From positions 1-58,341 of the forward strand of contig CALAHF010000087.1 in assembly GCA_937891465.1 (NCBI GenBank): a stretch of DNA of 58,341 nucleotides, in the 5' to 3' direction. Both the position numbers and the translations under genes were made by a program. This DNA comes from an uncultured Verrucomicrobiales bacterium (GTDB taxonomy: Bacteria > Verrucomicrobiota > Verrucomicrobiia > Verrucomicrobiales > DEV007). Within the stretch, counting starts at the first letter, position 1. The number at the start of each line of letters is the position of its first letter. Below are positions 1-58,341 of the stretch, one piece after another. The notes beneath the pieces are model-generated. The model had not been told where the DNA came from and did not search any database. It was given only the letters and a program-made list of their open reading frames with translations.

Positions 1-902
1 TATTTAACCGGCTCAATCCGCTTGGCTTTCTCTTCGGGCGTATTGAATTTTTCGGCTTCGTCGGTGGATTCAGCTTCTCCCAGAACGGCATGTCCTGATG
101 CGATGGGCTTGGCGAGCAGTTCAATTGCTGATTGAGGCGCGCCTTCCCATAATTTTCCTTTTCCAAAAATGGTAGCCCAGGTGTGAATTTTTACGGACGT
201 GGGTTGAAGCTGAATGGATTCACGAAGGGCGAGGGCCGCGACTGCTGTATTGCCGCCGCCATCGAGGGTGTAGGCTTTGGTGAAGGCGAGACCGGCAGCT
301 CTGGAATCGGATTTGGCGAGATGAGCGTAGCCTTCAAGAAGGGCCAAATCTGCATCGCGTGGATATTTGGCGACAAGGTTGAGGACCTCATTCCAATTTT
401 TTTCGGATGCATAAATCCATCCTTCATAAATGGGTAGAAGCTTTCGTTCCAGCGGAGGAAGCAATCGAAGTTCCGGCTTCAGGGCGGCGAATTCTGTTTT
501 GATGGATGCTCCGTCCATTTTTCGACGATGAGCTTCGATGAGCATTCGTCGGGCGCGAGTTGAGAAATTTCCGGGAGCGGGATGTTTGGTAAATCGCTGT
601 TGGGCCCGGGTGATTTGGCTGAAAAGCTGGATGGCTTCGTCGAATTTTTCTTCCTGCAACAGTGTCACCGCATTTTTCCAGGCGTCGGGTTCGGGCCATT
701 CAATCGATTCGATCTGGTTGTAGGGAAGGGTCGCAGTGGTTTTCGAGTTTTGCGCCTGAAAGGAAATCGAGGTTTGGTCGAGCGCGATGACCTGAGTGTT
801 GATCACACGATTTCCGGTGAGGTAAACGTTCACCGTTTCCCCTTGTCCGAAGGCAATGCTTCCGAACGTAAATAAACAGCAAATAGTTAAGAGTGAACGC
901 AT
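1..902 (-). CDS. Secreted helical-repeat protein, C-terminus beyond the window edge
   Basis: An open frame of 300 codons starts at the ATG at 902-900, which overlaps the TGA of the upstream gene (TGATG), and runs off the left edge without a stop. The N-terminus MRSLLTICCLFTFGSIAFG is a signal peptide, so the protein is exported. Residues 20-70 look like a small beta-rich segment (NVYLTGNRVINTQVIALD). The rest is helical with TPR-like pieces such as EEKFDEAIQLFSQITRAQQ near residue 90. It is the last visible gene of the operon that starts with exbD, so it probably works with that membrane complex in the periplasm. Specific function is not recognised. The coupling and signal peptide are seen directly; the link to ExbD is inference. 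Confidence 0.75.
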   Translation of the reverse strand, partial: MRSLLTICCLFTFGSIAFGQGETVNVYLTGNRVINTQVIALDQTSISFQAQNSKTTATLPYNQIESIEWPEPDAWKNAVTLLQEEKFDEAIQLFSQITRAQQRFTKHPAPGNFSTRARRMLIEAHRRKMDGASIKTEFAALKPELRLLPPLERKLLPIYEGWIYASEKNWNEVLNLVAKYPRDADLALLEGYAHLAKSDSRAAGLAFTKAYTLDGGGNTAVAALALRESIQLQPTSVKIHTWATIFGKGKLWEGAPQSAIELLAKPIASGHAVLGEAESTDEAEKFNTPEEKAKRIEPVK

Positions 903-3757
903 CAGGATTTTGATGGGGTGGCATTTTGTTGAGTGATCCAGTCAGCTTTCCATTCGGCAAAAAGCTTCCGGCCTTCGGTGATGTTCTTGTGTTCGAGATG
1001 GCCAAGCCGTTTCAAAAAATCGACGAGAACGAGCAGGGCATCGCCGTCTCGGTCTTGTTCTTTTAAAAGTGTGGCGGCTTTGAGATAGGCGGCGGTGGAC
1101 CATTCGAGAGTGCCGGGGAAATTCACGTAGGTGATGGCAAATAGTTTGATAGCTTGTGGTATCTGACCGGATTCTTCGTAACAGCAGGCGAGTTTGTAAT
1201 TGGCTTCGGCACGGGCTTTGACCCAGTGATTTTGGGTGAGGTAGTAGGAGAGATAGGATTCGGCTTCGGTGAAATTTTCCTGATCAAACAGAATGCGAGC
1301 AATGCCGATGGTTGCTGTTTCGTAGAGTTCAGGTTGATCAAATTCATCAATGATTCGGGTGAAATTTTGGAATGCGTTTGCAACGATCACGGGATTGGTG
1401 CTGGCAGCATCGAGGGTGGCTAGAGCAAGGACGGCAGATTCCAGATAGCCGCGAGCCGGGCGATTTTCGACGATGTCGGTGAAGAGTTCGCGAGCACGGG
1501 CGATGTGTTTTTGTGTGAGGTTCCGTTGAGCCAGTTTGAGAATGCCGTAGTTGGGCATGGCCTCGGATTTGGCCGCAGCATCGAGGGTGAGATAGTGTTT
1601 CTCGATGAGCGCCGTGTTGGGAGCAAGCGTGGCTTGATTTTCCAGGTGTTCGATCTCGGCGATGGTCAGCCAATTTTTGACCGGTGGAGCGGAAATTGAG
1701 CTGGAAAATTTTCGCAAAGCGGCGAGGAATTCCGGGGGTGTGAGATTCTTTTTGAGGTAATCAAAGTAGCTTCCAAAGAGTTCGTCGAATTGAGGAGATG
1801 TGGAGTCTATTTCTCGAATATTGGATTCCAGAAGGGTAATGGCTTCGGTGACACGGCCTTTCTGGTGAAGTCCCTCAAGCGCCGCAGCAAGGGCGTTGAG
1901 GTGATGTGAACTGTTAGCGTGACGGGTTTGAAATTGATCGAAATAGGCAACGGCTTTGTCCCAGTTATTGGCGTCGTGATGAATCGCGATGAGCTTCCAG
2001 AGGGCGTAAGCGGCGACTTCGAGGTTGGCTTCGCTTCCGTTTTCATAAGCTGAGTCACGGGCTTTTAAGTAGGCGTTTTCAATCTCGGAAAAGGGAGCCG
2101 GAGGTTCGGTGGGGCTGATGAGAATATCGCCGGTTAAATTCCAGGACGCGGGGATTTCTTCGGCACTTGGGTGTTTCTTCTGAAGCTCGCTGACCATGGC
2201 CAGAGAACGCTCATAGCGGCCGAGAGCGAAGTGGGCGAGTCCATTTAGAAAAAGCACGCCAGGGCGCATTCCGGAGTTGGGGTAATCGCTTAAAAAATCG
2301 TCGAAAATTTCGGTAGCGGTCTCCCACCGAAACTCTTTTACGTATGCCGCGCCCAAGTAATAACGAATGGGTTCGAGGCGGCTGCCGTCTGGATAATGGT
2401 AGGTGTAGGCTTCGAGTTCGACGCGACTTTCCTGAAATCGATCGAGGTGAAACAGCGAGGCCCCAGCAACGAAATCAGGAACGTCGCGGGCGGCTGAACC
2501 AATGGTGAGCCGATGACGGACGTCCTGAGTTGTCAGCCAGGATTCGTCGTAGACTTCCCGCGCGAACACCGATTCCACCATGATTCGGGCGACTTCCTCA
2601 ATCAGTTCATGTTTCGGATAGTTGTCCAAAAATCGGTCTCCGTACTTCCGAATGTCGGGCCATCGCTCGATCGGGACCGCGCTGGCAACAATGTTGTAGA
2701 GAGTTTCCGGATGGCGAGGATAGTTGGGATAATGATCTGCGAGTTGTTGAAACGCGACGAAACTGGCGGCGTGATTTTTTAATCGAAAATGGGCGGCGCC
2801 TGTCCCGAAAAGAATGTCGGAGGCGAGAAGTTTTGCGTTTTCGTGATCGGCTAAAGCGGCTTTCATTTGAGAATTCCACAGTTGAGTATTGGGATGGCCC
2901 GCGATTGGTTTTCGACGATTCAAGTCGGCAACGGTTTGTTCGTGCCAAGCTAGAACATCAGACGGCGGAGCGATTTGGGCATACCACAACAGAGCTCGGA
3001 GTGGCTCTCGTTTTTGAATCGCCCGCTGCGCGAGATTGTGAAACAGAGGATTGCGAAGTCGACGGCGCTCCAGAGGAGCCTGCTGAGCGATGTGTCCATA
3101 TTTGTCGATGGCCTCACGGACGTTGGCGAATTCGATTTCTGGAGACCATTTTTCGGCAAGAATGGCGAAGGCGCTTTCGCGATACTCATGTTTGATCTCG
3201 GAATCATCGAGAAGCTGATAAACAAGTTGGAGACCTTTTTTTGGGTCTTCGGCTCCAAAATGAGCGCGAGCCAAGTTTAGCAAAATCAGATGGCGGTCCG
3301 GTTCTTTTTTCTCTGGTGAAGCTTTTTCGAGAGCCAAGTTGAGAGTTTTTACGGCGTCTCGATAATCTTCGATGAGAAGCTGGCACACCCCTTTCTGAAC
3401 GATGGCATGAACCAAAAACAGGTTTCTTTTCGGCTCGGGAAAATCCTCGTAACAGGTGTCGAACGCCTCGATTGCCTCGGGATAGTTTGATTTCCCCATG
3501 TAAATCAGGCCTCGCAGGTAGTAAAAATGGCCGAAGCGATCGCCCGCGGTGCTGAGAGCCTGATCGCCCCAATATTCCACGATTTGATCGATCATCCGTA
3601 GGCTGACATCCAACCTACCTGCTTCGAAATTTTTATGAACAAGTTCGTAGCTCTGCCCCAGGTTCGACGGATTTACCTCCAGCTGTGCCACTGCAGATCC
3701 GGCCATCAAAACGATGCCGCTGATTGCTGCGAATAAGCTGGGACCAAGGCGGAACAT
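902..3757 (-). CDS. Large secreted TPR protein
   Basis: This 951-residue protein has a signal peptide (MFRLGPSLFAAISGIVLMAG, cleaved near AVAQ) and then tetratricopeptide-like repeats along almost its whole length, for example GALYF-type helices around FLNGLAHFALGRYERSLAMV and YKLACCYEESGQIPQAIKLF near the C-terminus. It resembles the periplasmic TPR proteins found next to TolR/ExbD genes. The start ATG at 3757 is 4 nt after the stop of the toroid gene and the stop overlaps the next ATG, so it is the third gene of a tight four-gene operon. It probably scaffolds protein partners in the periplasm. No catalytic domain was seen. Confidence 0.85.
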   Translation of the reverse strand: MFRLGPSLFAAISGIVLMAGSAVAQLEVNPSNLGQSYELVHKNFEAGRLDVSLRMIDQIVEYWGDQALSTAGDRFGHFYYLRGLIYMGKSNYPEAIEAFDTCYEDFPEPKRNLFLVHAIVQKGVCQLLIEDYRDAVKTLNLALEKASPEKKEPDRHLILLNLARAHFGAEDPKKGLQLVYQLLDDSEIKHEYRESAFAILAEKWSPEIEFANVREAIDKYGHIAQQAPLERRRLRNPLFHNLAQRAIQKREPLRALLWYAQIAPPSDVLAWHEQTVADLNRRKPIAGHPNTQLWNSQMKAALADHENAKLLASDILFGTGAAHFRLKNHAASFVAFQQLADHYPNYPRHPETLYNIVASAVPIERWPDIRKYGDRFLDNYPKHELIEEVARIMVESVFAREVYDESWLTTQDVRHRLTIGSAARDVPDFVAGASLFHLDRFQESRVELEAYTYHYPDGSRLEPIRYYLGAAYVKEFRWETATEIFDDFLSDYPNSGMRPGVLFLNGLAHFALGRYERSLAMVSELQKKHPSAEEIPASWNLTGDILISPTEPPAPFSEIENAYLKARDSAYENGSEANLEVAAYALWKLIAIHHDANNWDKAVAYFDQFQTRHANSSHHLNALAAALEGLHQKGRVTEAITLLESNIREIDSTSPQFDELFGSYFDYLKKNLTPPEFLAALRKFSSSISAPPVKNWLTIAEIEHLENQATLAPNTALIEKHYLTLDAAAKSEAMPNYGILKLAQRNLTQKHIARARELFTDIVENRPARGYLESAVLALATLDAASTNPVIVANAFQNFTRIIDEFDQPELYETATIGIARILFDQENFTEAESYLSYYLTQNHWVKARAEANYKLACCYEESGQIPQAIKLFAITYVNFPGTLEWSTAAYLKAATLLKEQDRDGDALLVLVDFLKRLGHLEHKNITEGRKLFAEWKADWITQQNATPSKS

Positions 3758-3761
3758 GAAT

Positions 3762-5342
3762 TTATTTAGAATTGTTCACTGGTAGGTAGCGGTAATAAAC
3801 TTCAAGCATCAGCGTGCAAAGCGTTGTTCGATACAGTGTCGAATCTCTGCCTGTGTAGGTGACGCTGGGCGCTGGTTGGGAATCAAGATCGGTCGCTTCC
3901 ATGGGGAATGAACCGTCTTCACTCTGCGCGTTGAGCAGGGTCGGCCGCATTTGCTCATTCCATTTCTTCCAATAATTCCCCCCATAATTGAAAGTTGCCT
4001 GATTGATATAATAAGCGGCATAAAGATCGCAATCCCCGTCGTTGTAGGAGAACTGAGGAGTCTTTTTGAACCAATAATCAAAGGCCCTCGGGGCGCGGGA
4101 ACGATAAGAAGCATCCAGAAATTGAAGCGAGAGAATCCCGACTCCGGCGAGCGATGCCTTATCTCCGGTTTGGCGGTATCCGAATCCGCCGTCCGCACCC
4201 TGGCGCTGCGAGACAAATATTGATGCGCTTGCAATTGTCGAATCCAATCCACTGATCGACAAATTGAGACGTTTGGCGGCTTTGAGGGCCTGAACCTGCC
4301 ATCCAGCGACTGAAAGATCACCGCTTGAAGTCTCACTGTAGCCGTATACCCAACCGCCACTCTGCTGCTGGCCGGCAATGATTTTCTTTACGCCATTAGT
4401 GAACCCCGTTCGCAGTCCGGGGATCTCATTTCCTTTGGTCATCGCCAGTGCTTCGCCCAACGCATAGGTGGCAATGCCGTGTTCATAGACAAAATTGGAG
4501 TCCTTTATTTCAGTGAAATAGCCATCATCATGGTCTTCGCCCATCTCGAGGAGGGCTTGAATCCCTTTGGTGACAGTGCGTTTGTATTCTCCTGAATTCG
4601 GTGTTTCGCAGTGTCCCAGATAACAGAGCAAAGCCAGTCCGGTCATTGCCCCCTGATATTTTTTCCCCCAGGTGCCGTCAAAGTTTTGCGACTTTTTCAG
4701 CCAGTCGAGACTTCGGGTTACCGCTTTCTCGACATCTTCGCTGCCGCCGTTTCTTCTCAGGAGCCGAATTCTTTCGCCCGGGACGCAGCGTCCTCGAATT
4801 TCCATGGGAAACGAGCTTCTACCACCCATGCCGTTGCCCGTTCCATTTCCAAAACTGTTTCCCATCCCGAGATTTCCGACGCTGTTATTGATCGAGAGGG
4901 ACTGAATATCGATTTTCGTAGGCGGTAAGCTGACGGATGCTTGGGTGTTCGCCAGCATCATTTTTGAAATCGATGAGGCCGCACTTGGTTGAATTTGTTG
5001 AATCTGTTTGATCGCAGAAAGCCGTTGTTTCTGAATGTCTGGAATGGTCGGGCGATCAACGATGGTTGCTACGATTTCTGGCGAAGTTCGTCTTCCCGGA
5101 ACCGCAATAATGAGCGCGGCAACGACAAGAATGACGAGATGAATCACAACGGCGAGAGCAACTGCCTTGCGTGTGTCTTTGGTGAGGCGCCTCCATTTGC
5201 GATGGGCGATTCGAGAAAGAATCTGCAGCTTTTCGAACAAAAACAGCCCGATGATGCCGAGCCCAAGTCCGATGAGCTTGATTCCTTTCCAGAGAATCCA
5301 CCCAAAAGTGAGCCGTTTCTTCGTTGTCGATTTATTCTTCAC
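3762..5342 (-). CDS. Membrane-anchored alpha/alpha-toroid protein (prenyltransferase/squalene-cyclase-like repeats)
   Basis: Chosen start is the GTG at 5342-5340, which overlaps the exbD stop (GTGA); a longer GTG start at 5381 would overlap exbD by 43 nt. The 526-residue product has two hydrophobic helices (about residues 12-38 and 60-82), a Gly/Asn/Ser-rich linker (GNSFGNGTGNGMGG) and then alpha/alpha-barrel repeats with QW-like motifs: QNFDGTWG, QQQSGGWVYG, QRQGADGGFGYR and AQSEDGSFPM. The fold is that of terpene cyclases and complement TED domains. I see no DxDD protonation motif, so cyclase activity is doubtful. Sitting between exbD and TPR genes it more likely belongs to an envelope energy-transduction or adhesion complex. 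Role is inferred. Confidence 0.8.
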   Translation of the reverse strand: MKNKSTTKKRLTFGWILWKGIKLIGLGLGIIGLFLFEKLQILSRIAHRKWRRLTKDTRKAVALAVVIHLVILVVAALIIAVPGRRTSPEIVATIVDRPTIPDIQKQRLSAIKQIQQIQPSAASSISKMMLANTQASVSLPPTKIDIQSLSINNSVGNLGMGNSFGNGTGNGMGGRSSFPMEIRGRCVPGERIRLLRRNGGSEDVEKAVTRSLDWLKKSQNFDGTWGKKYQGAMTGLALLCYLGHCETPNSGEYKRTVTKGIQALLEMGEDHDDGYFTEIKDSNFVYEHGIATYALGEALAMTKGNEIPGLRTGFTNGVKKIIAGQQQSGGWVYGYSETSSGDLSVAGWQVQALKAAKRLNLSISGLDSTIASASIFVSQRQGADGGFGYRQTGDKASLAGVGILSLQFLDASYRSRAPRAFDYWFKKTPQFSYNDGDCDLYAAYYINQATFNYGGNYWKKWNEQMRPTLLNAQSEDGSFPMEATDLDSQPAPSVTYTGRDSTLYRTTLCTLMLEVYYRYLPVNNSK

Positions 5343-5782
5343 TGTGTGATTCCCAGATTCGAAATTCCAGCTTTGGCGCACGCATTCAAGACATCGACAA
5401 AGCGTTGTTCAGGAACTTTTCCCGCACAATTTACCACGACCACAGGTTCTGATCCGGCGATTCGCGCCATGGCTGAATAACGCTGCAATCGTTCTACCAG
5501 TTGAGGTATTTCCCTCTCGTTCACGGATTCCTGAACTGTTTCTCCATTGATGGAAATGACTCCAGCGGAAGATACCTCGATTCTCATCTGATCCAGTTGA
5601 ACCGGACCTCCCGTCACATTCGAGATCCCGGGTAGCGCCATCGCCAGATCAGCTTCCTGCCTAGTTACGGTGATCGTGACCAGAAAGTAGATCAGCAGTA
5701 AAAATGCGACGTCGATCATTGCCGAGACGTTGAAGTCAGGGCTTTCTCGGTTTGCAAATGGGCTGGAGCTTCGGTTGCTCAT
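5339..5782 (-). CDS. exbD: ExbD/TolR-family biopolymer transport protein
   Basis: 147 residues with the classic ExbD layout: a short cytoplasmic N-terminus, one membrane helix at about residues 19-40 (MIDVAFLLLIYFLVTITV) that carries the conserved proton-pathway aspartate at position 24, and a periplasmic domain. ExbD works with ExbB as a proton-driven stator that energises an envelope partner. It is the first gene of the operon and overlaps the next start by 4 nt. No exbB is visible on either side, so the partner must be encoded elsewhere. The family assignment is firm; which partner it powers is unknown. Confidence 0.9.
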   Translation of the reverse strand: MSNRSSSPFANRESPDFNVSAMIDVAFLLLIYFLVTITVTRQEADLAMALPGISNVTGGPVQLDQMRIEVSSAGVISINGETVQESVNEREIPQLVERLQRYSAMARIAGSEPVVVVNCAGKVPEQRFVDVLNACAKAGISNLGITQ

Positions 5783-5865
5783 TGAATAGATTTCACCACG
5801 GAGTCGGGAAATGCGCGAGATAAAACCTCAATGCGAAAAAGAGAAAACAAATGTCGGATTCACAA

Positions 5866-5895
5866 AAAAGCCTCCGACTTTCATCGGAGGCTTTT
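5866..5895 (-). terminator. Rho-independent terminator of the pseudopilin gene
   Basis: A perfect 12-bp stem (arms 5866-5877 and 5884-5895, core GCCTCCGA/TCGGAGGC) closes a 6-nt loop. Read on the minus strand it follows the pseudopilin stop at 5928 and ends in a run of six T. The plus-strand side also ends CTTTT, so weak activity in that direction is possible. Confidence 0.9.
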
Positions 5896-5927
5896 GTCTT
5901 AAATAAATTCGAACGAAGAACGAATAA

Positions 5928-6533
5928 TTACCAGGTTTTGATGTTGTCTGCGATCTCGGAGTCTCCGGTCTTAGCACCGTTACTCCAAACAATAATCGTT
6001 CCGGGAATGTCGGTTGATTCACCGGTATCCCACTCAGGAGCCTTCACCCGGTTGTTATAATCAGTGTCCATGGTCACTTCATAGTATTCAGTATATGGAT
6101 CCCAAAGTTCGCCAGCGCCGCCGCTTTCGAGGTGAACTCCTTTGCGATATTTACCGCCGGATGCGCTCTTCGCTTTCTTGCCTGAGTAAAAGGAAATACG
6201 GCGTGGATTCAAACCGCCGGGCTGAGTCTGATTGTCTGCGGCAAGAAGAACATCCATCAGTTCGTGATCCGAATACATCGTGGTGTCGCCGTCATTCGAT
6301 CCAGATCGAACTGGAAATTTGCGATACTCGGTGTTGTAGGCGGAAATCGCGTTTTTCAAATTGTAGGCGGTATTCTCAGCATTGGATCGCTCAGCTTTGG
6401 CCATGACGCCTTTCGCGGCAGGAAACATGAATCCAGCGAGAACGCTGATAATCGTGATCACAACGAGAAGTTCGATCAGGGTAAAACCGGCGGCCGATTG
6501 CAGGCGACGGTGTTTTAAGGAGTAGGTTTTCAT
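5928..6533 (-). CDS. Type II secretion/type IV pilus-like pseudopilin (GspG-like)
   Basis: 201 residues. The prepilin signal is clear: basic leader MKTYSLKHRRLQSAAG, cleavage after Gly16, Phe17 as the mature N-terminus, Glu21 at mature position 5, then a hydrophobic helix (LLVVITIISVLAGFMF). After processing by a prepilin peptidase it would assemble into a pseudopilus at the inner membrane. The C-terminal part has an acidic loop (DTDYNNRV) reminiscent of the calcium site of GspG and ends DNIKTW. It is a paralogue of the next gene (6645-7247), sharing SDHxLMD, GLNPxRI and GGAGEL blocks. It has its own terminator. Confidence 0.88.
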   Translation of the reverse strand: MKTYSLKHRRLQSAAGFTLIELLVVITIISVLAGFMFPAAKGVMAKAERSNAENTAYNLKNAISAYNTEYRKFPVRSGSNDGDTTMYSDHELMDVLLAADNQTQPGGLNPRRISFYSGKKAKSASGGKYRKGVHLESGGAGELWDPYTEYYEVTMDTDYNNRVKAPEWDTGESTDIPGTIIVWSNGAKTGDSEIADNIKTW

Positions 6534-6644
6534 TATTATTTGCTTCTATGTTGAGGCAAAAGCCCCGGTTATTATTGTTATGACATTGTAAACACAACAG
6601 GTAAGGGTGCGTCCAGTTTTTTTTTGATTTTTAAGGTTTCGATT

Positions 6645-7247
6645 TCACCACGTTTTCAAATTGTCCTCCGGCTCATTCTCATCTTGATCACGTCCGCCGC
6701 TCCAGACAAAAACGTTGCCGGACAACTCTTTTGACGTCTCTGAAAACCAGCTTGGCGAAAAAATTCGGTTGTTATTGTCTAAATCAAGGCCGATTCTGTA
6801 GTATTCGGAGAAAGGATCCAATAGTTCACCGGCTCCACCTTCCAAAAGTTTTACTCCGCTGTGGTAACGTCCACTTCCAGCAGAGCGAGCTTGCTTGCCG
6901 GTGAAATAAGCGATCCGTTTTGGATTCAGACCCTCTGGTCCGGATTCGCTCTCAGCGCTTAAAAGCGCGTCCATCAATGAATGATCAGAAAAAAATGGTG
7001 AATCGAGATTTCGATCACTCACCCGAACCGGAAATCTTCGGTAATCGGTGAAATACGACGAAATGGAGCTTTTCAGGCGGAAACACGTATTCTCAGTGCG
7101 GGAATCCACGGCCTTTCGGACCATCAATCCGATCACGGGAATCATGATTCCCGTAAGGATGGCCAGAACCGCCATGACCACAAGGAGCTCCACCAATGTG
7201 AATCCATTGATCACCCGATTGCTTCGAATACTCGACAAAGTCCTCAT
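6645..7247 (-). CDS. Pseudopilin paralogue (GspG-like)
   Basis: The ATG at 7247 is preferred over an upstream start at 7349 because it has a GAGGAGA ribosome binding site about 10 nt upstream and gives a normal prepilin leader (MRTLSSIRSNRVING). Gly15/Phe16 is the cleavage site and Glu20 is mature position 5, followed by LLVVMAVLAILTGIMIPVIG. The 200-residue protein ends DNLKTW like its neighbour and shares the same internal blocks, so the two arose by duplication. They are separated by 111 nt, so they need not be co-transcribed. Confidence 0.87.
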   Translation of the reverse strand: MRTLSSIRSNRVINGFTLVELLVVMAVLAILTGIMIPVIGLMVRKAVDSRTENTCFRLKSSISSYFTDYRRFPVRVSDRNLDSPFFSDHSLMDALLSAESESGPEGLNPKRIAYFTGKQARSAGSGRYHSGVKLLEGGAGELLDPFSEYYRIGLDLDNNNRIFSPSWFSETSKELSGNVFVWSGGRDQDENEPEDNLKTW

Positions 7248-7330
7248 AATTAAACGTCTCCTCTTCCAAGGCATTTTTTCAATGAAGGTCACGTCACATA
7301 AAACCTTACAAATTGAACTTGTTCGTGAAT

Positions 7331-7386
7331 ACATTGTAAACACGTCCACGAAACGAAGTCCAGAAAATTTGTAGTTACATTGTAAA
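7331..7386 (-). promoter_or_regulatory. Shared upstream motif GTGTTTACAATGT
   Basis: Read on the minus strand, the 13-mer GTGTTTACAATGT occurs at 7343-7331 upstream of the second pseudopilin gene and again at 6595-6583 upstream of the first, with a shorter copy (TTTACAATGT) at 7386-7377. TTTACA could be a -35 element or the motif could be an operator half-site. No convincing -10 follows at 17 nt in all copies, so its role is uncertain. Confidence 0.4.
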
Positions 7387-7408
7387 TTAATTTAAATTTT
7401 AGATAGAA

Positions 7409-9724
7409 ATGAAAAACCCTTTTGAAAAACAGATCCTCTCCCGCATGGCCGGAGAAGGATATCGACCCGCCAACAAATCCGATTTTGCGAAAATGCTCGG
7501 TGTGGCCCCCAAACAACGTCCCCTCTTGCGGGACGCACTGAAAAACCTCGAAAAATTCGGGAAAATCGTTCGCGGAAAAAAAGCGCTCTATTACCTACCG
7601 GGGGCCAGTCAGGCGGATACTCCGGACAGGCGCGATCGCAGTCGAGACAGTCGTGGAAGCCGTGAAGGCACCAATCATCCTGGACGAATTGACTTTCACC
7701 CGGATCCGAAACGGCAATCTGCACGTTTTGTGCCGGATGATCCCAGCAAAATTGCCGAGCTCGAAGGCGAACAGTGGCCTGAGGTCTTTATCTCCGGTCG
7801 GAATGCGGCGACAGCAATGAACGGTGACCGCGTTATCGTTCGTGTTTCCAAAAAAGATGCATCTCGTCCGCGACCTGAAAACTCGAAGGGCAAACGGTTG
7901 AAGCCTGAAAAGCTAACTGGTAAAGATTCGCTCGAAGGGCGCGTTGTAGAAATTCTCGAGCGGAAAAATATCGAAATTGTCGGGACCTATCACGCTCGCG
8001 GAAAAAGCGCGGCACTGGTTCCTGATAACAGTCGATTGCCGAAAAAATTCCTGCTTTCGCGGGTTTTAAAAAAGGCAAAGTCCGGCGACACCGTGCTCGC
8101 CAAGTTCGAAAAATGGGATGATCCCAAGCTGCCGCCTGTTGCTGGCATGACTGAGATTCTCGGGAAAACCGGCGATCCAGGTCTCGATATCGTCAAAATC
8201 ATTCACTCTCACAATCTGCCTCTGGAATTTCCGCAAGCGGTTTTGGATGAGGCGGAAGCTATTGAAGAACGTATCTCCGATCAGGAAATCGCCCGTCGTG
8301 AAGACTGGCGCGACCGTGAAGTTTTCACGATCGATCCTGAAGATGCCAAAGACTTTGATGACGCCATTTCGGTGGTCGAAAACGACGATGGCAGCTGGGA
8401 GTTGGCCGTTCATATCGCTGATGTTTCCCACTACGTGAAGCCGGGAACAGCTCTCGATAAAGAAGCCAAAAAGCGGGGGAACTCCTGCTACCTTGCTGAC
8501 CGCGTGGTCCCGATGCTTCCGGAAAAACTGAGTAACGGCGTCTGTTCGCTGAAGCCCGAGGTAGAGCGCCTGACCCATTGTTCGGTGATTAAATTCACCG
8601 CAACCGGCACAGTCAAATCAGCTCGTTTTTGCAGTGCAGTCATTAAATCGGCACGCCGCTACACCTACGAAGAGGCGATCGTTTTACTGAAAATGCAGCA
8701 TGCGGAGATTGCCGGGCTCGAAGGCAGCGAGCGGAAGCTTGCCGAGCACATTCAGCGCGCCTGGAAGCTCGCTGATATGCTTCGAAAACTCCGTTTTGAA
8801 GCCGGCGGACTCGATCTCGATTTCGTCGAGGTGAAAGTTCAAGTCGATCGCGTGACAGGGAAACCGACGGGCGTGAAGCGCAGTGAATACGATGAATCGC
8901 ACCAGCTGATCGAGGAATTTATGCTGGCGGCTAACGAAGCCGTTGCCAAAGAAACGAAGAACAAGCAGGCACCGTCCGCTTATCGAATTCACGAAGATCC
9001 CGATCCTGAAAAGCTCATGGATTTCGCTGAACAAGCTCGTGCCTACGGTCACAAAGTTCACGACGTCACTATTCGGAAAGAACTCCAAAAAGTGCTCAAA
9101 TCCGTTCGCGGAAGACCCGAGGAACACGTTATGAAAATTGCGCTTTTGAAAAGCCTGAAACGTGCCGCTTACTCGCCCGATCCGATTGGTCACTACGGTT
9201 TGTCAAAAGTGAATTACACCCATTTCACCAGTCCGATTCGGCGTTACGCGGATTTGATCGTTCACCGTGTGTTGCGAAAAATCACTGCCAAAACGGGCGG
9301 GCCTCCGGCAGATCAAACGCTCGGGCAGGGGGCTTTAGCCTCTGTTTGTAAGCACATTTCGGAAACCGAACGGGTTGCAGCCGATGCTGAAAAAGAATCG
9401 CAGCAGCTCAAGATGGTCGAATACTTGCTCATGCTTGCCAAAGAAGAGTCTGACCACAGTTTCGACGCCCTCATCAACGAAGTCAGTCCGATGGGAGCTT
9501 TTGTTGAGCTACCCGATTACAATTTGAAAGGGCTCATTCGCAGACAGGATTTCCCGGAAGGCGGCGATTATTTCATCGACACCAAGCAGAAGGCTTACGT
9601 TCCCCGCAACAAAAAACTGCCCACCGTCAAAGTTGGCAAAACCATTCCCGTTCGCGTTTTGAAGGTCGATCCCGGTCGTGGCTTCCTCGACTTCGAAATT
9701 GTGATTCCAGAGCAAGGCGCGTAG
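7409..9724 (+). CDS. rnr: Ribonuclease R
   Basis: 771 residues, close to the usual RNase R length. The protein begins with a winged-helix/cold-shock region, has the RNB catalytic domain with its acidic signature DPEDAKDFDDAIS at about residue 310, the downstream YTHFTSPIRRYADLIVHR block, and a C-terminal S1 RNA-binding domain (about 680-768, FDALINEVSPMGAFVEL). It degrades structured RNA 3' to 5' in the cytoplasm and serves in mRNA turnover and rRNA quality control. It is transcribed divergently from the pseudopilin gene and stands alone. A repeat dimer follows 37 nt after the stop. Confidence 0.95.
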   Translation: MKNPFEKQILSRMAGEGYRPANKSDFAKMLGVAPKQRPLLRDALKNLEKFGKIVRGKKALYYLPGASQADTPDRRDRSRDSRGSREGTNHPGRIDFHPDPKRQSARFVPDDPSKIAELEGEQWPEVFISGRNAATAMNGDRVIVRVSKKDASRPRPENSKGKRLKPEKLTGKDSLEGRVVEILERKNIEIVGTYHARGKSAALVPDNSRLPKKFLLSRVLKKAKSGDTVLAKFEKWDDPKLPPVAGMTEILGKTGDPGLDIVKIIHSHNLPLEFPQAVLDEAEAIEERISDQEIARREDWRDREVFTIDPEDAKDFDDAISVVENDDGSWELAVHIADVSHYVKPGTALDKEAKKRGNSCYLADRVVPMLPEKLSNGVCSLKPEVERLTHCSVIKFTATGTVKSARFCSAVIKSARRYTYEEAIVLLKMQHAEIAGLEGSERKLAEHIQRAWKLADMLRKLRFEAGGLDLDFVEVKVQVDRVTGKPTGVKRSEYDESHQLIEEFMLAANEAVAKETKNKQAPSAYRIHEDPDPEKLMDFAEQARAYGHKVHDVTIRKELQKVLKSVRGRPEEHVMKIALLKSLKRAAYSPDPIGHYGLSKVNYTHFTSPIRRYADLIVHRVLRKITAKTGGPPADQTLGQGALASVCKHISETERVAADAEKESQQLKMVEYLLMLAKEESDHSFDALINEVSPMGAFVELPDYNLKGLIRRQDFPEGGDYFIDTKQKAYVPRNKKLPTVKVGKTIPVRVLKVDPGRGFLDFEIVIPEQGA

Positions 9725-9760
9725 AACGGCTCTGGAGGGCCATCGTAAATTCCGTCATTT

Positions 9761-9803
9761 CGAACCAACCCTATTGGTTCATCGAACAGACCCTATTGGA
9801 TCG
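9761..9803 (+). repeat. Palindromic-unit dimer, copy 1 (intergenic)
   Basis: Two units start at 9761 and 9783, 22 nt apart. The first is almost a perfect hairpin (CGAACCAA-CCCTA-TTGGTTC), the second has the same ACCCTATTG core. Positions 9777-9803 are identical over 27 nt to 15204-15230. A degenerate relative (CAAACACACCTATTGTTTG) lies at 9877-9895. It sits between RNase R and the sigma factor gene. Confidence 0.85.
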
Positions 9804-9917
9804 GAAAATGCAGAATTTTTTGAGCGTTTGTTCGTCTCATTGGTCAGACACCGATGACGGCGGATTTCAGTCATTACAAACACACCTATTGTTTGGAATA
9901 CGTGGTCCGTTGAATCT

Positions 9918-10598
9918 GTGGAAACGTTACTGAATAACAAAATGGTCACTCCAAACATTACCTTACCTTTAAGCGTTGCAGTTGCCGCCGACTCGATGAA
10001 AACAGCTAAGGAGGATACTCGCCGCAAACCGGACCCGGACAAAGAACTTGTCGCGCGGGCCCAGAACGGTGACACGGTTGCTTTCGACGAATTGGTCGTG
10101 AAATTCACGCCAAAACTTTACGGCCTCGTTTATCACATGACTTCGAATCACGAGGACACGAACGATGTGCTGCAGGATGTCTTTGCGAAGGCGTATCGAG
10201 CGTTGAAACGGTTTCAGGGCAAATCGACGTTTTACACGTGGATTTATTCGATCGCGACGAACATGACGCTGAATTTTCTGAAAAAGCGCAACCGCCGCCG
10301 TGCAATGAGCTTGGATGATGTCGACTCTGCGATCGAGAATGATCCGGATTACATCGAAGCTACCTCAAAAAGCGATCCCGTTCGGGAGGCGAATATTGGC
10401 GAATTGCAGGAAAGATTGAACATAGCGATGCAGCAATTGTCTGAAGATCATCGTGCAGTCGTTACGATGTATGACATACAAGGCATGCCGCACGCGGAGA
10501 TTGCCAAGATCGTCGGGGCTTCGGAAGGAACTGTAAGGTCGCGGCTTTTTTACGCGCATCGTCAGTTGCAGACTTACCTCGAAGATTTTCGGAAATAA
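9918..10598 (+). CDS. ECF RNA polymerase sigma factor (RpoE-like)
   Basis: 226 residues from a GTG start (an ATG at 9942 is an alternative). Region 2 is at about residues 50-130 (DVLQDVFAKAYRALKRF, TFYTWIYSIATNMTLNFLKK) and region 4 at 173-220 (LSEDHRAVVTMYDIQGMPHA, then AEIAKIVGASEGTVRSRLF with the helix-turn-helix). It directs RNA polymerase to stress or envelope promoters. The next gene encodes a small membrane protein of the type that often holds such sigma factors inactive, and a PDZ protein follows, which suggests an envelope-stress module. The target promoters cannot be deduced here. Confidence 0.93.
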   Translation: METLLNNKMVTPNITLPLSVAVAADSMKTAKEDTRRKPDPDKELVARAQNGDTVAFDELVVKFTPKLYGLVYHMTSNHEDTNDVLQDVFAKAYRALKRFQGKSTFYTWIYSIATNMTLNFLKKRNRRRAMSLDDVDSAIENDPDYIEATSKSDPVREANIGELQERLNIAMQQLSEDHRAVVTMYDIQGMPHAEIAKIVGASEGTVRSRLFYAHRQLQTYLEDFRK

Positions 10599-10671
10599 TC
10601 CTTGTTTTGAATTTCTCTTTTTCCTGAATTGAAATCACAGTTACAATCCATTTCGCTGAACTATTAATATT

Positions 10672-11127
10672 ATGGAAGACGAATCGAAAACGCCTCTCCC
10701 AGAAGATCATCAGGACATCTCGATGGTCCGCCAGTTACTTGCCGTAAAACGTCACGAAAAACCGGACGATGCGTATTTTGATTCGTTTTTAACTGAATTT
10801 CAGACCCGACAGCGGTCGGAAATGCTTTCACAGTCAGCTCGCGGGCTTCTCATGGAGCGAGTCGGAACGTGGTGGTGGAGCGTTGGCGGAAAAAAATGGG
10901 TTTATGGAGCAGGCGCAGCGACCGCCGCGATCGCAATGGGAGTGGCTTTTCGGCCAAATGCAGCTGATAAACCTGCAATTTCCGAGAATTCGCAGCCCCC
11001 TGCGTTTGAAATGAATTTGCAACTTCCTTCCCCGAGTGAGAGCGATCTTCGCCCGCCGGCAATGCCTTCTCGAGTTTCCAAATATGGCCTCATACCCGTT
11101 AGCGCGAGCAGCCTCCAGGAGCTTTGA
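10672..11127 (+). CDS. Putative anti-sigma-like membrane protein
   Basis: 151 residues with a charged N-terminal cytosolic part (about 1-70), one probable membrane segment (WVYGAGAATAAIAMGVAF, about 80-97) and a Pro-rich exported tail. It lies 73 nt downstream of the sigma factor gene and overlaps the start of the PDZ gene. That position and topology are typical of anti-sigma factors, but no zinc-binding anti-sigma motif (HxxxCxxC) is present, so the role is inferred from context only. Confidence 0.6.
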   Translation: MEDESKTPLPEDHQDISMVRQLLAVKRHEKPDDAYFDSFLTEFQTRQRSEMLSQSARGLLMERVGTWWWSVGGKKWVYGAGAATAAIAMGVAFRPNAADKPAISENSQPPAFEMNLQLPSPSESDLRPPAMPSRVSKYGLIPVSASSLQEL

Positions 11128-12085
11128 TTTTCCGGCGTCGGCAATCTCTTTTGGGATGTTGGCGTTTGCATCGGCCGCCTTGTGGGCTGGTGCGAGCCAA
11201 CCGGCGCGAGCGCAGCAGAAAGGCGGAAAGTCAGTGCCGTTTGACCGCGGAAAATCAACGATCGCCACAGCCCATTGGTTTGGAGAGTCGCTGGGTGAAG
11301 ACGTCACGACGACCGCTGTTTGCGTAAAGGATGACGGCTCCTATGTTTGCCTGATCCCAACGGATTCGGAGGGAAAAAATCACCTGACGTTGACGATTGA
11401 TGGGATCGAACGCGATAGCGAAATCCTATCGATCGACCCCGTCAGTCGAGTTTGTCTGGCGAAAGCCAACATGTCTGAGGTTGCGGAGCCTGTTGCTCTT
11501 TCAGATGGGCAAAAACTAACGTCAGGAGGGGCGCTAATCCTGGCAAAACCCGGCGAAACGGCGCGGCTTGCGGGGATTGATCGCCAATATCTTGGTGAAA
11601 CGTTGCCGACTTCTATGCTGCGGGTGCACCTCTCTGAGAAACGCAGCGATTGCATTGGTCAGCCAATTTTTTGTCCATCGGGTAAGCTGGCGGGATTGCT
11701 TACTGATCGTGAATTGGCAGATGAACGTGAGGCTCACGCTGTTCCTGCCGCTCGAATCTCCAGGATCATTGCGGATTTCGAAAATGAAAAACCAACGGGA
11801 CGAATCTGGATCGGCGCATCATTTCACCGGCAGTCAACAACTCCTGAAGTTGTTACGGTTACGCCGAATTCTCCCGCCGAAAAAGCGGGGCTTCAACCGG
11901 GTGATATCGTGGTTAAAGTCGATGAGAAGTCCGTCTCAAGCCTGCCTGAGTTGGCAGCAGTCTGTGAAACTATGGTAGATGGAGAGCCAATTATTCTTTC
12001 AATTTTACGCCGATTAGAAGTCATTGAGCGTGAATTGATTCCGAGGGTGGTGGTTGCGAAAAGTGCTGAATCTGAAAAAAAATAG
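11084..12085 (+). CDS. HtrA-like PDZ protein with degenerate protease domain
   Basis: Start is uncertain: ATG at 11084 overlaps the previous gene by 44 nt; ATG at 11156 would begin directly with a good signal peptide (MLAFASAALWAGASQPARA). The product has a trypsin-fold-like region and a C-terminal PDZ domain (about residues 242-325, VTPNSPAEKAGLQPGDIVVK). Where active HtrA proteases have GNSGGPL, this protein has DCIGQPIFCPSGKLAG (about residue 188), so the catalytic serine is missing and it is probably not a protease. In a sigma/anti-sigma operon it may sense or bind misfolded periplasmic proteins. Confidence 0.7.
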   Translation: MASYPLARAASRSFDFPASAISFGMLAFASAALWAGASQPARAQQKGGKSVPFDRGKSTIATAHWFGESLGEDVTTTAVCVKDDGSYVCLIPTDSEGKNHLTLTIDGIERDSEILSIDPVSRVCLAKANMSEVAEPVALSDGQKLTSGGALILAKPGETARLAGIDRQYLGETLPTSMLRVHLSEKRSDCIGQPIFCPSGKLAGLLTDRELADEREAHAVPAARISRIIADFENEKPTGRIWIGASFHRQSTTPEVVTVTPNSPAEKAGLQPGDIVVKVDEKSVSSLPELAAVCETMVDGEPIILSILRRLEVIERELIPRVVVAKSAESEKK

Positions 12086-12154
12086 AAAAGAGGTCTAAAA
12101 AATTAAAAACGGCTACTTGACTTTCATCGCATTATTACGAGAGGTAAAATCGCT

Positions 12155-12874
12155 ATGAAAAATACACTTTTCGCTATAAGCATGCTTGGAGCTACCGCTA
12201 CTATCTTCGCCGGATCCGGTAAGGAGGAAGTGTTTGCTCCAGAACCCGAGATCGGTGCAACCATCTCGACTGGATACATGACCAACTACGTTTTCTACGG
12301 CGTGGATTTTGGTGAAGATGCAGTTTGGACAGGAATCGATTACACGATCAATGAACTTCCAATCCCTGTTGATGTTGGTGTTTGGTATGTGAATCCACTC
12401 AGCGGTCCTGGACAAGATGACGAGCTTGACCTTTACGCATCGATTGGCGACGAGTTTGCTGGATTCGACGTAGCGTTGACTTTCACTTATTACATCTTCC
12501 CTGAGTTGGGAAGCGATGACACCTATGAGCTCTCGCTTAGCGTTGGTCGCAGCCTCGGAATCGTTGATTGGTCTGCTAACGTAGTTTATGACTTCGAGAT
12601 CGAAGGTTGGTATTACGAGACTGGTGTTTCAAAGGCCTTCGGTGTTTGCGATTCAGTTGACCTCGTAATTAGCGGTGGAGTTAGCTCACAGAATGATTAC
12701 TTCACCAACGGATTCGGATGGAACCACGCTTTTGTTCAAGCTTCCCTTCCAATCGCTCTTCGCAGTAATGTAACTCTTGAGCCATATGTTGGTGGTCTTT
12801 TCGCTCTCGATGCTCTCGAAGACATTCAGGACGACATCATCCACGGTGGTGTTTCCTTGAGCGTTTCGTTCTAA
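12155..12874 (+). CDS. Outer-membrane beta-barrel protein (porin-like)
   Basis: 239 residues with a signal peptide (MKNTLFAISMLGATATIFAG), alternating aromatic/polar strands throughout (GYMTNYVFYGVDF, ALTFTYYIFPELG) and a terminal phenylalanine (SLSVSF) as used for barrel insertion by BamA. It resembles the TorF-like putative porins. A GAGAGG ribosome binding site precedes the ATG, the gene stands alone and a strong terminator follows, all consistent with an abundant outer-membrane protein. Substrate unknown. Confidence 0.8.
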   Translation: MKNTLFAISMLGATATIFAGSGKEEVFAPEPEIGATISTGYMTNYVFYGVDFGEDAVWTGIDYTINELPIPVDVGVWYVNPLSGPGQDDELDLYASIGDEFAGFDVALTFTYYIFPELGSDDTYELSLSVGRSLGIVDWSANVVYDFEIEGWYYETGVSKAFGVCDSVDLVISGGVSSQNDYFTNGFGWNHAFVQASLPIALRSNVTLEPYVGGLFALDALEDIQDDIIHGGVSLSVSF

Positions 12875-12904
12875 TTTAGAAGCGAATCCAAGATTCAAAT
12901 TTCG

Positions 12905-12936
12905 AAAAGCCTCTGGAGAAATCCAGAGGCTTTTTT
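12905..12936 (+). terminator. Rho-independent terminator of the porin-like gene
   Basis: Stem GCCTCTGGA/TCCAGAGGC with a GAAA tetraloop (12918-12921), preceded by AAAA and followed by six T, 31 nt after the stop codon. Confidence 0.93.
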
Positions 12937-13006
12937 CGTGTCTGGACGAAAAAATCCGGTTTCGCGGGATTGACGTAATTTTCGAAAATACCTAGCCTCC
13001 AAGGTC

Positions 13007-15178
13007 ATGGGCATCGTCGACATCATCGTTCTTGTTTTCTATTTTGTGATCATCATTGCTATCGGCATTTGGTCGGCTCGGCGAGTGAAGGGGCAGGAGG
13101 ATTATTTCATGGGCGGTCGTGGATTTGGAAAACTCCTGCAAACCTTTGCTGCATTTGGAGCTGGAACCGGTGCTGACGAGCCGGTACGTGTGGGTTCGAC
13201 CGCCTGGAAAAGTGGATTGTCGGGAGTCTGGTCCGCTTTGATGTGGATTTTCGTAACACCAGTTTATTGGATCACAGCCGTTTGGTATCGTCGGATGCGG
13301 CATATCACATTGGGGGATTGGTTTGTGGAACGCTACGAATCCAAAAAGCTCGGCGCTGCCTACGCGCTGTTTGCGCTGATTTTCTACTCTGCGTATCTCT
13401 CGGGATTCTTTTCAGCAATTGCGAATACCGCAGTCCCCTTACTCGGGGTTGAAAAAATTTGGGGAATAGAATTGAAGTTTGTTCTCATCCCGACCATTTC
13501 GATCATTGTGATTGCCTACGGAGTTCTTGGCGGGCTCACGGCAGCCTACTGGACGGATCTGTTGCAGGGAATCTGCATCATTGTTCTCTCGATTTTGCTC
13601 ATTCCATTCGGCCTTCATGCGTTGGTCGAAAAATTCGGCGACCCTGAAACGATGACCTTCATGGATGGATTCACCATCATGCATGAACGCGTTTCGCCGG
13701 AGTATTTTAATCTTTTCGGAGGACCCAATTCCAGCGAATTTCCGGTAGGCTATATTATTTCGTTGAGCCTGATCGCTCTGGTTGGCATCGTTGTGCAGCC
13801 CCATTTCATCGCCACAGGAGGCGGCTCCGCGAAAAGTGAAGATGGAGCCCGCATCGGACTGGTGGTTGGTAATTTCCTGAAACGATTCTGCACCGTAGGA
13901 TGGGCGATCACCGCGTTGATTGCACTGGCGCTTTTGGCGGGAAATGCGGAGATCGCTGCCGACCCCGATCGGGTTTGGGGTGTTGCTTCGAGGGAAATTC
14001 TAGGGCCAATCGGATTCGGTCTTGTTGGGCTGATGCTCGCCTGCCTTCTCGCTGCGATGATGAGCTCTGCCGATTGCTATATGATCGTTCTTTCCGGCGT
14101 CATCGTTCGGAATTTCTACGCTCCATTTATCAATCCAAACGCGTCGGAAAAGAAATACGTCAATGTCGCTAGGCTTACCGGAATCATTATGATTGCAGCC
14201 GCCGCTACGCTCGCAATGACCGGTGGCAGTGTTTTTGGGCTTTTTAAAATGGCGATCGAGCTTCCGATTTTGTTTGCCGCTCCGTTTTGGATTGGCATGT
14301 TTTGGCGCCGAGCCAATCGCACTTCGGTATGGATCACGATTGGATTTTCGGTGCTGTTTTTCTTCGTCCTCCCACCGCTTTTGCCGAAAGTTATTCCCGG
14401 GCTGCGATCAAATCAGAGCCTCATAGCGACCACTCAAATCACCACGACCACATTCAGTCGTGAAGCAACCGCTGCCGATATCGCCCGCCACGAAGGCTGG
14501 GCTGCCGCGACTGAAGATGCCAACTCTCGTTACGCCAGTGATCCCGAAAAACTCGCAGCCGTTTTAGAAAAAATCGGAGCGGAGCCACCAACTGCGGAAA
14601 TTGGTCAACCGATTCAAATCACCACGAAATTTGGCGGAAAATCGATTTTTTGGAAAGACGGAGTTAAGAAAGTTGGTTCAAATGTTGAGCTCGAAACGAT
14701 TTCTGAAACCGAAGAAAACGGCACGAAAACGCTGGTTCAACGTCGAGTTGGTCAAATGGAAGGGAAGGGAAGTCTGAACATCGATTTTCTCCTTTATCGC
14801 CTTGTCGGCATGGATTTATCGAATGCTTCTAAAGCAACGCTTGAAACGCTACGGCTTCCACCTCGCGTGCTTTTTCCGTTCTTGATCCTGATCGTCGCGA
14901 GCTTTTTCACTCCCAGAAACAGCAAAGAGGCGCTTGATCGCTATTACGCAAAAATGAAGACCGTGGTCGATCCCGATCCCGAAAAGGACGCCGCGAAACT
15001 CGAAGCCGCGTATGCAAATCCTGAAAGCGTTCGTGCGAAGAAGCTGTTTCCGAATTCTGAAATCGAAATTGGAAAGCCTCGGCCCAAAGACATAATCGGA
15101 TTTTTACTGTGTTGCCTTGCCTGTTTTCTGATCATCCAGCTGCTCCTCTTTCTCGCAAATATTGGGGCAGCGCCATAA
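13007..15178 (+). CDS. Sodium:solute symporter (SSS family)
   Basis: 723 residues with about 13 membrane helices. The N-terminus (IVLVFYFVIIIAIGIWSARR, then DYFMGGRGFGKL) is typical of the SSS family, which imports sugars, amino acids or vitamins with sodium across the inner membrane. Between helices near residues 465-615 there is a hydrophilic insertion of about 150 residues (rich in Thr, Glu, Lys) not usual for the family. The downstream esterase and DUF4832-like genes suggest the substrate is a carbohydrate released outside the cell, but this is inference. Confidence 0.88.
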   Translation: MGIVDIIVLVFYFVIIIAIGIWSARRVKGQEDYFMGGRGFGKLLQTFAAFGAGTGADEPVRVGSTAWKSGLSGVWSALMWIFVTPVYWITAVWYRRMRHITLGDWFVERYESKKLGAAYALFALIFYSAYLSGFFSAIANTAVPLLGVEKIWGIELKFVLIPTISIIVIAYGVLGGLTAAYWTDLLQGICIIVLSILLIPFGLHALVEKFGDPETMTFMDGFTIMHERVSPEYFNLFGGPNSSEFPVGYIISLSLIALVGIVVQPHFIATGGGSAKSEDGARIGLVVGNFLKRFCTVGWAITALIALALLAGNAEIAADPDRVWGVASREILGPIGFGLVGLMLACLLAAMMSSADCYMIVLSGVIVRNFYAPFINPNASEKKYVNVARLTGIIMIAAAATLAMTGGSVFGLFKMAIELPILFAAPFWIGMFWRRANRTSVWITIGFSVLFFFVLPPLLPKVIPGLRSNQSLIATTQITTTTFSREATAADIARHEGWAAATEDANSRYASDPEKLAAVLEKIGAEPPTAEIGQPIQITTKFGGKSIFWKDGVKKVGSNVELETISETEENGTKTLVQRRVGQMEGKGSLNIDFLLYRLVGMDLSNASKATLETLRLPPRVLFPFLILIVASFFTPRNSKEALDRYYAKMKTVVDPDPEKDAAKLEAAYANPESVRAKKLFPNSEIEIGKPRPKDIIGFLLCCLACFLIIQLLLFLANIGAAP

Positions 15179-15187
15179 TCGGATTTA

Positions 15188-15284
15188 CGATCGAACAGTA
15201 TCCGTTCATCGAACAGACCCTATTGGATCGTAGCGCCTTTACGATCAAACAGCGTTTGATCGATGACTCAATAGGGGTGATTCG
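15188..15284 (+). repeat. Two palindromic-unit dimers, copies 2a and 2b
   Basis: Units start at 15188, 15210, 15242 and 15264: two 22-nt dimers whose starts are 54 nt apart. The first and last units are in inverted orientation. Unit three (CGATCAAACAGCGTTTGATCG) is a perfect 8- to 9-bp palindrome with a short loop. The block fills nearly the whole space between the symporter stop and the esterase ATG at 15291. Confidence 0.85.
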
Positions 15285-15290
15285 TAGAAC

Positions 15291-17144
15291 ATGTTCTTCC
15301 GCATCTTCCTACCATTCTGTCTTGCGATTTCGGCCGCCGCTGACGATAGATTTACCGATTCTTTTGATCGAGCTGAAGTCGGCGAATCGTGGCAAACTCA
15401 CAAAGATGCGTTCACGATTCGTGATGGATTTCTGGTGGTTCAACAGCAGCCGGGCACGAATCACGGCGCCGTTTGTAAAACAAAAATCGATTTCAAAGAT
15501 GCCGAGATTCGATTCAAATTTCGATTCGCCGGCAGTCCTTATTTTAACTTCGTGATCGATGACAAAAATTACAAGGGCTCACACGCAGGGCATATTTGCC
15601 GAGTTCGGTTTTTTCCTGATCGGATTGTGCTCGGCGACGACAAAACGGGGATCATGGAGAATGAAATTTTTAAGCTACGTCAGGGAACGCCTGAAGAGCG
15701 GAAGTCGACCGAAGCTAGAATCAAATCGACCATCGCAACGATCAAAACGGCAATTGCAGCAGATGTGTGGCATGATGTGGGGATTGTGATCTCAGGAAAT
15801 AAGTTGTCGGTCGATTTGAATGGAAGGCCAATGGGGGAACTCACTTCCCCCGGCATCGGACATGAAACCAAGACTCAGTTTGGATATACAGTCGCCGATG
15901 GTGAGCTTCATCTCGATGATATCAAACTCACATCGGTCGCAGAAGTATCAGAACAACAGGCCGGAGTATGGCCCATTGATCGGCTGAAGTCGGAAGTCCC
16001 AAAATTTCGAATCGAAGACGAGACCGAAAAAATTCAATCTCTGATCTACGAGGGGGAGAAAATCGATGGGGAACCGACGGAGGTTTTCGCATTTTATGCC
16101 TCGCCGAAGACGATTGGTATTTCAGATGGTGATGAGAAATTTCCCGGGATCGTTTTGATTCACGGTGGTGGAGGAACTGCTTTTGCCGATTGGGTGTGGC
16201 TGTGGGCGAATCAAGGCTATGCGGCAATCGCGATGGATCTTGGAGGGCGTCGTCCGCCGGTTCCGGAATTTGATTCAGGGGGAAATTTAAAGCCTCACAC
16301 GGTCCATAAACGTGAGGCTCGTGTTCGTCTTGATAAAGCGGGTGTGGCTGATGGTCATGGTGAAAAATTCGACAGTATTGGGGGAGGCATCGAAGACGAT
16401 TGGCCGTTTCATGCGGTCGCCAATGTGATGCGCGCTCATACACTGCTTCGGAGTTTTCCCGACGTAGAGGCAGAGAAAACGGCGGTGACGGGAATCAGCT
16501 GGGGCGGCTATACAACTTGTCTGGTGGCGAGTAATGACGACCGCTTTAAGGCGGCTGTTCCGGTTTACGGCTGCGGGTTTTTGCATGAGGGCGAATCCGT
16601 TCAGAAGCCGTCCATCGATAAATTGGGTGACCGGCGCGATGCCTGGGTAGCAGCGTATGATCCGGGTAGTCATCTTCAAAAGTGTGTCATCCCAACGCTT
16701 TGGGTAAACAGCACGCATGATGTCCACTATGTCCTCGATAGTTATGCTAGATCGTATACCAAAGTTCAGGGACCGCGGACCATGCGAATCGAGCCTCGGA
16801 TGAGGCACGGGCATCAACCTGGATGGGCACCGAAAGAAATTCAGATTTTCGTCGACTCGGTTTTGCAAGGTGGCACGCCTCTCGCGACGGTCGGTGAAAT
16901 GACGGTTGATGATGCTGGAACCGTGAGCGTCTCGTTTGAATCGAAGACCAAAGTCGTGAAAGCGGAGCTTCATTTTACCACTGAAGATGGGCTGCGCTCA
17001 AAACGGAAGTGGCACACGCTAGGAGCTGAAATTTTGGACGGAAAAGTAGCTGCTGAAGGATTGCCGGCAGACGCAAATACCTGGATCATGACACTGACGG
17101 ACGAGCGGGAAGCCATGGTTTCGACGGAAGTGTCTTTCCGATGA
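15291..17144 (+). CDS. Secreted two-domain esterase/hydrolase (concanavalin-like plus alpha/beta-hydrolase)
   Basis: 617 residues with a signal peptide (MFFRIFLPFCLAISAAA). Residues about 20-215 form a LamG/DUF1080-like beta-sandwich (FNFVIDDKNYKG, VGIVISGNKLSVDLNG). Residues about 225-540 are an alpha/beta-hydrolase of the acetyl-xylan-esterase/dienelactone-hydrolase type: oxyanion loop IHGGGGTAF, nucleophile Ser403 in GISWGGY, probable acid Asp477 (STHDVHY) and base His506 or His508 (MRHGHQPGW). It probably deacetylates or de-esterifies polysaccharide in the periplasm or outside. Its stop overlaps the next ATG (ATGA). Confidence 0.82.
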   Translation: MFFRIFLPFCLAISAAADDRFTDSFDRAEVGESWQTHKDAFTIRDGFLVVQQQPGTNHGAVCKTKIDFKDAEIRFKFRFAGSPYFNFVIDDKNYKGSHAGHICRVRFFPDRIVLGDDKTGIMENEIFKLRQGTPEERKSTEARIKSTIATIKTAIAADVWHDVGIVISGNKLSVDLNGRPMGELTSPGIGHETKTQFGYTVADGELHLDDIKLTSVAEVSEQQAGVWPIDRLKSEVPKFRIEDETEKIQSLIYEGEKIDGEPTEVFAFYASPKTIGISDGDEKFPGIVLIHGGGGTAFADWVWLWANQGYAAIAMDLGGRRPPVPEFDSGGNLKPHTVHKREARVRLDKAGVADGHGEKFDSIGGGIEDDWPFHAVANVMRAHTLLRSFPDVEAEKTAVTGISWGGYTTCLVASNDDRFKAAVPVYGCGFLHEGESVQKPSIDKLGDRRDAWVAAYDPGSHLQKCVIPTLWVNSTHDVHYVLDSYARSYTKVQGPRTMRIEPRMRHGHQPGWAPKEIQIFVDSVLQGGTPLATVGEMTVDDAGTVSVSFESKTKVVKAELHFTTEDGLRSKRKWHTLGAEILDGKVAAEGLPADANTWIMTLTDEREAMVSTEVSFR

Positions 17145-18412
17145 GATTCTTACTTACTTCACTCCTTGCTGTGACTGGTTTTGCGCAGACCAAATTGGAA
17201 TACGTTGCCGCGCCGGCGAACAATCCATTGAAAGGGCTGGTTCCTTATATCACCGCGGATGCCGTTGATCGATTTCCTCACAGTCTCGAATTTCAGTATT
17301 TTGCGCTGAAAGATTTGATGAAGGGCTACGATGAATTCGACTGGGCAGTGCTTGAAGAAAAGCTGGCGATTACTCAGGGGCGTGGTTGTCAGCTGGTGAT
17401 GCGAATTAGCATCGAATCTCCGGATTCAGGGAATCGGGTGCCGGAGTTTCTGGTCAACGACGGAGTTAAAGTCACCGAATGGTTCGTGAAGCGTGACGAT
17501 GGCGGAACCAGTTATACGCCTGACTACAATGATCCCAAAATGCACCGGGCTCTTAGGAATCTCATCACCGCTTTCGGGAAAAAATACGACGGAGATCCAC
17601 GAATCGGATATATCACTGCGGGGCTTCTTGGTTCCTGGGGTGAATGGCATACCTATCCGCGTGATGATTTGTGGGCGTCAAAAGAAACTCAAGTGGTGGT
17701 GCTGAACGCGTATGAAAAATCGTTCAAGCAGACGCCTGTTTTGCACCGCTATCCGGCTGGGGAAGATCACTGGGATCAGGCCGAGAACGGGTCACGACGG
17801 ATGGGGTATCATGACGATTCCTTTGCGTGGGCTACGTTGGAATCGGGGAAAAAAGAGGATCACTGGTTTTTTCTTCCTCTTTTAAAAAAGGCCGCGGCGT
17901 TGGAAAAATGGAAAACACAGCCGATCGGAGGCGAGTTGCGACCCGAGCTGTGGAAGACCAGCTTCACGGACGCCTCACATGAAAAGGCGCAAGATTTTTC
18001 AGAATGCGTGAAGCAGACCCATGTCTCGTGGCTGATGGATTCCAGTTTGTTTCAGAAGCAATTTGAATTGCCAGAGTCACGAAAACAGAATGCTATTCGC
18101 GAGGTTCAAAAAATGGGCTACGAATTTCACATATCGCAGTGGAAAATTGATGGGGGTAAGATTGAGATCACTGTTAAAAATCTCGGCGTGGCTCCGTTTT
18201 ATCGTGACTGGCCCGTGGAACTGGTGGCTGGAGAAAATGAAATTGAGACGTTTGATCTTCGTGGAATTCTTCCCGGGCAATCGAATGTGTGGACCGCCGA
18301 GACGGACTCGAAAGGCCCATTCAAATTGCGCGTGAAAAATCCGATGGAAGGTGGCAAGCCGCTTCGTTTTGCCAACAAAGAGCAGGGAGCTGAATGGCTG
18401 ATTTTACCGTGA
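17141..18412 (+). CDS. Secreted DUF4832-like (glycosidase-fold) protein
   Basis: 423 residues with a short signal peptide (MRFLLTSLLAVTGFAQ). The sequence has the look of the DUF4832 family: an N-terminal TIM-barrel-like part that begins ANNPLKGLVPYI and contains WAVLEEKLAITQGRG and GYITAGLLGSWGEWH, and a C-terminal beta-sandwich with VKNLGVAPFYRDWPVEL. Such proteins are probable carbohydrate-binding or -cleaving enzymes. The ATGA overlap with the esterase gene means they are translated together. The 3' end overlaps the convergent lnt gene by 9 nt. Confidence 0.72.
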   Translation: MRFLLTSLLAVTGFAQTKLEYVAAPANNPLKGLVPYITADAVDRFPHSLEFQYFALKDLMKGYDEFDWAVLEEKLAITQGRGCQLVMRISIESPDSGNRVPEFLVNDGVKVTEWFVKRDDGGTSYTPDYNDPKMHRALRNLITAFGKKYDGDPRIGYITAGLLGSWGEWHTYPRDDLWASKETQVVVLNAYEKSFKQTPVLHRYPAGEDHWDQAENGSRRMGYHDDSFAWATLESGKKEDHWFFLPLLKKAAALEKWKTQPIGGELRPELWKTSFTDASHEKAQDFSECVKQTHVSWLMDSSLFQKQFELPESRKQNAIREVQKMGYEFHISQWKIDGGKIEITVKNLGVAPFYRDWPVELVAGENEIETFDLRGILPGQSNVWTAETDSKGPFKLRVKNPMEGGKPLRFANKEQGAEWLILP

Positions 18413-20131
18413 GGCCTTTTTCGCGACTTGAGCACGAACGACCGCGACGATCACAAAGATCAGTGCAACTCCACCAAGAATTTTAGAGAACAAATTGCCA
18501 TGTTTGGCAAAAAACGTGATCGGCGGATTCGCCGGGATCTTCAATTTCGTAGTGATCGATCCTCGAATAAAAGTTGAATCAGTTACTTCATCGCGAACCA
18601 CCCGAAGAAATTCTGATTCGGCGTAACGATCGTAAAGGTTACCGTTTTCATCGATGATACAACTCACCCCGGTGTTGCCCGCGCGGACCATGGGACGTTT
18701 CAATTCGACGCAACGAAATTTAGCATTCGCGACATGCTGATGGGAGTTCGCTGTTTCAAAAAACCAACCGTTGTTCGTTACCGTGATCAGTAACTGCGGG
18801 CCTTCGCGAACGAATCGGCGGGCGTGATCTGGAATGGTATCTTCAAAGCAGACCAGAGGAACGATCCCGATTTTTTCGTCTTTCAAGGTCGTAAGAGTAA
18901 GCGGCTCATAGCTGTCTCCCGGAGTGAAATCTTTCGCAATGATCCCGCCGAACATCCATTCGAATACAGGAAACGGACTTTCACGAAACGGGATATACTC
19001 TCCAAAGGGAACGAGATGGATCTTTTTGTGAGACTGAAATGTCTCGGTCGATCCGTTGAGTAAACTGATGGAGTTAAAGATTTTTTTGCCGCCGAGAGTT
19101 TCTTCTTCCATCCCAGTGATCAGGGTGAAATTGGCGGCGGGCAGCACCGTCTCGTTGAGAAATTTTTGGATCCCTGGAAATGTGAACCGGCCAGGCAGGG
19201 CGGTCTCGGGCCAGAGCACGAGATCGATTTCACTGTTCTCCACGAACATGTGGGTCATCTCGGTGTATCCCCACGCTATCTTGCTGGCAGACGCAGAATC
19301 CCCCGCAAATTTTTCATCGATCGGTGTGTTCAGCTGAATAATCGCCGTGCGGATATCGATTGTCTTTTCGGGACGGCTCGTCACCGCTTGCAGGCCATAA
19401 AGAAATACACCGATGATCACCGCCATGCCCGCAGCAAAATCAAGATGCGGTCGCATGCGTTTGCGCTCCTGAAATTCACGCACCAGACGAACGACCGTTG
19501 CTAGCGCGATACAATTTACGAACATAATGATCGCTGAAAGACCGGTCACTCCGATAATGTCGGCGATCTGAATCAGCATCAAATATTCGTGAAGTGCCAC
19601 TCCGAGACCGTTCCAGCCAAAGCCGGTCATGAACCAGCCCCGCATCAATTCGAGCCCACACCACGCAGCGCCATTCAAGGCTGCGATTCGCAAAACATCG
19701 AGCGAAGGCGCCAGAGCCGTGAATTTCTCGGTGCTCGGTTCCTTCAAAATCCAGCGTCCAACGGTGGCGGCGAAAGCTCCAAAGGCTCCAAAATAGAGTG
19801 CGAGATAAGCTGGTAATGCGATCCAGGAAGCGAGTCCCGCCCAGAAGGACTCGGCAACTTTCGCCATGGACCACAGCCACCACAGATTTGTCAGGAAAAA
19901 TCCCAATCCTGCGATGTAGCCGAGCAAAAATCCGTGACGCCAGCGGGGTATCGTCTTTCCCTTTTTCGACTTCTGCGGTTCGGAAAACCACAATGCGGCG
20001 AGCAACGGCGTCAGCGCAACCCACACCAAATTTCCTACATTCCAGGTCGGAAAGCAGAACGCCAACTCGACACCGCTCATGAGAGCGGCGGCATGCGGCC
20101 AGAGTTTGGGAAAGTTTTTACGATTGCTCAT
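18404..20131 (-). CDS. lnt: Apolipoprotein N-acyltransferase
   Basis: 575 residues. The N-terminal half has six or more membrane helices; the C-terminal half is a periplasmic nitrilase domain with the expected triad: Glu309 (VLWPETALP), Lys370 (KKIHLVPFGEYIP) and Cys428 (LVCFED). Lnt transfers the third acyl chain to the N-terminal cysteine of lipoproteins at the inner membrane. It is slightly longer than the E. coli enzyme because of its cytosolic N-terminus and C-terminal tail. It follows the phosphohexomutase gene by 10 nt and is probably co-transcribed. Confidence 0.95.
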   Translation of the reverse strand: MSNRKNFPKLWPHAAALMSGVELAFCFPTWNVGNLVWVALTPLLAALWFSEPQKSKKGKTIPRWRHGFLLGYIAGLGFFLTNLWWLWSMAKVAESFWAGLASWIALPAYLALYFGAFGAFAATVGRWILKEPSTEKFTALAPSLDVLRIAALNGAAWCGLELMRGWFMTGFGWNGLGVALHEYLMLIQIADIIGVTGLSAIIMFVNCIALATVVRLVREFQERKRMRPHLDFAAGMAVIIGVFLYGLQAVTSRPEKTIDIRTAIIQLNTPIDEKFAGDSASASKIAWGYTEMTHMFVENSEIDLVLWPETALPGRFTFPGIQKFLNETVLPAANFTLITGMEEETLGGKKIFNSISLLNGSTETFQSHKKIHLVPFGEYIPFRESPFPVFEWMFGGIIAKDFTPGDSYEPLTLTTLKDEKIGIVPLVCFEDTIPDHARRFVREGPQLLITVTNNGWFFETANSHQHVANAKFRCVELKRPMVRAGNTGVSCIIDENGNLYDRYAESEFLRVVRDEVTDSTFIRGSITTKLKIPANPPITFFAKHGNLFSKILGGVALIFVIVAVVRAQVAKKASR

Positions 20132-20141
20132 TGATGGCTGC

Positions 20142-22106
20142 TTACGAAAAATTCGCGAGCCGGTCTTTCATGTCACCGACAATCCATGACTTTAATGAAT
20201 CAAAAGTCGTTTGAGCGGCGACTTTCGCATCAGCCAAACCTTCTGGAGCGATCGTTGGATCACTTCCCGGCTCAGGCCGCTGATAAATGTAAAACTTAAT
20301 CTTCGGCTCAGTCCCGGATGGGCGCATCGCGAAGGCTCGGCCATCAGCTAGATCCACGATCAACATTTTTTCTTTTGGAATTTCATCACCTTCTTCATCG
20401 ATGAAATCGTCATTCGAAAAATCGCGGACATTGGTAACCGCTGAGCCATCGGCTTCTTTCGGCGGGTTTTCACTGTAATCTTTCGCCAACGCCTGGATCT
20501 GGGCAGCCCCGTCTGCTCCGGCGAGAACTTCGGCGTGCTGACCTTCGAGGAAAACTCCGAATTCATAGAAAAGTTCGTCGAGAAGTTCAACGGGTGTTTG
20601 TCCCTGTGATTTCGCGTAAGCTGCCACCTCGGCAAACATTACGACCGCACCATTGCCGTCTTTATCACGAAGGAAATCCGCACCGAGATATCCGTAACTT
20701 TCTTCTCCTCCAAAAACGAAAAACTGCGAATACTTCAATCGAAGCGCGCGCGTCTCAGCATCAGACTTCGCCCGGTAATCACCACGTTCGTCGGCTGGAA
20801 TCTGCTGCTCGTACTTGCCAAGTTTTCCGCCGATGTATTTGAACCCAGTCAGGGTATTAACGATGTTCACTCCGAATTTTTTAGCGATCGAAGTTTGCAA
20901 TTCAGTCGTTACGAACGTTTTCACAATCGTCGCGTGATCTTTGTTGACGGCAGTCAAAATTCCCCGATCGAACATGACTTTTAGCCGATGAAACGCCATC
21001 AGCGAACCAATTTGGTTTCCAGTGAGTAACGTCATTTTTCCAGCTCCGTCGCGAACCGCCACCGCCATTCGGTCGCAATCAGGGTCGGTTCCAATCACGA
21101 TGTCGGCTCCGCTTTCTTCGGCCTGATCCATTGCCATTTGCAGGGCCTCGGCGTTTTCAGGGTTCGGTGATTTTACGCTCGGAAACCAGCCGTTTTCTTC
21201 ATCCTGAACAGCAACCGTATCGCAATGAAATCCAAGTCGGCGAAGCATCGTTGGCGAAATGCGACCACCGGTTCCGTGGATGTTGGTGAAGACAATTTTC
21301 AGATCGCTCTGGGCTTTCACCATCTCGGGATCGAGCAGCAATGATTCCAAGCGATCCATGTAAACGCCGTCGAGTTCATCGTTGATCTCGAGAACTGTGC
21401 CGCGCTCGCTTTCAGAAAGTGCCTCGTAGGAATCACCGGAAATCGAGTTCACTTCCGCAACAATTTGCCCCGCGGCGGGCTCGACGATTTGCGCCCCGGC
21501 GTTTCCGTAAACTTTGTAACCATTGTCATGGGGAGGGTTGTGGCTGGCGGTCAAAACGATACCAGCACTCGCGTTCAGATGTCGCACGGAAAAACTGAGT
21601 TGTGGCGTGCTTCGTGGTTCGACAAAAAGATGCAAATCACAGCCGTTTTCCGTCGCAACGCGACCAACTATTTCTGCGAATTCTTTTCCGAAAAGACGAG
21701 TGTCTCGTGCCAGTGCAATTGAGGGTTTACCCTCTCCAGTATGAGACTTCACAACGTAGCGAACCAATCCAAGAGTTGCACGAGTGATGTTGTATCCGTT
21801 CAGCGAGTTCGTTCCGACGCACGGGTGTTCAGGGCGATCATCAGCTGACGCAGATCCTCGTTCTGCTGCGGTGACGATGGCTCCCATCGAACGCCCGCGA
21901 AGTCCACCCGTTCCGAATTTTAACGTCGTGAAGAAACGGTTGTTCAACTCTCCCCACTCTTCAGCGTCCGCCAGCTGAGTTACCGACAACTCATTGATTG
22001 GATCTGCTGAATTCCCCAGCAAATCGGTGATGTTTTTGTGGCTCTCAGTGGTCAACTGACCGTTGTCGAGAGCGGATTGGAGAGTAGCGGCAAGATCGGA
22101 ATTCAT
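20142..22106 (-). CDS. Phosphoglucomutase/phosphomannomutase
   Basis: The ATG at 22106 is preferred over a start at 22142 that would add a hydrophobic 12-residue stretch. The 654-residue protein has the phosphohexomutase signatures: phosphoserine loop TASHNPP with Ser188, metal loop GTDPDCDRMAV at about 337-345, sugar loop GGEESYGYL, and C-terminal phosphate loop RPSGTEPKIKFY. It belongs to the long PGM2/PgcA subgroup. It interconverts hexose 1- and 6-phosphates for glycogen and envelope sugar synthesis in the cytoplasm. Confidence 0.92.
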   Translation of the reverse strand: MNSDLAATLQSALDNGQLTTESHKNITDLLGNSADPINELSVTQLADAEEWGELNNRFFTTLKFGTGGLRGRSMGAIVTAAERGSASADDRPEHPCVGTNSLNGYNITRATLGLVRYVVKSHTGEGKPSIALARDTRLFGKEFAEIVGRVATENGCDLHLFVEPRSTPQLSFSVRHLNASAGIVLTASHNPPHDNGYKVYGNAGAQIVEPAAGQIVAEVNSISGDSYEALSESERGTVLEINDELDGVYMDRLESLLLDPEMVKAQSDLKIVFTNIHGTGGRISPTMLRRLGFHCDTVAVQDEENGWFPSVKSPNPENAEALQMAMDQAEESGADIVIGTDPDCDRMAVAVRDGAGKMTLLTGNQIGSLMAFHRLKVMFDRGILTAVNKDHATIVKTFVTTELQTSIAKKFGVNIVNTLTGFKYIGGKLGKYEQQIPADERGDYRAKSDAETRALRLKYSQFFVFGGEESYGYLGADFLRDKDGNGAVVMFAEVAAYAKSQGQTPVELLDELFYEFGVFLEGQHAEVLAGADGAAQIQALAKDYSENPPKEADGSAVTNVRDFSNDDFIDEEGDEIPKEKMLIVDLADGRAFAMRPSGTEPKIKFYIYQRPEPGSDPTIAPEGLADAKVAAQTTFDSLKSWIVGDMKDRLANFS

Positions 22107-22173
22107 TCGCGCCCATAGTAGGACGGTGAAATAAAAAATCAATCACGATGAGACTCTGCTGATTCGTGAAATA

Positions 22174-22626
22174 TCACTGGGGGCGTTTCATAAAGAAACC
22201 ACCTTTGTCACCGGTCGAGGCTTCGTATTGCGCATTGAACGTGTCGCCTTTGATTTTGCCGTCGTGTGAAAAATCACCGAAAATTCCGAGATCTTTGGAG
22301 CCTTTCACCGTGTAGCCACTCCCTGATTTTTTCACGTCGTATTCTGTGGTGTAACCGCCTTTGAAAATTTTACTCCAGGTTGCATGATAACGGAATTGAT
22401 ACGCATCATCGCTCGCTTTCGCCGGAGAAACGAGACAGCGAAGGTCTCCCGTATGTCCATTGGTTTCAGTTGTCCATTTTCCTGTCCACGGGCCGGAAAC
22501 GGGATCTGTTGTTTCAGACTCAAAACCAGCAACGGCTGTTTTCCAGTCTTTCTCAAAACGGGCCGAGGCACAGTTTGCGAGAAACGAAAGGGTTAGCAAA
22601 ACGAGAAGGAAACGGGCGAGTTTCAT
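22174..22626 (-). CDS. Small lipoprotein of unknown function
   Basis: 150 residues with a lipoprotein signal (MKLARFLLVLLTLSFLANC, lipobox LANC), so the mature protein is anchored by Cys19. The rest is a small beta-rich domain (GPWTGKWTTETNGHTGDLR, YTVKGSKDLGIFGDF) like those that bind small hydrophobic ligands. It lies between the OmpA-like gene and the phosphohexomutase gene on the same strand. Function not recognised. Confidence 0.75.
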   Translation of the reverse strand: MKLARFLLVLLTLSFLANCASARFEKDWKTAVAGFESETTDPVSGPWTGKWTTETNGHTGDLRCLVSPAKASDDAYQFRYHATWSKIFKGGYTTEYDVKKSGSGYTVKGSKDLGIFGDFSHDGKIKGDTFNAQYEASTGDKGGFFMKRPQ

Positions 22627-22710
22627 GATAGAAATTTGAGCGGAACGTAGAATAACGCAAGATGCTTATTTCAGACTTTCGAGCCTAGCGGTATCAGTGA
22701 GATGACGGCG

Positions 22711-23784
22711 TTACTTCTTTTTAATCACAATTTCCACTCGCCGATTCAAGGCCTGCTCTTCCGCTGTACCTTCGACGGAAACGAGCGGGCGGTTTTTTCC
22801 AAGACCAACAACGCGGACGTTTTTTACCGGCAGCTGAAGTTTTTCCACCAGCCATTCCCGCACTGCGCGAGCCCGATTCATGCTCAACGTGTTGTTGTAT
22901 TCATCGGCACCGAACGAGTCGGTATGCCCTTCGATAATGAATTCAGCGTCCGGATTGGTCTGTACAATAAATGCCAATTTCATCATGCTGATCCGTGCCA
23001 TTTCCTTCAATTTGTATTCGTTGTATTCAAATAAAATATCAGTCGGCATCACAACTGTCTTCTCTCCAGAGGGTAGCTTACCCCCGGTATTTCCGATCAA
23101 ATCACCAAGCGTCGTTAAGCCTTTCAATGCGCTGTCACCGTTTTTGCTGTTACCCTTTGCCTTGGCGACGGCGTCTTTGAAAAATTCGTCCGTATCCAGC
23201 CCTGTATTAATCTCATCTGAATTCACGGTCATTACCGCTTGCGCGTTTGAAACCACGTTGGATGTCTCAACAAGTTTTTCACGCATCTGCGCGAGATCAT
23301 TCGCAAGAACCTTTGCGGTCGAAACATCGAGCGAACCAGCTTCCGGTCCACCAAGTGAAACCGCGGCCATTTGCGGAGATTCTGCATTGAAAAGCTGCGG
23401 CGTTTCCACCGGTGACATCCTTAAAACTTCGTCCTTCAATTTTTCAAAAACGTCGAACTCATCGAGCTTCAAATCTTCCGTGTCGCTCAGCTTTTCAGGC
23501 TTGGAAACTTCCTCAAGAATCGCCTCGTTTTCCGGTAACAATGCATCCAACTTGTCACTGTCCATGATCAAACGCTCTTTTGGAGCGAGCTGAATCGGTT
23601 CCGTTCCAGCAGCGGGGCCACCCGCCATCCAATCCATTCCACCGAGCACCATGTAGAGTCCCATGTGCGCGATAACCGAGACCAAAAGCGCCAACAAAAT
23701 CCACCAGCCCAAGTTACGGGTTGATTCCACTTTGAAAGTTGAGACTCCGGGAGCCGGATGCCAGTCGTAGTCAGACGATGCCAT
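22711..23784 (-). CDS. OmpA-family peptidoglycan-binding protein with N-terminal membrane anchor
   Basis: 357 residues. One membrane helix at about 28-48 (WWILLALLVSVIAHMGLYMV), a long acidic and helical periplasmic stretch, and a C-terminal OmpA/MotB domain (FIIEGHTDSFGADEYNNTLS, NRARAVREWLVEKL, NRRVEIVIKKK) that binds peptidoglycan. The topology is that of a MotB/TolR-like inner-membrane protein rather than a barrel. It is divergent from the lipase-maturation-factor gene with 39 nt between start codons. Confidence 0.85.
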   Translation of the reverse strand: MASSDYDWHPAPGVSTFKVESTRNLGWWILLALLVSVIAHMGLYMVLGGMDWMAGGPAAGTEPIQLAPKERLIMDSDKLDALLPENEAILEEVSKPEKLSDTEDLKLDEFDVFEKLKDEVLRMSPVETPQLFNAESPQMAAVSLGGPEAGSLDVSTAKVLANDLAQMREKLVETSNVVSNAQAVMTVNSDEINTGLDTDEFFKDAVAKAKGNSKNGDSALKGLTTLGDLIGNTGGKLPSGEKTVVMPTDILFEYNEYKLKEMARISMMKLAFIVQTNPDAEFIIEGHTDSFGADEYNNTLSMNRARAVREWLVEKLQLPVKNVRVVGLGKNRPLVSVEGTAEEQALNRRVEIVIKKK

Positions 23785-23823
23785 ATCGGTGTCGAATTTA
23801 CGCTATTTTTCCCGTTCAGTAAA

Positions 23824-25443
23824 ATGCGATCCCGTGCGATAATTCCCCCCGTGTTTCAGAGCATTTATCACTGGTTTTTTCCAAAAGAGAGCGCGTCTCT
23901 CGCCCATCACTCTATCGCCCGAATGCTGTTTTTGCGGGGGCTGGGGGTGATTTACCTCATCGCGATTTTATCGTGGTGGGTTCAGGTTCATCTCTTGGTC
24001 GGCGAAAACGGGCTCGTTCCCGCCAGCAGCTTTTTGGCGCAAATCGACGGTCAGGTCGGATTTTTTGACTATCCTACCCTGTTTCGGATCACTGGAGCCA
24101 GCGACCTCGCAATTCACTTTACGTGCGCGATCGGCTGCATTTTGGCCATTAGCCTCATCGCCGGATTTTTCCCCGGTCCAGCCCTCGCGGGATTGTGGAT
24201 TCTCTACCTTTCATTCCTGAACACCGGCAGCGTTTTCATGTCTTTTCAGTGGGACATTTTGCTGCTTGAAACCGGTTTCCTCGCGATTTGGTTTGCGCCA
24301 TGGCGACTGCTTTCGCTGGGGTGGAAAACTCCCGTGCCACTTGGAACTTCTCATCGTGTCGTTCTCATCTTTTTCTGGGTTCTTATTGCGAAACTCATGT
24401 TTTTCTCCGGCTGGGTAAAACTCGCCTGGGCAGGCCCGAATTATCCCGAGTGGTCGCCAAATCACACGGCGATGAGCTTTCATTATTTCACCCAACCCTT
24501 GCCGACGTGGACCGCATGGTGGGCCCACCAGCTTCCTGAAGGCATTCAAAAATTTAGTTTATGGCCGATGTATCTCGTCGAACTCGTGCTCCCGTTTTTT
24601 ATTTTTCTCGGACCACGATGTCGGCAAATCGCAGCAATCGGTTTTACCGGCCTGATGGTGCTCATTTCGCTGACCGGCAATTACACCTATTTTAATTGGT
24701 TGACGATTGTTCTCTGCATCCCGCTCATTCCCGACCGATTCTGGCCACGGCGGATTTTCGAAAAACTCAAAATCAGTTTTCACGAACCAACCCTATTGGT
24801 TCGACGAACGAACCCTGTTGGTTCGAAAATCGGGTGGGTCGGGTTCGGCATCCGGACGCTTCCGTTGCTGGTAATCGCTCTGCTGAATTTTCAGAGTGTT
24901 TTTTCCGATTTACGAAACGCTCCAAATCCGGTGACAACAATTGATTTTACGCCGGAGGTTTTGGATTCTTTTTCGCAAAAAGTCGGTGGGTGGCATCTCG
25001 TTTCTGGCTACGGCTTGTTTCGAACAATGACGACGACGCGTCCTGAAATCATCGTGGAAGGCAGTCGTGATGGTCAATTGTGGACGGCCTATGATTTTAA
25101 ATGGAAGACTGATCGCTTTGATGAAAAGCCGCGATTTGTCGCTCCGCATCAACCTCGGGTGGCGTGGCAACTGTGGTTTGCTGCGTTGGAACAAGGTTAC
25201 AGTCCGCGAGGGCGCAATGCTGGGTGGATCAGTAATCTGGTGATGAAATTGCTAAAAGGCGACGAAGCGGTGCAGGTTCTTTTTTACGAAAATCCGTTTC
25301 CGAATACCCCGCCGAAGTACATTCGAATGCGGCAATTTGATTATGAATTTACGACGCGAGAAGAACGACGAAAATCCGGCGATTGGTGGAAACGCTATCG
25401 AGCGCGGAACTTTTTGTCCCCAGTTTCACTTCGCTCGAATTGA
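23824..25443 (+). CDS. Lipase maturation factor family protein
   Basis: Start ATG 23824 avoids overlap with the divergent OmpA gene; 539 residues. The N-terminal two thirds have several membrane helices (LFLRGLGVIYLIAILSWWVQ, WDILLLETGFLAIWF, FFSGWVKL). The C-terminal soluble domain carries the LMF signature: VSGYGLFRTMTTTRPEIIVE, YDFKWKTD, then FVAPHQPRVAWQLWFAALEQ. Vertebrate LMF1 helps lipases fold in the ER; the bacterial role is not known. A repeat dimer at 24783-24825 is translated in frame as residues 320-334 (PTLLVRRTNPVGS) in a hydrophilic loop between helices. Confidence 0.85.
   Translation: MRSRAIIPPVFQSIYHWFFPKESASLAHHSIARMLFLRGLGVIYLIAILSWWVQVHLLVGENGLVPASSFLAQIDGQVGFFDYPTLFRITGASDLAIHFTCAIGCILAISLIAGFFPGPALAGLWILYLSFLNTGSVFMSFQWDILLLETGFLAIWFAPWRLLSLGWKTPVPLGTSHRVVLIFFWVLIAKLMFFSGWVKLAWAGPNYPEWSPNHTAMSFHYFTQPLPTWTAWWAHQLPEGIQKFSLWPMYLVELVLPFFIFLGPRCRQIAAIGFTGLMVLISLTGNYTYFNWLTIVLCIPLIPDRFWPRRIFEKLKISFHEPTLLVRRTNPVGSKIGWVGFGIRTLPLLVIALLNFQSVFSDLRNAPNPVTTIDFTPEVLDSFSQKVGGWHLVSGYGLFRTMTTTRPEIIVEGSRDGQLWTAYDFKWKTDRFDEKPRFVAPHQPRVAWQLWFAALEQGYSPRGRNAGWISNLVMKLLKGDEAVQVLFYENPFPNTPPKYIRMRQFDYEFTTREERRKSGDWWKRYRARNFLSPVSLRSN
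24783..24825 (+). repeat. Palindromic-unit dimer, copy 3, inside the lipase maturation factor gene
   Basis: Units at 24783-24803 (perfect 8-bp stem CGAACCAA/TTGGTTCG around CCCTA) and 24805-24825 (one stem mismatch), 22 nt apart. The reading frame passes straight through. Confidence 0.88.
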
Positions 25444-25472
25444 TTTGATGACAGACTGCTGGTCGAAACTTG

Positions 25473-25481
25473 TGGCATAAT
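25473..25481 (+). promoter_or_regulatory. Possible extended -10 promoter of the CAP-domain gene
   Basis: TGGCATAAT matches an extended -10 element and lies 41 nt upstream of the ATG at 25522. No good -35 is seen at the expected distance. Confidence 0.3.
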
Positions 25482-25521
25482 GTGAGGTTATATCCGTAGG
25501 TTCACCCGAAAATTCCAATTT

Positions 25522-26574
25522 ATGAAATTCCCCACCTACTTTTTCTACGCTCTGGTTAGTGTGTGCGAGATGGCTTCCGCTCAGGAAAAAGATGAAGCGG
25601 CGGAAAGTTTAGATCAAGCGAGGAAGCTATTTCCTGAATTCCAGAAAACGATGCTTTCGGATCCGGAGAAAGCGAAGAAGTCGTTCGATCCGTTTTTGAA
25701 AATGCCGGACGCAATGCAGAAGCGTCTCCAGATTTGGCTTGATACGCAGTGGGCGGAAATGCGACGTGAACACGACCGGGCAACTGGCGGAAGCTCGTCC
25801 AGCGGCGGGCCTTCACCGATGCAGAAAAAGCAGATTCAGGAAAACCGGAAATTGCTCGAGGAGATTCGGAAAATTGGAAGTGAAGATGAGATGAAAAAGA
25901 AGCTCAAGGAAAAGGGCTGGGACGCATTGGACGCGCTGTTGCGTTTGACGAAACGATCCGGAGGTCAGTCCGCGGCACCTGCCGGGAGTTCTCAAAAATC
26001 AGACCGGTTGCTGAAGGAGCTTTTCGTCATCGGCGATTTTCGTTCCACCATTCGGAGAAACCGGGGGGAGTCTTTTACCGAGCCATATAAGGAATTGGGC
26101 GTGGCGGATCCGAGTGTAGATTCGTCCGAAGTTGAGGTCGCTGCGGTTGATTCAATCGAAGGCGACAGAAAAGCGAAGTCTGTTCTGGCTGCGAATGAGA
26201 AAATGAAAGGAGACATTCCAAAGGGAGAATATGAGGGCATTCTTGAAGTGAATCAGTGGCGGATTTCAATGGGATTAAACGCGCTTTTGATCGATCCTAA
26301 ACTTTGTGAGGCGTCGCGCGATCATTCGAGCGACATGGCGTCGATGGGATTTTTCGCCCATGAAAGTCCGGTCGAAGGCAAAAAACAGCCGTGGGATCGG
26401 GCGAAGAATTTTGGAACGACGGCTCGCGCTGAAAACATCGCGATTAATGGGTCGACCCCCGGAGCAAACAAGGCATGGTTTTACAGCCCGGGGCACCACA
26501 AAAATATGTTTTCCGGCCACACGTATATTGGCCTTGGGATTAAAGGGCGCCACTACACGCAGCTATTTCGATAA
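25522..26574 (+). CDS. Secreted CAP-domain (SCP/PR-1) protein
   Basis: 350 residues: signal peptide (MKFPTYFFYALVSVCEMASA), a charged helical middle with Ser/Gly-rich linker (GGSSSSGGPSPMQKKQ) and a C-terminal CAP domain at about 235-350 with the usual blocks VNQWRISMGLNALLIDPKL, ASRDHSSDMASMGFFAHESP, and a final WFYSPGHHKNMF. CAP proteins in bacteria are exported and often bind the cell wall or lipids; activity is not established. It is convergent with the M14-like gene, 6 nt apart. Confidence 0.85.
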   Translation: MKFPTYFFYALVSVCEMASAQEKDEAAESLDQARKLFPEFQKTMLSDPEKAKKSFDPFLKMPDAMQKRLQIWLDTQWAEMRREHDRATGGSSSSGGPSPMQKKQIQENRKLLEEIRKIGSEDEMKKKLKEKGWDALDALLRLTKRSGGQSAAPAGSSQKSDRLLKELFVIGDFRSTIRRNRGESFTEPYKELGVADPSVDSSEVEVAAVDSIEGDRKAKSVLAANEKMKGDIPKGEYEGILEVNQWRISMGLNALLIDPKLCEASRDHSSDMASMGFFAHESPVEGKKQPWDRAKNFGTTARAENIAINGSTPGANKAWFYSPGHHKNMFSGHTYIGLGIKGRHYTQLFR

Positions 26575-26580
26575 GCGATT

Positions 26581-28191
26581 TTAACGCTTCAGGCTCTCCA
26601 TGACTTTGGATGGAGGTTTCCACCCGATGCGCCGTTTTTCGTCGGGTATATATCCGATCGAGAGAATGAACATTCCATTGGCTTCGGCGATTGTCTCGGG
26701 TTCTAGATTCACCTGAACCTGAGTGTATCCGTTGCCAAGCCAAGTTTCGTAGCCGTTCCATTCGGACTTTTTCAAAACGTTTCCGTTGAGACGAACGTCG
26801 ACGAGTTCAGGTTTTTGGTAGGGAAGTCGAACTCGAAATCCCATCGCGCAATCAGCGGGGAGGGGAGTGGCATCGAGTGGCTTTTTGCCTTTTTCAAAAG
26901 CAAACTTGATCTCTGGGCCTGCATTAACAAATTCTCGAATCGCTTCGGTATTAAAATGTGGACGTTCTTCGAGCCGATCGAGAAATCCTTTCTTATCGTT
27001 GTCCAAAAGGTCTGTTGCTTCCTTCATTGTCGTGATCAGAAACAGCGATCGGCCATCGGTTTGCGGATACAAAACACCGTGTGAAAACGCGGCCTGACGT
27101 TGCCAAATTGCCACTCGGGAAAGGCGTCGTTCCGCCATATTTTTTCCAGCCGCCGTCACAAAATGCCCGATGAATGCGTTCATCCGATCGACTGGGTAAC
27201 CTTCGTTTTTCTCCCCGATCCAAACTTCATTTCCCATCGCGAGCCAGCCTTTGGAACGCTCGACACCGCTTTTTTCCCAACCGATTTCGAGAGCGGCAAT
27301 GACGGTGTGATATTTCAAATACCCATATTGAGCTGAATAAAAAAATGGGCGGCCGCGCCACACTTGACCGGCGACGGGATTTAATGGAAGCCCCCAGAAT
27401 GCACGCTGGGCATCGGCTTCAAACCGATCGCTCGGAAAACCTGCCGCATTTCCAGCGGCGATCATTTTCTCCGTGATCCGCCAATCCCATGGACGCAGCG
27501 AATAATTTGAATACGCTGACGCCGTTATTTCCGTCATGGTTTGCCCTTGATACCGCTCTCGTGTTCCTAGCTGACTTTCGCCGTATTCCTGCAGCCCCGT
27601 GCCGTGCAGATCGAGATGCGCCTCGGGCTGGAATTCATCCACGAGTTTTAGAAATGCCATCAGTTCAGGGGCTTTTTCGGGCTCCTTCAACTTCAGGTTT
27701 TCGATGTCCCACGCGTTTGTTCCGCCGCCGGTATAGGGATCGAATTTCTGCTCATTGCCAAATCGATCCGTCACGAAATACCCATGTGGGTTCAGAATTG
27801 GCATTACCTTCACCACCTGCTTCTTTCGTGTTTCCACGGCCATCGCGTTGTCGCTCACGAGCCATTCAATCAGGTGAAATGCCGCTGTGGTTCCCGATCG
27901 CTCCGGCCCGCCGTGCATTGCGGTGATCAGGCTGTGCTGTTTGTTTTCAGCAGGAGATTTGTGATCGGTGATCGTAATCGTATAAACTCCCTGACCGTTC
28001 GTGTTTTCCCCTGACCGCTCGACTTCGAGCATCGCGCCGTATTTTTCGTCCCAAAACTTCAGCGTCGCTTCGTATTCAGCTTCAGTGAGGCGATGCGGTG
28101 CCGGTTCTTCCCAAATTTTTGGAACCCGGTCGAGATTTTGGGCGTTGACTGAGGCGGCCAAAGCGATGGCGAGAATTGTCAGAATTTTCAT
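26581..28191 (-). CDS. Secreted M14-like metallocarboxypeptidase
   Basis: Start ATG 28191 gives a clean signal peptide (MKILTILAIALAASVNAQ); a GTG at 28239 would add 16 residues. The 536-residue protein looks like the M14 zinc carboxypeptidase fold: first zinc motif around His93-Gly-Gly-Pro-Glu97 (ITAMHGGPERSG), a substrate block ILNPHGYFVTDRFGNEQK, and the third ligand region EAHLDLHGTG. The spacing between His and Glu is one residue longer than the usual HxxE, so activity is likely but not certain. It lies 55 nt after the cytochrome-propeller gene. Confidence 0.75.
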   Translation of the reverse strand: MKILTILAIALAASVNAQNLDRVPKIWEEPAPHRLTEAEYEATLKFWDEKYGAMLEVERSGENTNGQGVYTITITDHKSPAENKQHSLITAMHGGPERSGTTAAFHLIEWLVSDNAMAVETRKKQVVKVMPILNPHGYFVTDRFGNEQKFDPYTGGGTNAWDIENLKLKEPEKAPELMAFLKLVDEFQPEAHLDLHGTGLQEYGESQLGTRERYQGQTMTEITASAYSNYSLRPWDWRITEKMIAAGNAAGFPSDRFEADAQRAFWGLPLNPVAGQVWRGRPFFYSAQYGYLKYHTVIAALEIGWEKSGVERSKGWLAMGNEVWIGEKNEGYPVDRMNAFIGHFVTAAGKNMAERRLSRVAIWQRQAAFSHGVLYPQTDGRSLFLITTMKEATDLLDNDKKGFLDRLEERPHFNTEAIREFVNAGPEIKFAFEKGKKPLDATPLPADCAMGFRVRLPYQKPELVDVRLNGNVLKKSEWNGYETWLGNGYTQVQVNLEPETIAEANGMFILSIGYIPDEKRRIGWKPPSKVMESLKR

Positions 28192-28245
28192 TTGTAAGAT
28201 CGAGCTGGGCAAGGGGCGTCGGAATTGTTCTTTTTTCACGCAGCG

Positions 28246-30939
28246 CTATTTTTTCTTCTTAGATGCGAGCGACTTGATGTAGAGAATGATTGAATCGATT
28301 TCGTGATCTTTTAGCACGCCGAGATACGATGGCATTCCAACTCCGGTTTTTTCAGTTTCGAATCCCTTTTGAACATTGCGGGCGGGGTCGACAATTGATT
28401 CGCGGAGATAGACTTCGTCGACGCTTCTTAAAACGACACCGTCAGTGAATTCGCGTTTTGAACCCCACAAACCAAGCCAACTTGGGCCAACAGCGACCGC
28501 TGCCGCCGCTGCGCCCACCGTTTGCTTTAGCGCTTTCCCATCGACGCTGTGACAGACAACGCAGCCGTATCTTGTGGCGGTTTCTTTTCCGGTCGCCACG
28601 GTCGGTTCGATCTTTTTCATCGCTTCGGTCGCTCCTGCTTTTAGCGTCAGATCAACTTTGTTGGAATCGAAGCCTTCCGCTTTCAGATCAATTTTATTCA
28701 GTGAATTGACCGTCAAATAGGTGCTCGCGATTTGAGGTGTCTCGGCTTTCGGATTTGGCACGCGATAAGTCATTCGAATCGAGTGAACCGGCTTCATGTT
28801 TGGCAGGCCGATGAAAACCGATTTTTTATCAGAAGAAAGCATCGCGCTGGCAACCGGCATTGTCTCCTGACCAGGTGTGCCATCGAGTTTGTAATTCCCC
28901 GAGCCGTAGCTGTGGGTCTGTTTGTAATTCCAGCAATCCACCGTGTAGTTTGCCAAATTTGTCGCGGTGGCTTCATCAACGAGCTGATCAAATTTCAGTA
29001 AGATTCCTTTTTCTGATGAACGGACGTCTTGGGGAATCCACGATGGACCGCCGTCATGAGTCACTCGGTAAAGTCCTGAAATTTGGTCCGCCGCTGTGCC
29101 CCAAATCTTGAATCCCGTCAGCCAAAGTGAGCCATCGATCGGGTGAATCCGCGGCTTCATGATGCCCGAAGGAAAGCCATGCATGATGGATGAAACGGCG
29201 CCGTTTATTGGAGGCGATTTTTTGGGATTTGTTGGAGGCGAGAGATCATCTGGCGCGGCGTCGAAGTAAACTTTGAAAATCTCAGGCCGGTTGTAACCGA
29301 CGTGAATCAGCGAATTATTCAAAGGTCCCAGCTTCGCGTTTCGAGTCCAAATTTGGCTCGCGCCACTTTGATTTACGAAATGTGGAATGTGAATTTCAGG
29401 CTGATCAATCGGTGCCGGATGAACGGCTTTTTCCTTAAATTGCGCTGGCTGAAATCCGTAGTAATCGCCTTTTCGCACGATATGAATCGGCGTTGCCGGC
29501 TTCCAATGCCCTTGTTGGTCACTTGCTGTGACAACGCCCGTTTTAGGGTCAACCCCGATGTAAGGCATTCGAAATCCTGTGGCGATGACTTCAAAAGACT
29601 TTCCATCTTTCGCGATTTCAACCACCGTGCCGTTGTGTTTCCCGCGCGTTGTCGAAACCTGCCCGCCTTTTGCGATGTAGAATCCGCCACCTGGTTTTTC
29701 CCAAATGTCATTCGCGAACTCCCGCGTCTCGGCTGTTTGTGAAACGAGATTGCAGAAGTTTTCGTAAAAATCGGCTTCGCCATCTCCGTTCTCGTCATGC
29801 AGTCGAACGATCCCATTTCGATCAAAAACGTAAATTTTTTCGTCCGAAATTTCGAGTCCGATCGGGTCGTGAAGGCCGGACGCGAAGCGTTTCCAAGTCA
29901 CGTTTTGGAGATCGCCTACAAGGTTTTCGACAATCCAGACATCGCCATCAAATGTGGAAAAAGCGGCCCGACCATCAGAGAAAAAATCGAAGGCGGAAAG
30001 GCGGACGTTTCGCTTCCAAGGGTTGTCGAGCGGGAGTGCTATTTCTTGAAGGTCGAACCCATTCTCTGCCAAATCATTTGTGAGCTTAGTTGTTTTCAGT
30101 TTTTCGGACCAAATCGCGGAAGCGGGTTTTTCCCAATGGTGCACCAGGTCGAATACGGTTTTCTCACCGTCTCCAAAAACGGCTTCCCCCCAAATCGCAC
30201 TGCTTTCCTTTGGGCTGAATTCTTTGAACGTAGGCTCCCCGTTTGTCCCCGGCTGCAGCATCGTGATTTTTTTATCAACTTCTCCAAGAGCAATCCGCCG
30301 AATGACAACGCCATTTTTTGCATCAACCGAAAGCCGTTCCACCACTTCGACTCCGTAGACTTCGTATTCGAGCGCAATCGTATCTTCATGGATGCGAATG
30401 CCTTTCCAGTGGAGCCCATCGATCGGGCCAAGTCCGTGCTCATCCAAATCAACTGATCGCTCACGAGGATCTTCCGGTTTATCAGGAGCACTGCCGAGAT
30501 ACCAACCCGGAACACATTTGGTTGCTACGAGTGGTGTCCCGATAATACGCGGCAAACTTTTTTGGCCTGCTGAAGCTTTTCGATTTGGCAAACGATAGCT
30601 TCCTGTGCTCATCGCATCCATTGTCAAATATTCGCCGTCTTCGTTCTCCTTCCAAATCAGCGCGACCCGAAGTAAATCGGTATCGAAACAGGCGTAGTAG
30701 CCGTGGCCGAGTTTCAAAATAATGCTACGCGGCGTCAGATTATCTTTAGGCCAATCACCGCCGAGATGACGCGCATCGAGCGTGTGGGAGAAAAACGGGA
30801 AATCGCTCTCAATATACGAACCCCAGGGAGAATCGAGCGCGAGATGCGATTTTTGCTGAGCGAACCCCGTCGCCGATGCAACCAGCAAAATAGTCGAAAA
30901 AATGAGGGTATAAATTTGAAACGGAAGTGCGTTTTTCAT
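28246..30939 (-). CDS. Secreted beta-propeller dehydrogenase-like protein with C-terminal cytochrome c domain
   Basis: 897 residues with a signal peptide (ending ASATGFAQQ). The N-terminal third resembles the DUF6797 region common in PVC bacteria; the middle is a propeller like sorbosone/glucose dehydrogenases (GDVWIVENLVGDLQNVTWKR, YVFDRNGIVRLHDENGDGEA); the end is a cytochrome c domain with heme motif Cys793-x-x-Cys796-His797 (GCVVCHS) and an axial Met candidate in GVGMPSYLG. Such proteins probably oxidise sugars in the periplasm and pass electrons to c-type heme. The Gfo/Idh gene upstream fits sugar oxidation. Confidence 0.82.
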   Translation of the reverse strand: MKNALPFQIYTLIFSTILLVASATGFAQQKSHLALDSPWGSYIESDFPFFSHTLDARHLGGDWPKDNLTPRSIILKLGHGYYACFDTDLLRVALIWKENEDGEYLTMDAMSTGSYRLPNRKASAGQKSLPRIIGTPLVATKCVPGWYLGSAPDKPEDPRERSVDLDEHGLGPIDGLHWKGIRIHEDTIALEYEVYGVEVVERLSVDAKNGVVIRRIALGEVDKKITMLQPGTNGEPTFKEFSPKESSAIWGEAVFGDGEKTVFDLVHHWEKPASAIWSEKLKTTKLTNDLAENGFDLQEIALPLDNPWKRNVRLSAFDFFSDGRAAFSTFDGDVWIVENLVGDLQNVTWKRFASGLHDPIGLEISDEKIYVFDRNGIVRLHDENGDGEADFYENFCNLVSQTAETREFANDIWEKPGGGFYIAKGGQVSTTRGKHNGTVVEIAKDGKSFEVIATGFRMPYIGVDPKTGVVTASDQQGHWKPATPIHIVRKGDYYGFQPAQFKEKAVHPAPIDQPEIHIPHFVNQSGASQIWTRNAKLGPLNNSLIHVGYNRPEIFKVYFDAAPDDLSPPTNPKKSPPINGAVSSIMHGFPSGIMKPRIHPIDGSLWLTGFKIWGTAADQISGLYRVTHDGGPSWIPQDVRSSEKGILLKFDQLVDEATATNLANYTVDCWNYKQTHSYGSGNYKLDGTPGQETMPVASAMLSSDKKSVFIGLPNMKPVHSIRMTYRVPNPKAETPQIASTYLTVNSLNKIDLKAEGFDSNKVDLTLKAGATEAMKKIEPTVATGKETATRYGCVVCHSVDGKALKQTVGAAAAAVAVGPSWLGLWGSKREFTDGVVLRSVDEVYLRESIVDPARNVQKGFETEKTGVGMPSYLGVLKDHEIDSIILYIKSLASKKKK

Positions 30940-30993
30940 GAAAATTCCGGGCGTTGAGGAGGTGGAGTTCGGTTCGGAAATGATTTAAACAAA

Positions 30994-31038
30994 ACGAGCC
31001 AACAGGGTTAGTTCATCGAATGAACCCTGTTGACTCGT
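30994..31038 (+). repeat. Palindromic-unit dimer, copy 4, forming one long hairpin
   Basis: Units start at 30995 (inverted) and 31017, 22 nt apart. Because they face each other, arms 30994-31009 and 31023-31038 pair over 16 bp with one mismatch around a 13-nt loop. It lies just after the oxidoreductase stop (31058, minus strand) and before the propeller ATG (30939), so it could act as an attenuator or 3' stabiliser. Confidence 0.88.
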
Positions 31039-31057
31039 AGAAATGCGGAATGTGTTC

Positions 31058-32425
31058 TTAGATGCCTTTCACTTCCCAGCCTTCACGATAGGTGTCGTGG
31101 ACGAGCGCGTTGGCTTCTTCCGAATTCGTGAATTTTGCAGTAGCATCATCCCAGACGAGTTCTTTGCCTGCGAGCTGCTGGGCGACGGTTCCGAGTAATA
31201 CGGCTTCGCTCATCGGACCGGCATAATCCCAGTTTGCGACCGGCTTTTCTGAAGTCTCCCCCCGAATGTGAGCCACGAAATCTTTGTGGTGACTTCCTGC
31301 TTCGGCAGGATCCGGAGTCTCATCGACTTTTTTACCGTCGCGAAACAACGTTGGCATTCCCCCGTGAGGAATTACCAGTGCGCCCGTCGTTCCAATGACG
31401 ACACTTCCGTTTCGCGGAACGTTGTGAACGTCTTTCCCGTCGCCATTTTTCGTAACGCCGCCGAGTGCATCAATCACCCATTGATCAGGGAACTGGTTGC
31501 CGTCATACCATGTAAAATCGAAATCACCATCGGACTGATCGTTGCCTTTCATCTTATGATGAACCTTGCCGTTCACGGGCCAAGAATCGCCATCGACGAT
31601 TCCAACGCCATGACTCGTTACAGAAAGTGTTACGGGCTGATTCAATCCCTGAAACCACGGATGATAAATATGACAACCCATGTCACCGAGGGTTCCCGTT
31701 CCAAAACCGATGCGCTTCCGCCACTGGCTCGGGTGAAATTCTCCCGTGATGTAGCTACGCTTTTTGCCAACTCCAATCCAACCATCCCAATCCAGTGTGC
31801 CGGGAACTTCATCGACGCGATCTGGAAGAGGCTTCATTGAGCCCCACGATTTCCCGATCATGCTGTGGACGGATTTTACTTTCCCGACGATGCCTTCGCG
31901 CAGCCATTTTACCGAGGTTTTGTTGCCTTGGCCCGAGCCGACCTGAATTCCCATCTGCGTTGTGATGTTGTTCGCTGCTGCATATTCACGGAGCGTCCGT
32001 GCTTCATGAAGGGTCCTAGTAAGAGGCTTTTCGCAGTAGCAATGTTTGCCAAGCTGCATTGCGCTCATCGAAATCGGCGCGTGCATGTGATCCGGCGTTG
32101 CGACCACGGCGACGTCAAAATTATTTGCCTCTTTTTCCAAAAGCTCACGCCAGTCTTGATAGATTTTTGCTTCAGGGAATCCTTTGCCCACTTTGTCGGC
32201 ACGGCGAAGGTCGATTTCGGCTGCTGCCACCAATGTTGCGTTGTTCACACCGGCCATGGAAGAAATATTTCCCCAGGCCCGGCCATTGGTTCCAAAAGCC
32301 ACGTAACGGATATTGCCGCTTGGAGCGCCGTTTGCGGTTGTTTTCCAACCAATGTAGGGAGCCGCAATTGCTCCTGCGGTGGCGGTTTTGAGAAAGTTGC
32401 GTCGTGAATTATTCTTAACTGACAT
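31058..32425 (-). CDS. Tat-exported Gfo/Idh/MocA family oxidoreductase
   Basis: 455 residues. The N-terminus NNSRRNFLKTATAGAIAAP is a twin-arginine signal, so the folded protein with its nicotinamide cofactor is exported. A Rossmann domain follows (RYVAFGTNGRAW), then the conserved VVATPDHMHAPI and CYCEKPLTRTLHEA blocks with the catalytic lysine of the EKP motif. Members of this exported group are frequent in Verrucomicrobia and Planctomycetes and act on sugars or inositols; the substrate here is unknown. It is upstream of the cytochrome-fused propeller, possibly one unit of periplasmic sugar oxidation. Confidence 0.9.
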   Translation of the reverse strand: MSVKNNSRRNFLKTATAGAIAAPYIGWKTTANGAPSGNIRYVAFGTNGRAWGNISSMAGVNNATLVAAAEIDLRRADKVGKGFPEAKIYQDWRELLEKEANNFDVAVVATPDHMHAPISMSAMQLGKHCYCEKPLTRTLHEARTLREYAAANNITTQMGIQVGSGQGNKTSVKWLREGIVGKVKSVHSMIGKSWGSMKPLPDRVDEVPGTLDWDGWIGVGKKRSYITGEFHPSQWRKRIGFGTGTLGDMGCHIYHPWFQGLNQPVTLSVTSHGVGIVDGDSWPVNGKVHHKMKGNDQSDGDFDFTWYDGNQFPDQWVIDALGGVTKNGDGKDVHNVPRNGSVVIGTTGALVIPHGGMPTLFRDGKKVDETPDPAEAGSHHKDFVAHIRGETSEKPVANWDYAGPMSEAVLLGTVAQQLAGKELVWDDATAKFTNSEEANALVHDTYREGWEVKGI

Positions 32426-32520
32426 GTTTGAAGCGTAAATGAAAATTCACACGCTCGTCAATGGCGTGAAAAGCGTAATTTTAATTCCTCGCGTCGCAGT
32501 TCCAGTATCCGCTTTTTCGT

Positions 32521-32682
32521 TTACCGAAAGAGGAGCAGGTGCATGATCAACACGGCGATGAAAAACCAAACGAGGCCGAGAGTGCAGAGAATCAAAATGC
32601 AGCCAAGATAGCAAAAAGTCCATGTCCAGGGAGAAGGGCGCGCCGCTCGTTTTGCACGAAGTTCCGCCCGTGTGTCCTCCAT
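32521..32682 (-). CDS. Small 53-residue membrane protein
   Basis: An open frame of 53 codons starts at ATG 32682-32680 with a GAGG ribosome binding site 3 to 5 nt upstream and ends at TAA 32521. The product has a basic N-terminus (MEDTRAELRAKRAARPSPW) followed by a continuous hydrophobic stretch to the C-terminus (CILILCTLGLVWFFIAVLIM), that is, one or two membrane helices with the N-terminus probably in the cytosol. It lies between the Hsp70 gene and the oxidoreductase gene on the same strand. A longer overlapping frame in another phase looks like noise. Function unknown. Confidence 0.6.
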   Translation of the reverse strand: MEDTRAELRAKRAARPSPWTWTFCYLGCILILCTLGLVWFFIAVLIMHLLLFR

Positions 32683-32772
32683 CAACCTCGAATTGTCCTA
32701 CATGAAAAAATTGTGACTCAGAATCGAATTTGATTCCATTATAAAATATTGCGAGCGGCAGTTCAGTGTATT

Positions 32773-34590
32773 TCACCCCAGCGCCTTCAGCATCGCCTTC
32801 TCCACTAAAATTGCAGCAAGTTCTTCGGTGGCTTCGTCGAGAACTTTATTCGCGGCCTTTAGTTTTGCGACGTCCTGAGCTTCGTCAGCGACAGCTGTTT
32901 TGACTTCGTCGACTGCGGATTGAATCGACGCCAATTCATCGGCAGAAAGTTCATCGCCAGCCATCGAAATGGCTTGCACAACCGCGGGAATCAGTTCGTC
33001 GCTTTTCAGTTTCGCTTCGGTCCAAATCCGCGCGTTCATGTCGTCGAACGCGTAATCGACAGATTCGCTGATCATCGCCTCGACCGCTTCATCATCGACA
33101 TCGACGGCAGAGTTTTCGATTTCTAGAACGCGATCTTCGCCGGTATTTGTATCTCTGGTCAGGACACTCAGAATTCCGTTTTCATCGATGGAGAATTGAA
33201 CGCCGACACGCGCGGACCCTTTTGCACCGGGCTCAAAATCGAGTTCGATTCGTCCGAGTTCCCAGTTGTCTTTTGCGATTTCGCGCTCGCCCTGCAAGAC
33301 ACGAACCAACATCGATTTTTGGTCACCAACGGCATTGGTGAAGAGCTCGCCGGCTTTTGCCGGAATCGTTGTGTTACGGGGAATGATCACATTCATCAAC
33401 CCACCAAAGGTTTCGATGCCGAGCGAAAGTGGCGTCACATCAAGGAGGACAACTTGCTGAACTCGACCGCACAAAATCCCTGCCTGAATCGCTGCGCCAA
33501 GGGCGATCGCCTCGTCAGGATTCTGCGAAATGTCAGGCTCAATCCCAAACCATTCAGCAACGAGTTTTCGTACTAACGGAATCCGCGTCGAACCGCCGAC
33601 AAGGATTACACGATCCAACCCTGTTGATTCATCGATCCAACCCTGTTCGATCGTGGTGCGTTTGCAAAACGTGCGGGTCAGTTCGATCACGGGACGAGCG
33701 ATTTTTTCAAATTCGGGGCGGCTGATTTCGAGTTCGAAACTGTGTTCGCCGTCAAAAAATGGCAGTAAAATTTTTGCGGTCTCGGTGTCGGAGAGCTGCT
33801 CTTTCGCAGTTCGAGCTGCCGCGAGAATTTTGGTGCGTTCTTCGCCGGTGAAATCGGATCCCAGCTCGAGTTTTTCGGCAATGAAATCGGTTACGGCGTC
33901 ATCGATGTCGTCTCCACCGAGGTGGGTGTCACCTGCAGTCGCGACGACTTGAAAAACGCCGTCGCGCATTTCGAGCAACGACAAATCAAACGTCCCTCCG
34001 CCGAAATCGTAAACGGCGACACGGGCATTCTCGTCGAGTTTATCGAGTCCGTAGGCGAGGGCGGCTGCGGTGGGTTCGTTGATGATTCGTTCAACGGTCA
34101 GCCCGGCGATTTCTCCGGCTCGTTTCGTTGCATTCCGTTGGGCATCATTAAAATAGGCAGGAACGGTGATCACGGCACGTGTAATCGATTCTTCGAGGGC
34201 GTATTCGGCGGTAACCTTCAATTTTGCCAGAATTTTTGCCGAAACGTCTTCGGGTAGAAGCGTCTCTCCGTTCGCCGAAATTGCAGCCCAGCCATCATTT
34301 AATCGGGTGATCTCAAACGGGCTTTTTGATTTTTCCTCGGCGGGAATTTCATCAAATCGTCGACCGACCAGGCGTTTGATCGAGGCAAACGTCCGTTTGG
34401 GAGCGACCGCTGCCATTCGCCGGGCGGGTTCGCCAACGAGGACGTCTCCTTTTTCTGGAAAATGAACGATCGAAGGTAGGATCCGATTGCCATTCTCATC
34501 GGCTAGTAGAATGGGAAATCCGGAATCAACGACGCCAACAAGCGAGTGCGTGGTGCCGAGATCGATGCCGATGATGGTGTTTGAAGACAT
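32773..34590 (-). CDS. Hsp70-family chaperone (DnaK/HscA-like)
   Basis: 605 residues, shorter than DnaK and close to HscA. ATPase signatures: [48 protein letters not shown]. The substrate-binding domain follows ([20 protein letters not shown]). The short helical lid lacks the EEVD-like tail of DnaK. Next to no co-chaperone gene, so its client is unknown; HscA would need a hscB/isc context that is not seen. A repeat dimer at 33611-33653 is read in frame as residues 313-327 ([15 protein letters not shown]), directly before the VGGSTR adenosine motif. Confidence 0.9.
33611..33653 (-). repeat. Palindromic-unit dimer, copy 5, inside the Hsp70 gene
   Basis: Units at 33611 (CGATCCAACCCTGTTGATTC) and 33633-33653 (CGATCCAACCCTGTTCGATCG), 22 nt apart as written on the plus strand; the gene reads the opposite strand without a stop. 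Confidence 0.88.
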
Positions 34591-34776
34591 TTAACAAAAA
34601 GGAGCTGGAAGCTAGGAGCCAGAATGATGGAGAATTAGGGCGCGGTGCTCCGATTTTGAAAGGTAAATTTTGAAGATTGGATCCTAAGATCGAAAACCTT
34701 CTAATCAGAAACAAAAAAGCGGGCCCGATTGAATATCGGAGTCGCTTTGCTGGAGAGGATTGGGGAATTGCAATGT

Positions 34777-35196
34777 TTACACCTCCGGATCCGATTTTGA
34801 CTTCGCGTCATCGATTTTTTCTCCGGCACCGATCCAGCCAGAAATACCACCTGAGAAGTGGACTACGTTTGTGAACCCAAGTTTACGGACTTCATTGATC
34901 CCGGCTTGATACGCGGTGCACGACGGGCCGCCGCAATAAGCGACGATGAGCATCTTTTTATCTTTGGGCAGTACCGCGGCGAGTTGGTCTTCGTTTTTCC
35001 TAAAATCGATCGCGCCGGGGAGATGACCCTTGGAATAGGATTTGGTGCCGTTCACATCGATCAGCAATACGGTGCCTTCGGCGATGGCCTTTTTCAGATC
35101 CTTGATGCTGATGTCAGGATATTCTTCATCGGCGGCAAATACGGATGTCGTAATGGCCGCAAAGCTAAGGGCAAGGATGGTAAAAATGGATTTCAT
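34777..35196 (-). CDS. Secreted rhodanese-domain protein
   Basis: Start ATG 35196 gives a signal peptide (MKSIFTILALSFAAITTSVFA), so an earlier frame start at 35220 is not used. The 139-residue protein is a single rhodanese domain with the substrate entry block VLLIDVNGTKSYSKGHLPGA and the active-site loop YCGGPSC with Cys88. Periplasmic single-domain rhodaneses handle sulfane sulfur or bind thiols; the substrate is unknown. It is divergent from the acyltransferase gene. Confidence 0.87.
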   Translation of the reverse strand: MKSIFTILALSFAAITTSVFAADEEYPDISIKDLKKAIAEGTVLLIDVNGTKSYSKGHLPGAIDFRKNEDQLAAVLPKDKKMLIVAYCGGPSCTAYQAGINEVRKLGFTNVVHFSGGISGWIGAGEKIDDAKSKSDPEV

Positions 35197-35304
35197 GATT
35201 TGAAAGGGTTCAGTATTCAAAACGATAAGAGAAGCGATTTCTTAGTCGATTTCAGATTTGAGATTTCCAAATTGCGACGACAGGTTCCTTTTTACCAATA
35301 CACG

Positions 35305-35976
35305 ATGGCCGATTCCCGAATGACTCGCGAACAACCGCCGCTTCCGTTTAAAGCCGTCATGATCGGCTGGGCGGCTGCGACGCTGATTCGCGTTGTGTCG
35401 CTGACCCTGCGTTGGCGAATGGAGGATCGGGCGAAGATTTCAGAGAATCCGCCGGAAGGTCAGATGATCTGGGTTTTCTGGCACAATCGAATTTTCGTGG
35501 TGCCGGTCGCCTATCGGAAATACTTGAAATCCCGGAGCGGGGCGGTATTGACCAGCGCGAGCAACGACGGCGCGATCATCGCCGCGACTGTAAAATGCTT
35601 TGGGGCAGATGCTGTTCGCGGATCGACTTCACGTCGGGGAGTGGCCGCTTTGCTGGGTTTGGTTGAGTGGGTGAAAGGCGGATTCGATGTCGCGATTACG
35701 CCCGATGGTCCTCGTGGGCCACGTTATCGACTGGCGCCCGGGTTGATCAAACTCGCGCAGACAACTGGAGCTTCCATTTTGCCGGTTCGGATCGAATACA
35801 GCTCGTTTTGGAGTTTTCGGAGCTGGGACAAATTTCGCGTTCCCAAACCATTTTCACGTGTGACGGTTATTTTTGAACCACTGGAAATGATTGACCCTGC
35901 CGTCGAAGGTGATTCTTTTGAAGCCGAAAGAAAACGAGTCCAACAGATTTTAAATCCCACGAATGAAACTGATTGA
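35305..35976 (+). CDS. DUF374-type lysophospholipid acyltransferase-like protein
   Basis: The ATG at 35305 is used; the frame is open upstream but that part overlaps the rhodanese gene and has no family resemblance. The 223-residue product has an N-terminal membrane helix ([20 protein letters not shown]), the HNR motif ([16 protein letters not shown]), ALTSxSNDG-type block ([14 protein letters not shown]), GSTSRRG and [16 protein letters not shown]. This group probably acylates lipid A or lyso-lipids at the inner membrane. It overlaps folD by 14 nt, so the two are co-translated. Confidence 0.85.
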
Positions 35977-36844
35977 AGGAAAACCAATCGCCGCCGCAGT
36001 TTACGAAGAATGCGCGCGCGAACTTGAATTGTTAAAAGCTGCGGGCGTAACGCCTGGTCTGGCTGTCGTTCTGGTGGGCGAAGATCCTGCATCGCAAGCC
36101 TACGTTGGGATGAAGGATAAAAAATGCAAGGAACTCGGCTTGCATTCGGTGAAGCTTGAGCGGCCTGCCACTATATCTCAGAGGGATCTAGAAGCCCTTG
36201 TTGAAGAACTGAACACGGACGATTCGATTCACGGGATTTTGGTGCAAATGCCGTTGCCTGGTGATTTGGACGCAGACGCGGTCATCAAAAAAATCGCACC
36301 CGAAAAGGATGTCGATGGACTGCACCCGCAGAATCTCGGGAAAATCGCCAGTGAAGACCCGACGGGATTTGCCCCGTGTACCCCGTTCGGCAGTCAGCGC
36401 ATGTTGATCGAATCCGGCATCGAGACATCGGGAAAAAGCGTCGTTATTGTTGGCCGTAGTTTGCTTGTTGGAAAGTCGCTCGCCCTGTTGATGATGGGCA
36501 AAGGCCCCGGCGCAAATGCCACCGTGACGGTTGCGCATTCCCGCACGAAAGATTTGGCCGCAGTGACTCGCGAAGCCGACATTCTCGTGGCAGCCATTGG
36601 CGTGCCGCATTTTATTACAGCCGACATGGTGAAAGATGGCGCCGTCGTGATCGATGTGGGGATCAACCGCGTTGAAGACGCCACTGCCAAGCGTGGATAT
36701 CGTCTCGTCGGTGATGTCGATTTTGATGCCGTGGCTGAGAAATGCGAAGCGATTACCCCCGTTCCCGGCGGAGTGGGCGTGATGACGATCGCGATGCTGA
36801 TGGCGAATACGATCCGTGCGGCGAAGTTGAAGGCGGGTTTGTGA
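35963..36844 (+). CDS. folD: Bifunctional methylenetetrahydrofolate dehydrogenase/cyclohydrolase
   Basis: 293 residues, the normal FolD length. The catalytic Tyr47 and Lys51 are in [12 protein letters not shown], the folate loop in [13 protein letters not shown], the NADP-binding loop [17 protein letters not shown], and the C-terminal signature [15 protein letters not shown]. It interconverts methylene- and formyl-tetrahydrofolate in the cytoplasm for purine and formyl-Met synthesis. Its TGA overlaps the GTG start of the next gene (GTGA). Confidence 0.96.
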
Positions 36845-39429
36845 TTGGGGGTAAAAAATTCCAACTTCTCAAAAATCCGCTACCTATTCGGCTGGGCTAT
36901 GCGTCTATCTTTGTGGACTCACCTGTGACTGACGATTTTCCCATTTCAAATCTCGAAGACGAACGCCTCTGCATTGCTGGAAAGCAGTTTGCAGTTGGGG
37001 ATGCGGCGTTTTTTGTCAAAGCGGTGACCTACGGGCCGTTTGCTGAATCCGTCGATCACGCCACGGAATTGGCTCGGGTGCGCGACAAATTGGGGGCCAA
37101 TGCGATCCGGATTTATGAAGTTCCGTTGATCGATTTTCTCCACAAGGCGGCGGAAGCTGGACTGCGGGTTTTCATTACGATTCCGTGGACGCAGCATGTC
37201 GATTTCCTCAGCGAACGGTCCGCACTAAAAGCGGCTCATGAAACGATTCGTGATGCGGCGACTCGATTTCGCGGTCACCCGGCGGTTGGTGGTTATTTTG
37301 TAGCGAATGAAATTCAATCAACCCTCGTCCGCTGGATGGGGCCGGCTCGGGTGAAGCGGGCTCTCGAATCACTCATCGATACTGGAAAAAAAGCAGATCC
37401 CGCTGCGCTTTTCAGTTACGCAAATTACCCGACAACCGAGTATTTGCAGCCGTCTAACCAGGATTTTGTGGCTTTCAACATCTATCTCGAATCGTCTGAA
37501 ACCTTTGGGAAGTATCTACGGCGGTTGCAAAATTTAGCGGGCGACAAACCGCTGTTTCTTGCCGAGTTCGGAGTCAACACAAAGGCGAGCGGCGATGAAA
37601 AACAGACGGAAATGCTGAGCTGGCATCTCGATGAAGTTTGCGCTGCGGGGTTGGCGGGAACCACGATATTTGCGTGGTCTGATAATTGGAAGCGCGGTGG
37701 CGAATCAGTCACGGGCTGGGATTTTGGGCTGATTCGGCGAGATGGAACGGCCAAACCAGCACTCCTTGATTTGTCGAAAAAATGGGAGGAACTCAAATCC
37801 CCAGCCGATGGAATTAGACTCACTGAGACTCCAAAAATCTCAGTCATCGTCTGCACCTATTGCGGATCAGCGACCTTGCGGGGCTGTTTGGAATCGCTCG
37901 AAAAATTACGGTATCCCGATTACGAAGTTGTCGTCGTCAACGATGGTTCAGATCCTGAAGTGACGGCGATTGCGGAAAAATTCCCCGAATTCATTCTCAA
38001 AAACATCGATCACGGCGGTTTGAGCAATGCGCGTAATTTAGGTGCCCAAATCGCAAGTGGTGAGATTTTTGCCTACACCGATGACGACTGCGTGGCGCCG
38101 CCGGATTGGCTGTCGTGGCTGGCGTTTGCCTACGAGCAGAACCCTGAGTTTTTCTGTCTTGGCGGGCCCAATATTCCGCCGCCGCCTCAAAATTTTGAGC
38201 AAGCATGCGTAGCCGCTTCTCCAGGAGGCCCGGCTCATGTTTTGCTGACTGATCAGATCGCCGAGCACGTTCCCGGCTGCAATTTGACCGTTCGTCGTGA
38301 GGCTTTCGAGGCTATCGGCGGGTTCAATCCTGTTTTTTGGACAGCAGGCGACGACGTCGATTTTTGCTGGCGACTCGAGGATGCCGGATTTGTGATCGGC
38401 TTTCACCCGGCAGCGTTCGTGTGGCATCACCGGCGGTTCAGTTTTAATACCTACCTGAAGCAGCAAAGCGGATACGGAAAAGCCGAAGCGATGCTGATCC
38501 CGCTGCACCCTGATAAGTTTGGCGAGATCGGTGGGGCACGATGGCATGGCTCGATTTACGAGCCCGCTCGGCAAAATATGTCGGGCAGTTTTTCACGAAT
38601 TTACCAAGGCGTTTTCGGCTACGAACCCTACCAAATGATCTACGGCGGAGGCAGTTCCGTGTTCGGGTACATCGTAGGAACCGTGCAATGGCTTGCGCTT
38701 GGCGTTGCTCTAGCTGCGCTTGGTTGGTTGTTCCCCAGTGTCGGAGTGATCGGGATTTTGATGCTCGGAACAAGTGTTTTCCACGCGTTGCAAAGCGGTT
38801 TCAACGCACCAATCCCAATTAGCCAATCGCGTTTCGCGTCGCGGATTTGCCTTTCCCTTTTAGCCTTTGCTCAACCGTTTGTTCGCAGTTTTAAGCGCTT
38901 CACAGGAAGTCTGAAACACGCTCATTTGCCATCCCGTTTTCCTGATTCGATCGGCCCATTTTTCTTCCCTGAGTTCAAGTTCCTGACCCGGTGGAAGCGT
39001 TACCGATTTTGGAGCGAATCCGGCGTCGGTCGCGACGAGCTACTTCATGAAATCCTCCATGGTGAAGAACGTCCCAATTCGATTCCTGTTCGCGCGGGAA
39101 CCGGTTGGGAAAATTGGGACATCGATCTTCCCGTTGGGCTTTTCTGGGCGCTCCATCTTCGCACCGTCACCGAATATCATGCAGCCAAAGATCAGCTGAC
39201 ACGTTGCAAACTCGAATCCCGACCGACGTTGTTGACCGTCATTTGGCGAATCGCAGCGATCATAGGGTTAATCTTTTTGTGGAAAAACGGCGACCTTTTT
39301 TCTCTCGCTGGAATCACCGGTTGGGCCGCGCTGTTCTTCCCCGATTTGTTTTTGCTCAGCGGATTTGTCCGCGGCTCAAAATGCCTCAAACGCGCGGCGA
39401 AGGCAGTCGGGCTAGCACGAGCGAAATGA
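36841..39429 (+). CDS. Fusion of a GH-A-clan glycosidase-like domain with a GT2 glycosyltransferase
   Basis: The GTG at 36841 overlaps the folD stop and gives 862 residues. Residues about 40-320 form a TIM barrel of GH clan A type with candidate acid/base Glu157 (VANEIQS) and nucleophile Glu242 (FLAEFGVN). Residues about 340-570 are a family-2 glycosyltransferase: [20 protein letters not shown], nucleotide/metal site Asp414-Asp415-Asp416 (YTDDDCV), and acceptor-side [15 protein letters not shown]. Membrane helices follow near 625-680 and 800-850. It may build and trim an envelope polysaccharide. Signs are of one polypeptide with no frameshift between the domains. Confidence 0.83.
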
Positions 39430-39438
39430 ACGATTTTT

Positions 39439-39535
39439 CGAACCAAAAGGGTTGATTCATCGAACTTACCCTGTTGCTTCGAAACTGCTTCACGAACATA
39501 CCCTATTGAATCTTCGAACAGACCCTGTCCGATCG
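39439..39535 (+). repeat. Two palindromic-unit dimers, copies 6a and 6b
   Basis: Units start at 39439 (core inverted), 39461, 39493 and 39515: two 22-nt dimers with starts 54 nt apart and an 11-nt linker, the same geometry as at 15188-15284. The block separates the fusion gene from the pseudopilus operon. Confidence 0.87.
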
Positions 39536-39568
39536 TGGCGGGGTGTGCTAGCGTGAGCGGAGAGAACT

Positions 39569-39979
39569 ATGCAAATTGGGCGACACATCACAAATCAAAT
39601 CGGAGCGGCGCTACTGGAAGTGGTGATAGCGACGACGGTGTTTGCGACGGTCGGCACTGCTCTCGTCATTGCGGTTAATGAAATCGGGAAGCTCTCGCTG
39701 GAAGTTCATAAGGAGGTTTATGTATCGACGCGGCTGCAATCGATTTTGGAGGAAAACAGCAAGGTGCCGGATATTCGCGAGGGGGAATTGAAAACGAAGC
39801 CGGATGATCGCGGGGTGGTTTTTGAAACAACGGTGGAACCGATCGAAATTCGGACGGCGGAGGATTTTTTGCTGCCGCAAATGTTTGTGATCAAAACACG
39901 CGGATTGTGGATGGAAAATGGAACGAAGCAGGAATTGACTGCAGAAACGTATCGCTATGCACCGATGTTCAGACAGTAA
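39569..39979 (+). CDS. Minor pseudopilin, GspI-like
   Basis: 136 residues, first gene of a six-gene operon, with a GGAGAG ribosome binding site. The prepilin leader is present but atypical: MQIGRHITNQIG then AALLEVVIATTVFATVG, so Gly12 precedes Ala rather than Phe, with Glu at mature position 5. The short C-terminal domain and gene order fit GspI. It would form the tip of a pseudopilus with the next two proteins. Its 3' end overlaps the next gene by 23 nt. Confidence 0.72.
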   Translation: MQIGRHITNQIGAALLEVVIATTVFATVGTALVIAVNEIGKLSLEVHKEVYVSTRLQSILEENSKVPDIREGELKTKPDDRGVVFETTVEPIEIRTAEDFLLPQMFVIKTRGLWMENGTKQELTAETYRYAPMFRQ

Positions 39980-40706
39980 ATTTTCAGCCGAAAATGGTCG
40001 GGGCGGTTTTACGCTGCTGGAGGTGACGATGGCGATGGTGCTGGCGATGATGTTGCTCGTTGGTATTTTTGCGGTGGCCACGGGAACGACGCAGATCACG
40101 GATGAGATCAGCAAGTTTCAAAGCCGGGAGACTCAAAAGCAGGCGTTTACCCAACTGTGTCGACGAACCTTGAAAGGGCTTGGAGCGGAAGCGCAGCTTC
40201 AACTGGATACGGTTTCGGGGCGGCGTGGTGGGTATTTATCGAAGCTGATTATTGATCGCGATCCGTTGGCGTTTTCGTTCAGTGCGATGCCTCCGGGGGC
40301 GTCGCGGGTGGTGTTGTATTCGCAGTCAATGGCGGGAGGAGATCTCGCAGTTTGGCTGAAATATTTGAATCAAGAGGAGGTCGAAGCAATGGACAACGGC
40401 GAATGGAAAGGGCTGGGAACGGATCTTCGATTGCTTGGAAATGTGTCAGCTTTTGAGTGGCGATTTTTTAATCGGGTGACCGGGGAATGGTCGAACGTGT
40501 GGGAACCCGGAGCGGAACGCCCGTCGCTGGTGGATTTGAGTCTCGGAGTGGATCAGGAGACGCCGTTGCGTCATGTCTTCTGGATTCCGAAATACGAGCA
40601 GGCGGAGCAGTTGACTCGCGGATTTACCCAAACGGATGCGAACGGTGGCGTGCCAGGGGAGGAACCAAATGGGGAGGTCGCACCGGGGGGTGAGATTGAA
40701 CCATGA
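39957..40706 (+). CDS. Minor pseudopilin, GspJ-like
   Basis: 249 residues with a clear prepilin site in NGRGGFTLLEVTMAMVLAMM (cleavage before Phe, Glu at mature position 5). The C-terminal half has strands around VSAFEWRFFNRVTGEWSN, as in GspJ, and a Gly/Glu-rich tail. It shares 4 nt (ATGA) with the next gene. Role: tip of the pseudopilus of a type II-like secretion system. Confidence 0.8.
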   Translation: MHRCSDSKFSAENGRGGFTLLEVTMAMVLAMMLLVGIFAVATGTTQITDEISKFQSRETQKQAFTQLCRRTLKGLGAEAQLQLDTVSGRRGGYLSKLIIDRDPLAFSFSAMPPGASRVVLYSQSMAGGDLAVWLKYLNQEEVEAMDNGEWKGLGTDLRLLGNVSAFEWRFFNRVTGEWSNVWEPGAERPSLVDLSLGVDQETPLRHVFWIPKYEQAEQLTRGFTQTDANGGVPGEEPNGEVAPGGEIEP

Positions 40707-41632
40707 AAGTTCGCCCCATATCAAAAAATCGAGGCTCGATTCTGCTTGCGGTGTTCTGGGTGATTGCGGTGCTTTCTTTCGCGGTGGTGACGTGTGTCGC
40801 ACTGGTTCTGACAGATGTGGAGTTGGAGTTGAACTCGAAACAGCAATTTGAGGCTCAGCAGTGGGCCGAGAAGGGAGTTGCGATCGCGGCTCATCCACTG
40901 GTGAAACCGTGGGATCCAATTTTGCGGCAGCAGACAGAAAACGGAGAAGGATTTACCGTGCAAATCATGAGCGAGGGAGCGCGATTAAATTTGAACGCCA
41001 TTTTGCTGGGAAATGATGTCGATCTAATACAGCGGATTTTCGCTCAATGGGGGCTCGATTTGCAGCAATCGCAGGCGCTGATGGATGCGATGCAGGATTG
41101 GATAGATCCCGATAAACTGGAGCGAATCAACGGAGCGGAGCGAGATTTCTATGAAGAACAGGGCTACCAAAATCAGCCTTTTAATCGCGCGTTTCGTTCG
41201 CTCGACGAAGTGAGGCTGGTCGCGGGAATGGCGGAGGTGGACGCGATTTTTCCAGGGTGGCGGAATTATTTTACGCTGTGGAGTGGGAGCGGGAAACTGG
41301 ATATCAATGAAGCGCCGGAAGAGTTGATTTCGCTAGCGTGTGGTTGCACAATCGAGACCGCGCAGCAGTGGATTTCAATTCGTCGCGGACAGGATAAAAT
41401 TGAGAACACGCAGGATGATTTGACGATTCGAGGGATACCAGAGGTGATACAAATTTTGGGGCTTGGTGGGGACGCACAAACGCTTGTCGCCCGGCGAATT
41501 TCATTTGAAGATCCGACCGTGCGAATTTCGAGCATTGGTGTTGCCGGAGATGCGCAATTTCGCCGCGAGATGGTCTTGCGTCGCAACGAAGCTGCGCCGA
41601 CACTCCTGTATCTGAACGACGAAACCAGATAG
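40703..41632 (+). CDS. Minor pseudopilin, GspK-like
   Basis: 309 residues: hydrophobic N-terminal helix SILLAVFWVIAVLSFAVVTC, and the large GspK insert domain with ARLNLNAILLGNDVDL, DAMQDWIDPDKLERINGAE, FRSLDEVRLVAGM and DINEAPEELISLACG, the last part being a helix-hairpin-helix-like fold. GspK caps the pseudopilus tip together with GspI and GspJ. The family call is firm. Confidence 0.88.
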   Translation: MKVRPISKNRGSILLAVFWVIAVLSFAVVTCVALVLTDVELELNSKQQFEAQQWAEKGVAIAAHPLVKPWDPILRQQTENGEGFTVQIMSEGARLNLNAILLGNDVDLIQRIFAQWGLDLQQSQALMDAMQDWIDPDKLERINGAERDFYEEQGYQNQPFNRAFRSLDEVRLVAGMAEVDAIFPGWRNYFTLWSGSGKLDINEAPEELISLACGCTIETAQQWISIRRGQDKIENTQDDLTIRGIPEVIQILGLGGDAQTLVARRISFEDPTVRISSIGVAGDAQFRREMVLRRNEAAPTLLYLNDETR

Positions 41633-41638
41633 ACATTT

Positions 41639-42841
41639 TTGAGCCGAAAACGAACAGTGACCTGCCTTTTGCCCGGTGAAACGGAGCAGGAGTTCTGGGA
41701 ATTTCCTGCCAATGGAACTGGTCCGGGAGCGAAATCGTTGCGCAAGCCGTCGGGCGATTGCACCTATTGTTTTGGGAGCCGTGCGCTGTTTGCTGTGCCG
41801 CTGTGGGTCAGTTCAACCGATCCCAATGTGATCGAAGGGGCGGTTCGGATGCAGTTGGAAAATCGCCATATTGGTGATTTTTCAGTCGATGAGGGTCAAC
41901 ATTTTGACTATTTCAACGTGGCTGAAGATGGATCGCGGACTCAGATTTTGGCGACTGTTTTAGCAGGTGAACCGGAAACTTATGGTCTAAACGGAAATCT
42001 CGGCGGGTTTGAACTCGCTCCTCGTTTTTTCTCGCTGAAAGAAAACGCGATTGGCTTGTGGCGCGAAAATCAGCGGTGGGTTGCCGCGTTTTATCGTCAG
42101 GGGAATTTGGCTTATTTTCAGGCGCTTTCGGCGCGTGATTTTGATGAAGATTTGATCAGCGAAATCGAATGCATTCGCGAATGGTTGCGCGGTGCCGGGT
42201 TTGTCGAAAAAATAAATTCAGTGGTCGTGTGGGAACCAATGACCGATCCGGTCGCGGTGACTGAACTTGGTGAACGGCTGCAAGCGACGGCAACCGTGTC
42301 GGATCGTCCAATGCCTATGTTGCCTCTTGAGGAAACGGCATTGATGCCCGAATCGTTTGCGCTTCGCGAAAAATCATCGGCGCGTCAGAAAAATTGGATG
42401 CGGCTCGCGGTCCTTGGCTTGGTTGTCTACATGGTGATCATGGCGGTCGTGATGTTCGGCATCATGATGGATCAACGAGCGAATGCAGCCGAGCGAAACT
42501 GGATTGCGCAACATGAATCGGAAGCTGCAATCGTTGCAGAAACCCAAGCGCGATGGGATGAGTTGCAGCCGGCTATCAACGCTGAGGGGTATCCTCTCGA
42601 GCTTTTTTATCGGGTTGCAAAAATGTTACCGGAAGAAGGGATTCGCATTACCCGATTCGAAGCGAATGGTCCAAAGATTCTTCTATCTGGAGAAGCTAGC
42701 AGTGTGAGTGCCGCGATTTCCTGGAAGGCGACGTTGATGAAAAGTCCGGATTTCATCGAATACGAGTGGGAGTTTCCGGCCCCGGATATTCAGGCTGACA
42801 ACCGGGCAACCTTTAACGCGGAGGCAAATTTGAAGCAGTAA
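41639..42841 (+). CDS. GspL/PilM-like inner-membrane assembly protein
   Basis: 400 residues from a TTG start 6 nt after the previous stop; GTG 41657 is an alternative. The N-terminal 230 residues have an actin-like/GspL cytoplasmic-domain look (VIEGAVRMQLENRHIGDFSV), one membrane helix at about 258-282 (LAVLGLVVYMVIMAVVMFG), then a periplasmic coil and ferredoxin-like domain (GIRITRFEANGPKILLSGEA). GspL recruits the secretion ATPase and binds GspM. Similarity is by architecture and gene order. Confidence 0.7.
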   Translation: MSRKRTVTCLLPGETEQEFWEFPANGTGPGAKSLRKPSGDCTYCFGSRALFAVPLWVSSTDPNVIEGAVRMQLENRHIGDFSVDEGQHFDYFNVAEDGSRTQILATVLAGEPETYGLNGNLGGFELAPRFFSLKENAIGLWRENQRWVAAFYRQGNLAYFQALSARDFDEDLISEIECIREWLRGAGFVEKINSVVVWEPMTDPVAVTELGERLQATATVSDRPMPMLPLEETALMPESFALREKSSARQKNWMRLAVLGLVVYMVIMAVVMFGIMMDQRANAAERNWIAQHESEAAIVAETQARWDELQPAINAEGYPLELFYRVAKMLPEEGIRITRFEANGPKILLSGEASSVSAAISWKATLMKSPDFIEYEWEFPAPDIQADNRATFNAEANLKQ

Positions 42842-42848
42842 GACGACA

Positions 42849-43382
42849 ATGAAACGCTCCGAAAAATTGCTCGCTGGTTTGTTGATTGTGGTCCTGTTCA
42901 TCGGTGCCAATTTCATTCTCGGCGTTCGGATTTCTAAAAAGAAAAACGCGCTCGATCAAGAATCGCATGCGCTTGAACTTCGTCGTGTCGAAATCGAGAC
43001 ACTTATCGAGGAGAAAGATGAGTGGATGAAGTATGAGGCGTGGTTGGCGGTCAATCAGCCCGTATTTCCGGGCAATGAATCGGCCGGACAGGAATTACTC
43101 AAGATTGTCGATTCTTCCGATGAATTCGGTCTCGAGATTCTTGGCCGCGATTTGTTGGAGCAGGAAGATTTGCCCTCTGCAACCCAAGTGGGCATGTTTG
43201 TGAAAACGAGAGGGGATCTCGAAAGTGTTCTTCGATGGCTATATTCGCTGCAGAGTCCGAAGAAATTCCGAGTCGTCCGCCAGCTCAAAATTCTCCCTGA
43301 CAAAGAAGATGAAACCAGCGTGATCTGCGAATTTTTACTGCTACGTTGGTATCAGACTGAGGAAGGAGTCGCGACGTTATGA
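42849..43382 (+). CDS. GspM/PilO-like inner-membrane assembly protein
   Basis: 177 residues: basic start, membrane helix LLAGLLIVVLFIGANFILGV, coiled coil (KKNALDQESHALELRRVEIE) and a C-terminal ferredoxin-like domain (VGMFVKTRGDLESVLRWLYS). This is the PilO/GspM layout, and it follows the GspL-like gene by 7 nt. Its stop overlaps the next start (ATGA). Partner of GspL in the inner-membrane platform. Confidence 0.7.
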   Translation: MKRSEKLLAGLLIVVLFIGANFILGVRISKKKNALDQESHALELRRVEIETLIEEKDEWMKYEAWLAVNQPVFPGNESAGQELLKIVDSSDEFGLEILGRDLLEQEDLPSATQVGMFVKTRGDLESVLRWLYSLQSPKKFRVVRQLKILPDKEDETSVICEFLLLRWYQTEEGVATL

Positions 43383-44086
43383 AAAATTCCGAATCGATTT
43401 TATTGGGGCTGATTTGTAGTTCGATCGTCATTTGTGCTCAGGAATCAAGTGAGCCGTGGGAACCGATTTCGTTTCCCGAAAGTCGCTACGAAGCTGCCTG
43501 GGAGCGAAATCCGTTCAATCTCGATACCGCACCTGAAGACGGCCCGGTCGATCAGTCGTTCGCCCGTGATTTTACGCTGGCGGGAGTTTCGGTGATTGGA
43601 GAAAAAAAACGTGTCCTTCTCGTGAATCGCAAAACCAAGGCCTACGAAACTGTTTACAGTGGTGATGAAAACGGGAACGGATTCAGCCTCGTCAGTATCG
43701 CGTTGAATCCTGATCGCACTAAGGTGACTGCCGTGATTAAAAAAGGCGGCAGAGAAGCGACCGTGAAATTTGACCCGAAGATGACCGCTGCCCGAGCAAA
43801 AGAGGTGGCAGCCAAGCGCGCAGCAGAAAATCCTGTCGCTGAAAAAGTTGATCCACGAGCAGCTGCAAAAGCTGCCGCATTACGCTCGCGCGGAGGAGCC
43901 CGCGTCCGCACGCCAGCGGACATGAATCGCGAAGAAATGACGCGAGATTTACCCAGTCTGAATCGTGCTCTTGATGGTGGAGCACCTCAATCGGAGCCAG
44001 CTCTAGAAGCCGGTGAGCGAGGTAAAAAAAGCGACACTACTCGGAATCGGCGGCTCCTAAAGTCGGTCCCGCGTGGGGCAAAATAA
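43379..44086 (+). CDS. Periplasmic protein, possible GspC/PilP counterpart
   Basis: 235 residues with a signal peptide (MKNSESILLGLICSSIVICA) and no further membrane helix. The short beta domain (FTLAGVSVIGEKKRVLLVNR, TVYSGDENGNGFSLVSIALN) resembles the homology region of GspC/PilP, which links the inner-membrane platform to the secretin. The tail is Ala/Arg-rich and disordered. It is the last gene of the operon. Assignment rests on position and this small domain. Confidence 0.55.
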   Translation: MKNSESILLGLICSSIVICAQESSEPWEPISFPESRYEAAWERNPFNLDTAPEDGPVDQSFARDFTLAGVSVIGEKKRVLLVNRKTKAYETVYSGDENGNGFSLVSIALNPDRTKVTAVIKKGGREATVKFDPKMTAARAKEVAAKRAAENPVAEKVDPRAAAKAAALRSRGGARVRTPADMNREEMTRDLPSLNRALDGGAPQSEPALEAGERGKKSDTTRNRRLLKSVPRGAK

Positions 44087-44101
44087 GTAGTAGAGTTTTT
44101 G

Positions 44102-44240
44102 CAATCCAATAGGGTGTGTTCGATGAATCAACCCTACCAAATCGCGTCCGGGTTAACTCGTTGTATTTCAATAAAAACGTCGTCGCAAATTAGTGGGGGC
44201 CTGACAGGCGGTATCGCCGGTCGTATATTTCTGATTGATC
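44102..44240 (+). repeat. Palindromic-unit dimer, copy 7, with long shared extension
   Basis: Units start at 44102 (inverted) and 44124. From 44130 to 44240 the sequence matches 54269-54376 (same order of blocks: ACCCTACCAAAT, GCGTC, GGGTT, ACTC, then an A-rich patch and TGACAGGCGGTATCGCCGG). It sits between convergent genes. Confidence 0.85.
44201..44229 (+). promoter_or_regulatory. Sigma70-type promoter in repeat copy 7
   Basis: CTGACA (44201-44206), 17-nt spacer, TATATT (44224-44229). The spacer contains the palindrome GGCG-GTAT-CGCC. It points into the 3' end of the convergent murC-murB gene, so a transcript would be antisense. Confidence 0.55.
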
Positions 44241-44254
44241 GAAAAATTTAGAAT

Positions 44255-46597
44255 TCAAACAGCCTCGTCCTGTCCAACGATTTGAACCTCGGTCTCGAGT
44301 TCAATATCGCGCTCAGCGCGGGCTTTGGCTTTGATGTTTGCAATCAATTCGAGCACTTCCTGAGCGGTAGCGGTGTTGTCGCTGTTGATGATGAAATTTC
44401 CGTGAATTGGCGAGACGATTGCTTTGCCAACGCCAGTTTCTTTCAAGCCGAGCTCGTCGACCAGCTGCCCCGCTCCGAGTGAGGTCGTTGGATTTTTGAA
44501 AATACAGCCGGCACTCGCGGCGATCGGTTGAGAGGTCTTGCGCTTGTTTTTTGACGCTTCAATTTTCTCGGCAATTTCTGCTGCGGGGGCAGGCTCGCCT
44601 TCGAAAACGGCGGAAACGGCGACGTTGTGCGCCAGCTCGGGGACGTTGCGGTAGTGAACCTGCATTGAGGTCGCGGCTTTCTCGAGAATATCACCGTCGC
44701 TGTCGATCATTCGCACGCTGACGACTTGATCAAACGTCTCGGTTCCCATGGCTCCGGCGTTCATGCGCAAACTACCGCCGACCGCTCCGGGAATGCCTTC
44801 CATCCACTCGAACCCTCCAAGTTCCGCGCCGAGGGCGGCTGCCGCGAGGGCTTTGTATTTCACGCCTGCGCCGGCACGAATGGTATTGCCATCGACATGG
44901 ATTTCGGAAAATTCGCCGCGAACGGGGCAACAAACCACTCCGGGAATTCCACCATCACGCACGAGCAAGTTCGATCCACGGCCGACGACGCGCAGGGGTA
45001 ATCCCGTTGCCGCGCAATGTTTTACGAGTCGTGCAAAACCAGGTTCAGTGGTGGGCTCGGCCCAAAATTGGGCGGGGCCACCGACCTTCATCGTGGTGTG
45101 TTTCCGCATCGGTTCGTAAAGTTTGATGACGGCATCTTCTTCGTCGATAACGCTGCGGAGCTGATCGATGGTGGCCAAATCGGTCGTCAAGCGCGTTCCG
45201 ACTTCGTGAATGTTTCCCGCGCCGAGCGTGATCACCCAATCGCCGGGCTTGAGTTGATTTCCGATTTCAAGATGAAGTGTCGCGAGATCGGGATGGGAAA
45301 ACGCTTTCTCGGTTTTACCGCGTTCTTTAACGGCGTCGACGATGGTCTGACCGGTAATTCCGGGAATCGGCTGCTCGCTGGCAGGGTAAATATCGGTGAC
45401 CCAGAGTTCATCGACTTCATCAAAAGCCGCGCCAAATTCATCGCGCAACAGCTGCGTCCGCGTGAAGCGATGCGGTTGGAAAAGGCAAATGAGGCGGCCC
45501 TGATGCTGGGTTCGGGTGGTCTGAAGGGTCGCCGCGACTTCTGTGGGGTGATGCCCGTAATCATCGACGATTGTCACAAAATCAGACTGACGTTTCAGTT
45601 CAAAGCGACGTTTGGCTCCACGAAAACTGCCGAGCGCTTCATCGATTTGATCGATTGAAATCCCGATTTCTGTTCCCAGTGCAATCGCAGCAAGGGCGTT
45701 CAGTACATTGTGATCACCAGGAATCCCTAGACGCACGCGGCCGAGTTCTTTGCCGTTTTTTACCACAGTAAATTCCGTTCCTGCGCCTTTTTGAACGAGT
45801 TTGGTCGCTGAATAGTTGAACTCTGGATTCAATCCGTAGCTGATCGCAGTCTCTCGTCCTGCAAGAATTTTCGTCGCGTTCGGGCATTCACCGCAGTAAA
45901 TCACGGATCCGCGCGTCTGATCGCAGAACTGTTTGAAAACCCCGCAAATTTCTTCCAAACCACCTTGGTAGTGGTCGATGTGCTCAGCTTCGACATTGAG
46001 CAAAATAGCGTGTTCTGAGTGAAAATTCACCAAGGTTCCATCGCTTTCGTCGCCCTCAGCGATGAAATATTCGCCTTCCGGCTCGAAGTTTGCATTTGTC
46101 CCCAGGATCGGGATTTCTGCGCCGACATAATGCGAAGGCGAGCGCCCACCCGTTCGTAAAACGTGGGCAGCCAACGCTGAAGTCGTTGTCTTTCCGTGGG
46201 TTCCGGCAACGACGACGCCCTTCCGGCCGGTCATAATAGCCGCAAGTGCTTCAGCACGCCGCAACAGAGGGATTCCAGCTGTGATGGCTGCATCGAGCGC
46301 TACATTCTTGCCCTTCTTAACCGCTGAGGTGTAAACGACGACGTCCGCTCCGTTGACTTCATCTGGGTGATTGGGCGAGGAAAATTTAAGCCCGACGCCT
46401 TCGAGGCGCTCCGTTTCGGTCGTCGTCACGCGATCTGATCCTGAAACCGTATGTCCCATGCCGATAAACAGCGATGCGAGACCGCTCATGCCTGAGCCGG
46501 CAACGCCGATGAGATGAATGCGAACCGGATTTTCGGAATCCGAAAATTGGTTAGCCCATTCTGAAAAATCGTTCGCGGCAGGTGTGGAATCGCTCAT
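44255..46597 (-). CDS. murC-murB: MurC-MurB fusion: UDP-N-acetylmuramate-alanine ligase and UDP-N-acetylenolpyruvoylglucosamine reductase
   Basis: Start ATG 46597 gives MSDSTPAANDF and 780 residues; a longer frame start at 46678 lacks similarity. Residues about 25-475 are MurC: GVAGSGMSGLASLFIGMGHT, ATP loop AGTHGKTTTSALAAHVLRT near 130, and YGHHPTEVAATLQTTR. Residues about 485-780 are MurB: HTTMKVGGPAQFW, VGRGSNLLVRDGGIPGV, and the catalytic-serine block ASAGCIFKNP. Two successive cytoplasmic steps (MurB then MurC) are thus on one chain in reverse reaction order. Fusion at this point is known from some Verrucomicrobia. No frameshift is seen in the linker. Confidence 0.93.
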   Translation of the reverse strand: MSDSTPAANDFSEWANQFSDSENPVRIHLIGVAGSGMSGLASLFIGMGHTVSGSDRVTTTETERLEGVGLKFSSPNHPDEVNGADVVVYTSAVKKGKNVALDAAITAGIPLLRRAEALAAIMTGRKGVVVAGTHGKTTTSALAAHVLRTGGRSPSHYVGAEIPILGTNANFEPEGEYFIAEGDESDGTLVNFHSEHAILLNVEAEHIDHYQGGLEEICGVFKQFCDQTRGSVIYCGECPNATKILAGRETAISYGLNPEFNYSATKLVQKGAGTEFTVVKNGKELGRVRLGIPGDHNVLNALAAIALGTEIGISIDQIDEALGSFRGAKRRFELKRQSDFVTIVDDYGHHPTEVAATLQTTRTQHQGRLICLFQPHRFTRTQLLRDEFGAAFDEVDELWVTDIYPASEQPIPGITGQTIVDAVKERGKTEKAFSHPDLATLHLEIGNQLKPGDWVITLGAGNIHEVGTRLTTDLATIDQLRSVIDEEDAVIKLYEPMRKHTTMKVGGPAQFWAEPTTEPGFARLVKHCAATGLPLRVVGRGSNLLVRDGGIPGVVCCPVRGEFSEIHVDGNTIRAGAGVKYKALAAAALGAELGGFEWMEGIPGAVGGSLRMNAGAMGTETFDQVVSVRMIDSDGDILEKAATSMQVHYRNVPELAHNVAVSAVFEGEPAPAAEIAEKIEASKNKRKTSQPIAASAGCIFKNPTTSLGAGQLVDELGLKETGVGKAIVSPIHGNFIINSDNTATAQEVLELIANIKAKARAERDIELETEVQIVGQDEAV

Positions 46598-46716
46598 AAA
46601 AGGTAGAGCGTGGAATAGATGCCGTTTTGCGAGCGGTTCAAGCCTGAACTCTGTGCTCAGATATTGGAGAAACCTCACGCCGAGGCTCGTTCCTGGTTCA
46701 GCTCGCCATCATTCCA

Positions 46717-46759
46717 CGATTCAACAGTATCTGATCGCCGAACCGACCCAGTTCGATCA
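46717..46759 (+). repeat. Palindromic-unit dimer, copy 9 (degenerate)
   Basis: Units at 46717 (inverted, variant core ATACTGTTG) and 46739 (CGAACCGACCCAGTTCGATC), again 22 nt apart. It lies between the small membrane protein stop and the murC-murB start. The first unit resembles the first unit of copy 2a. Confidence 0.7.
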
Positions 46760-46775
46760 AAAACGTCTTCGATCA

Positions 46776-47057
46776 TCACGGGCGGCTTATCATTTCGTCG
46801 AGCCAATCGATGTATGTTTTGTAAGTCTTCGAATGTTCATAAAGATATTCGATTGGAATGGCCGGAAAATAAATAGTGTCCGAAATCACTTCAGGTGCTT
46901 CATCCACGATTGTTTCGTTGTTATCGAAATACAATAAAATGGCGGGGTAGATGAAAACGTAGAGAATAAGAATAAACGCAGCTCCGGTTACATATTGGAT
47001 CGGTCGTTTCCAACGACTCCATTTTTCTTCAAACGCTGAGATCTCGACTTCATTCAT
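46776..47057 (-). CDS. Small membrane protein of unknown function
   Basis: 93 residues: an acidic/basic N-terminus ([19 protein letters not shown]), one membrane helix at about 24-46 ([19 protein letters not shown]) and a short exported tail. The ATG overlaps the stop of the PQQ-propeller gene (ATGA), so both are translated from one mRNA. No known family was recognised. Confidence 0.75.
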
Positions 47058-48397
47058 GGCTGTTTCTTCTCTCCGATCGCAAACAAATGCTCTGCCCCGC
47101 GAACGTAAATGACGCCTTCGGAAATCGCGGGTGTTGCCATGAGTGGTTCGCCGATCGGATTGGTGGCGAGGAGTTTGAATTCGGTGGTGGCTTCGATCAC
47201 GTGAATGTTTCCGGATTCGCCGGTGAGATAGATTTTCCCATCGGCGGCGATGGGGGACGCGCTGAACCCGTTGCCGCCGTGAGGAATCCGCAGGTAAAAA
47301 TGTTCGAGACCGGTCGCAAGGTCGAAACAGGCAAACGGGCCGTCATTGTTTAGGGAGAATAGCGAGCCGCCGACCGCGATGGGAGTCGGCATGTAGGGGC
47401 CGCGCCGATTGATGGACCACGCGATGTCGTCAGGGCCAAGGTCGCCGTTTGCACCGGGTTTGATCACGAAAATGGGGCGCTCGGGAGCACGCCCGCTCGC
47501 CACGACGATCAAATCATCCGCGACAAAGGGAGTCGGGGCGGTGATTTTTGAACTGCCGCCGAGACGCCACAGTTCTTTGCCCGTCGCCGGGTCATAGCCA
47601 CGAATAAAGTTCGATCCGTTGGTGATCAGTTCGGTGCGGTTTTTGCCTTCGTAAACCGTCGGGGTTCCCCAGGAAGGCAATTCGTCGCGTGGCGTGCGCC
47701 AGATTTCTTTTCCGGTGGCGACATCAAACGCAACGATGAATGAGTCTTTTTGGGTGTCGCATTGCACGATGACTTTTCCGTCCCACATGATCGGCGAACT
47801 TGCGGTGCCCCATTCGTAGCTCGGCAAATCGTAGGCTCCGACATCGAGCCGACCGAGTTCTTGTTTCCATAAAAACTTCCCCTCGACCGTGTAGACAAAC
47901 AGTCCGTTCGATCCAAAAAACGCCGCCACATGTTTGCCGTCAGTTGCCGGAGTCGAGTTAGCGTAAGTCGCTTTGACGTGACGTTTATCGATCGGTTTTT
48001 CTGAAGCTGCCGTTTGGGTCCAGAGCACTTTCCCCGTCGATTTTTCGAGACACAGAATCTGAAAATCGTGAACTTCCTTGCGATCCTCCGCCGCGTCACC
48101 TGCGCCATAGAGCCCCGGTTTGAAGGTGGAATCACCGGCTGTGTTCACTGCCGTCGTCAGGAAAATCCGATCACCCCAAATGATCGGGCTGGAATGCGCG
48201 AGCCCCGGGATCTTGACTTTGTAGAGGACGTTTTCGCCCGTTTCAGCATTCCACTTCAGCGAAAGGTGTTGCCCATCAGGAGCCAGTCCGGTTGCCGAAG
48301 GGCCGCGAAAGGATGGCCAATCGTGTTCGCCGGAAAAAGCGACCGCCGCCAAACCCATCATCAGAAAAAATCCCCAGATCACTTTTGCTTTTCCCAT
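47054..48397 (-). CDS. Secreted PQQ-like beta-propeller protein (BamB-like fold)
   Basis: Start ATG 48397 gives a signal peptide ([21 protein letters not shown]) and 447 residues; the frame is open 42 nt further. The mature part begins [17 protein letters not shown] and contains eight-bladed propeller repeats with the tryptophan-docking pattern ([39 protein letters not shown]). This form is frequent in Planctomycetes and Verrucomicrobia and usually binds no cofactor. It probably acts in the periplasm as a scaffold; function is not proven. Confidence 0.87.
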
Positions 48398-48457
48398 AGC
48401 GCAAAAAACTAACATGCTGGCTTGCCGTAACCAATCCAATTTCCGATCATCTTACTT

Positions 48458-49081
48458 ATGAAAATGATTCCGCTTGTTGCCTGCACTGCCGTTCTGCTGA
48501 CGATTTCCGCCCGAGGTCAGGAAGCGGGAGACGGCGAACGGTTCCAGTTCAATACGCCGGCGGAATGGCGCGGGGAGGTCATCAAGCTTCCTCCCGGTTT
48601 CGCGAAGGATCTGAAATGGCACGGCACGGAAAGTATTCGATTTGCCCCCGGCATGTTCGATGCCGACTCCGAATCGTTCTTTTCCTACGTCCTCGTTTTT
48701 CTTCTCAGCAAAGATGACGATTTAACCGACAAGGCCGTTAAGGTACAGGTTCTGACCTATTACCAAGGTCTTGCATCAGCGGTGATGGGCGCGGGGAAAG
48801 ACGTGACGGATGCCTTTAAACTAACGCTTCAGAAATCAAAAGCCGGTGAGCCAACCTCTCCACCCGCCGATGCGGAAAAGAAGAAGATTACAGGATGGAC
48901 CGGCACATTGGAATGGGTTGAGCCATTCAAGACCAAAAAAGGCCAGACCCTGAATTTAGAAATTCACCTGTGGAAAAACGGCGAGCGCCCCGTGTTGTAT
49001 TTTGCAGTTTCGCCGCAAAAAACCGATCACGCGATCTGGGACGAAATGCGGAAGTATCGGGCGCTGTTTCAGCTGAAATGA
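48458..49081 (+). CDS. Secreted hypothetical protein
   Basis: 207 residues with a signal peptide (MKMIPLVACTAVLLTISARG). The mature part reads like a small alpha/beta domain (FQFNTPAEWRGEVIKLPPGF, SYVLVFLLSKDDDLTD, LNLEIHLWKNGERPVLYFAV). No family was recognised. It is divergent from the propeller gene with 60 nt between the starts. Confidence 0.7.
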   Translation: MKMIPLVACTAVLLTISARGQEAGDGERFQFNTPAEWRGEVIKLPPGFAKDLKWHGTESIRFAPGMFDADSESFFSYVLVFLLSKDDDLTDKAVKVQVLTYYQGLASAVMGAGKDVTDAFKLTLQKSKAGEPTSPPADAEKKKITGWTGTLEWVEPFKTKKGQTLNLEIHLWKNGERPVLYFAVSPQKTDHAIWDEMRKYRALFQLK

Positions 49082-49172
49082 GTTCTCGTTTTTCGAAGGG
49101 AATAGGGGCCCAATGAAGCCATTTTTCATCCATGCTTGAAGCCGCATCGATTCAACGCATAGTGCCGAAATC

Positions 49173-50588
49173 ATGCCCGATTCCCCAGTCATCTCCACCC
49201 GAGATAAAGCCCTCCAAACTAATCTCGACCAGCGTCGCTACGGGACATTCGCAGAGATCGGCGCCGGGCAGGAAGTCGCCCGCTGGTTTTTCCGCGTCGG
49301 TGGTGCGGCTGGCACCATCGCAAAAAGCATTTCCGCCTACGACATGCAGGTCAGTGATGCCATCTACGGCAAAACTCCGCGCTACGTCTGCCGTGAGCGA
49401 CTCGAGGACATGCTCGACTACGAGCAGAATCTGAACATCGAACGCCTCACCACTGGCCGCGGCGATACCACCGCCTTTTTCGCGTTCGCCAATACCGTCT
49501 CTGCGCGGAATTACAAAGGCACCAACGAATGCCACGGCTGGATGGGTGTTAAATTCCAAGCGCATCCGGGAGATGAGTCTTCACAGATCATCATTCACGT
49601 GCGCATGTGGGACAAGACCAACGAGCTGCAACAGGAGGCGCTCGGAATTGTGGGCGTTAATCTCGTCTACGGATCTTGCTTCCTCCACCATGATACGGAC
49701 AGGCTCGTAGAGTCGCTCGTCGACGGCCTGACGACGAAGCGTATCGAGATCGACATGATCGAGTTCAACGGCATCGAATTTCGCAATGTCGATAACCGCC
49801 TTAAAAGTCTTCAACTCGTCGAACTGGGGCTTACGGACGCTGCCATGTTCAGCCCGCAGGGCGAGATGCTCCAGCCGTCCGCCGCCCTGCGCAAACGGCC
49901 GATCCTCGTCGAGCGCGGCACCTTCAACCCGGTCACGGACACCAACATCGACATCCTTGAGTGCGCCGCGAAACAGTTCTGCTCCGAGGAGTCTGTTGAT
50001 GGTGAAAAAGTCATCGAGATCATGGAGATCACGATGCACGATCTCACGCGTGACGGAAAACTCGATCACCGGGACTTCCTGGCACGCGCCGACCTCATCG
50101 CCGCAGCAGGCAAGACCGTCCTGATCTCGAACTATTTTGAATACTTCCGCCTGGCCGCCTACTTCAACCGCTATACCGACCAAAAAATCGGGCTCACTCT
50201 CGGTGCCGGCAGCCTACTCGAACTCTTCGATGAGAAATATTACACCGAGCTTGACGGCGGAATCCTCGAAGCCTTCGGGCGGCTCTTCAAGAACGACCTC
50301 ACCTGCTATGTTTACCCGGCGAAAGATGAGGAATCCGGCAAGCTAACCACCACCAGGAACATCCGCGTCGCCTCCGAACTGAAAAACCTCTACAAGTACC
50401 TTTTGGAACGCGGTGGCATTGTCCCGATCGTTGACTACGACGAACGCTGCCTCGATATCCACTCCGGCAGGGTCCTCGAACTCATCAAGAAAGAAGATGC
50501 ATCCTGGGAGACGATGGTTCCCAAAGCGGTCGTCAAGGTCATCAAAGACCGCTGTTATTTCGGTTTTTGCGAGCTTGAGGAAGCGTAG
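49173..50588 (+). CDS. Conserved hypothetical protein, about 470 residues
   Basis: 471 residues without signal peptide or membrane helix, so cytoplasmic. Conserved-looking blocks: FAEIGAGQEVARWFFRVGGA, TIAKSISAYDMQVSDAIYG, YVCRERLEDMLDYEQNLN. Related proteins in other bacteria have been labelled nicotinate-nucleotide adenylyltransferase, but the HxGH nucleotidyl-transfer motif of that family is not found here, so I do not adopt the label. Codon choice is markedly richer in C-ending codons (CTC, GCC, ATC) than the neighbours, which suggests either high expression or transfer. Confidence 0.75.
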   Translation: MPDSPVISTRDKALQTNLDQRRYGTFAEIGAGQEVARWFFRVGGAAGTIAKSISAYDMQVSDAIYGKTPRYVCRERLEDMLDYEQNLNIERLTTGRGDTTAFFAFANTVSARNYKGTNECHGWMGVKFQAHPGDESSQIIIHVRMWDKTNELQQEALGIVGVNLVYGSCFLHHDTDRLVESLVDGLTTKRIEIDMIEFNGIEFRNVDNRLKSLQLVELGLTDAAMFSPQGEMLQPSAALRKRPILVERGTFNPVTDTNIDILECAAKQFCSEESVDGEKVIEIMEITMHDLTRDGKLDHRDFLARADLIAAAGKTVLISNYFEYFRLAAYFNRYTDQKIGLTLGAGSLLELFDEKYYTELDGGILEAFGRLFKNDLTCYVYPAKDEESGKLTTTRNIRVASELKNLYKYLLERGGIVPIVDYDERCLDIHSGRVLELIKKEDASWETMVPKAVVKVIKDRCYFGFCELEEA

Positions 50589-50627
50589 CAGAATCGGGAA
50601 CGTAAAATCCCGGTTGGGGCTGAACCC

Positions 50628-50970
50628 CTATAGCTCGGGCCTCTCCGGAGACTCACCATCCCCCGTCGTCGGATACTGAGCATCTGCATCTTCCAGTGCC
50701 GCATTCATGGCCTGCATCATCTCAGCAAGCTTTTCCGGCTGGGTCGATGCGAGGTTGTGAGACTCGTCGCGATCTTGGCTGAGGTTAAAGAGTTCGACTT
50801 TGTCATCGCTGGGACCGGATGTTTTGTCGTAGTGATGGATGAATTTCCGATCGCCTTTGCAGCCCGGTTTTTCCGCGATCTGAGTGATACACGGGACACC
50901 GCATTCGGATTCGGCAACGGGCTTTCCAAGAAGGGGCGCTGTCATCAGGCTGATGGGGATTGATCTGCTA
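50628..50970 (-). pseudogene. Remnant of a sulfatase gene (C-terminal end only)
   Basis: The minus-strand frame ending at TAG 50630-50628 reads like the last 70 residues of a sulfatase: GDRKFIHHYDKTSGPSDDK, VELFNLSQDRDESHNLAS and a final DAQYPTTGDG. Just upstream comes SLMTAPLLGKPVAES, typical of the region 60 to 100 residues before the end, but the stretch between is shortened. The catalytic N-terminal two thirds (with CxPSR) are absent; the DUF1592 gene begins where they should be. A deletion that removed the 5' part is the simplest reading. Confidence 0.65.
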
Positions 50971-51018
50971 CTCCTATCACGGCATCGCTTTTCGGACCGA
51001 CAATGCCACCGTTTCTTC

Positions 51019-53697
51019 GTGAACACACGCCTCACCGCCTTTTTCCTTTTGTTCCTTGTGGGTTCCGCCGAGGTCCCTGCACAGGAATCTGCTGCTTCAT
51101 CGCCGGATTTCGCGACAATCCAGCCGATGCTGGAACAGTATTGCTATAAATGCCACGACGCGGATGTGCAGAAGGGGGATTTGCGGTTGGATGTGTTTGA
51201 GTCAACGAAGGCGGTTCTGCGGGTGCGGAAGACGTGGCGGCATGTGCTGGAACAGCTGGAGACGCGGGAGATGCCGACGAAAAAGCCGCTGCCGAGTGAG
51301 GCGGAATACGAGGCGATGATCGCGTGGGTCGATCAGGCGGTGAATCAGCTGGATTGGGAAAAGATCAAAAATCCGGGGCATGTGACGATTCCACGACTCA
51401 CGAAGAGTGAATACAATCGGACGATTCGGGACTTGTTCGGGCTTGATTCGAAACCGGGAGATGTTTTCTCTGAAGACGGGGAGGGGAAGAGTGGTTTTAA
51501 CAATGATCGTGACGCGCTTTTTATCACGGCGTCGCAGATGGAGAAATATTTCGAAGCGGCGGAGAAATCGGTCGATGCGGTGATGGCGCTAAATTTGGAA
51601 CCGTTTTCCAAGAAGTTTGAGGCTGAGGAGATGTTCATGACGGAGACTAAAATAGCGAAGTCGAAGGTCGATGATGACGAGGCGCTCGGATATATTCTCA
51701 GCCGTGGGCAGATGACGTTGTATGATTCGGTCGATGTTCCGGCGGACGGATTTTACAAGTTCAGCGTGCGGGCGCGTTCCACGACGAATGGCCCGACCAG
51801 CGGCGTGATGCGGCTCAATGATGTTAAAAAAGGAGTCGCGGATATTTCCGGCTGTGAACCGGAGGTGGCTGAACTTGATGTGTTTCTGCCGAAAGGAAGC
51901 CATCAAATGGCGTGGAATATCAATTTGGAAGGGCTGCCCAAACCGGCAAAGAAGACCCCGAAGAAGCGCTATACAGTTGTGCCGAAAAATGCCGGGGACA
52001 TCATCAATCGCGAATCGAAGAAGCAGTCTCCGGTTTTCCCGGCGAGCGGTGATGAGCCGGAGGTGCTGCGGAAAAAGATTCAGCGCTGGGATGCGAATCA
52101 ATCAAATGTCCAGCGTCCCTACGAGTGGCTGCGATTGCACGGCGAAAATGGGGATCCGTCGGAGCTGAAACGATTCAACGCTTACGTTGTTGACCGTAGC
52201 CGAGTCCCGAATCAGTTGCGCACCGAAATTTCGAAAGCCCTTGAAATGACTGAAGCGGAATTCGATAACAAGGTGCTCGCGGCCAATCCGAAAAAAATGG
52301 CGGCCCGCGAGAAGCTTTTCAAAATGTCTCAGGTGGAAGTGGTCAAAGGCAAAGCGCAGCCGGGGAGTTTTGCGGTTGATTGGATTAAGGTGGACGGGCC
52401 GATTGCGGTTGGTGATGTTGAATTGGAAAAATCGGTTGCTGCGCTTTTCAGGAACAATAAAGGCAGGAAAGCTGGCGCAGCTGAGTTGATTAGGAGAGCG
52501 TTCCGACGTCCGGTTTCGGAGCCGGAACTGGCTAAGTTCCGCGCCGTTTATGATGCCTCGCGGAAAAACGGGCTGGATCACGCGGAATCGATGAAGCAGA
52601 TGCTGGTGGCGGCGTTGGTTTCGCCGAACTTCCTGTATCGAGTCGAGCTTGGTGAGGGAAAGGAATTTCAACTGGATGACTGGCAGCTGGCCTCGCGGCT
52701 GTCGTATTTCCTGTGGCAGACGATGCCTGACGACGAGCTTTTCGCCGAGGCGGCAAACGGGACCCTGCGGAAAAATCTAGGGGTACAGGTTGAGCGCCTA
52801 TTGGCGGATGAAAAGGCGAGCATTTTCTACGAAACGTTTGGCGGACAGTGGTTGGGGTATTCCCGTTTGGGAAAAACGCTCATGCCGGATTCGAAGGCAT
52901 TTAAAGAATTCAGTCCCGAACTTGCCGAGGCGATGAAGGGGGAAATTAATTGGCTTTTTGCATCGGTTTTTCGGGAAAATCGGCCGATGACGGATTTGAT
53001 CACGGCGCGCGAAACGGTGATGAACGCACAACTGGCGCGACATTACGGAATTAAGGGCGTCGCAGGGGATACGTTGCAGAAGGTGGCGCTCGAGACCGAT
53101 CAGCGCGGTGGGATTTTGGGAATGGGCTCGATCTTGACTGCGACGTCGACACCGGTGAGAACCAGCCCGGTGCTTCGTGGCGTTTTTGTGATGGAACGTC
53201 TTCTCGGAGAAGAGCCCGGTGAGCCACCTGCCGATGCTGGGGACCTTCCGGGAAATGCGGGACCGAATCGCGGCAAAACCCTGCGAGAGGAATTGGAGAT
53301 TCATCGTGATCGGGAAGACTGCGCGAGCTGCCACGATAAGATCGATCCGCTCGGGTTTGGTCTGGAAAATTTTGATGCGATTGGCCGTTACCGAACCAAA
53401 GAAGGAAGAAAAACAATCGATGCGACCGGCACTTTGCCTGATGGCACGACGTTCAAAGGCATCAACGATCTGCGGAATTATTTGTTGAATGATCGTCGCG
53501 ATGATTTCCTCCGAAACGTGACCGAGCGGCTCATGAAGTTTGCCCTCGGGCGCGATCTGAAAATGCCAGACGAAGCTGCGATTCGTGAAATTCTGAAACG
53601 CGGCGAAGCGACTGAATTTCGTGGTGCCGACTTGGTGAAATCGATTGTCGAGAGCTATCCGTTTCAGAACCAGGCAGCGGAGGTTGTGACCGATTGA
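51019..53697 (+). CDS. Secreted DUF1587/DUF1592/DUF1588-type heme protein
   Basis: Start GTG 51019 gives a signal peptide (VNTRLTAFFLLFLVGSAEV) and 892 residues; ATG 50953 is possible but adds an unrelated basic stretch. The N-terminal cytochrome-like domain has Cys42-Tyr-Lys-Cys45-His46, followed by DUF1587 (IPRLTKSEYNRTIRDLFGLD), carbohydrate-binding-like strands in the middle, DUF1592 (LIRRAFRRPVSEPELAKFRA), and DUF1588 with a second heme site Cys768-Ala-Ser-Cys771-His772. This set is a hallmark of Planctomycetes and Verrucomicrobia and is thought to act in periplasmic electron transfer linked to sugar use. Confidence 0.9.
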   Translation: MNTRLTAFFLLFLVGSAEVPAQESAASSPDFATIQPMLEQYCYKCHDADVQKGDLRLDVFESTKAVLRVRKTWRHVLEQLETREMPTKKPLPSEAEYEAMIAWVDQAVNQLDWEKIKNPGHVTIPRLTKSEYNRTIRDLFGLDSKPGDVFSEDGEGKSGFNNDRDALFITASQMEKYFEAAEKSVDAVMALNLEPFSKKFEAEEMFMTETKIAKSKVDDDEALGYILSRGQMTLYDSVDVPADGFYKFSVRARSTTNGPTSGVMRLNDVKKGVADISGCEPEVAELDVFLPKGSHQMAWNINLEGLPKPAKKTPKKRYTVVPKNAGDIINRESKKQSPVFPASGDEPEVLRKKIQRWDANQSNVQRPYEWLRLHGENGDPSELKRFNAYVVDRSRVPNQLRTEISKALEMTEAEFDNKVLAANPKKMAAREKLFKMSQVEVVKGKAQPGSFAVDWIKVDGPIAVGDVELEKSVAALFRNNKGRKAGAAELIRRAFRRPVSEPELAKFRAVYDASRKNGLDHAESMKQMLVAALVSPNFLYRVELGEGKEFQLDDWQLASRLSYFLWQTMPDDELFAEAANGTLRKNLGVQVERLLADEKASIFYETFGGQWLGYSRLGKTLMPDSKAFKEFSPELAEAMKGEINWLFASVFRENRPMTDLITARETVMNAQLARHYGIKGVAGDTLQKVALETDQRGGILGMGSILTATSTPVRTSPVLRGVFVMERLLGEEPGEPPADAGDLPGNAGPNRGKTLREELEIHRDREDCASCHDKIDPLGFGLENFDAIGRYRTKEGRKTIDATGTLPDGTTFKGINDLRNYLLNDRRDDFLRNVTERLMKFALGRDLKMPDEAAIREILKRGEATEFRGADLVKSIVESYPFQNQAAEVVTD

Positions 53698-53718
53698 TTG
53701 GTGGCGAATTGCGGCTTC

Positions 53719-54231
53719 CGGTGCCAAACTCCGACATCGCTAACGTCCGTCAGCAAACACCTCCAGAAGAACTCGCAAATACCGTCACGCACGGCATCGG
53801 AGTGATTTTCAGCATTGGTGGACTCATTTTTTTAGTGATGAAAGCAGTTGCTCACGGCACCGCTGCGGAGCCCTATCGGCTGGGCGCTGTTTCGAATCGT
53901 TTGGGGGCTTGCGATCCTTGGGTTTGTTTTAAAGGCGATTTACCTGCCGCATTTTGCGAAACCGACCTCGTTTTTGTATTTGGTGATGGGATGGCTGATC
54001 GTTTTCGCGGCCGGGGAAATTTCAGAGAATTTGTCACCACTCACCACTCACCACTCACCACTCGCCATTCGCTGGTTAGTCGCGGGCGGGTTGTGTTATT
54101 CAATAGGAATCATCTTTTTCATCCTCGATCGGATCAAATACATGCACGCTGTCTGGCATGTGTTCGTATTGGCCGGAAGCATTTGTCATTTTTTGGCAGT
54201 TTTTTATGGCGTGATCCAGACTGGGAAATGA
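53719..54231 (+). pseudogene. Broken hemolysin III (YqfA/TrhA) family gene
   Basis: From a GTG at 53719 one frame gives the normal family start (PPEELANTVTHGIGVIFSIG, then GLIFLVMKAVAHGTA). Right after this, near 53850, the homology continues in another frame with PIGWALFRIVWGLAILGFVL and on to the usual end (HAVWHVFVLAGSICHFLAVF). About 60 residues with the second and third membrane helices and the YHS/DHS block are missing at the junction, so deletion plus frameshift destroyed the gene. A heptamer repeat sits in the second part. The family is membrane-bound; intact members have seven helices. Confidence 0.8.
54035..54062 (+). repeat. Heptanucleotide tandem repeat (CACCACT)x4
   Basis: Four exact copies of CACCACT followed by a degenerate CGCCATT. 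The 7-nt unit would shift the frame with each gain or loss. Confidence 0.92.
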
Positions 54232-54240
54232 TCAGATTTT

Positions 54241-54376
54241 CGATCATACCCTGTTGATTCGTTGAACATACCCTACCAAATTGCGTCAGGGTTGACTCAT
54301 TGAATAAAAAAAACGTTATCGCGATCTGGTGGGCTTTTGACAGGCGGTATCGCCGGTCTTATTTATTATTGATTCG
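54241..54376 (+). repeat. Palindromic-unit dimer, copy 8, with long shared extension
   Basis: Units at 54241 (CGATCATACCCTGTTGATTCG) and 54263, 22 nt apart, followed by the block shared with 44130-44240. It lies directly upstream of the DapA-family gene. Confidence 0.87.
54337..54365 (+). promoter_or_regulatory. Sigma70-type promoter in repeat copy 8, upstream of the DapA-family gene
   Basis: TTGACA (54337-54342, perfect -35), 17-nt spacer, TATTTA (54360-54365). Transcription would start near 54372, leaving a leader of about 20 nt before the ATG at 54393. The spacer holds the palindrome GGCG-GTAT-CGCC, a possible operator. Confidence 0.72.
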
Positions 54377-54392
54377 TAACACTTTTTTAATC

Positions 54393-55301
54393 ATGCAGAC
54401 CACTCCCATTACTCGTGACGATTTGGCAAAATCGGTAATATCGGTTCCTCCGATGGCCCGCAATTCAGATTTAAAATTCTGTCCGGCGGAGAATAAGAAG
54501 ATCATTCGTCACATCGAAAACGGTGGAGTGACCACTCTGCTTTATGGCGGAAATGCGAATTTCTATCACATCGCGTTGAGCGAATACGAAGAAATTCTCG
54601 GTGGTTTGGCCGAGCTGGCAGGACCGGATTCGCTGATTATTCCGGCAGTCGGACCTGCTTACGGAACAATGATGGATCAGGCCGCGATCTTTGCGCAATT
54701 CGATTACCCAACGGTGATGGCGCTGCCGCAGCAGGCGTTGACGACTCCAGATGGCATTGAAATCGGGCTTCGGCATTTGGCTGAAAAAGTTGGAAAACCG
54801 ATCGTGGTTTACATTAAGCACGATGGATTTATCGAAGTGGAAAACGTGAAGCGTCTTGTCGATGACGGGCTCGTTTCGTGGATTAAATACGCCACGGTTC
54901 GGGATGATCCATCTGAAGATGCTTATCTCAGTGCCTTGGTCGATGCAGTCGATCCCAATATGATCATCAGTGGTATCGGCGAGCAACCGGCCATCATTCA
55001 CATGCGAGATTTCGGTGTGGTCGGCTTCACTGCCGGCTGCGTTTGTGTGCGTCCCGACCTGAGCCAGAAAATGCTGGTCGCGATTCAGGCTGGCAATTTT
55101 GATCGTGCGGAAGAGATTCGTAAGATCTTTCTTCCCCTCGAAGATTTGCGGAATGAGATCAATCCGGTTCGTGTTTTGCACGATGCCGTCGAACTCGCCG
55201 GAATCGGTAAAACCGGTCCCGCATTGCCCTTGCTGACTCGACTGGATGCCGATCAGCAAGTGCTGGTTAAAGCAGCTGCGGTTGCGCTGCTCAATGTGTA
55301 A
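54393..55301 (+). CDS. Dihydrodipicolinate synthase (DapA)-family aldolase
   Basis: Start ATG 54393, because the open frame upstream (from 54300) runs through the repeat and its promoter. 302 residues, normal for the family. TIM-barrel pieces: VTTLLYGGNANFYHIALSEY, IIPAVGPAYGTMMDQA and the probable Schiff-base lysine in WIKYAT (about residue 166), then IISGIGEQPAI and GVVGFTAGCVCVRPDL. The GTTG(E) loop of true DapA is altered (LYGGNA), so the substrate is probably another keto acid or sugar acid. Convergent with hflC, 10 nt apart. Confidence 0.85.
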   Translation: MQTTPITRDDLAKSVISVPPMARNSDLKFCPAENKKIIRHIENGGVTTLLYGGNANFYHIALSEYEEILGGLAELAGPDSLIIPAVGPAYGTMMDQAAIFAQFDYPTVMALPQQALTTPDGIEIGLRHLAEKVGKPIVVYIKHDGFIEVENVKRLVDDGLVSWIKYATVRDDPSEDAYLSALVDAVDPNMIISGIGEQPAIIHMRDFGVVGFTAGCVCVRPDLSQKMLVAIQAGNFDRAEEIRKIFLPLEDLRNEINPVRVLHDAVELAGIGKTGPALPLLTRLDADQQVLVKAAAVALLNV

Positions 55302-55311
55302 AGCGACTTTA

Positions 55312-56346
55312 TTACTCAACTACCCGGAGCGCGGGCGCTGCTGGTCGAGTCTGTGATTTTGCGGGCTTCGAATTCGGAGTGTCGATTCCTTTGAGCGGTT
55401 TGAATAAATCGCTGCCGGTCGATAAAATTACGGTCGTGTCGCTGGAAAGCATTTCAGGATACAGTTCCATCATTTTGATGAATTCGTAAAACTCGACGGC
55501 CTCAGGGCTTTGATTGTAGGCATTCGCATAAATCTCAGTCGCCTTCGCATCCGCAGCACCTTCGATTTCCTGAACTTCTTTGTAGGCAGTTGAGGTAATT
55601 GAAAGCAGCTCTTTCTCCATGTTTCCGAGAATTTTTGCAGCCTCTCCTTCACCTTCTGAGCGAAATCGCTCAGCGATCTGCTGACGCTCAGAAATCATCC
55701 GTTCGAAAATGCGCTCTTGAACGGACGCATTGTAGTGAATTCGCTTAAAGCGCACGTCGAGTAACTCGATCCCGAACTCGCGAAGTTTCTGGCGACTTTT
55801 CTCGAGAATTTCAGATTCCAAAACCGTCCGGCCGCTTCGAATTGGAAGCAGTTTTCCGATGGTTCCTGATTGGTCCGCTTCAGCCAGCTCTTCAGCTTGC
55901 TCAGGTTTACGATCTTTGGTTGTCCGAATCGCTTCAATCAGTTCATGCTTCGCAATTGTATTTCGGGTCTCACTGCCGAGGATGTCATCAAGCCGGGACT
56001 GAGCGCTTCTTTCATCACGGAGACGATTGAAATACTTGAGTGAATCAACAATTTGCCAGCGCGCAAACGTATCGACCGCGATGTAGGTTTTGTCTTTCGT
56101 CGGCATTTCCACGGCGCGACCGTCCCACTCCAGGACTCGCTTTTCAAAACGGTTCACCACTTGGATGAACGGTGTTTTGAACTTGAGACCTGCTTCAGTG
56201 ACGGGCTCGCCAACCGGCTTACCGAACTGAGTAATGATAACCTGCTCCTTCTCGTTAACCGTGTAAATCGAGTTCCACCCAACAAATGCGAGCGCTATAA
56301 CGATGACGCCTACGACGCATCCTGATGCTTGTTTAACTTTGCTCAT
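55312..56346 (-). CDS. hflC: HflC, band-7/SPFH membrane protease regulator
   Basis: 344 residues: N-terminal membrane helix (GCVVGVIVIALAFVGWNSIY), SPFH domain beginning VNEKEQVIITQFGKPVGEPV, and a helical coil (ISERQQIAERFRSEGEGEAA) that ends in the HflC-type region IKMMELYPEMLSSDTTVILS. With HflK it forms a periplasm-facing cage around the FtsH protease. Its ATG overlaps the hflK stop (TAATG). The tail beyond residue 320 is Pro/Lys-rich and not conserved. Confidence 0.94.
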   Translation of the reverse strand: MSKVKQASGCVVGVIVIALAFVGWNSIYTVNEKEQVIITQFGKPVGEPVTEAGLKFKTPFIQVVNRFEKRVLEWDGRAVEMPTKDKTYIAVDTFARWQIVDSLKYFNRLRDERSAQSRLDDILGSETRNTIAKHELIEAIRTTKDRKPEQAEELAEADQSGTIGKLLPIRSGRTVLESEILEKSRQKLREFGIELLDVRFKRIHYNASVQERIFERMISERQQIAERFRSEGEGEAAKILGNMEKELLSITSTAYKEVQEIEGAADAKATEIYANAYNQSPEAVEFYEFIKMMELYPEMLSSDTTVILSTGSDLFKPLKGIDTPNSKPAKSQTRPAAPALRVVE

Positions 56347-57344
56347 TATTTGGAAAGTGTTGGAGTTGCGTTTTCGTTGAGATTCAGAAGTGGCAGAATG
56401 CCGGTGGCTCCTTCATCAATGATAATTTTCTTACCCAGCTGAGGCATGACTTTCTGCATCGTTTCGAGATACAAGCGTCGTTTGGTAACTTCGGGGGCCT
56501 TCTGGTATTCGGTAAAAAGGGCGTTGAATTTTGCAGCATCACCTTCCGCTTCATTCACGCGTTGCAGGGCGTAACCTTCCGCCTCACTGATTTTCTGTTC
56601 CGCTTCACCACTCGCTTTCGGAACCACTTTGTTTGCCTCACCTAGCGAGACGTTGATTGTTTTTTCCCGATCCTGCTGGGCCTGGTTCACTTCGTTAAAG
56701 GAAGACTGAACTTTCTGTGGTGGGTTCACATTTTTGAGCTGCACCTGATCGATGCTGATTCCCATTTCGAATTTTTTAGCCAAGTCCGATAGCTTTTGTT
56801 TCGCCTCGCTTTCGATATCCTGACGACCAAAAGTGATGACCTCATCAACCGTGCGGTCTCCGACGACTTCGCGCATGACTGACTCCGACGCATCTCGCAG
56901 CGTGTCGTCCGCGTTCCGAACGTTGAAGAGATACTGCGAAGGATTTTCGATTCGATACTGAATGACCCACTCAACAAGAGCGGCATTTAAATCGCCGGTC
57001 ACCATTGATTTTTCCTCCTCCTGCTCGGTCCGCGAGCTCATTTGCGAGTAGTTTGAACCACCCGTGGTCCCGAAGCCGAATTCCTGCTTCATTTGGCGTT
57101 TCACGGCGACTTTTTCGACCGTATCGATCCAGAACGGAGCCCTGAAATGCAGGCCGTTGTCAACCGTTTTGATCTCTTTTCCAAAACGCAGAACCACGCC
57201 CTGTTCGTCTTGTTGAATGGTGTAAAACGAGGTCAGCACTGCTCCGATGAGCACAATTGCCCCGAGAATCACGGCGACCCCAACTCCGCCAAAATCAGGC
57301 GTCGGGATTTCATGGACGTCCTTTCCAATTTGAATTCGAATCAT
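56346..57344 (-). CDS. hflK: HflK, band-7/SPFH membrane protease regulator
   Basis: 332 residues: membrane helix (GVAVILGAIVLIGAVLTSFY), SPFH domain (YTIQQDEQGVVLRFGKEIKT, then VDNGLHFRAPFWIDTVEKV) and the long coiled region (NVSLGEANKVVPKASGEAEQ). It lacks the Gly-rich cytosolic extension of E. coli HflK. Partner of HflC and regulator of FtsH at the inner membrane. First gene of the hflK-hflC pair. Confidence 0.93.
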   Translation of the reverse strand: MIRIQIGKDVHEIPTPDFGGVGVAVILGAIVLIGAVLTSFYTIQQDEQGVVLRFGKEIKTVDNGLHFRAPFWIDTVEKVAVKRQMKQEFGFGTTGGSNYSQMSSRTEQEEEKSMVTGDLNAALVEWVIQYRIENPSQYLFNVRNADDTLRDASESVMREVVGDRTVDEVITFGRQDIESEAKQKLSDLAKKFEMGISIDQVQLKNVNPPQKVQSSFNEVNQAQQDREKTINVSLGEANKVVPKASGEAEQKISEAEGYALQRVNEAEGDAAKFNALFTEYQKAPEVTKRRLYLETMQKVMPQLGKKIIIDEGATGILPLLNLNENATPTLSK

Positions 57345-57517
57345 GCTCGAACCTTAGACGGAATCGAGCGCGATGCAAAATTAGAAACGGAGTTTCGCTT
57401 TGTAACGTCCGATTGTCGTCGGCGTTCATTTTTTGCAGAGTCCAGTATCTTGCTTTAAGCGGTGGTAATGATTAAAGAAACTCAGTAACCGAAAACTTTA
57501 CAATCTAAAAGGATCTC

Positions 57518-58341
57518 ATGACAATCAAAGGTCACAATCTCATCGCCAATCAATCTTCATCGGAATCGAGCGAATTTTTCTCGGCCAAAAACCCCGCGAC
57601 CGGCGAAACGCTTTCGCCGGAATTTTGCGAATCGACATCAGCTGAAATTGATCGCGCGGCCACGGCTGCAGCGGGCGTTTTCGATGCCTTTCGAAAATCC
57701 ACACCGGAAGAGCGGGCTGTATTTCTCGAAACGATTGCGGATGAAACCATGGCGCTCGGCGATGAATTCCTCGAGCGGACTCAGGCGGAAACAGGGCATC
57801 CTCGTCCGCGCTGCGAGATGGAACGGGGGAGGGCGGTTGCTCAGGCCCGCTTGTTTGCAGCATTTCTTCGCGAAGGATCGTGGGTCGATGCCCGAATTAA
57901 TTCCGCTCAGCCAGATCGCCAGCCGATGCCCGCGCCGGATGTTCGGAGTATGATGTTGCCGGTCGGGCCGATTGCCGTTTTTGGCGCGAGTAATTTTCCG
58001 ATCGCAATTTCAGTTCTAGGCTCCGACACGATTTCCGCCTTTGCCGCCGGTTGTCCTGTCATCGTGAAAGCGCATCCCGCTCATCCTGGGACGTGTGAAT
58101 TCGCTGCTCGGGCGATTTATTCTGCGATCGAAAAATGCGGACTTCCTCCAGAAATTTTCTCAATGGTCCATGGCCTCGGGCATGAAGTCGGCACGAATTT
58201 GGTTTCGCATCCAGAAATCAAAGCGGCGGCATTTACCGGATCGCTTGGCGGCGGGCGAGCGCTTTTTGATGTCGCCAATGCGCGGCCCCAGCCGATTCCG
58301 TTTTATGCTGAAATGGGCAGCGTAAATCCAATTTTCATTCT
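57518..58341 (+). CDS. Aldehyde dehydrogenase, ketoglutarate-semialdehyde type (5' part only)
   Basis: ATG 57518 follows an AGGA ribosome binding site; 274 codons are visible and the frame runs off the right edge. The NAD(P)-binding half shows VGPIAVFGASNFPIAISVLG, AAGCPVIVKAHPAHPGTCEF, AAFTGSLGGGRALFDVA and YAEMGSVNPIFI, with the catalytic Glu in the last block. These blocks fit the 2,5-dioxovalerate (alpha-ketoglutarate semialdehyde) dehydrogenase subfamily, the last step of pentose or hexarate oxidation. The catalytic Cys is beyond the window. Confidence 0.87.
   Translation, partial: MTIKGHNLIANQSSSESSEFFSAKNPATGETLSPEFCESTSAEIDRAATAAAGVFDAFRKSTPEERAVFLETIADETMALGDEFLERTQAETGHPRPRCEMERGRAVAQARLFAAFLREGSWVDARINSAQPDRQPMPAPDVRSMMLPVGPIAVFGASNFPIAISVLGSDTISAFAAGCPVIVKAHPAHPGTCEFAARAIYSAIEKCGLPPEIFSMVHGLGHEVGTNLVSHPEIKAAAFTGSLGGGRALFDVANARPQPIPFYAEMGSVNPIFI

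Follow-up and report, generated by a model that had tools for sequence, protein, structure and literature searches.

The window, a stretch of 58,341 nucleotides of DNA, carries on its forward strand an open reading frame at positions 23758–25443 that Pfam identifies as a lipase maturation factor family gene, LMF1 (PF06762, E = 9e-38; PF25179, E = 8e-43). The start codon is uncertain; we place the gene at 23824–25443 and count residues from position 23824. Within it, on the same strand, lies a 43-nt element (24783–24825) made of two 21-nt units in the same 'P' orientation, separated by 1 nt and spaced 22 nt from start to start. Unit 1 (24783–24803, CGAACCAACCCTATTGGTTCG) has the form CGAACCAA-CCCTA-TTGGTTCG, a perfect 8-bp stem with a 5-nt loop. 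Unit 2 (24805–24825, CGAACGAACCCTGTTGGTTCG), with the loop CCCTG, is identical to unit 1 at 19 of 21 positions and has a single stem mismatch, so that a preliminary description of both units as intact was right for the first and slightly generous for the second. The whole is a direct (PP) dimer scoring 34/34 against the family consensus, and it is read in phase 2, without a stop, as HEPTLLVRRTNPVGS (residues 320–334); the Pfam assignment and the translation bear out the earlier claim of an in-frame repeat dimer in a lipase maturation factor gene. As single-stranded DNA the dimer has a fold of -14.5 kcal/mol, better than 200 of 200 dinucleotide shuffles (z = -3.95). The site is predicted to be a disordered loop between helices, in keeping with the loop between membrane helices proposed previously: predicted helices flank it, and in an AlphaFold model (30-sequence alignment, mean pLDDT 85.7) pLDDT falls below 50 in just two segments, residues 323–333 and 440–442.

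The repeat is abundant, both in the window and in the uncultured Verrucomicrobiales genome from which the window comes (G000). Six unit matches with at most three mismatches occur in the window against 0.01 expected, and further dimers of the family lie at 9761–9803 (forward strand, PP form) and 30995–31037, with two dimers 54 nt apart at each of 15188–15284 and 39439–39535. An Rfam search of the window matched no known RNA family. Across the whole genome the pattern GAACCAACNNNNTTGGTTC, allowing one mismatch, gave 207 forward matches against 1 in a reversed control. A scan for the 43-nt dimer found 310 in 1.66 Mb sampled, which extrapolates to about 1,100 across the 5.97-Mb draft, and the reversed sequence at the same threshold gave none in its first 858 kb. 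In the genome as sampled, the octamers ACCCTGTT and ACCCTATT occur mostly in the dimer context. The dimer consensus is CGAWC-NN-A-YAGGG-T-NN-GTTCR-N-CGAAC-NN-A-CCCTR-T-NN-GWTCG, its flanks continuing as an inverted repeat (TTTYA...TRAAA) that is not a target-site duplication. The canonical form is inverted (MP) and the PM form is almost absent; direct dimers (PP or MM, as in LMF1) make up about 40% in G000 against about 6% in its congener G001, where nearly all dimers are MP. Independent flipping of units fails to explain the PP/MM excess in G000 and the near-absence of PM. Dimers often occur in pairs 54 nt apart, that is, a 43-nt element and an 11-nt linker near AAANGCCNTTT (48 pairs in sampled G000 and G001); the linker is itself near-palindromic and the spacing a multiple of three. 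By strict patterns the family is present in genus g1, to which G000 and G001 belong, and in a second genus, g12, with 0–5 copies per genome in genus g2; the same patterns found no copies in the remaining genera searched.

Most copies lie outside genes. Among the 310 sampled in G000, 215 (69%) were intergenic, 70 (23%) overlapped a gene end and 25 (8%) lay inside predicted genes, as called by a simple purpose-made gene finder whose start codons are uncertain. Copies sit close 3' of stop codons, clustering 0–20 nt past them at a median distance of 17.5 nt in G000 and 8.5 nt in G001. Elements per kb of gap were 1.96 in convergent, 1.75 in co-directional and 0.83 in divergent gaps in G000, and 4.72, 2.50 and 2.15, respectively, in G001. 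Published REPs likewise lie near stop codons and are few in divergent gaps (PMC3733652). Of two informative syntenic G001/G000 gaps with an element, a tiny sample, neither was shared. With 21-nt palindromic units in high copy, inverted dimers and a mainly extragenic position near gene 3' ends, the family is REP-like. We also observed in the window, with repeats on both sides, an open reading frame (44258–46597) that fuses Mur ligase and MurB domains (Pfam Mur_ligase, FAD_binding_4, MurB_C).

The LMF1 loop carries the element in five genomes, G000, G001 and three species of g12 (G029, G023 and G035), in phase 2 in all five; being common to these species, it is not a fresh private insertion. Palindrome and peptide are both absent from 27 element-free relatives, and likeness to HEPTLLVRRTNPVGS is confined to sequences that have the DNA repeat. 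Thus, no repeat-free orthologue was found to carry the same peptide, the outcome that the preliminary description had set against its own reading. Its forecast that such orthologues should lack 14–16 residues failed, however: between fixed alignment points 22 of the 27 have exactly 111 nt (37 residues), against 129 nt (43 residues) in G000 and 120 nt (40 residues) in G001, with 132, 132 and 156 nt in the g12 carriers. The net gain over the element-free loop is then +6 residues in G000, +3 in G001 and +7 to +15 in g12, and the sole carrier with a clean +45 nt (+15 residues) is G029 (locus L142). The copies in G000 and G001 both score 34/34, although their host proteins are just 64% identical, and shared elements agree at 18/27 third codon positions, compared with 46% elsewhere (p = 0.03). 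The G000 copy is PP and the G001 copy an inverted MP, and the internal sequence is therefore not simply inherited. That two copies with one unit flipped between them stay so near the consensus, while their proteins diverge by 36%, suggests upkeep by conversion, re-insertion or weak selection at the DNA level. A tree of LMF1 built without the element residues does not separate the branching of g1, g12 and an element-free g2 clade, and the carriers require two changes on it, either one gain and a loss in G012 or two gains.

The repeat is also read in frame in unrelated genes, among them those for an HSP70-family protein, MenD, PanC, CysS, DnaE, GlpD and GalM. Where an intragenic element in G000 could be compared with a confident orthologue in G001 (at least 59% identity), it lay at the identical codon and in the identical frame in 3 of 3 cases (LMF1, HSP70 and MenD). 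The HSP70 gene lies in the window on the minus strand (32773–34590), with a phase-1 copy at 33611–33653 on that strand that falls at the same codon in the congener. The compared interval is 90 nt in most element-free orthologues and 93–96 nt in a few, against 96 nt in g1 (+2 residues relative to most), 144 nt in G012 (a clean +18) and 126 nt in G023. The g1 and g12 elements here stand a few codons apart in different frames and therefore reflect separate events in HSP70. We also noted, in the same MenD loop of the g2 genome G019 (L244), a different short repeat whose core GTACCCTATT occurs three times.

In PanC, the repeat peptide TIQQGKFDESIGLVR occupies residues 215–229, but the protein is hardly altered in length: the interval from SSRN to the conserved IDY has 48 residues where PanC of T. 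maritima and S. aureus has 50, residues 1–282 align onto 1–282 of TIGR00018, and length is identical in five relatives by match coordinates. For PanC and CysS the comparison was by length and by PDB and profile alignments only, and CysS of G000 gave an ambiguous result, between 4 residues shorter and 14 longer according to the relative chosen. The peptides in panC (L097, 10901–11752) and cysS (L188, 17776–19215), TIQQGKFDESIGLVR and TIQQGTFDESIGLVR, are near-identical. GalM of G001 differed by 0 to +3 residues from solved homologues, giving a range of -2 to +3 for the PanC and GalM copies together; GlpD aligned without gaps to the left of the repeat and had a weak right-hand anchor. Relative to element-free orthologues, then, copies add +7 to +18 residues in g12, and -2 to +6 in g1 where anchors are good. 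The small changes in PanC, GalM and HSP70 indicate that the g1 copies overlie native codons and are nearly length-neutral. Targeting of sites whose native protein already resembled the repeat peptide was considered and rejected as too weak, the native sites ranking between the best 1.5% and the middle (48%) of windows.

Another way to view the intragenic copies is by the frame in which they are read. Counting copies that keep a distance of 50 residues or more from the N-terminus and of 30 or more from the C-terminus, with orthologues counted separately and an overlapping artefact at 24805 excluded, phases 1, 2 and 0 occurred 14 : 4 : 0 times (p = 1.4e-4 if copies are independent), or 11 : 3 : 0 by distinct genes. 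Among extragenic copies phase 0 is the frame most often open, and stops therefore do not explain the bias. Phase 1 yields a hydrophilic peptide near TNQQGLFDEPTLLVR, whereas phase 0 yields Cys and aromatic residues, and the bias is likely caused by filtering at the protein level. Freedom from stops in all frames was discarded as a special property of the repeat, since just 3.4% of copies outside genes stay open in each of the six frames, compared with 0.75% in shuffles.

Taking these results together, we consider it likely that the LMF1 element belongs, as an intragenic copy, to an abundant REP-like family of 43-nt double hairpins that expanded in g1, and that it is read as protein. It would already have been present in the common ancestor of G000 and G001, and LMF1 would tolerate it as a hydrophilic, stop-free 15-residue peptide that does little damage at this loop. 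Selection at the protein level may retain only copies read in a frame that gives a peptide of this kind; deep in genes this is phase 1 or 2 and never 0. Less surely, entry may overwrite or lose about as many native codons as it brings, with a net change in g1 of about 0 to +6 residues rather than +15, whether through an insertion accompanied by a deletion or through short-patch replacement by template switching. Short-patch illegitimate recombination is a known process and offers a lead for the mechanism here. The clean insertions of +15 (G029 LMF1) and +18 (G012 HSP70) occur as well, and replacement is therefore not the sole route. We found no evidence for a function of the repeat in LMF1. 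A point against our explanation is that a neutral filler that was purely inherited would be expected to have decayed further than the 34/34 copies show. We regard it as possible, at best tentatively, that the repeat enters coding DNA by a length-neutral swap of some 43 nt of native codons (short-patch template switching or conversion) rather than by insertion, followed by near-consensus upkeep at matching codon positions in different species, and possibly in different genera.

Those two clean gains, and the predicted disorder of the LMF1 loop, would also suit a simpler account, in which an element resembling the Rickettsia palindromic elements (RPEs) entered cleanly, lengthened a permissive loop by about 15 residues and did nothing else. 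LMF1 gained just +6 residues in G000 and +3 in G001, however, and the g1 copies in PanC, GalM and HSP70, with good anchors on both sides, add only -2 to +3; by these lengths simple insertion is disfavoured in g1, and we think it unlikely overall. Sharing of sites could instead reflect permissive LMF1, HSP70 and MenD loops being hit repeatedly in different lineages. The differing HSP70 frames of g1 and g12 fit such recurrence, as do the two changes on an LMF1 tree that leaves g1, g12 and g2 unseparated, and there is a precedent in recB of two Xanthomonas species, where different REPs lie at about one place (PMC3733652). Yet recurrence alone would match frame at all three shared g1 sites about 1 time in 27, and they match in codon too, which leaves this explanation doubtful, though worth keeping in mind.

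A further possibility is that the repeat functions as a DNA or RNA site, for instance for a nucleoid protein or RNA processing, and is selected as such even inside genes. Two divergent orthologues at full consensus, raised third-position identity, clustering just past stops and the richness of convergent gaps would all favour such a site, but the stems show no compensatory covariation, with central pairs 15–29 and 16–28 paired less than chance, and the two informative syntenic gaps share no element; we find this improbable. In anatomy the family, with its short palindromes paired in inverted dimers outside genes, close to stops and in high copy, also resembles a REPIN family mobilised by a RAYT. 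Column frequencies reveal no GTAG or CGTC tag at either element end, however, and no repeat lies within about 1.5 kb of the single Y1 match in each of the G000 and G001 genomes, both of them drafts in which absence is not absolute. The match in G001 is one Y1 protein; that in G000 (L301, C171:2452–2754) is what is left of an IS200-type TnpA and contains a stop. Relatives encoding as many as 36 Y1 proteins are mostly without the family, and of 25 genes flanked by elements on both sides, the 10 that a Pfam search identified include no transposase. With tag and partner both missing we rejected a RAYT link for the element, and mobilisation of the family as REPINs is, in our judgement, quite improbable.

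The question that these copies address is how repeats enter essential genes without breaking them, in-frame REPs being themselves already known. Conserved enzymes (PanC, GalM) and an HSP70 appear to have had native residues overlaid at almost unchanged length, with the same sites filled in diverged species. It is this length-neutral overlay that is new; its mechanism is putative. If repeats do overwrite codons rather than insert, they would supply proteins with block substitutions by a route that standard models of indels and point mutations miss. With about 1,100 copies in g1 and element-free sites in neighbouring genera, the question is open to comparative genomics alone.

Among known systems, the element resembles MITEs as a short, dispersed, non-autonomous element with inverted-repeat ends, but no target-site duplication is shown for it, and the autonomous element that should share its ends was not found. 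With REPINs it shares two inverted palindromes as a unit, hundreds of copies and an extragenic bias; unlike the REPIN/RAYT system, about 40% of its dimers in G000 are direct (PP/MM), and the RAYT that we looked for was not found. Comparable too are the GTAG REPs of Opitutus terrae, a member of the same phylum, Verrucomicrobiota, and other intragenic REP dimers, which have 1–2 bp between partners, in-frame copies, and extragenic copies by stops (PMC3733652); the present repeat is distinguished from these by lacking both the terminal GTAG/CGTC tag and a RAYT, and by its own consensus, with stem ends CGAWC...GWTCG and loop CCCTR. The parallel with Rickettsia drawn in the preliminary description holds as an analogy: RPEs, including RPE-4 and RPE-6, which are CGTC REPs, are likewise palindromes translated in frame in unrelated housekeeping genes (PMC10969869, PMC3733652). 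Compared by description, however, RPEs are about 150 bp long and are described as insertions, while the element here is 43 nt, mostly extragenic and, in g1, nearly length-neutral. In-frame REP dimers have already been reported in Rickettsia and in the verrucomicrobium O. terrae (PMC3733652, PMC10969869), and the present family behaves as they do; we file it beside them, as a variant of intragenic REP-like repeats without tag or RAYT.
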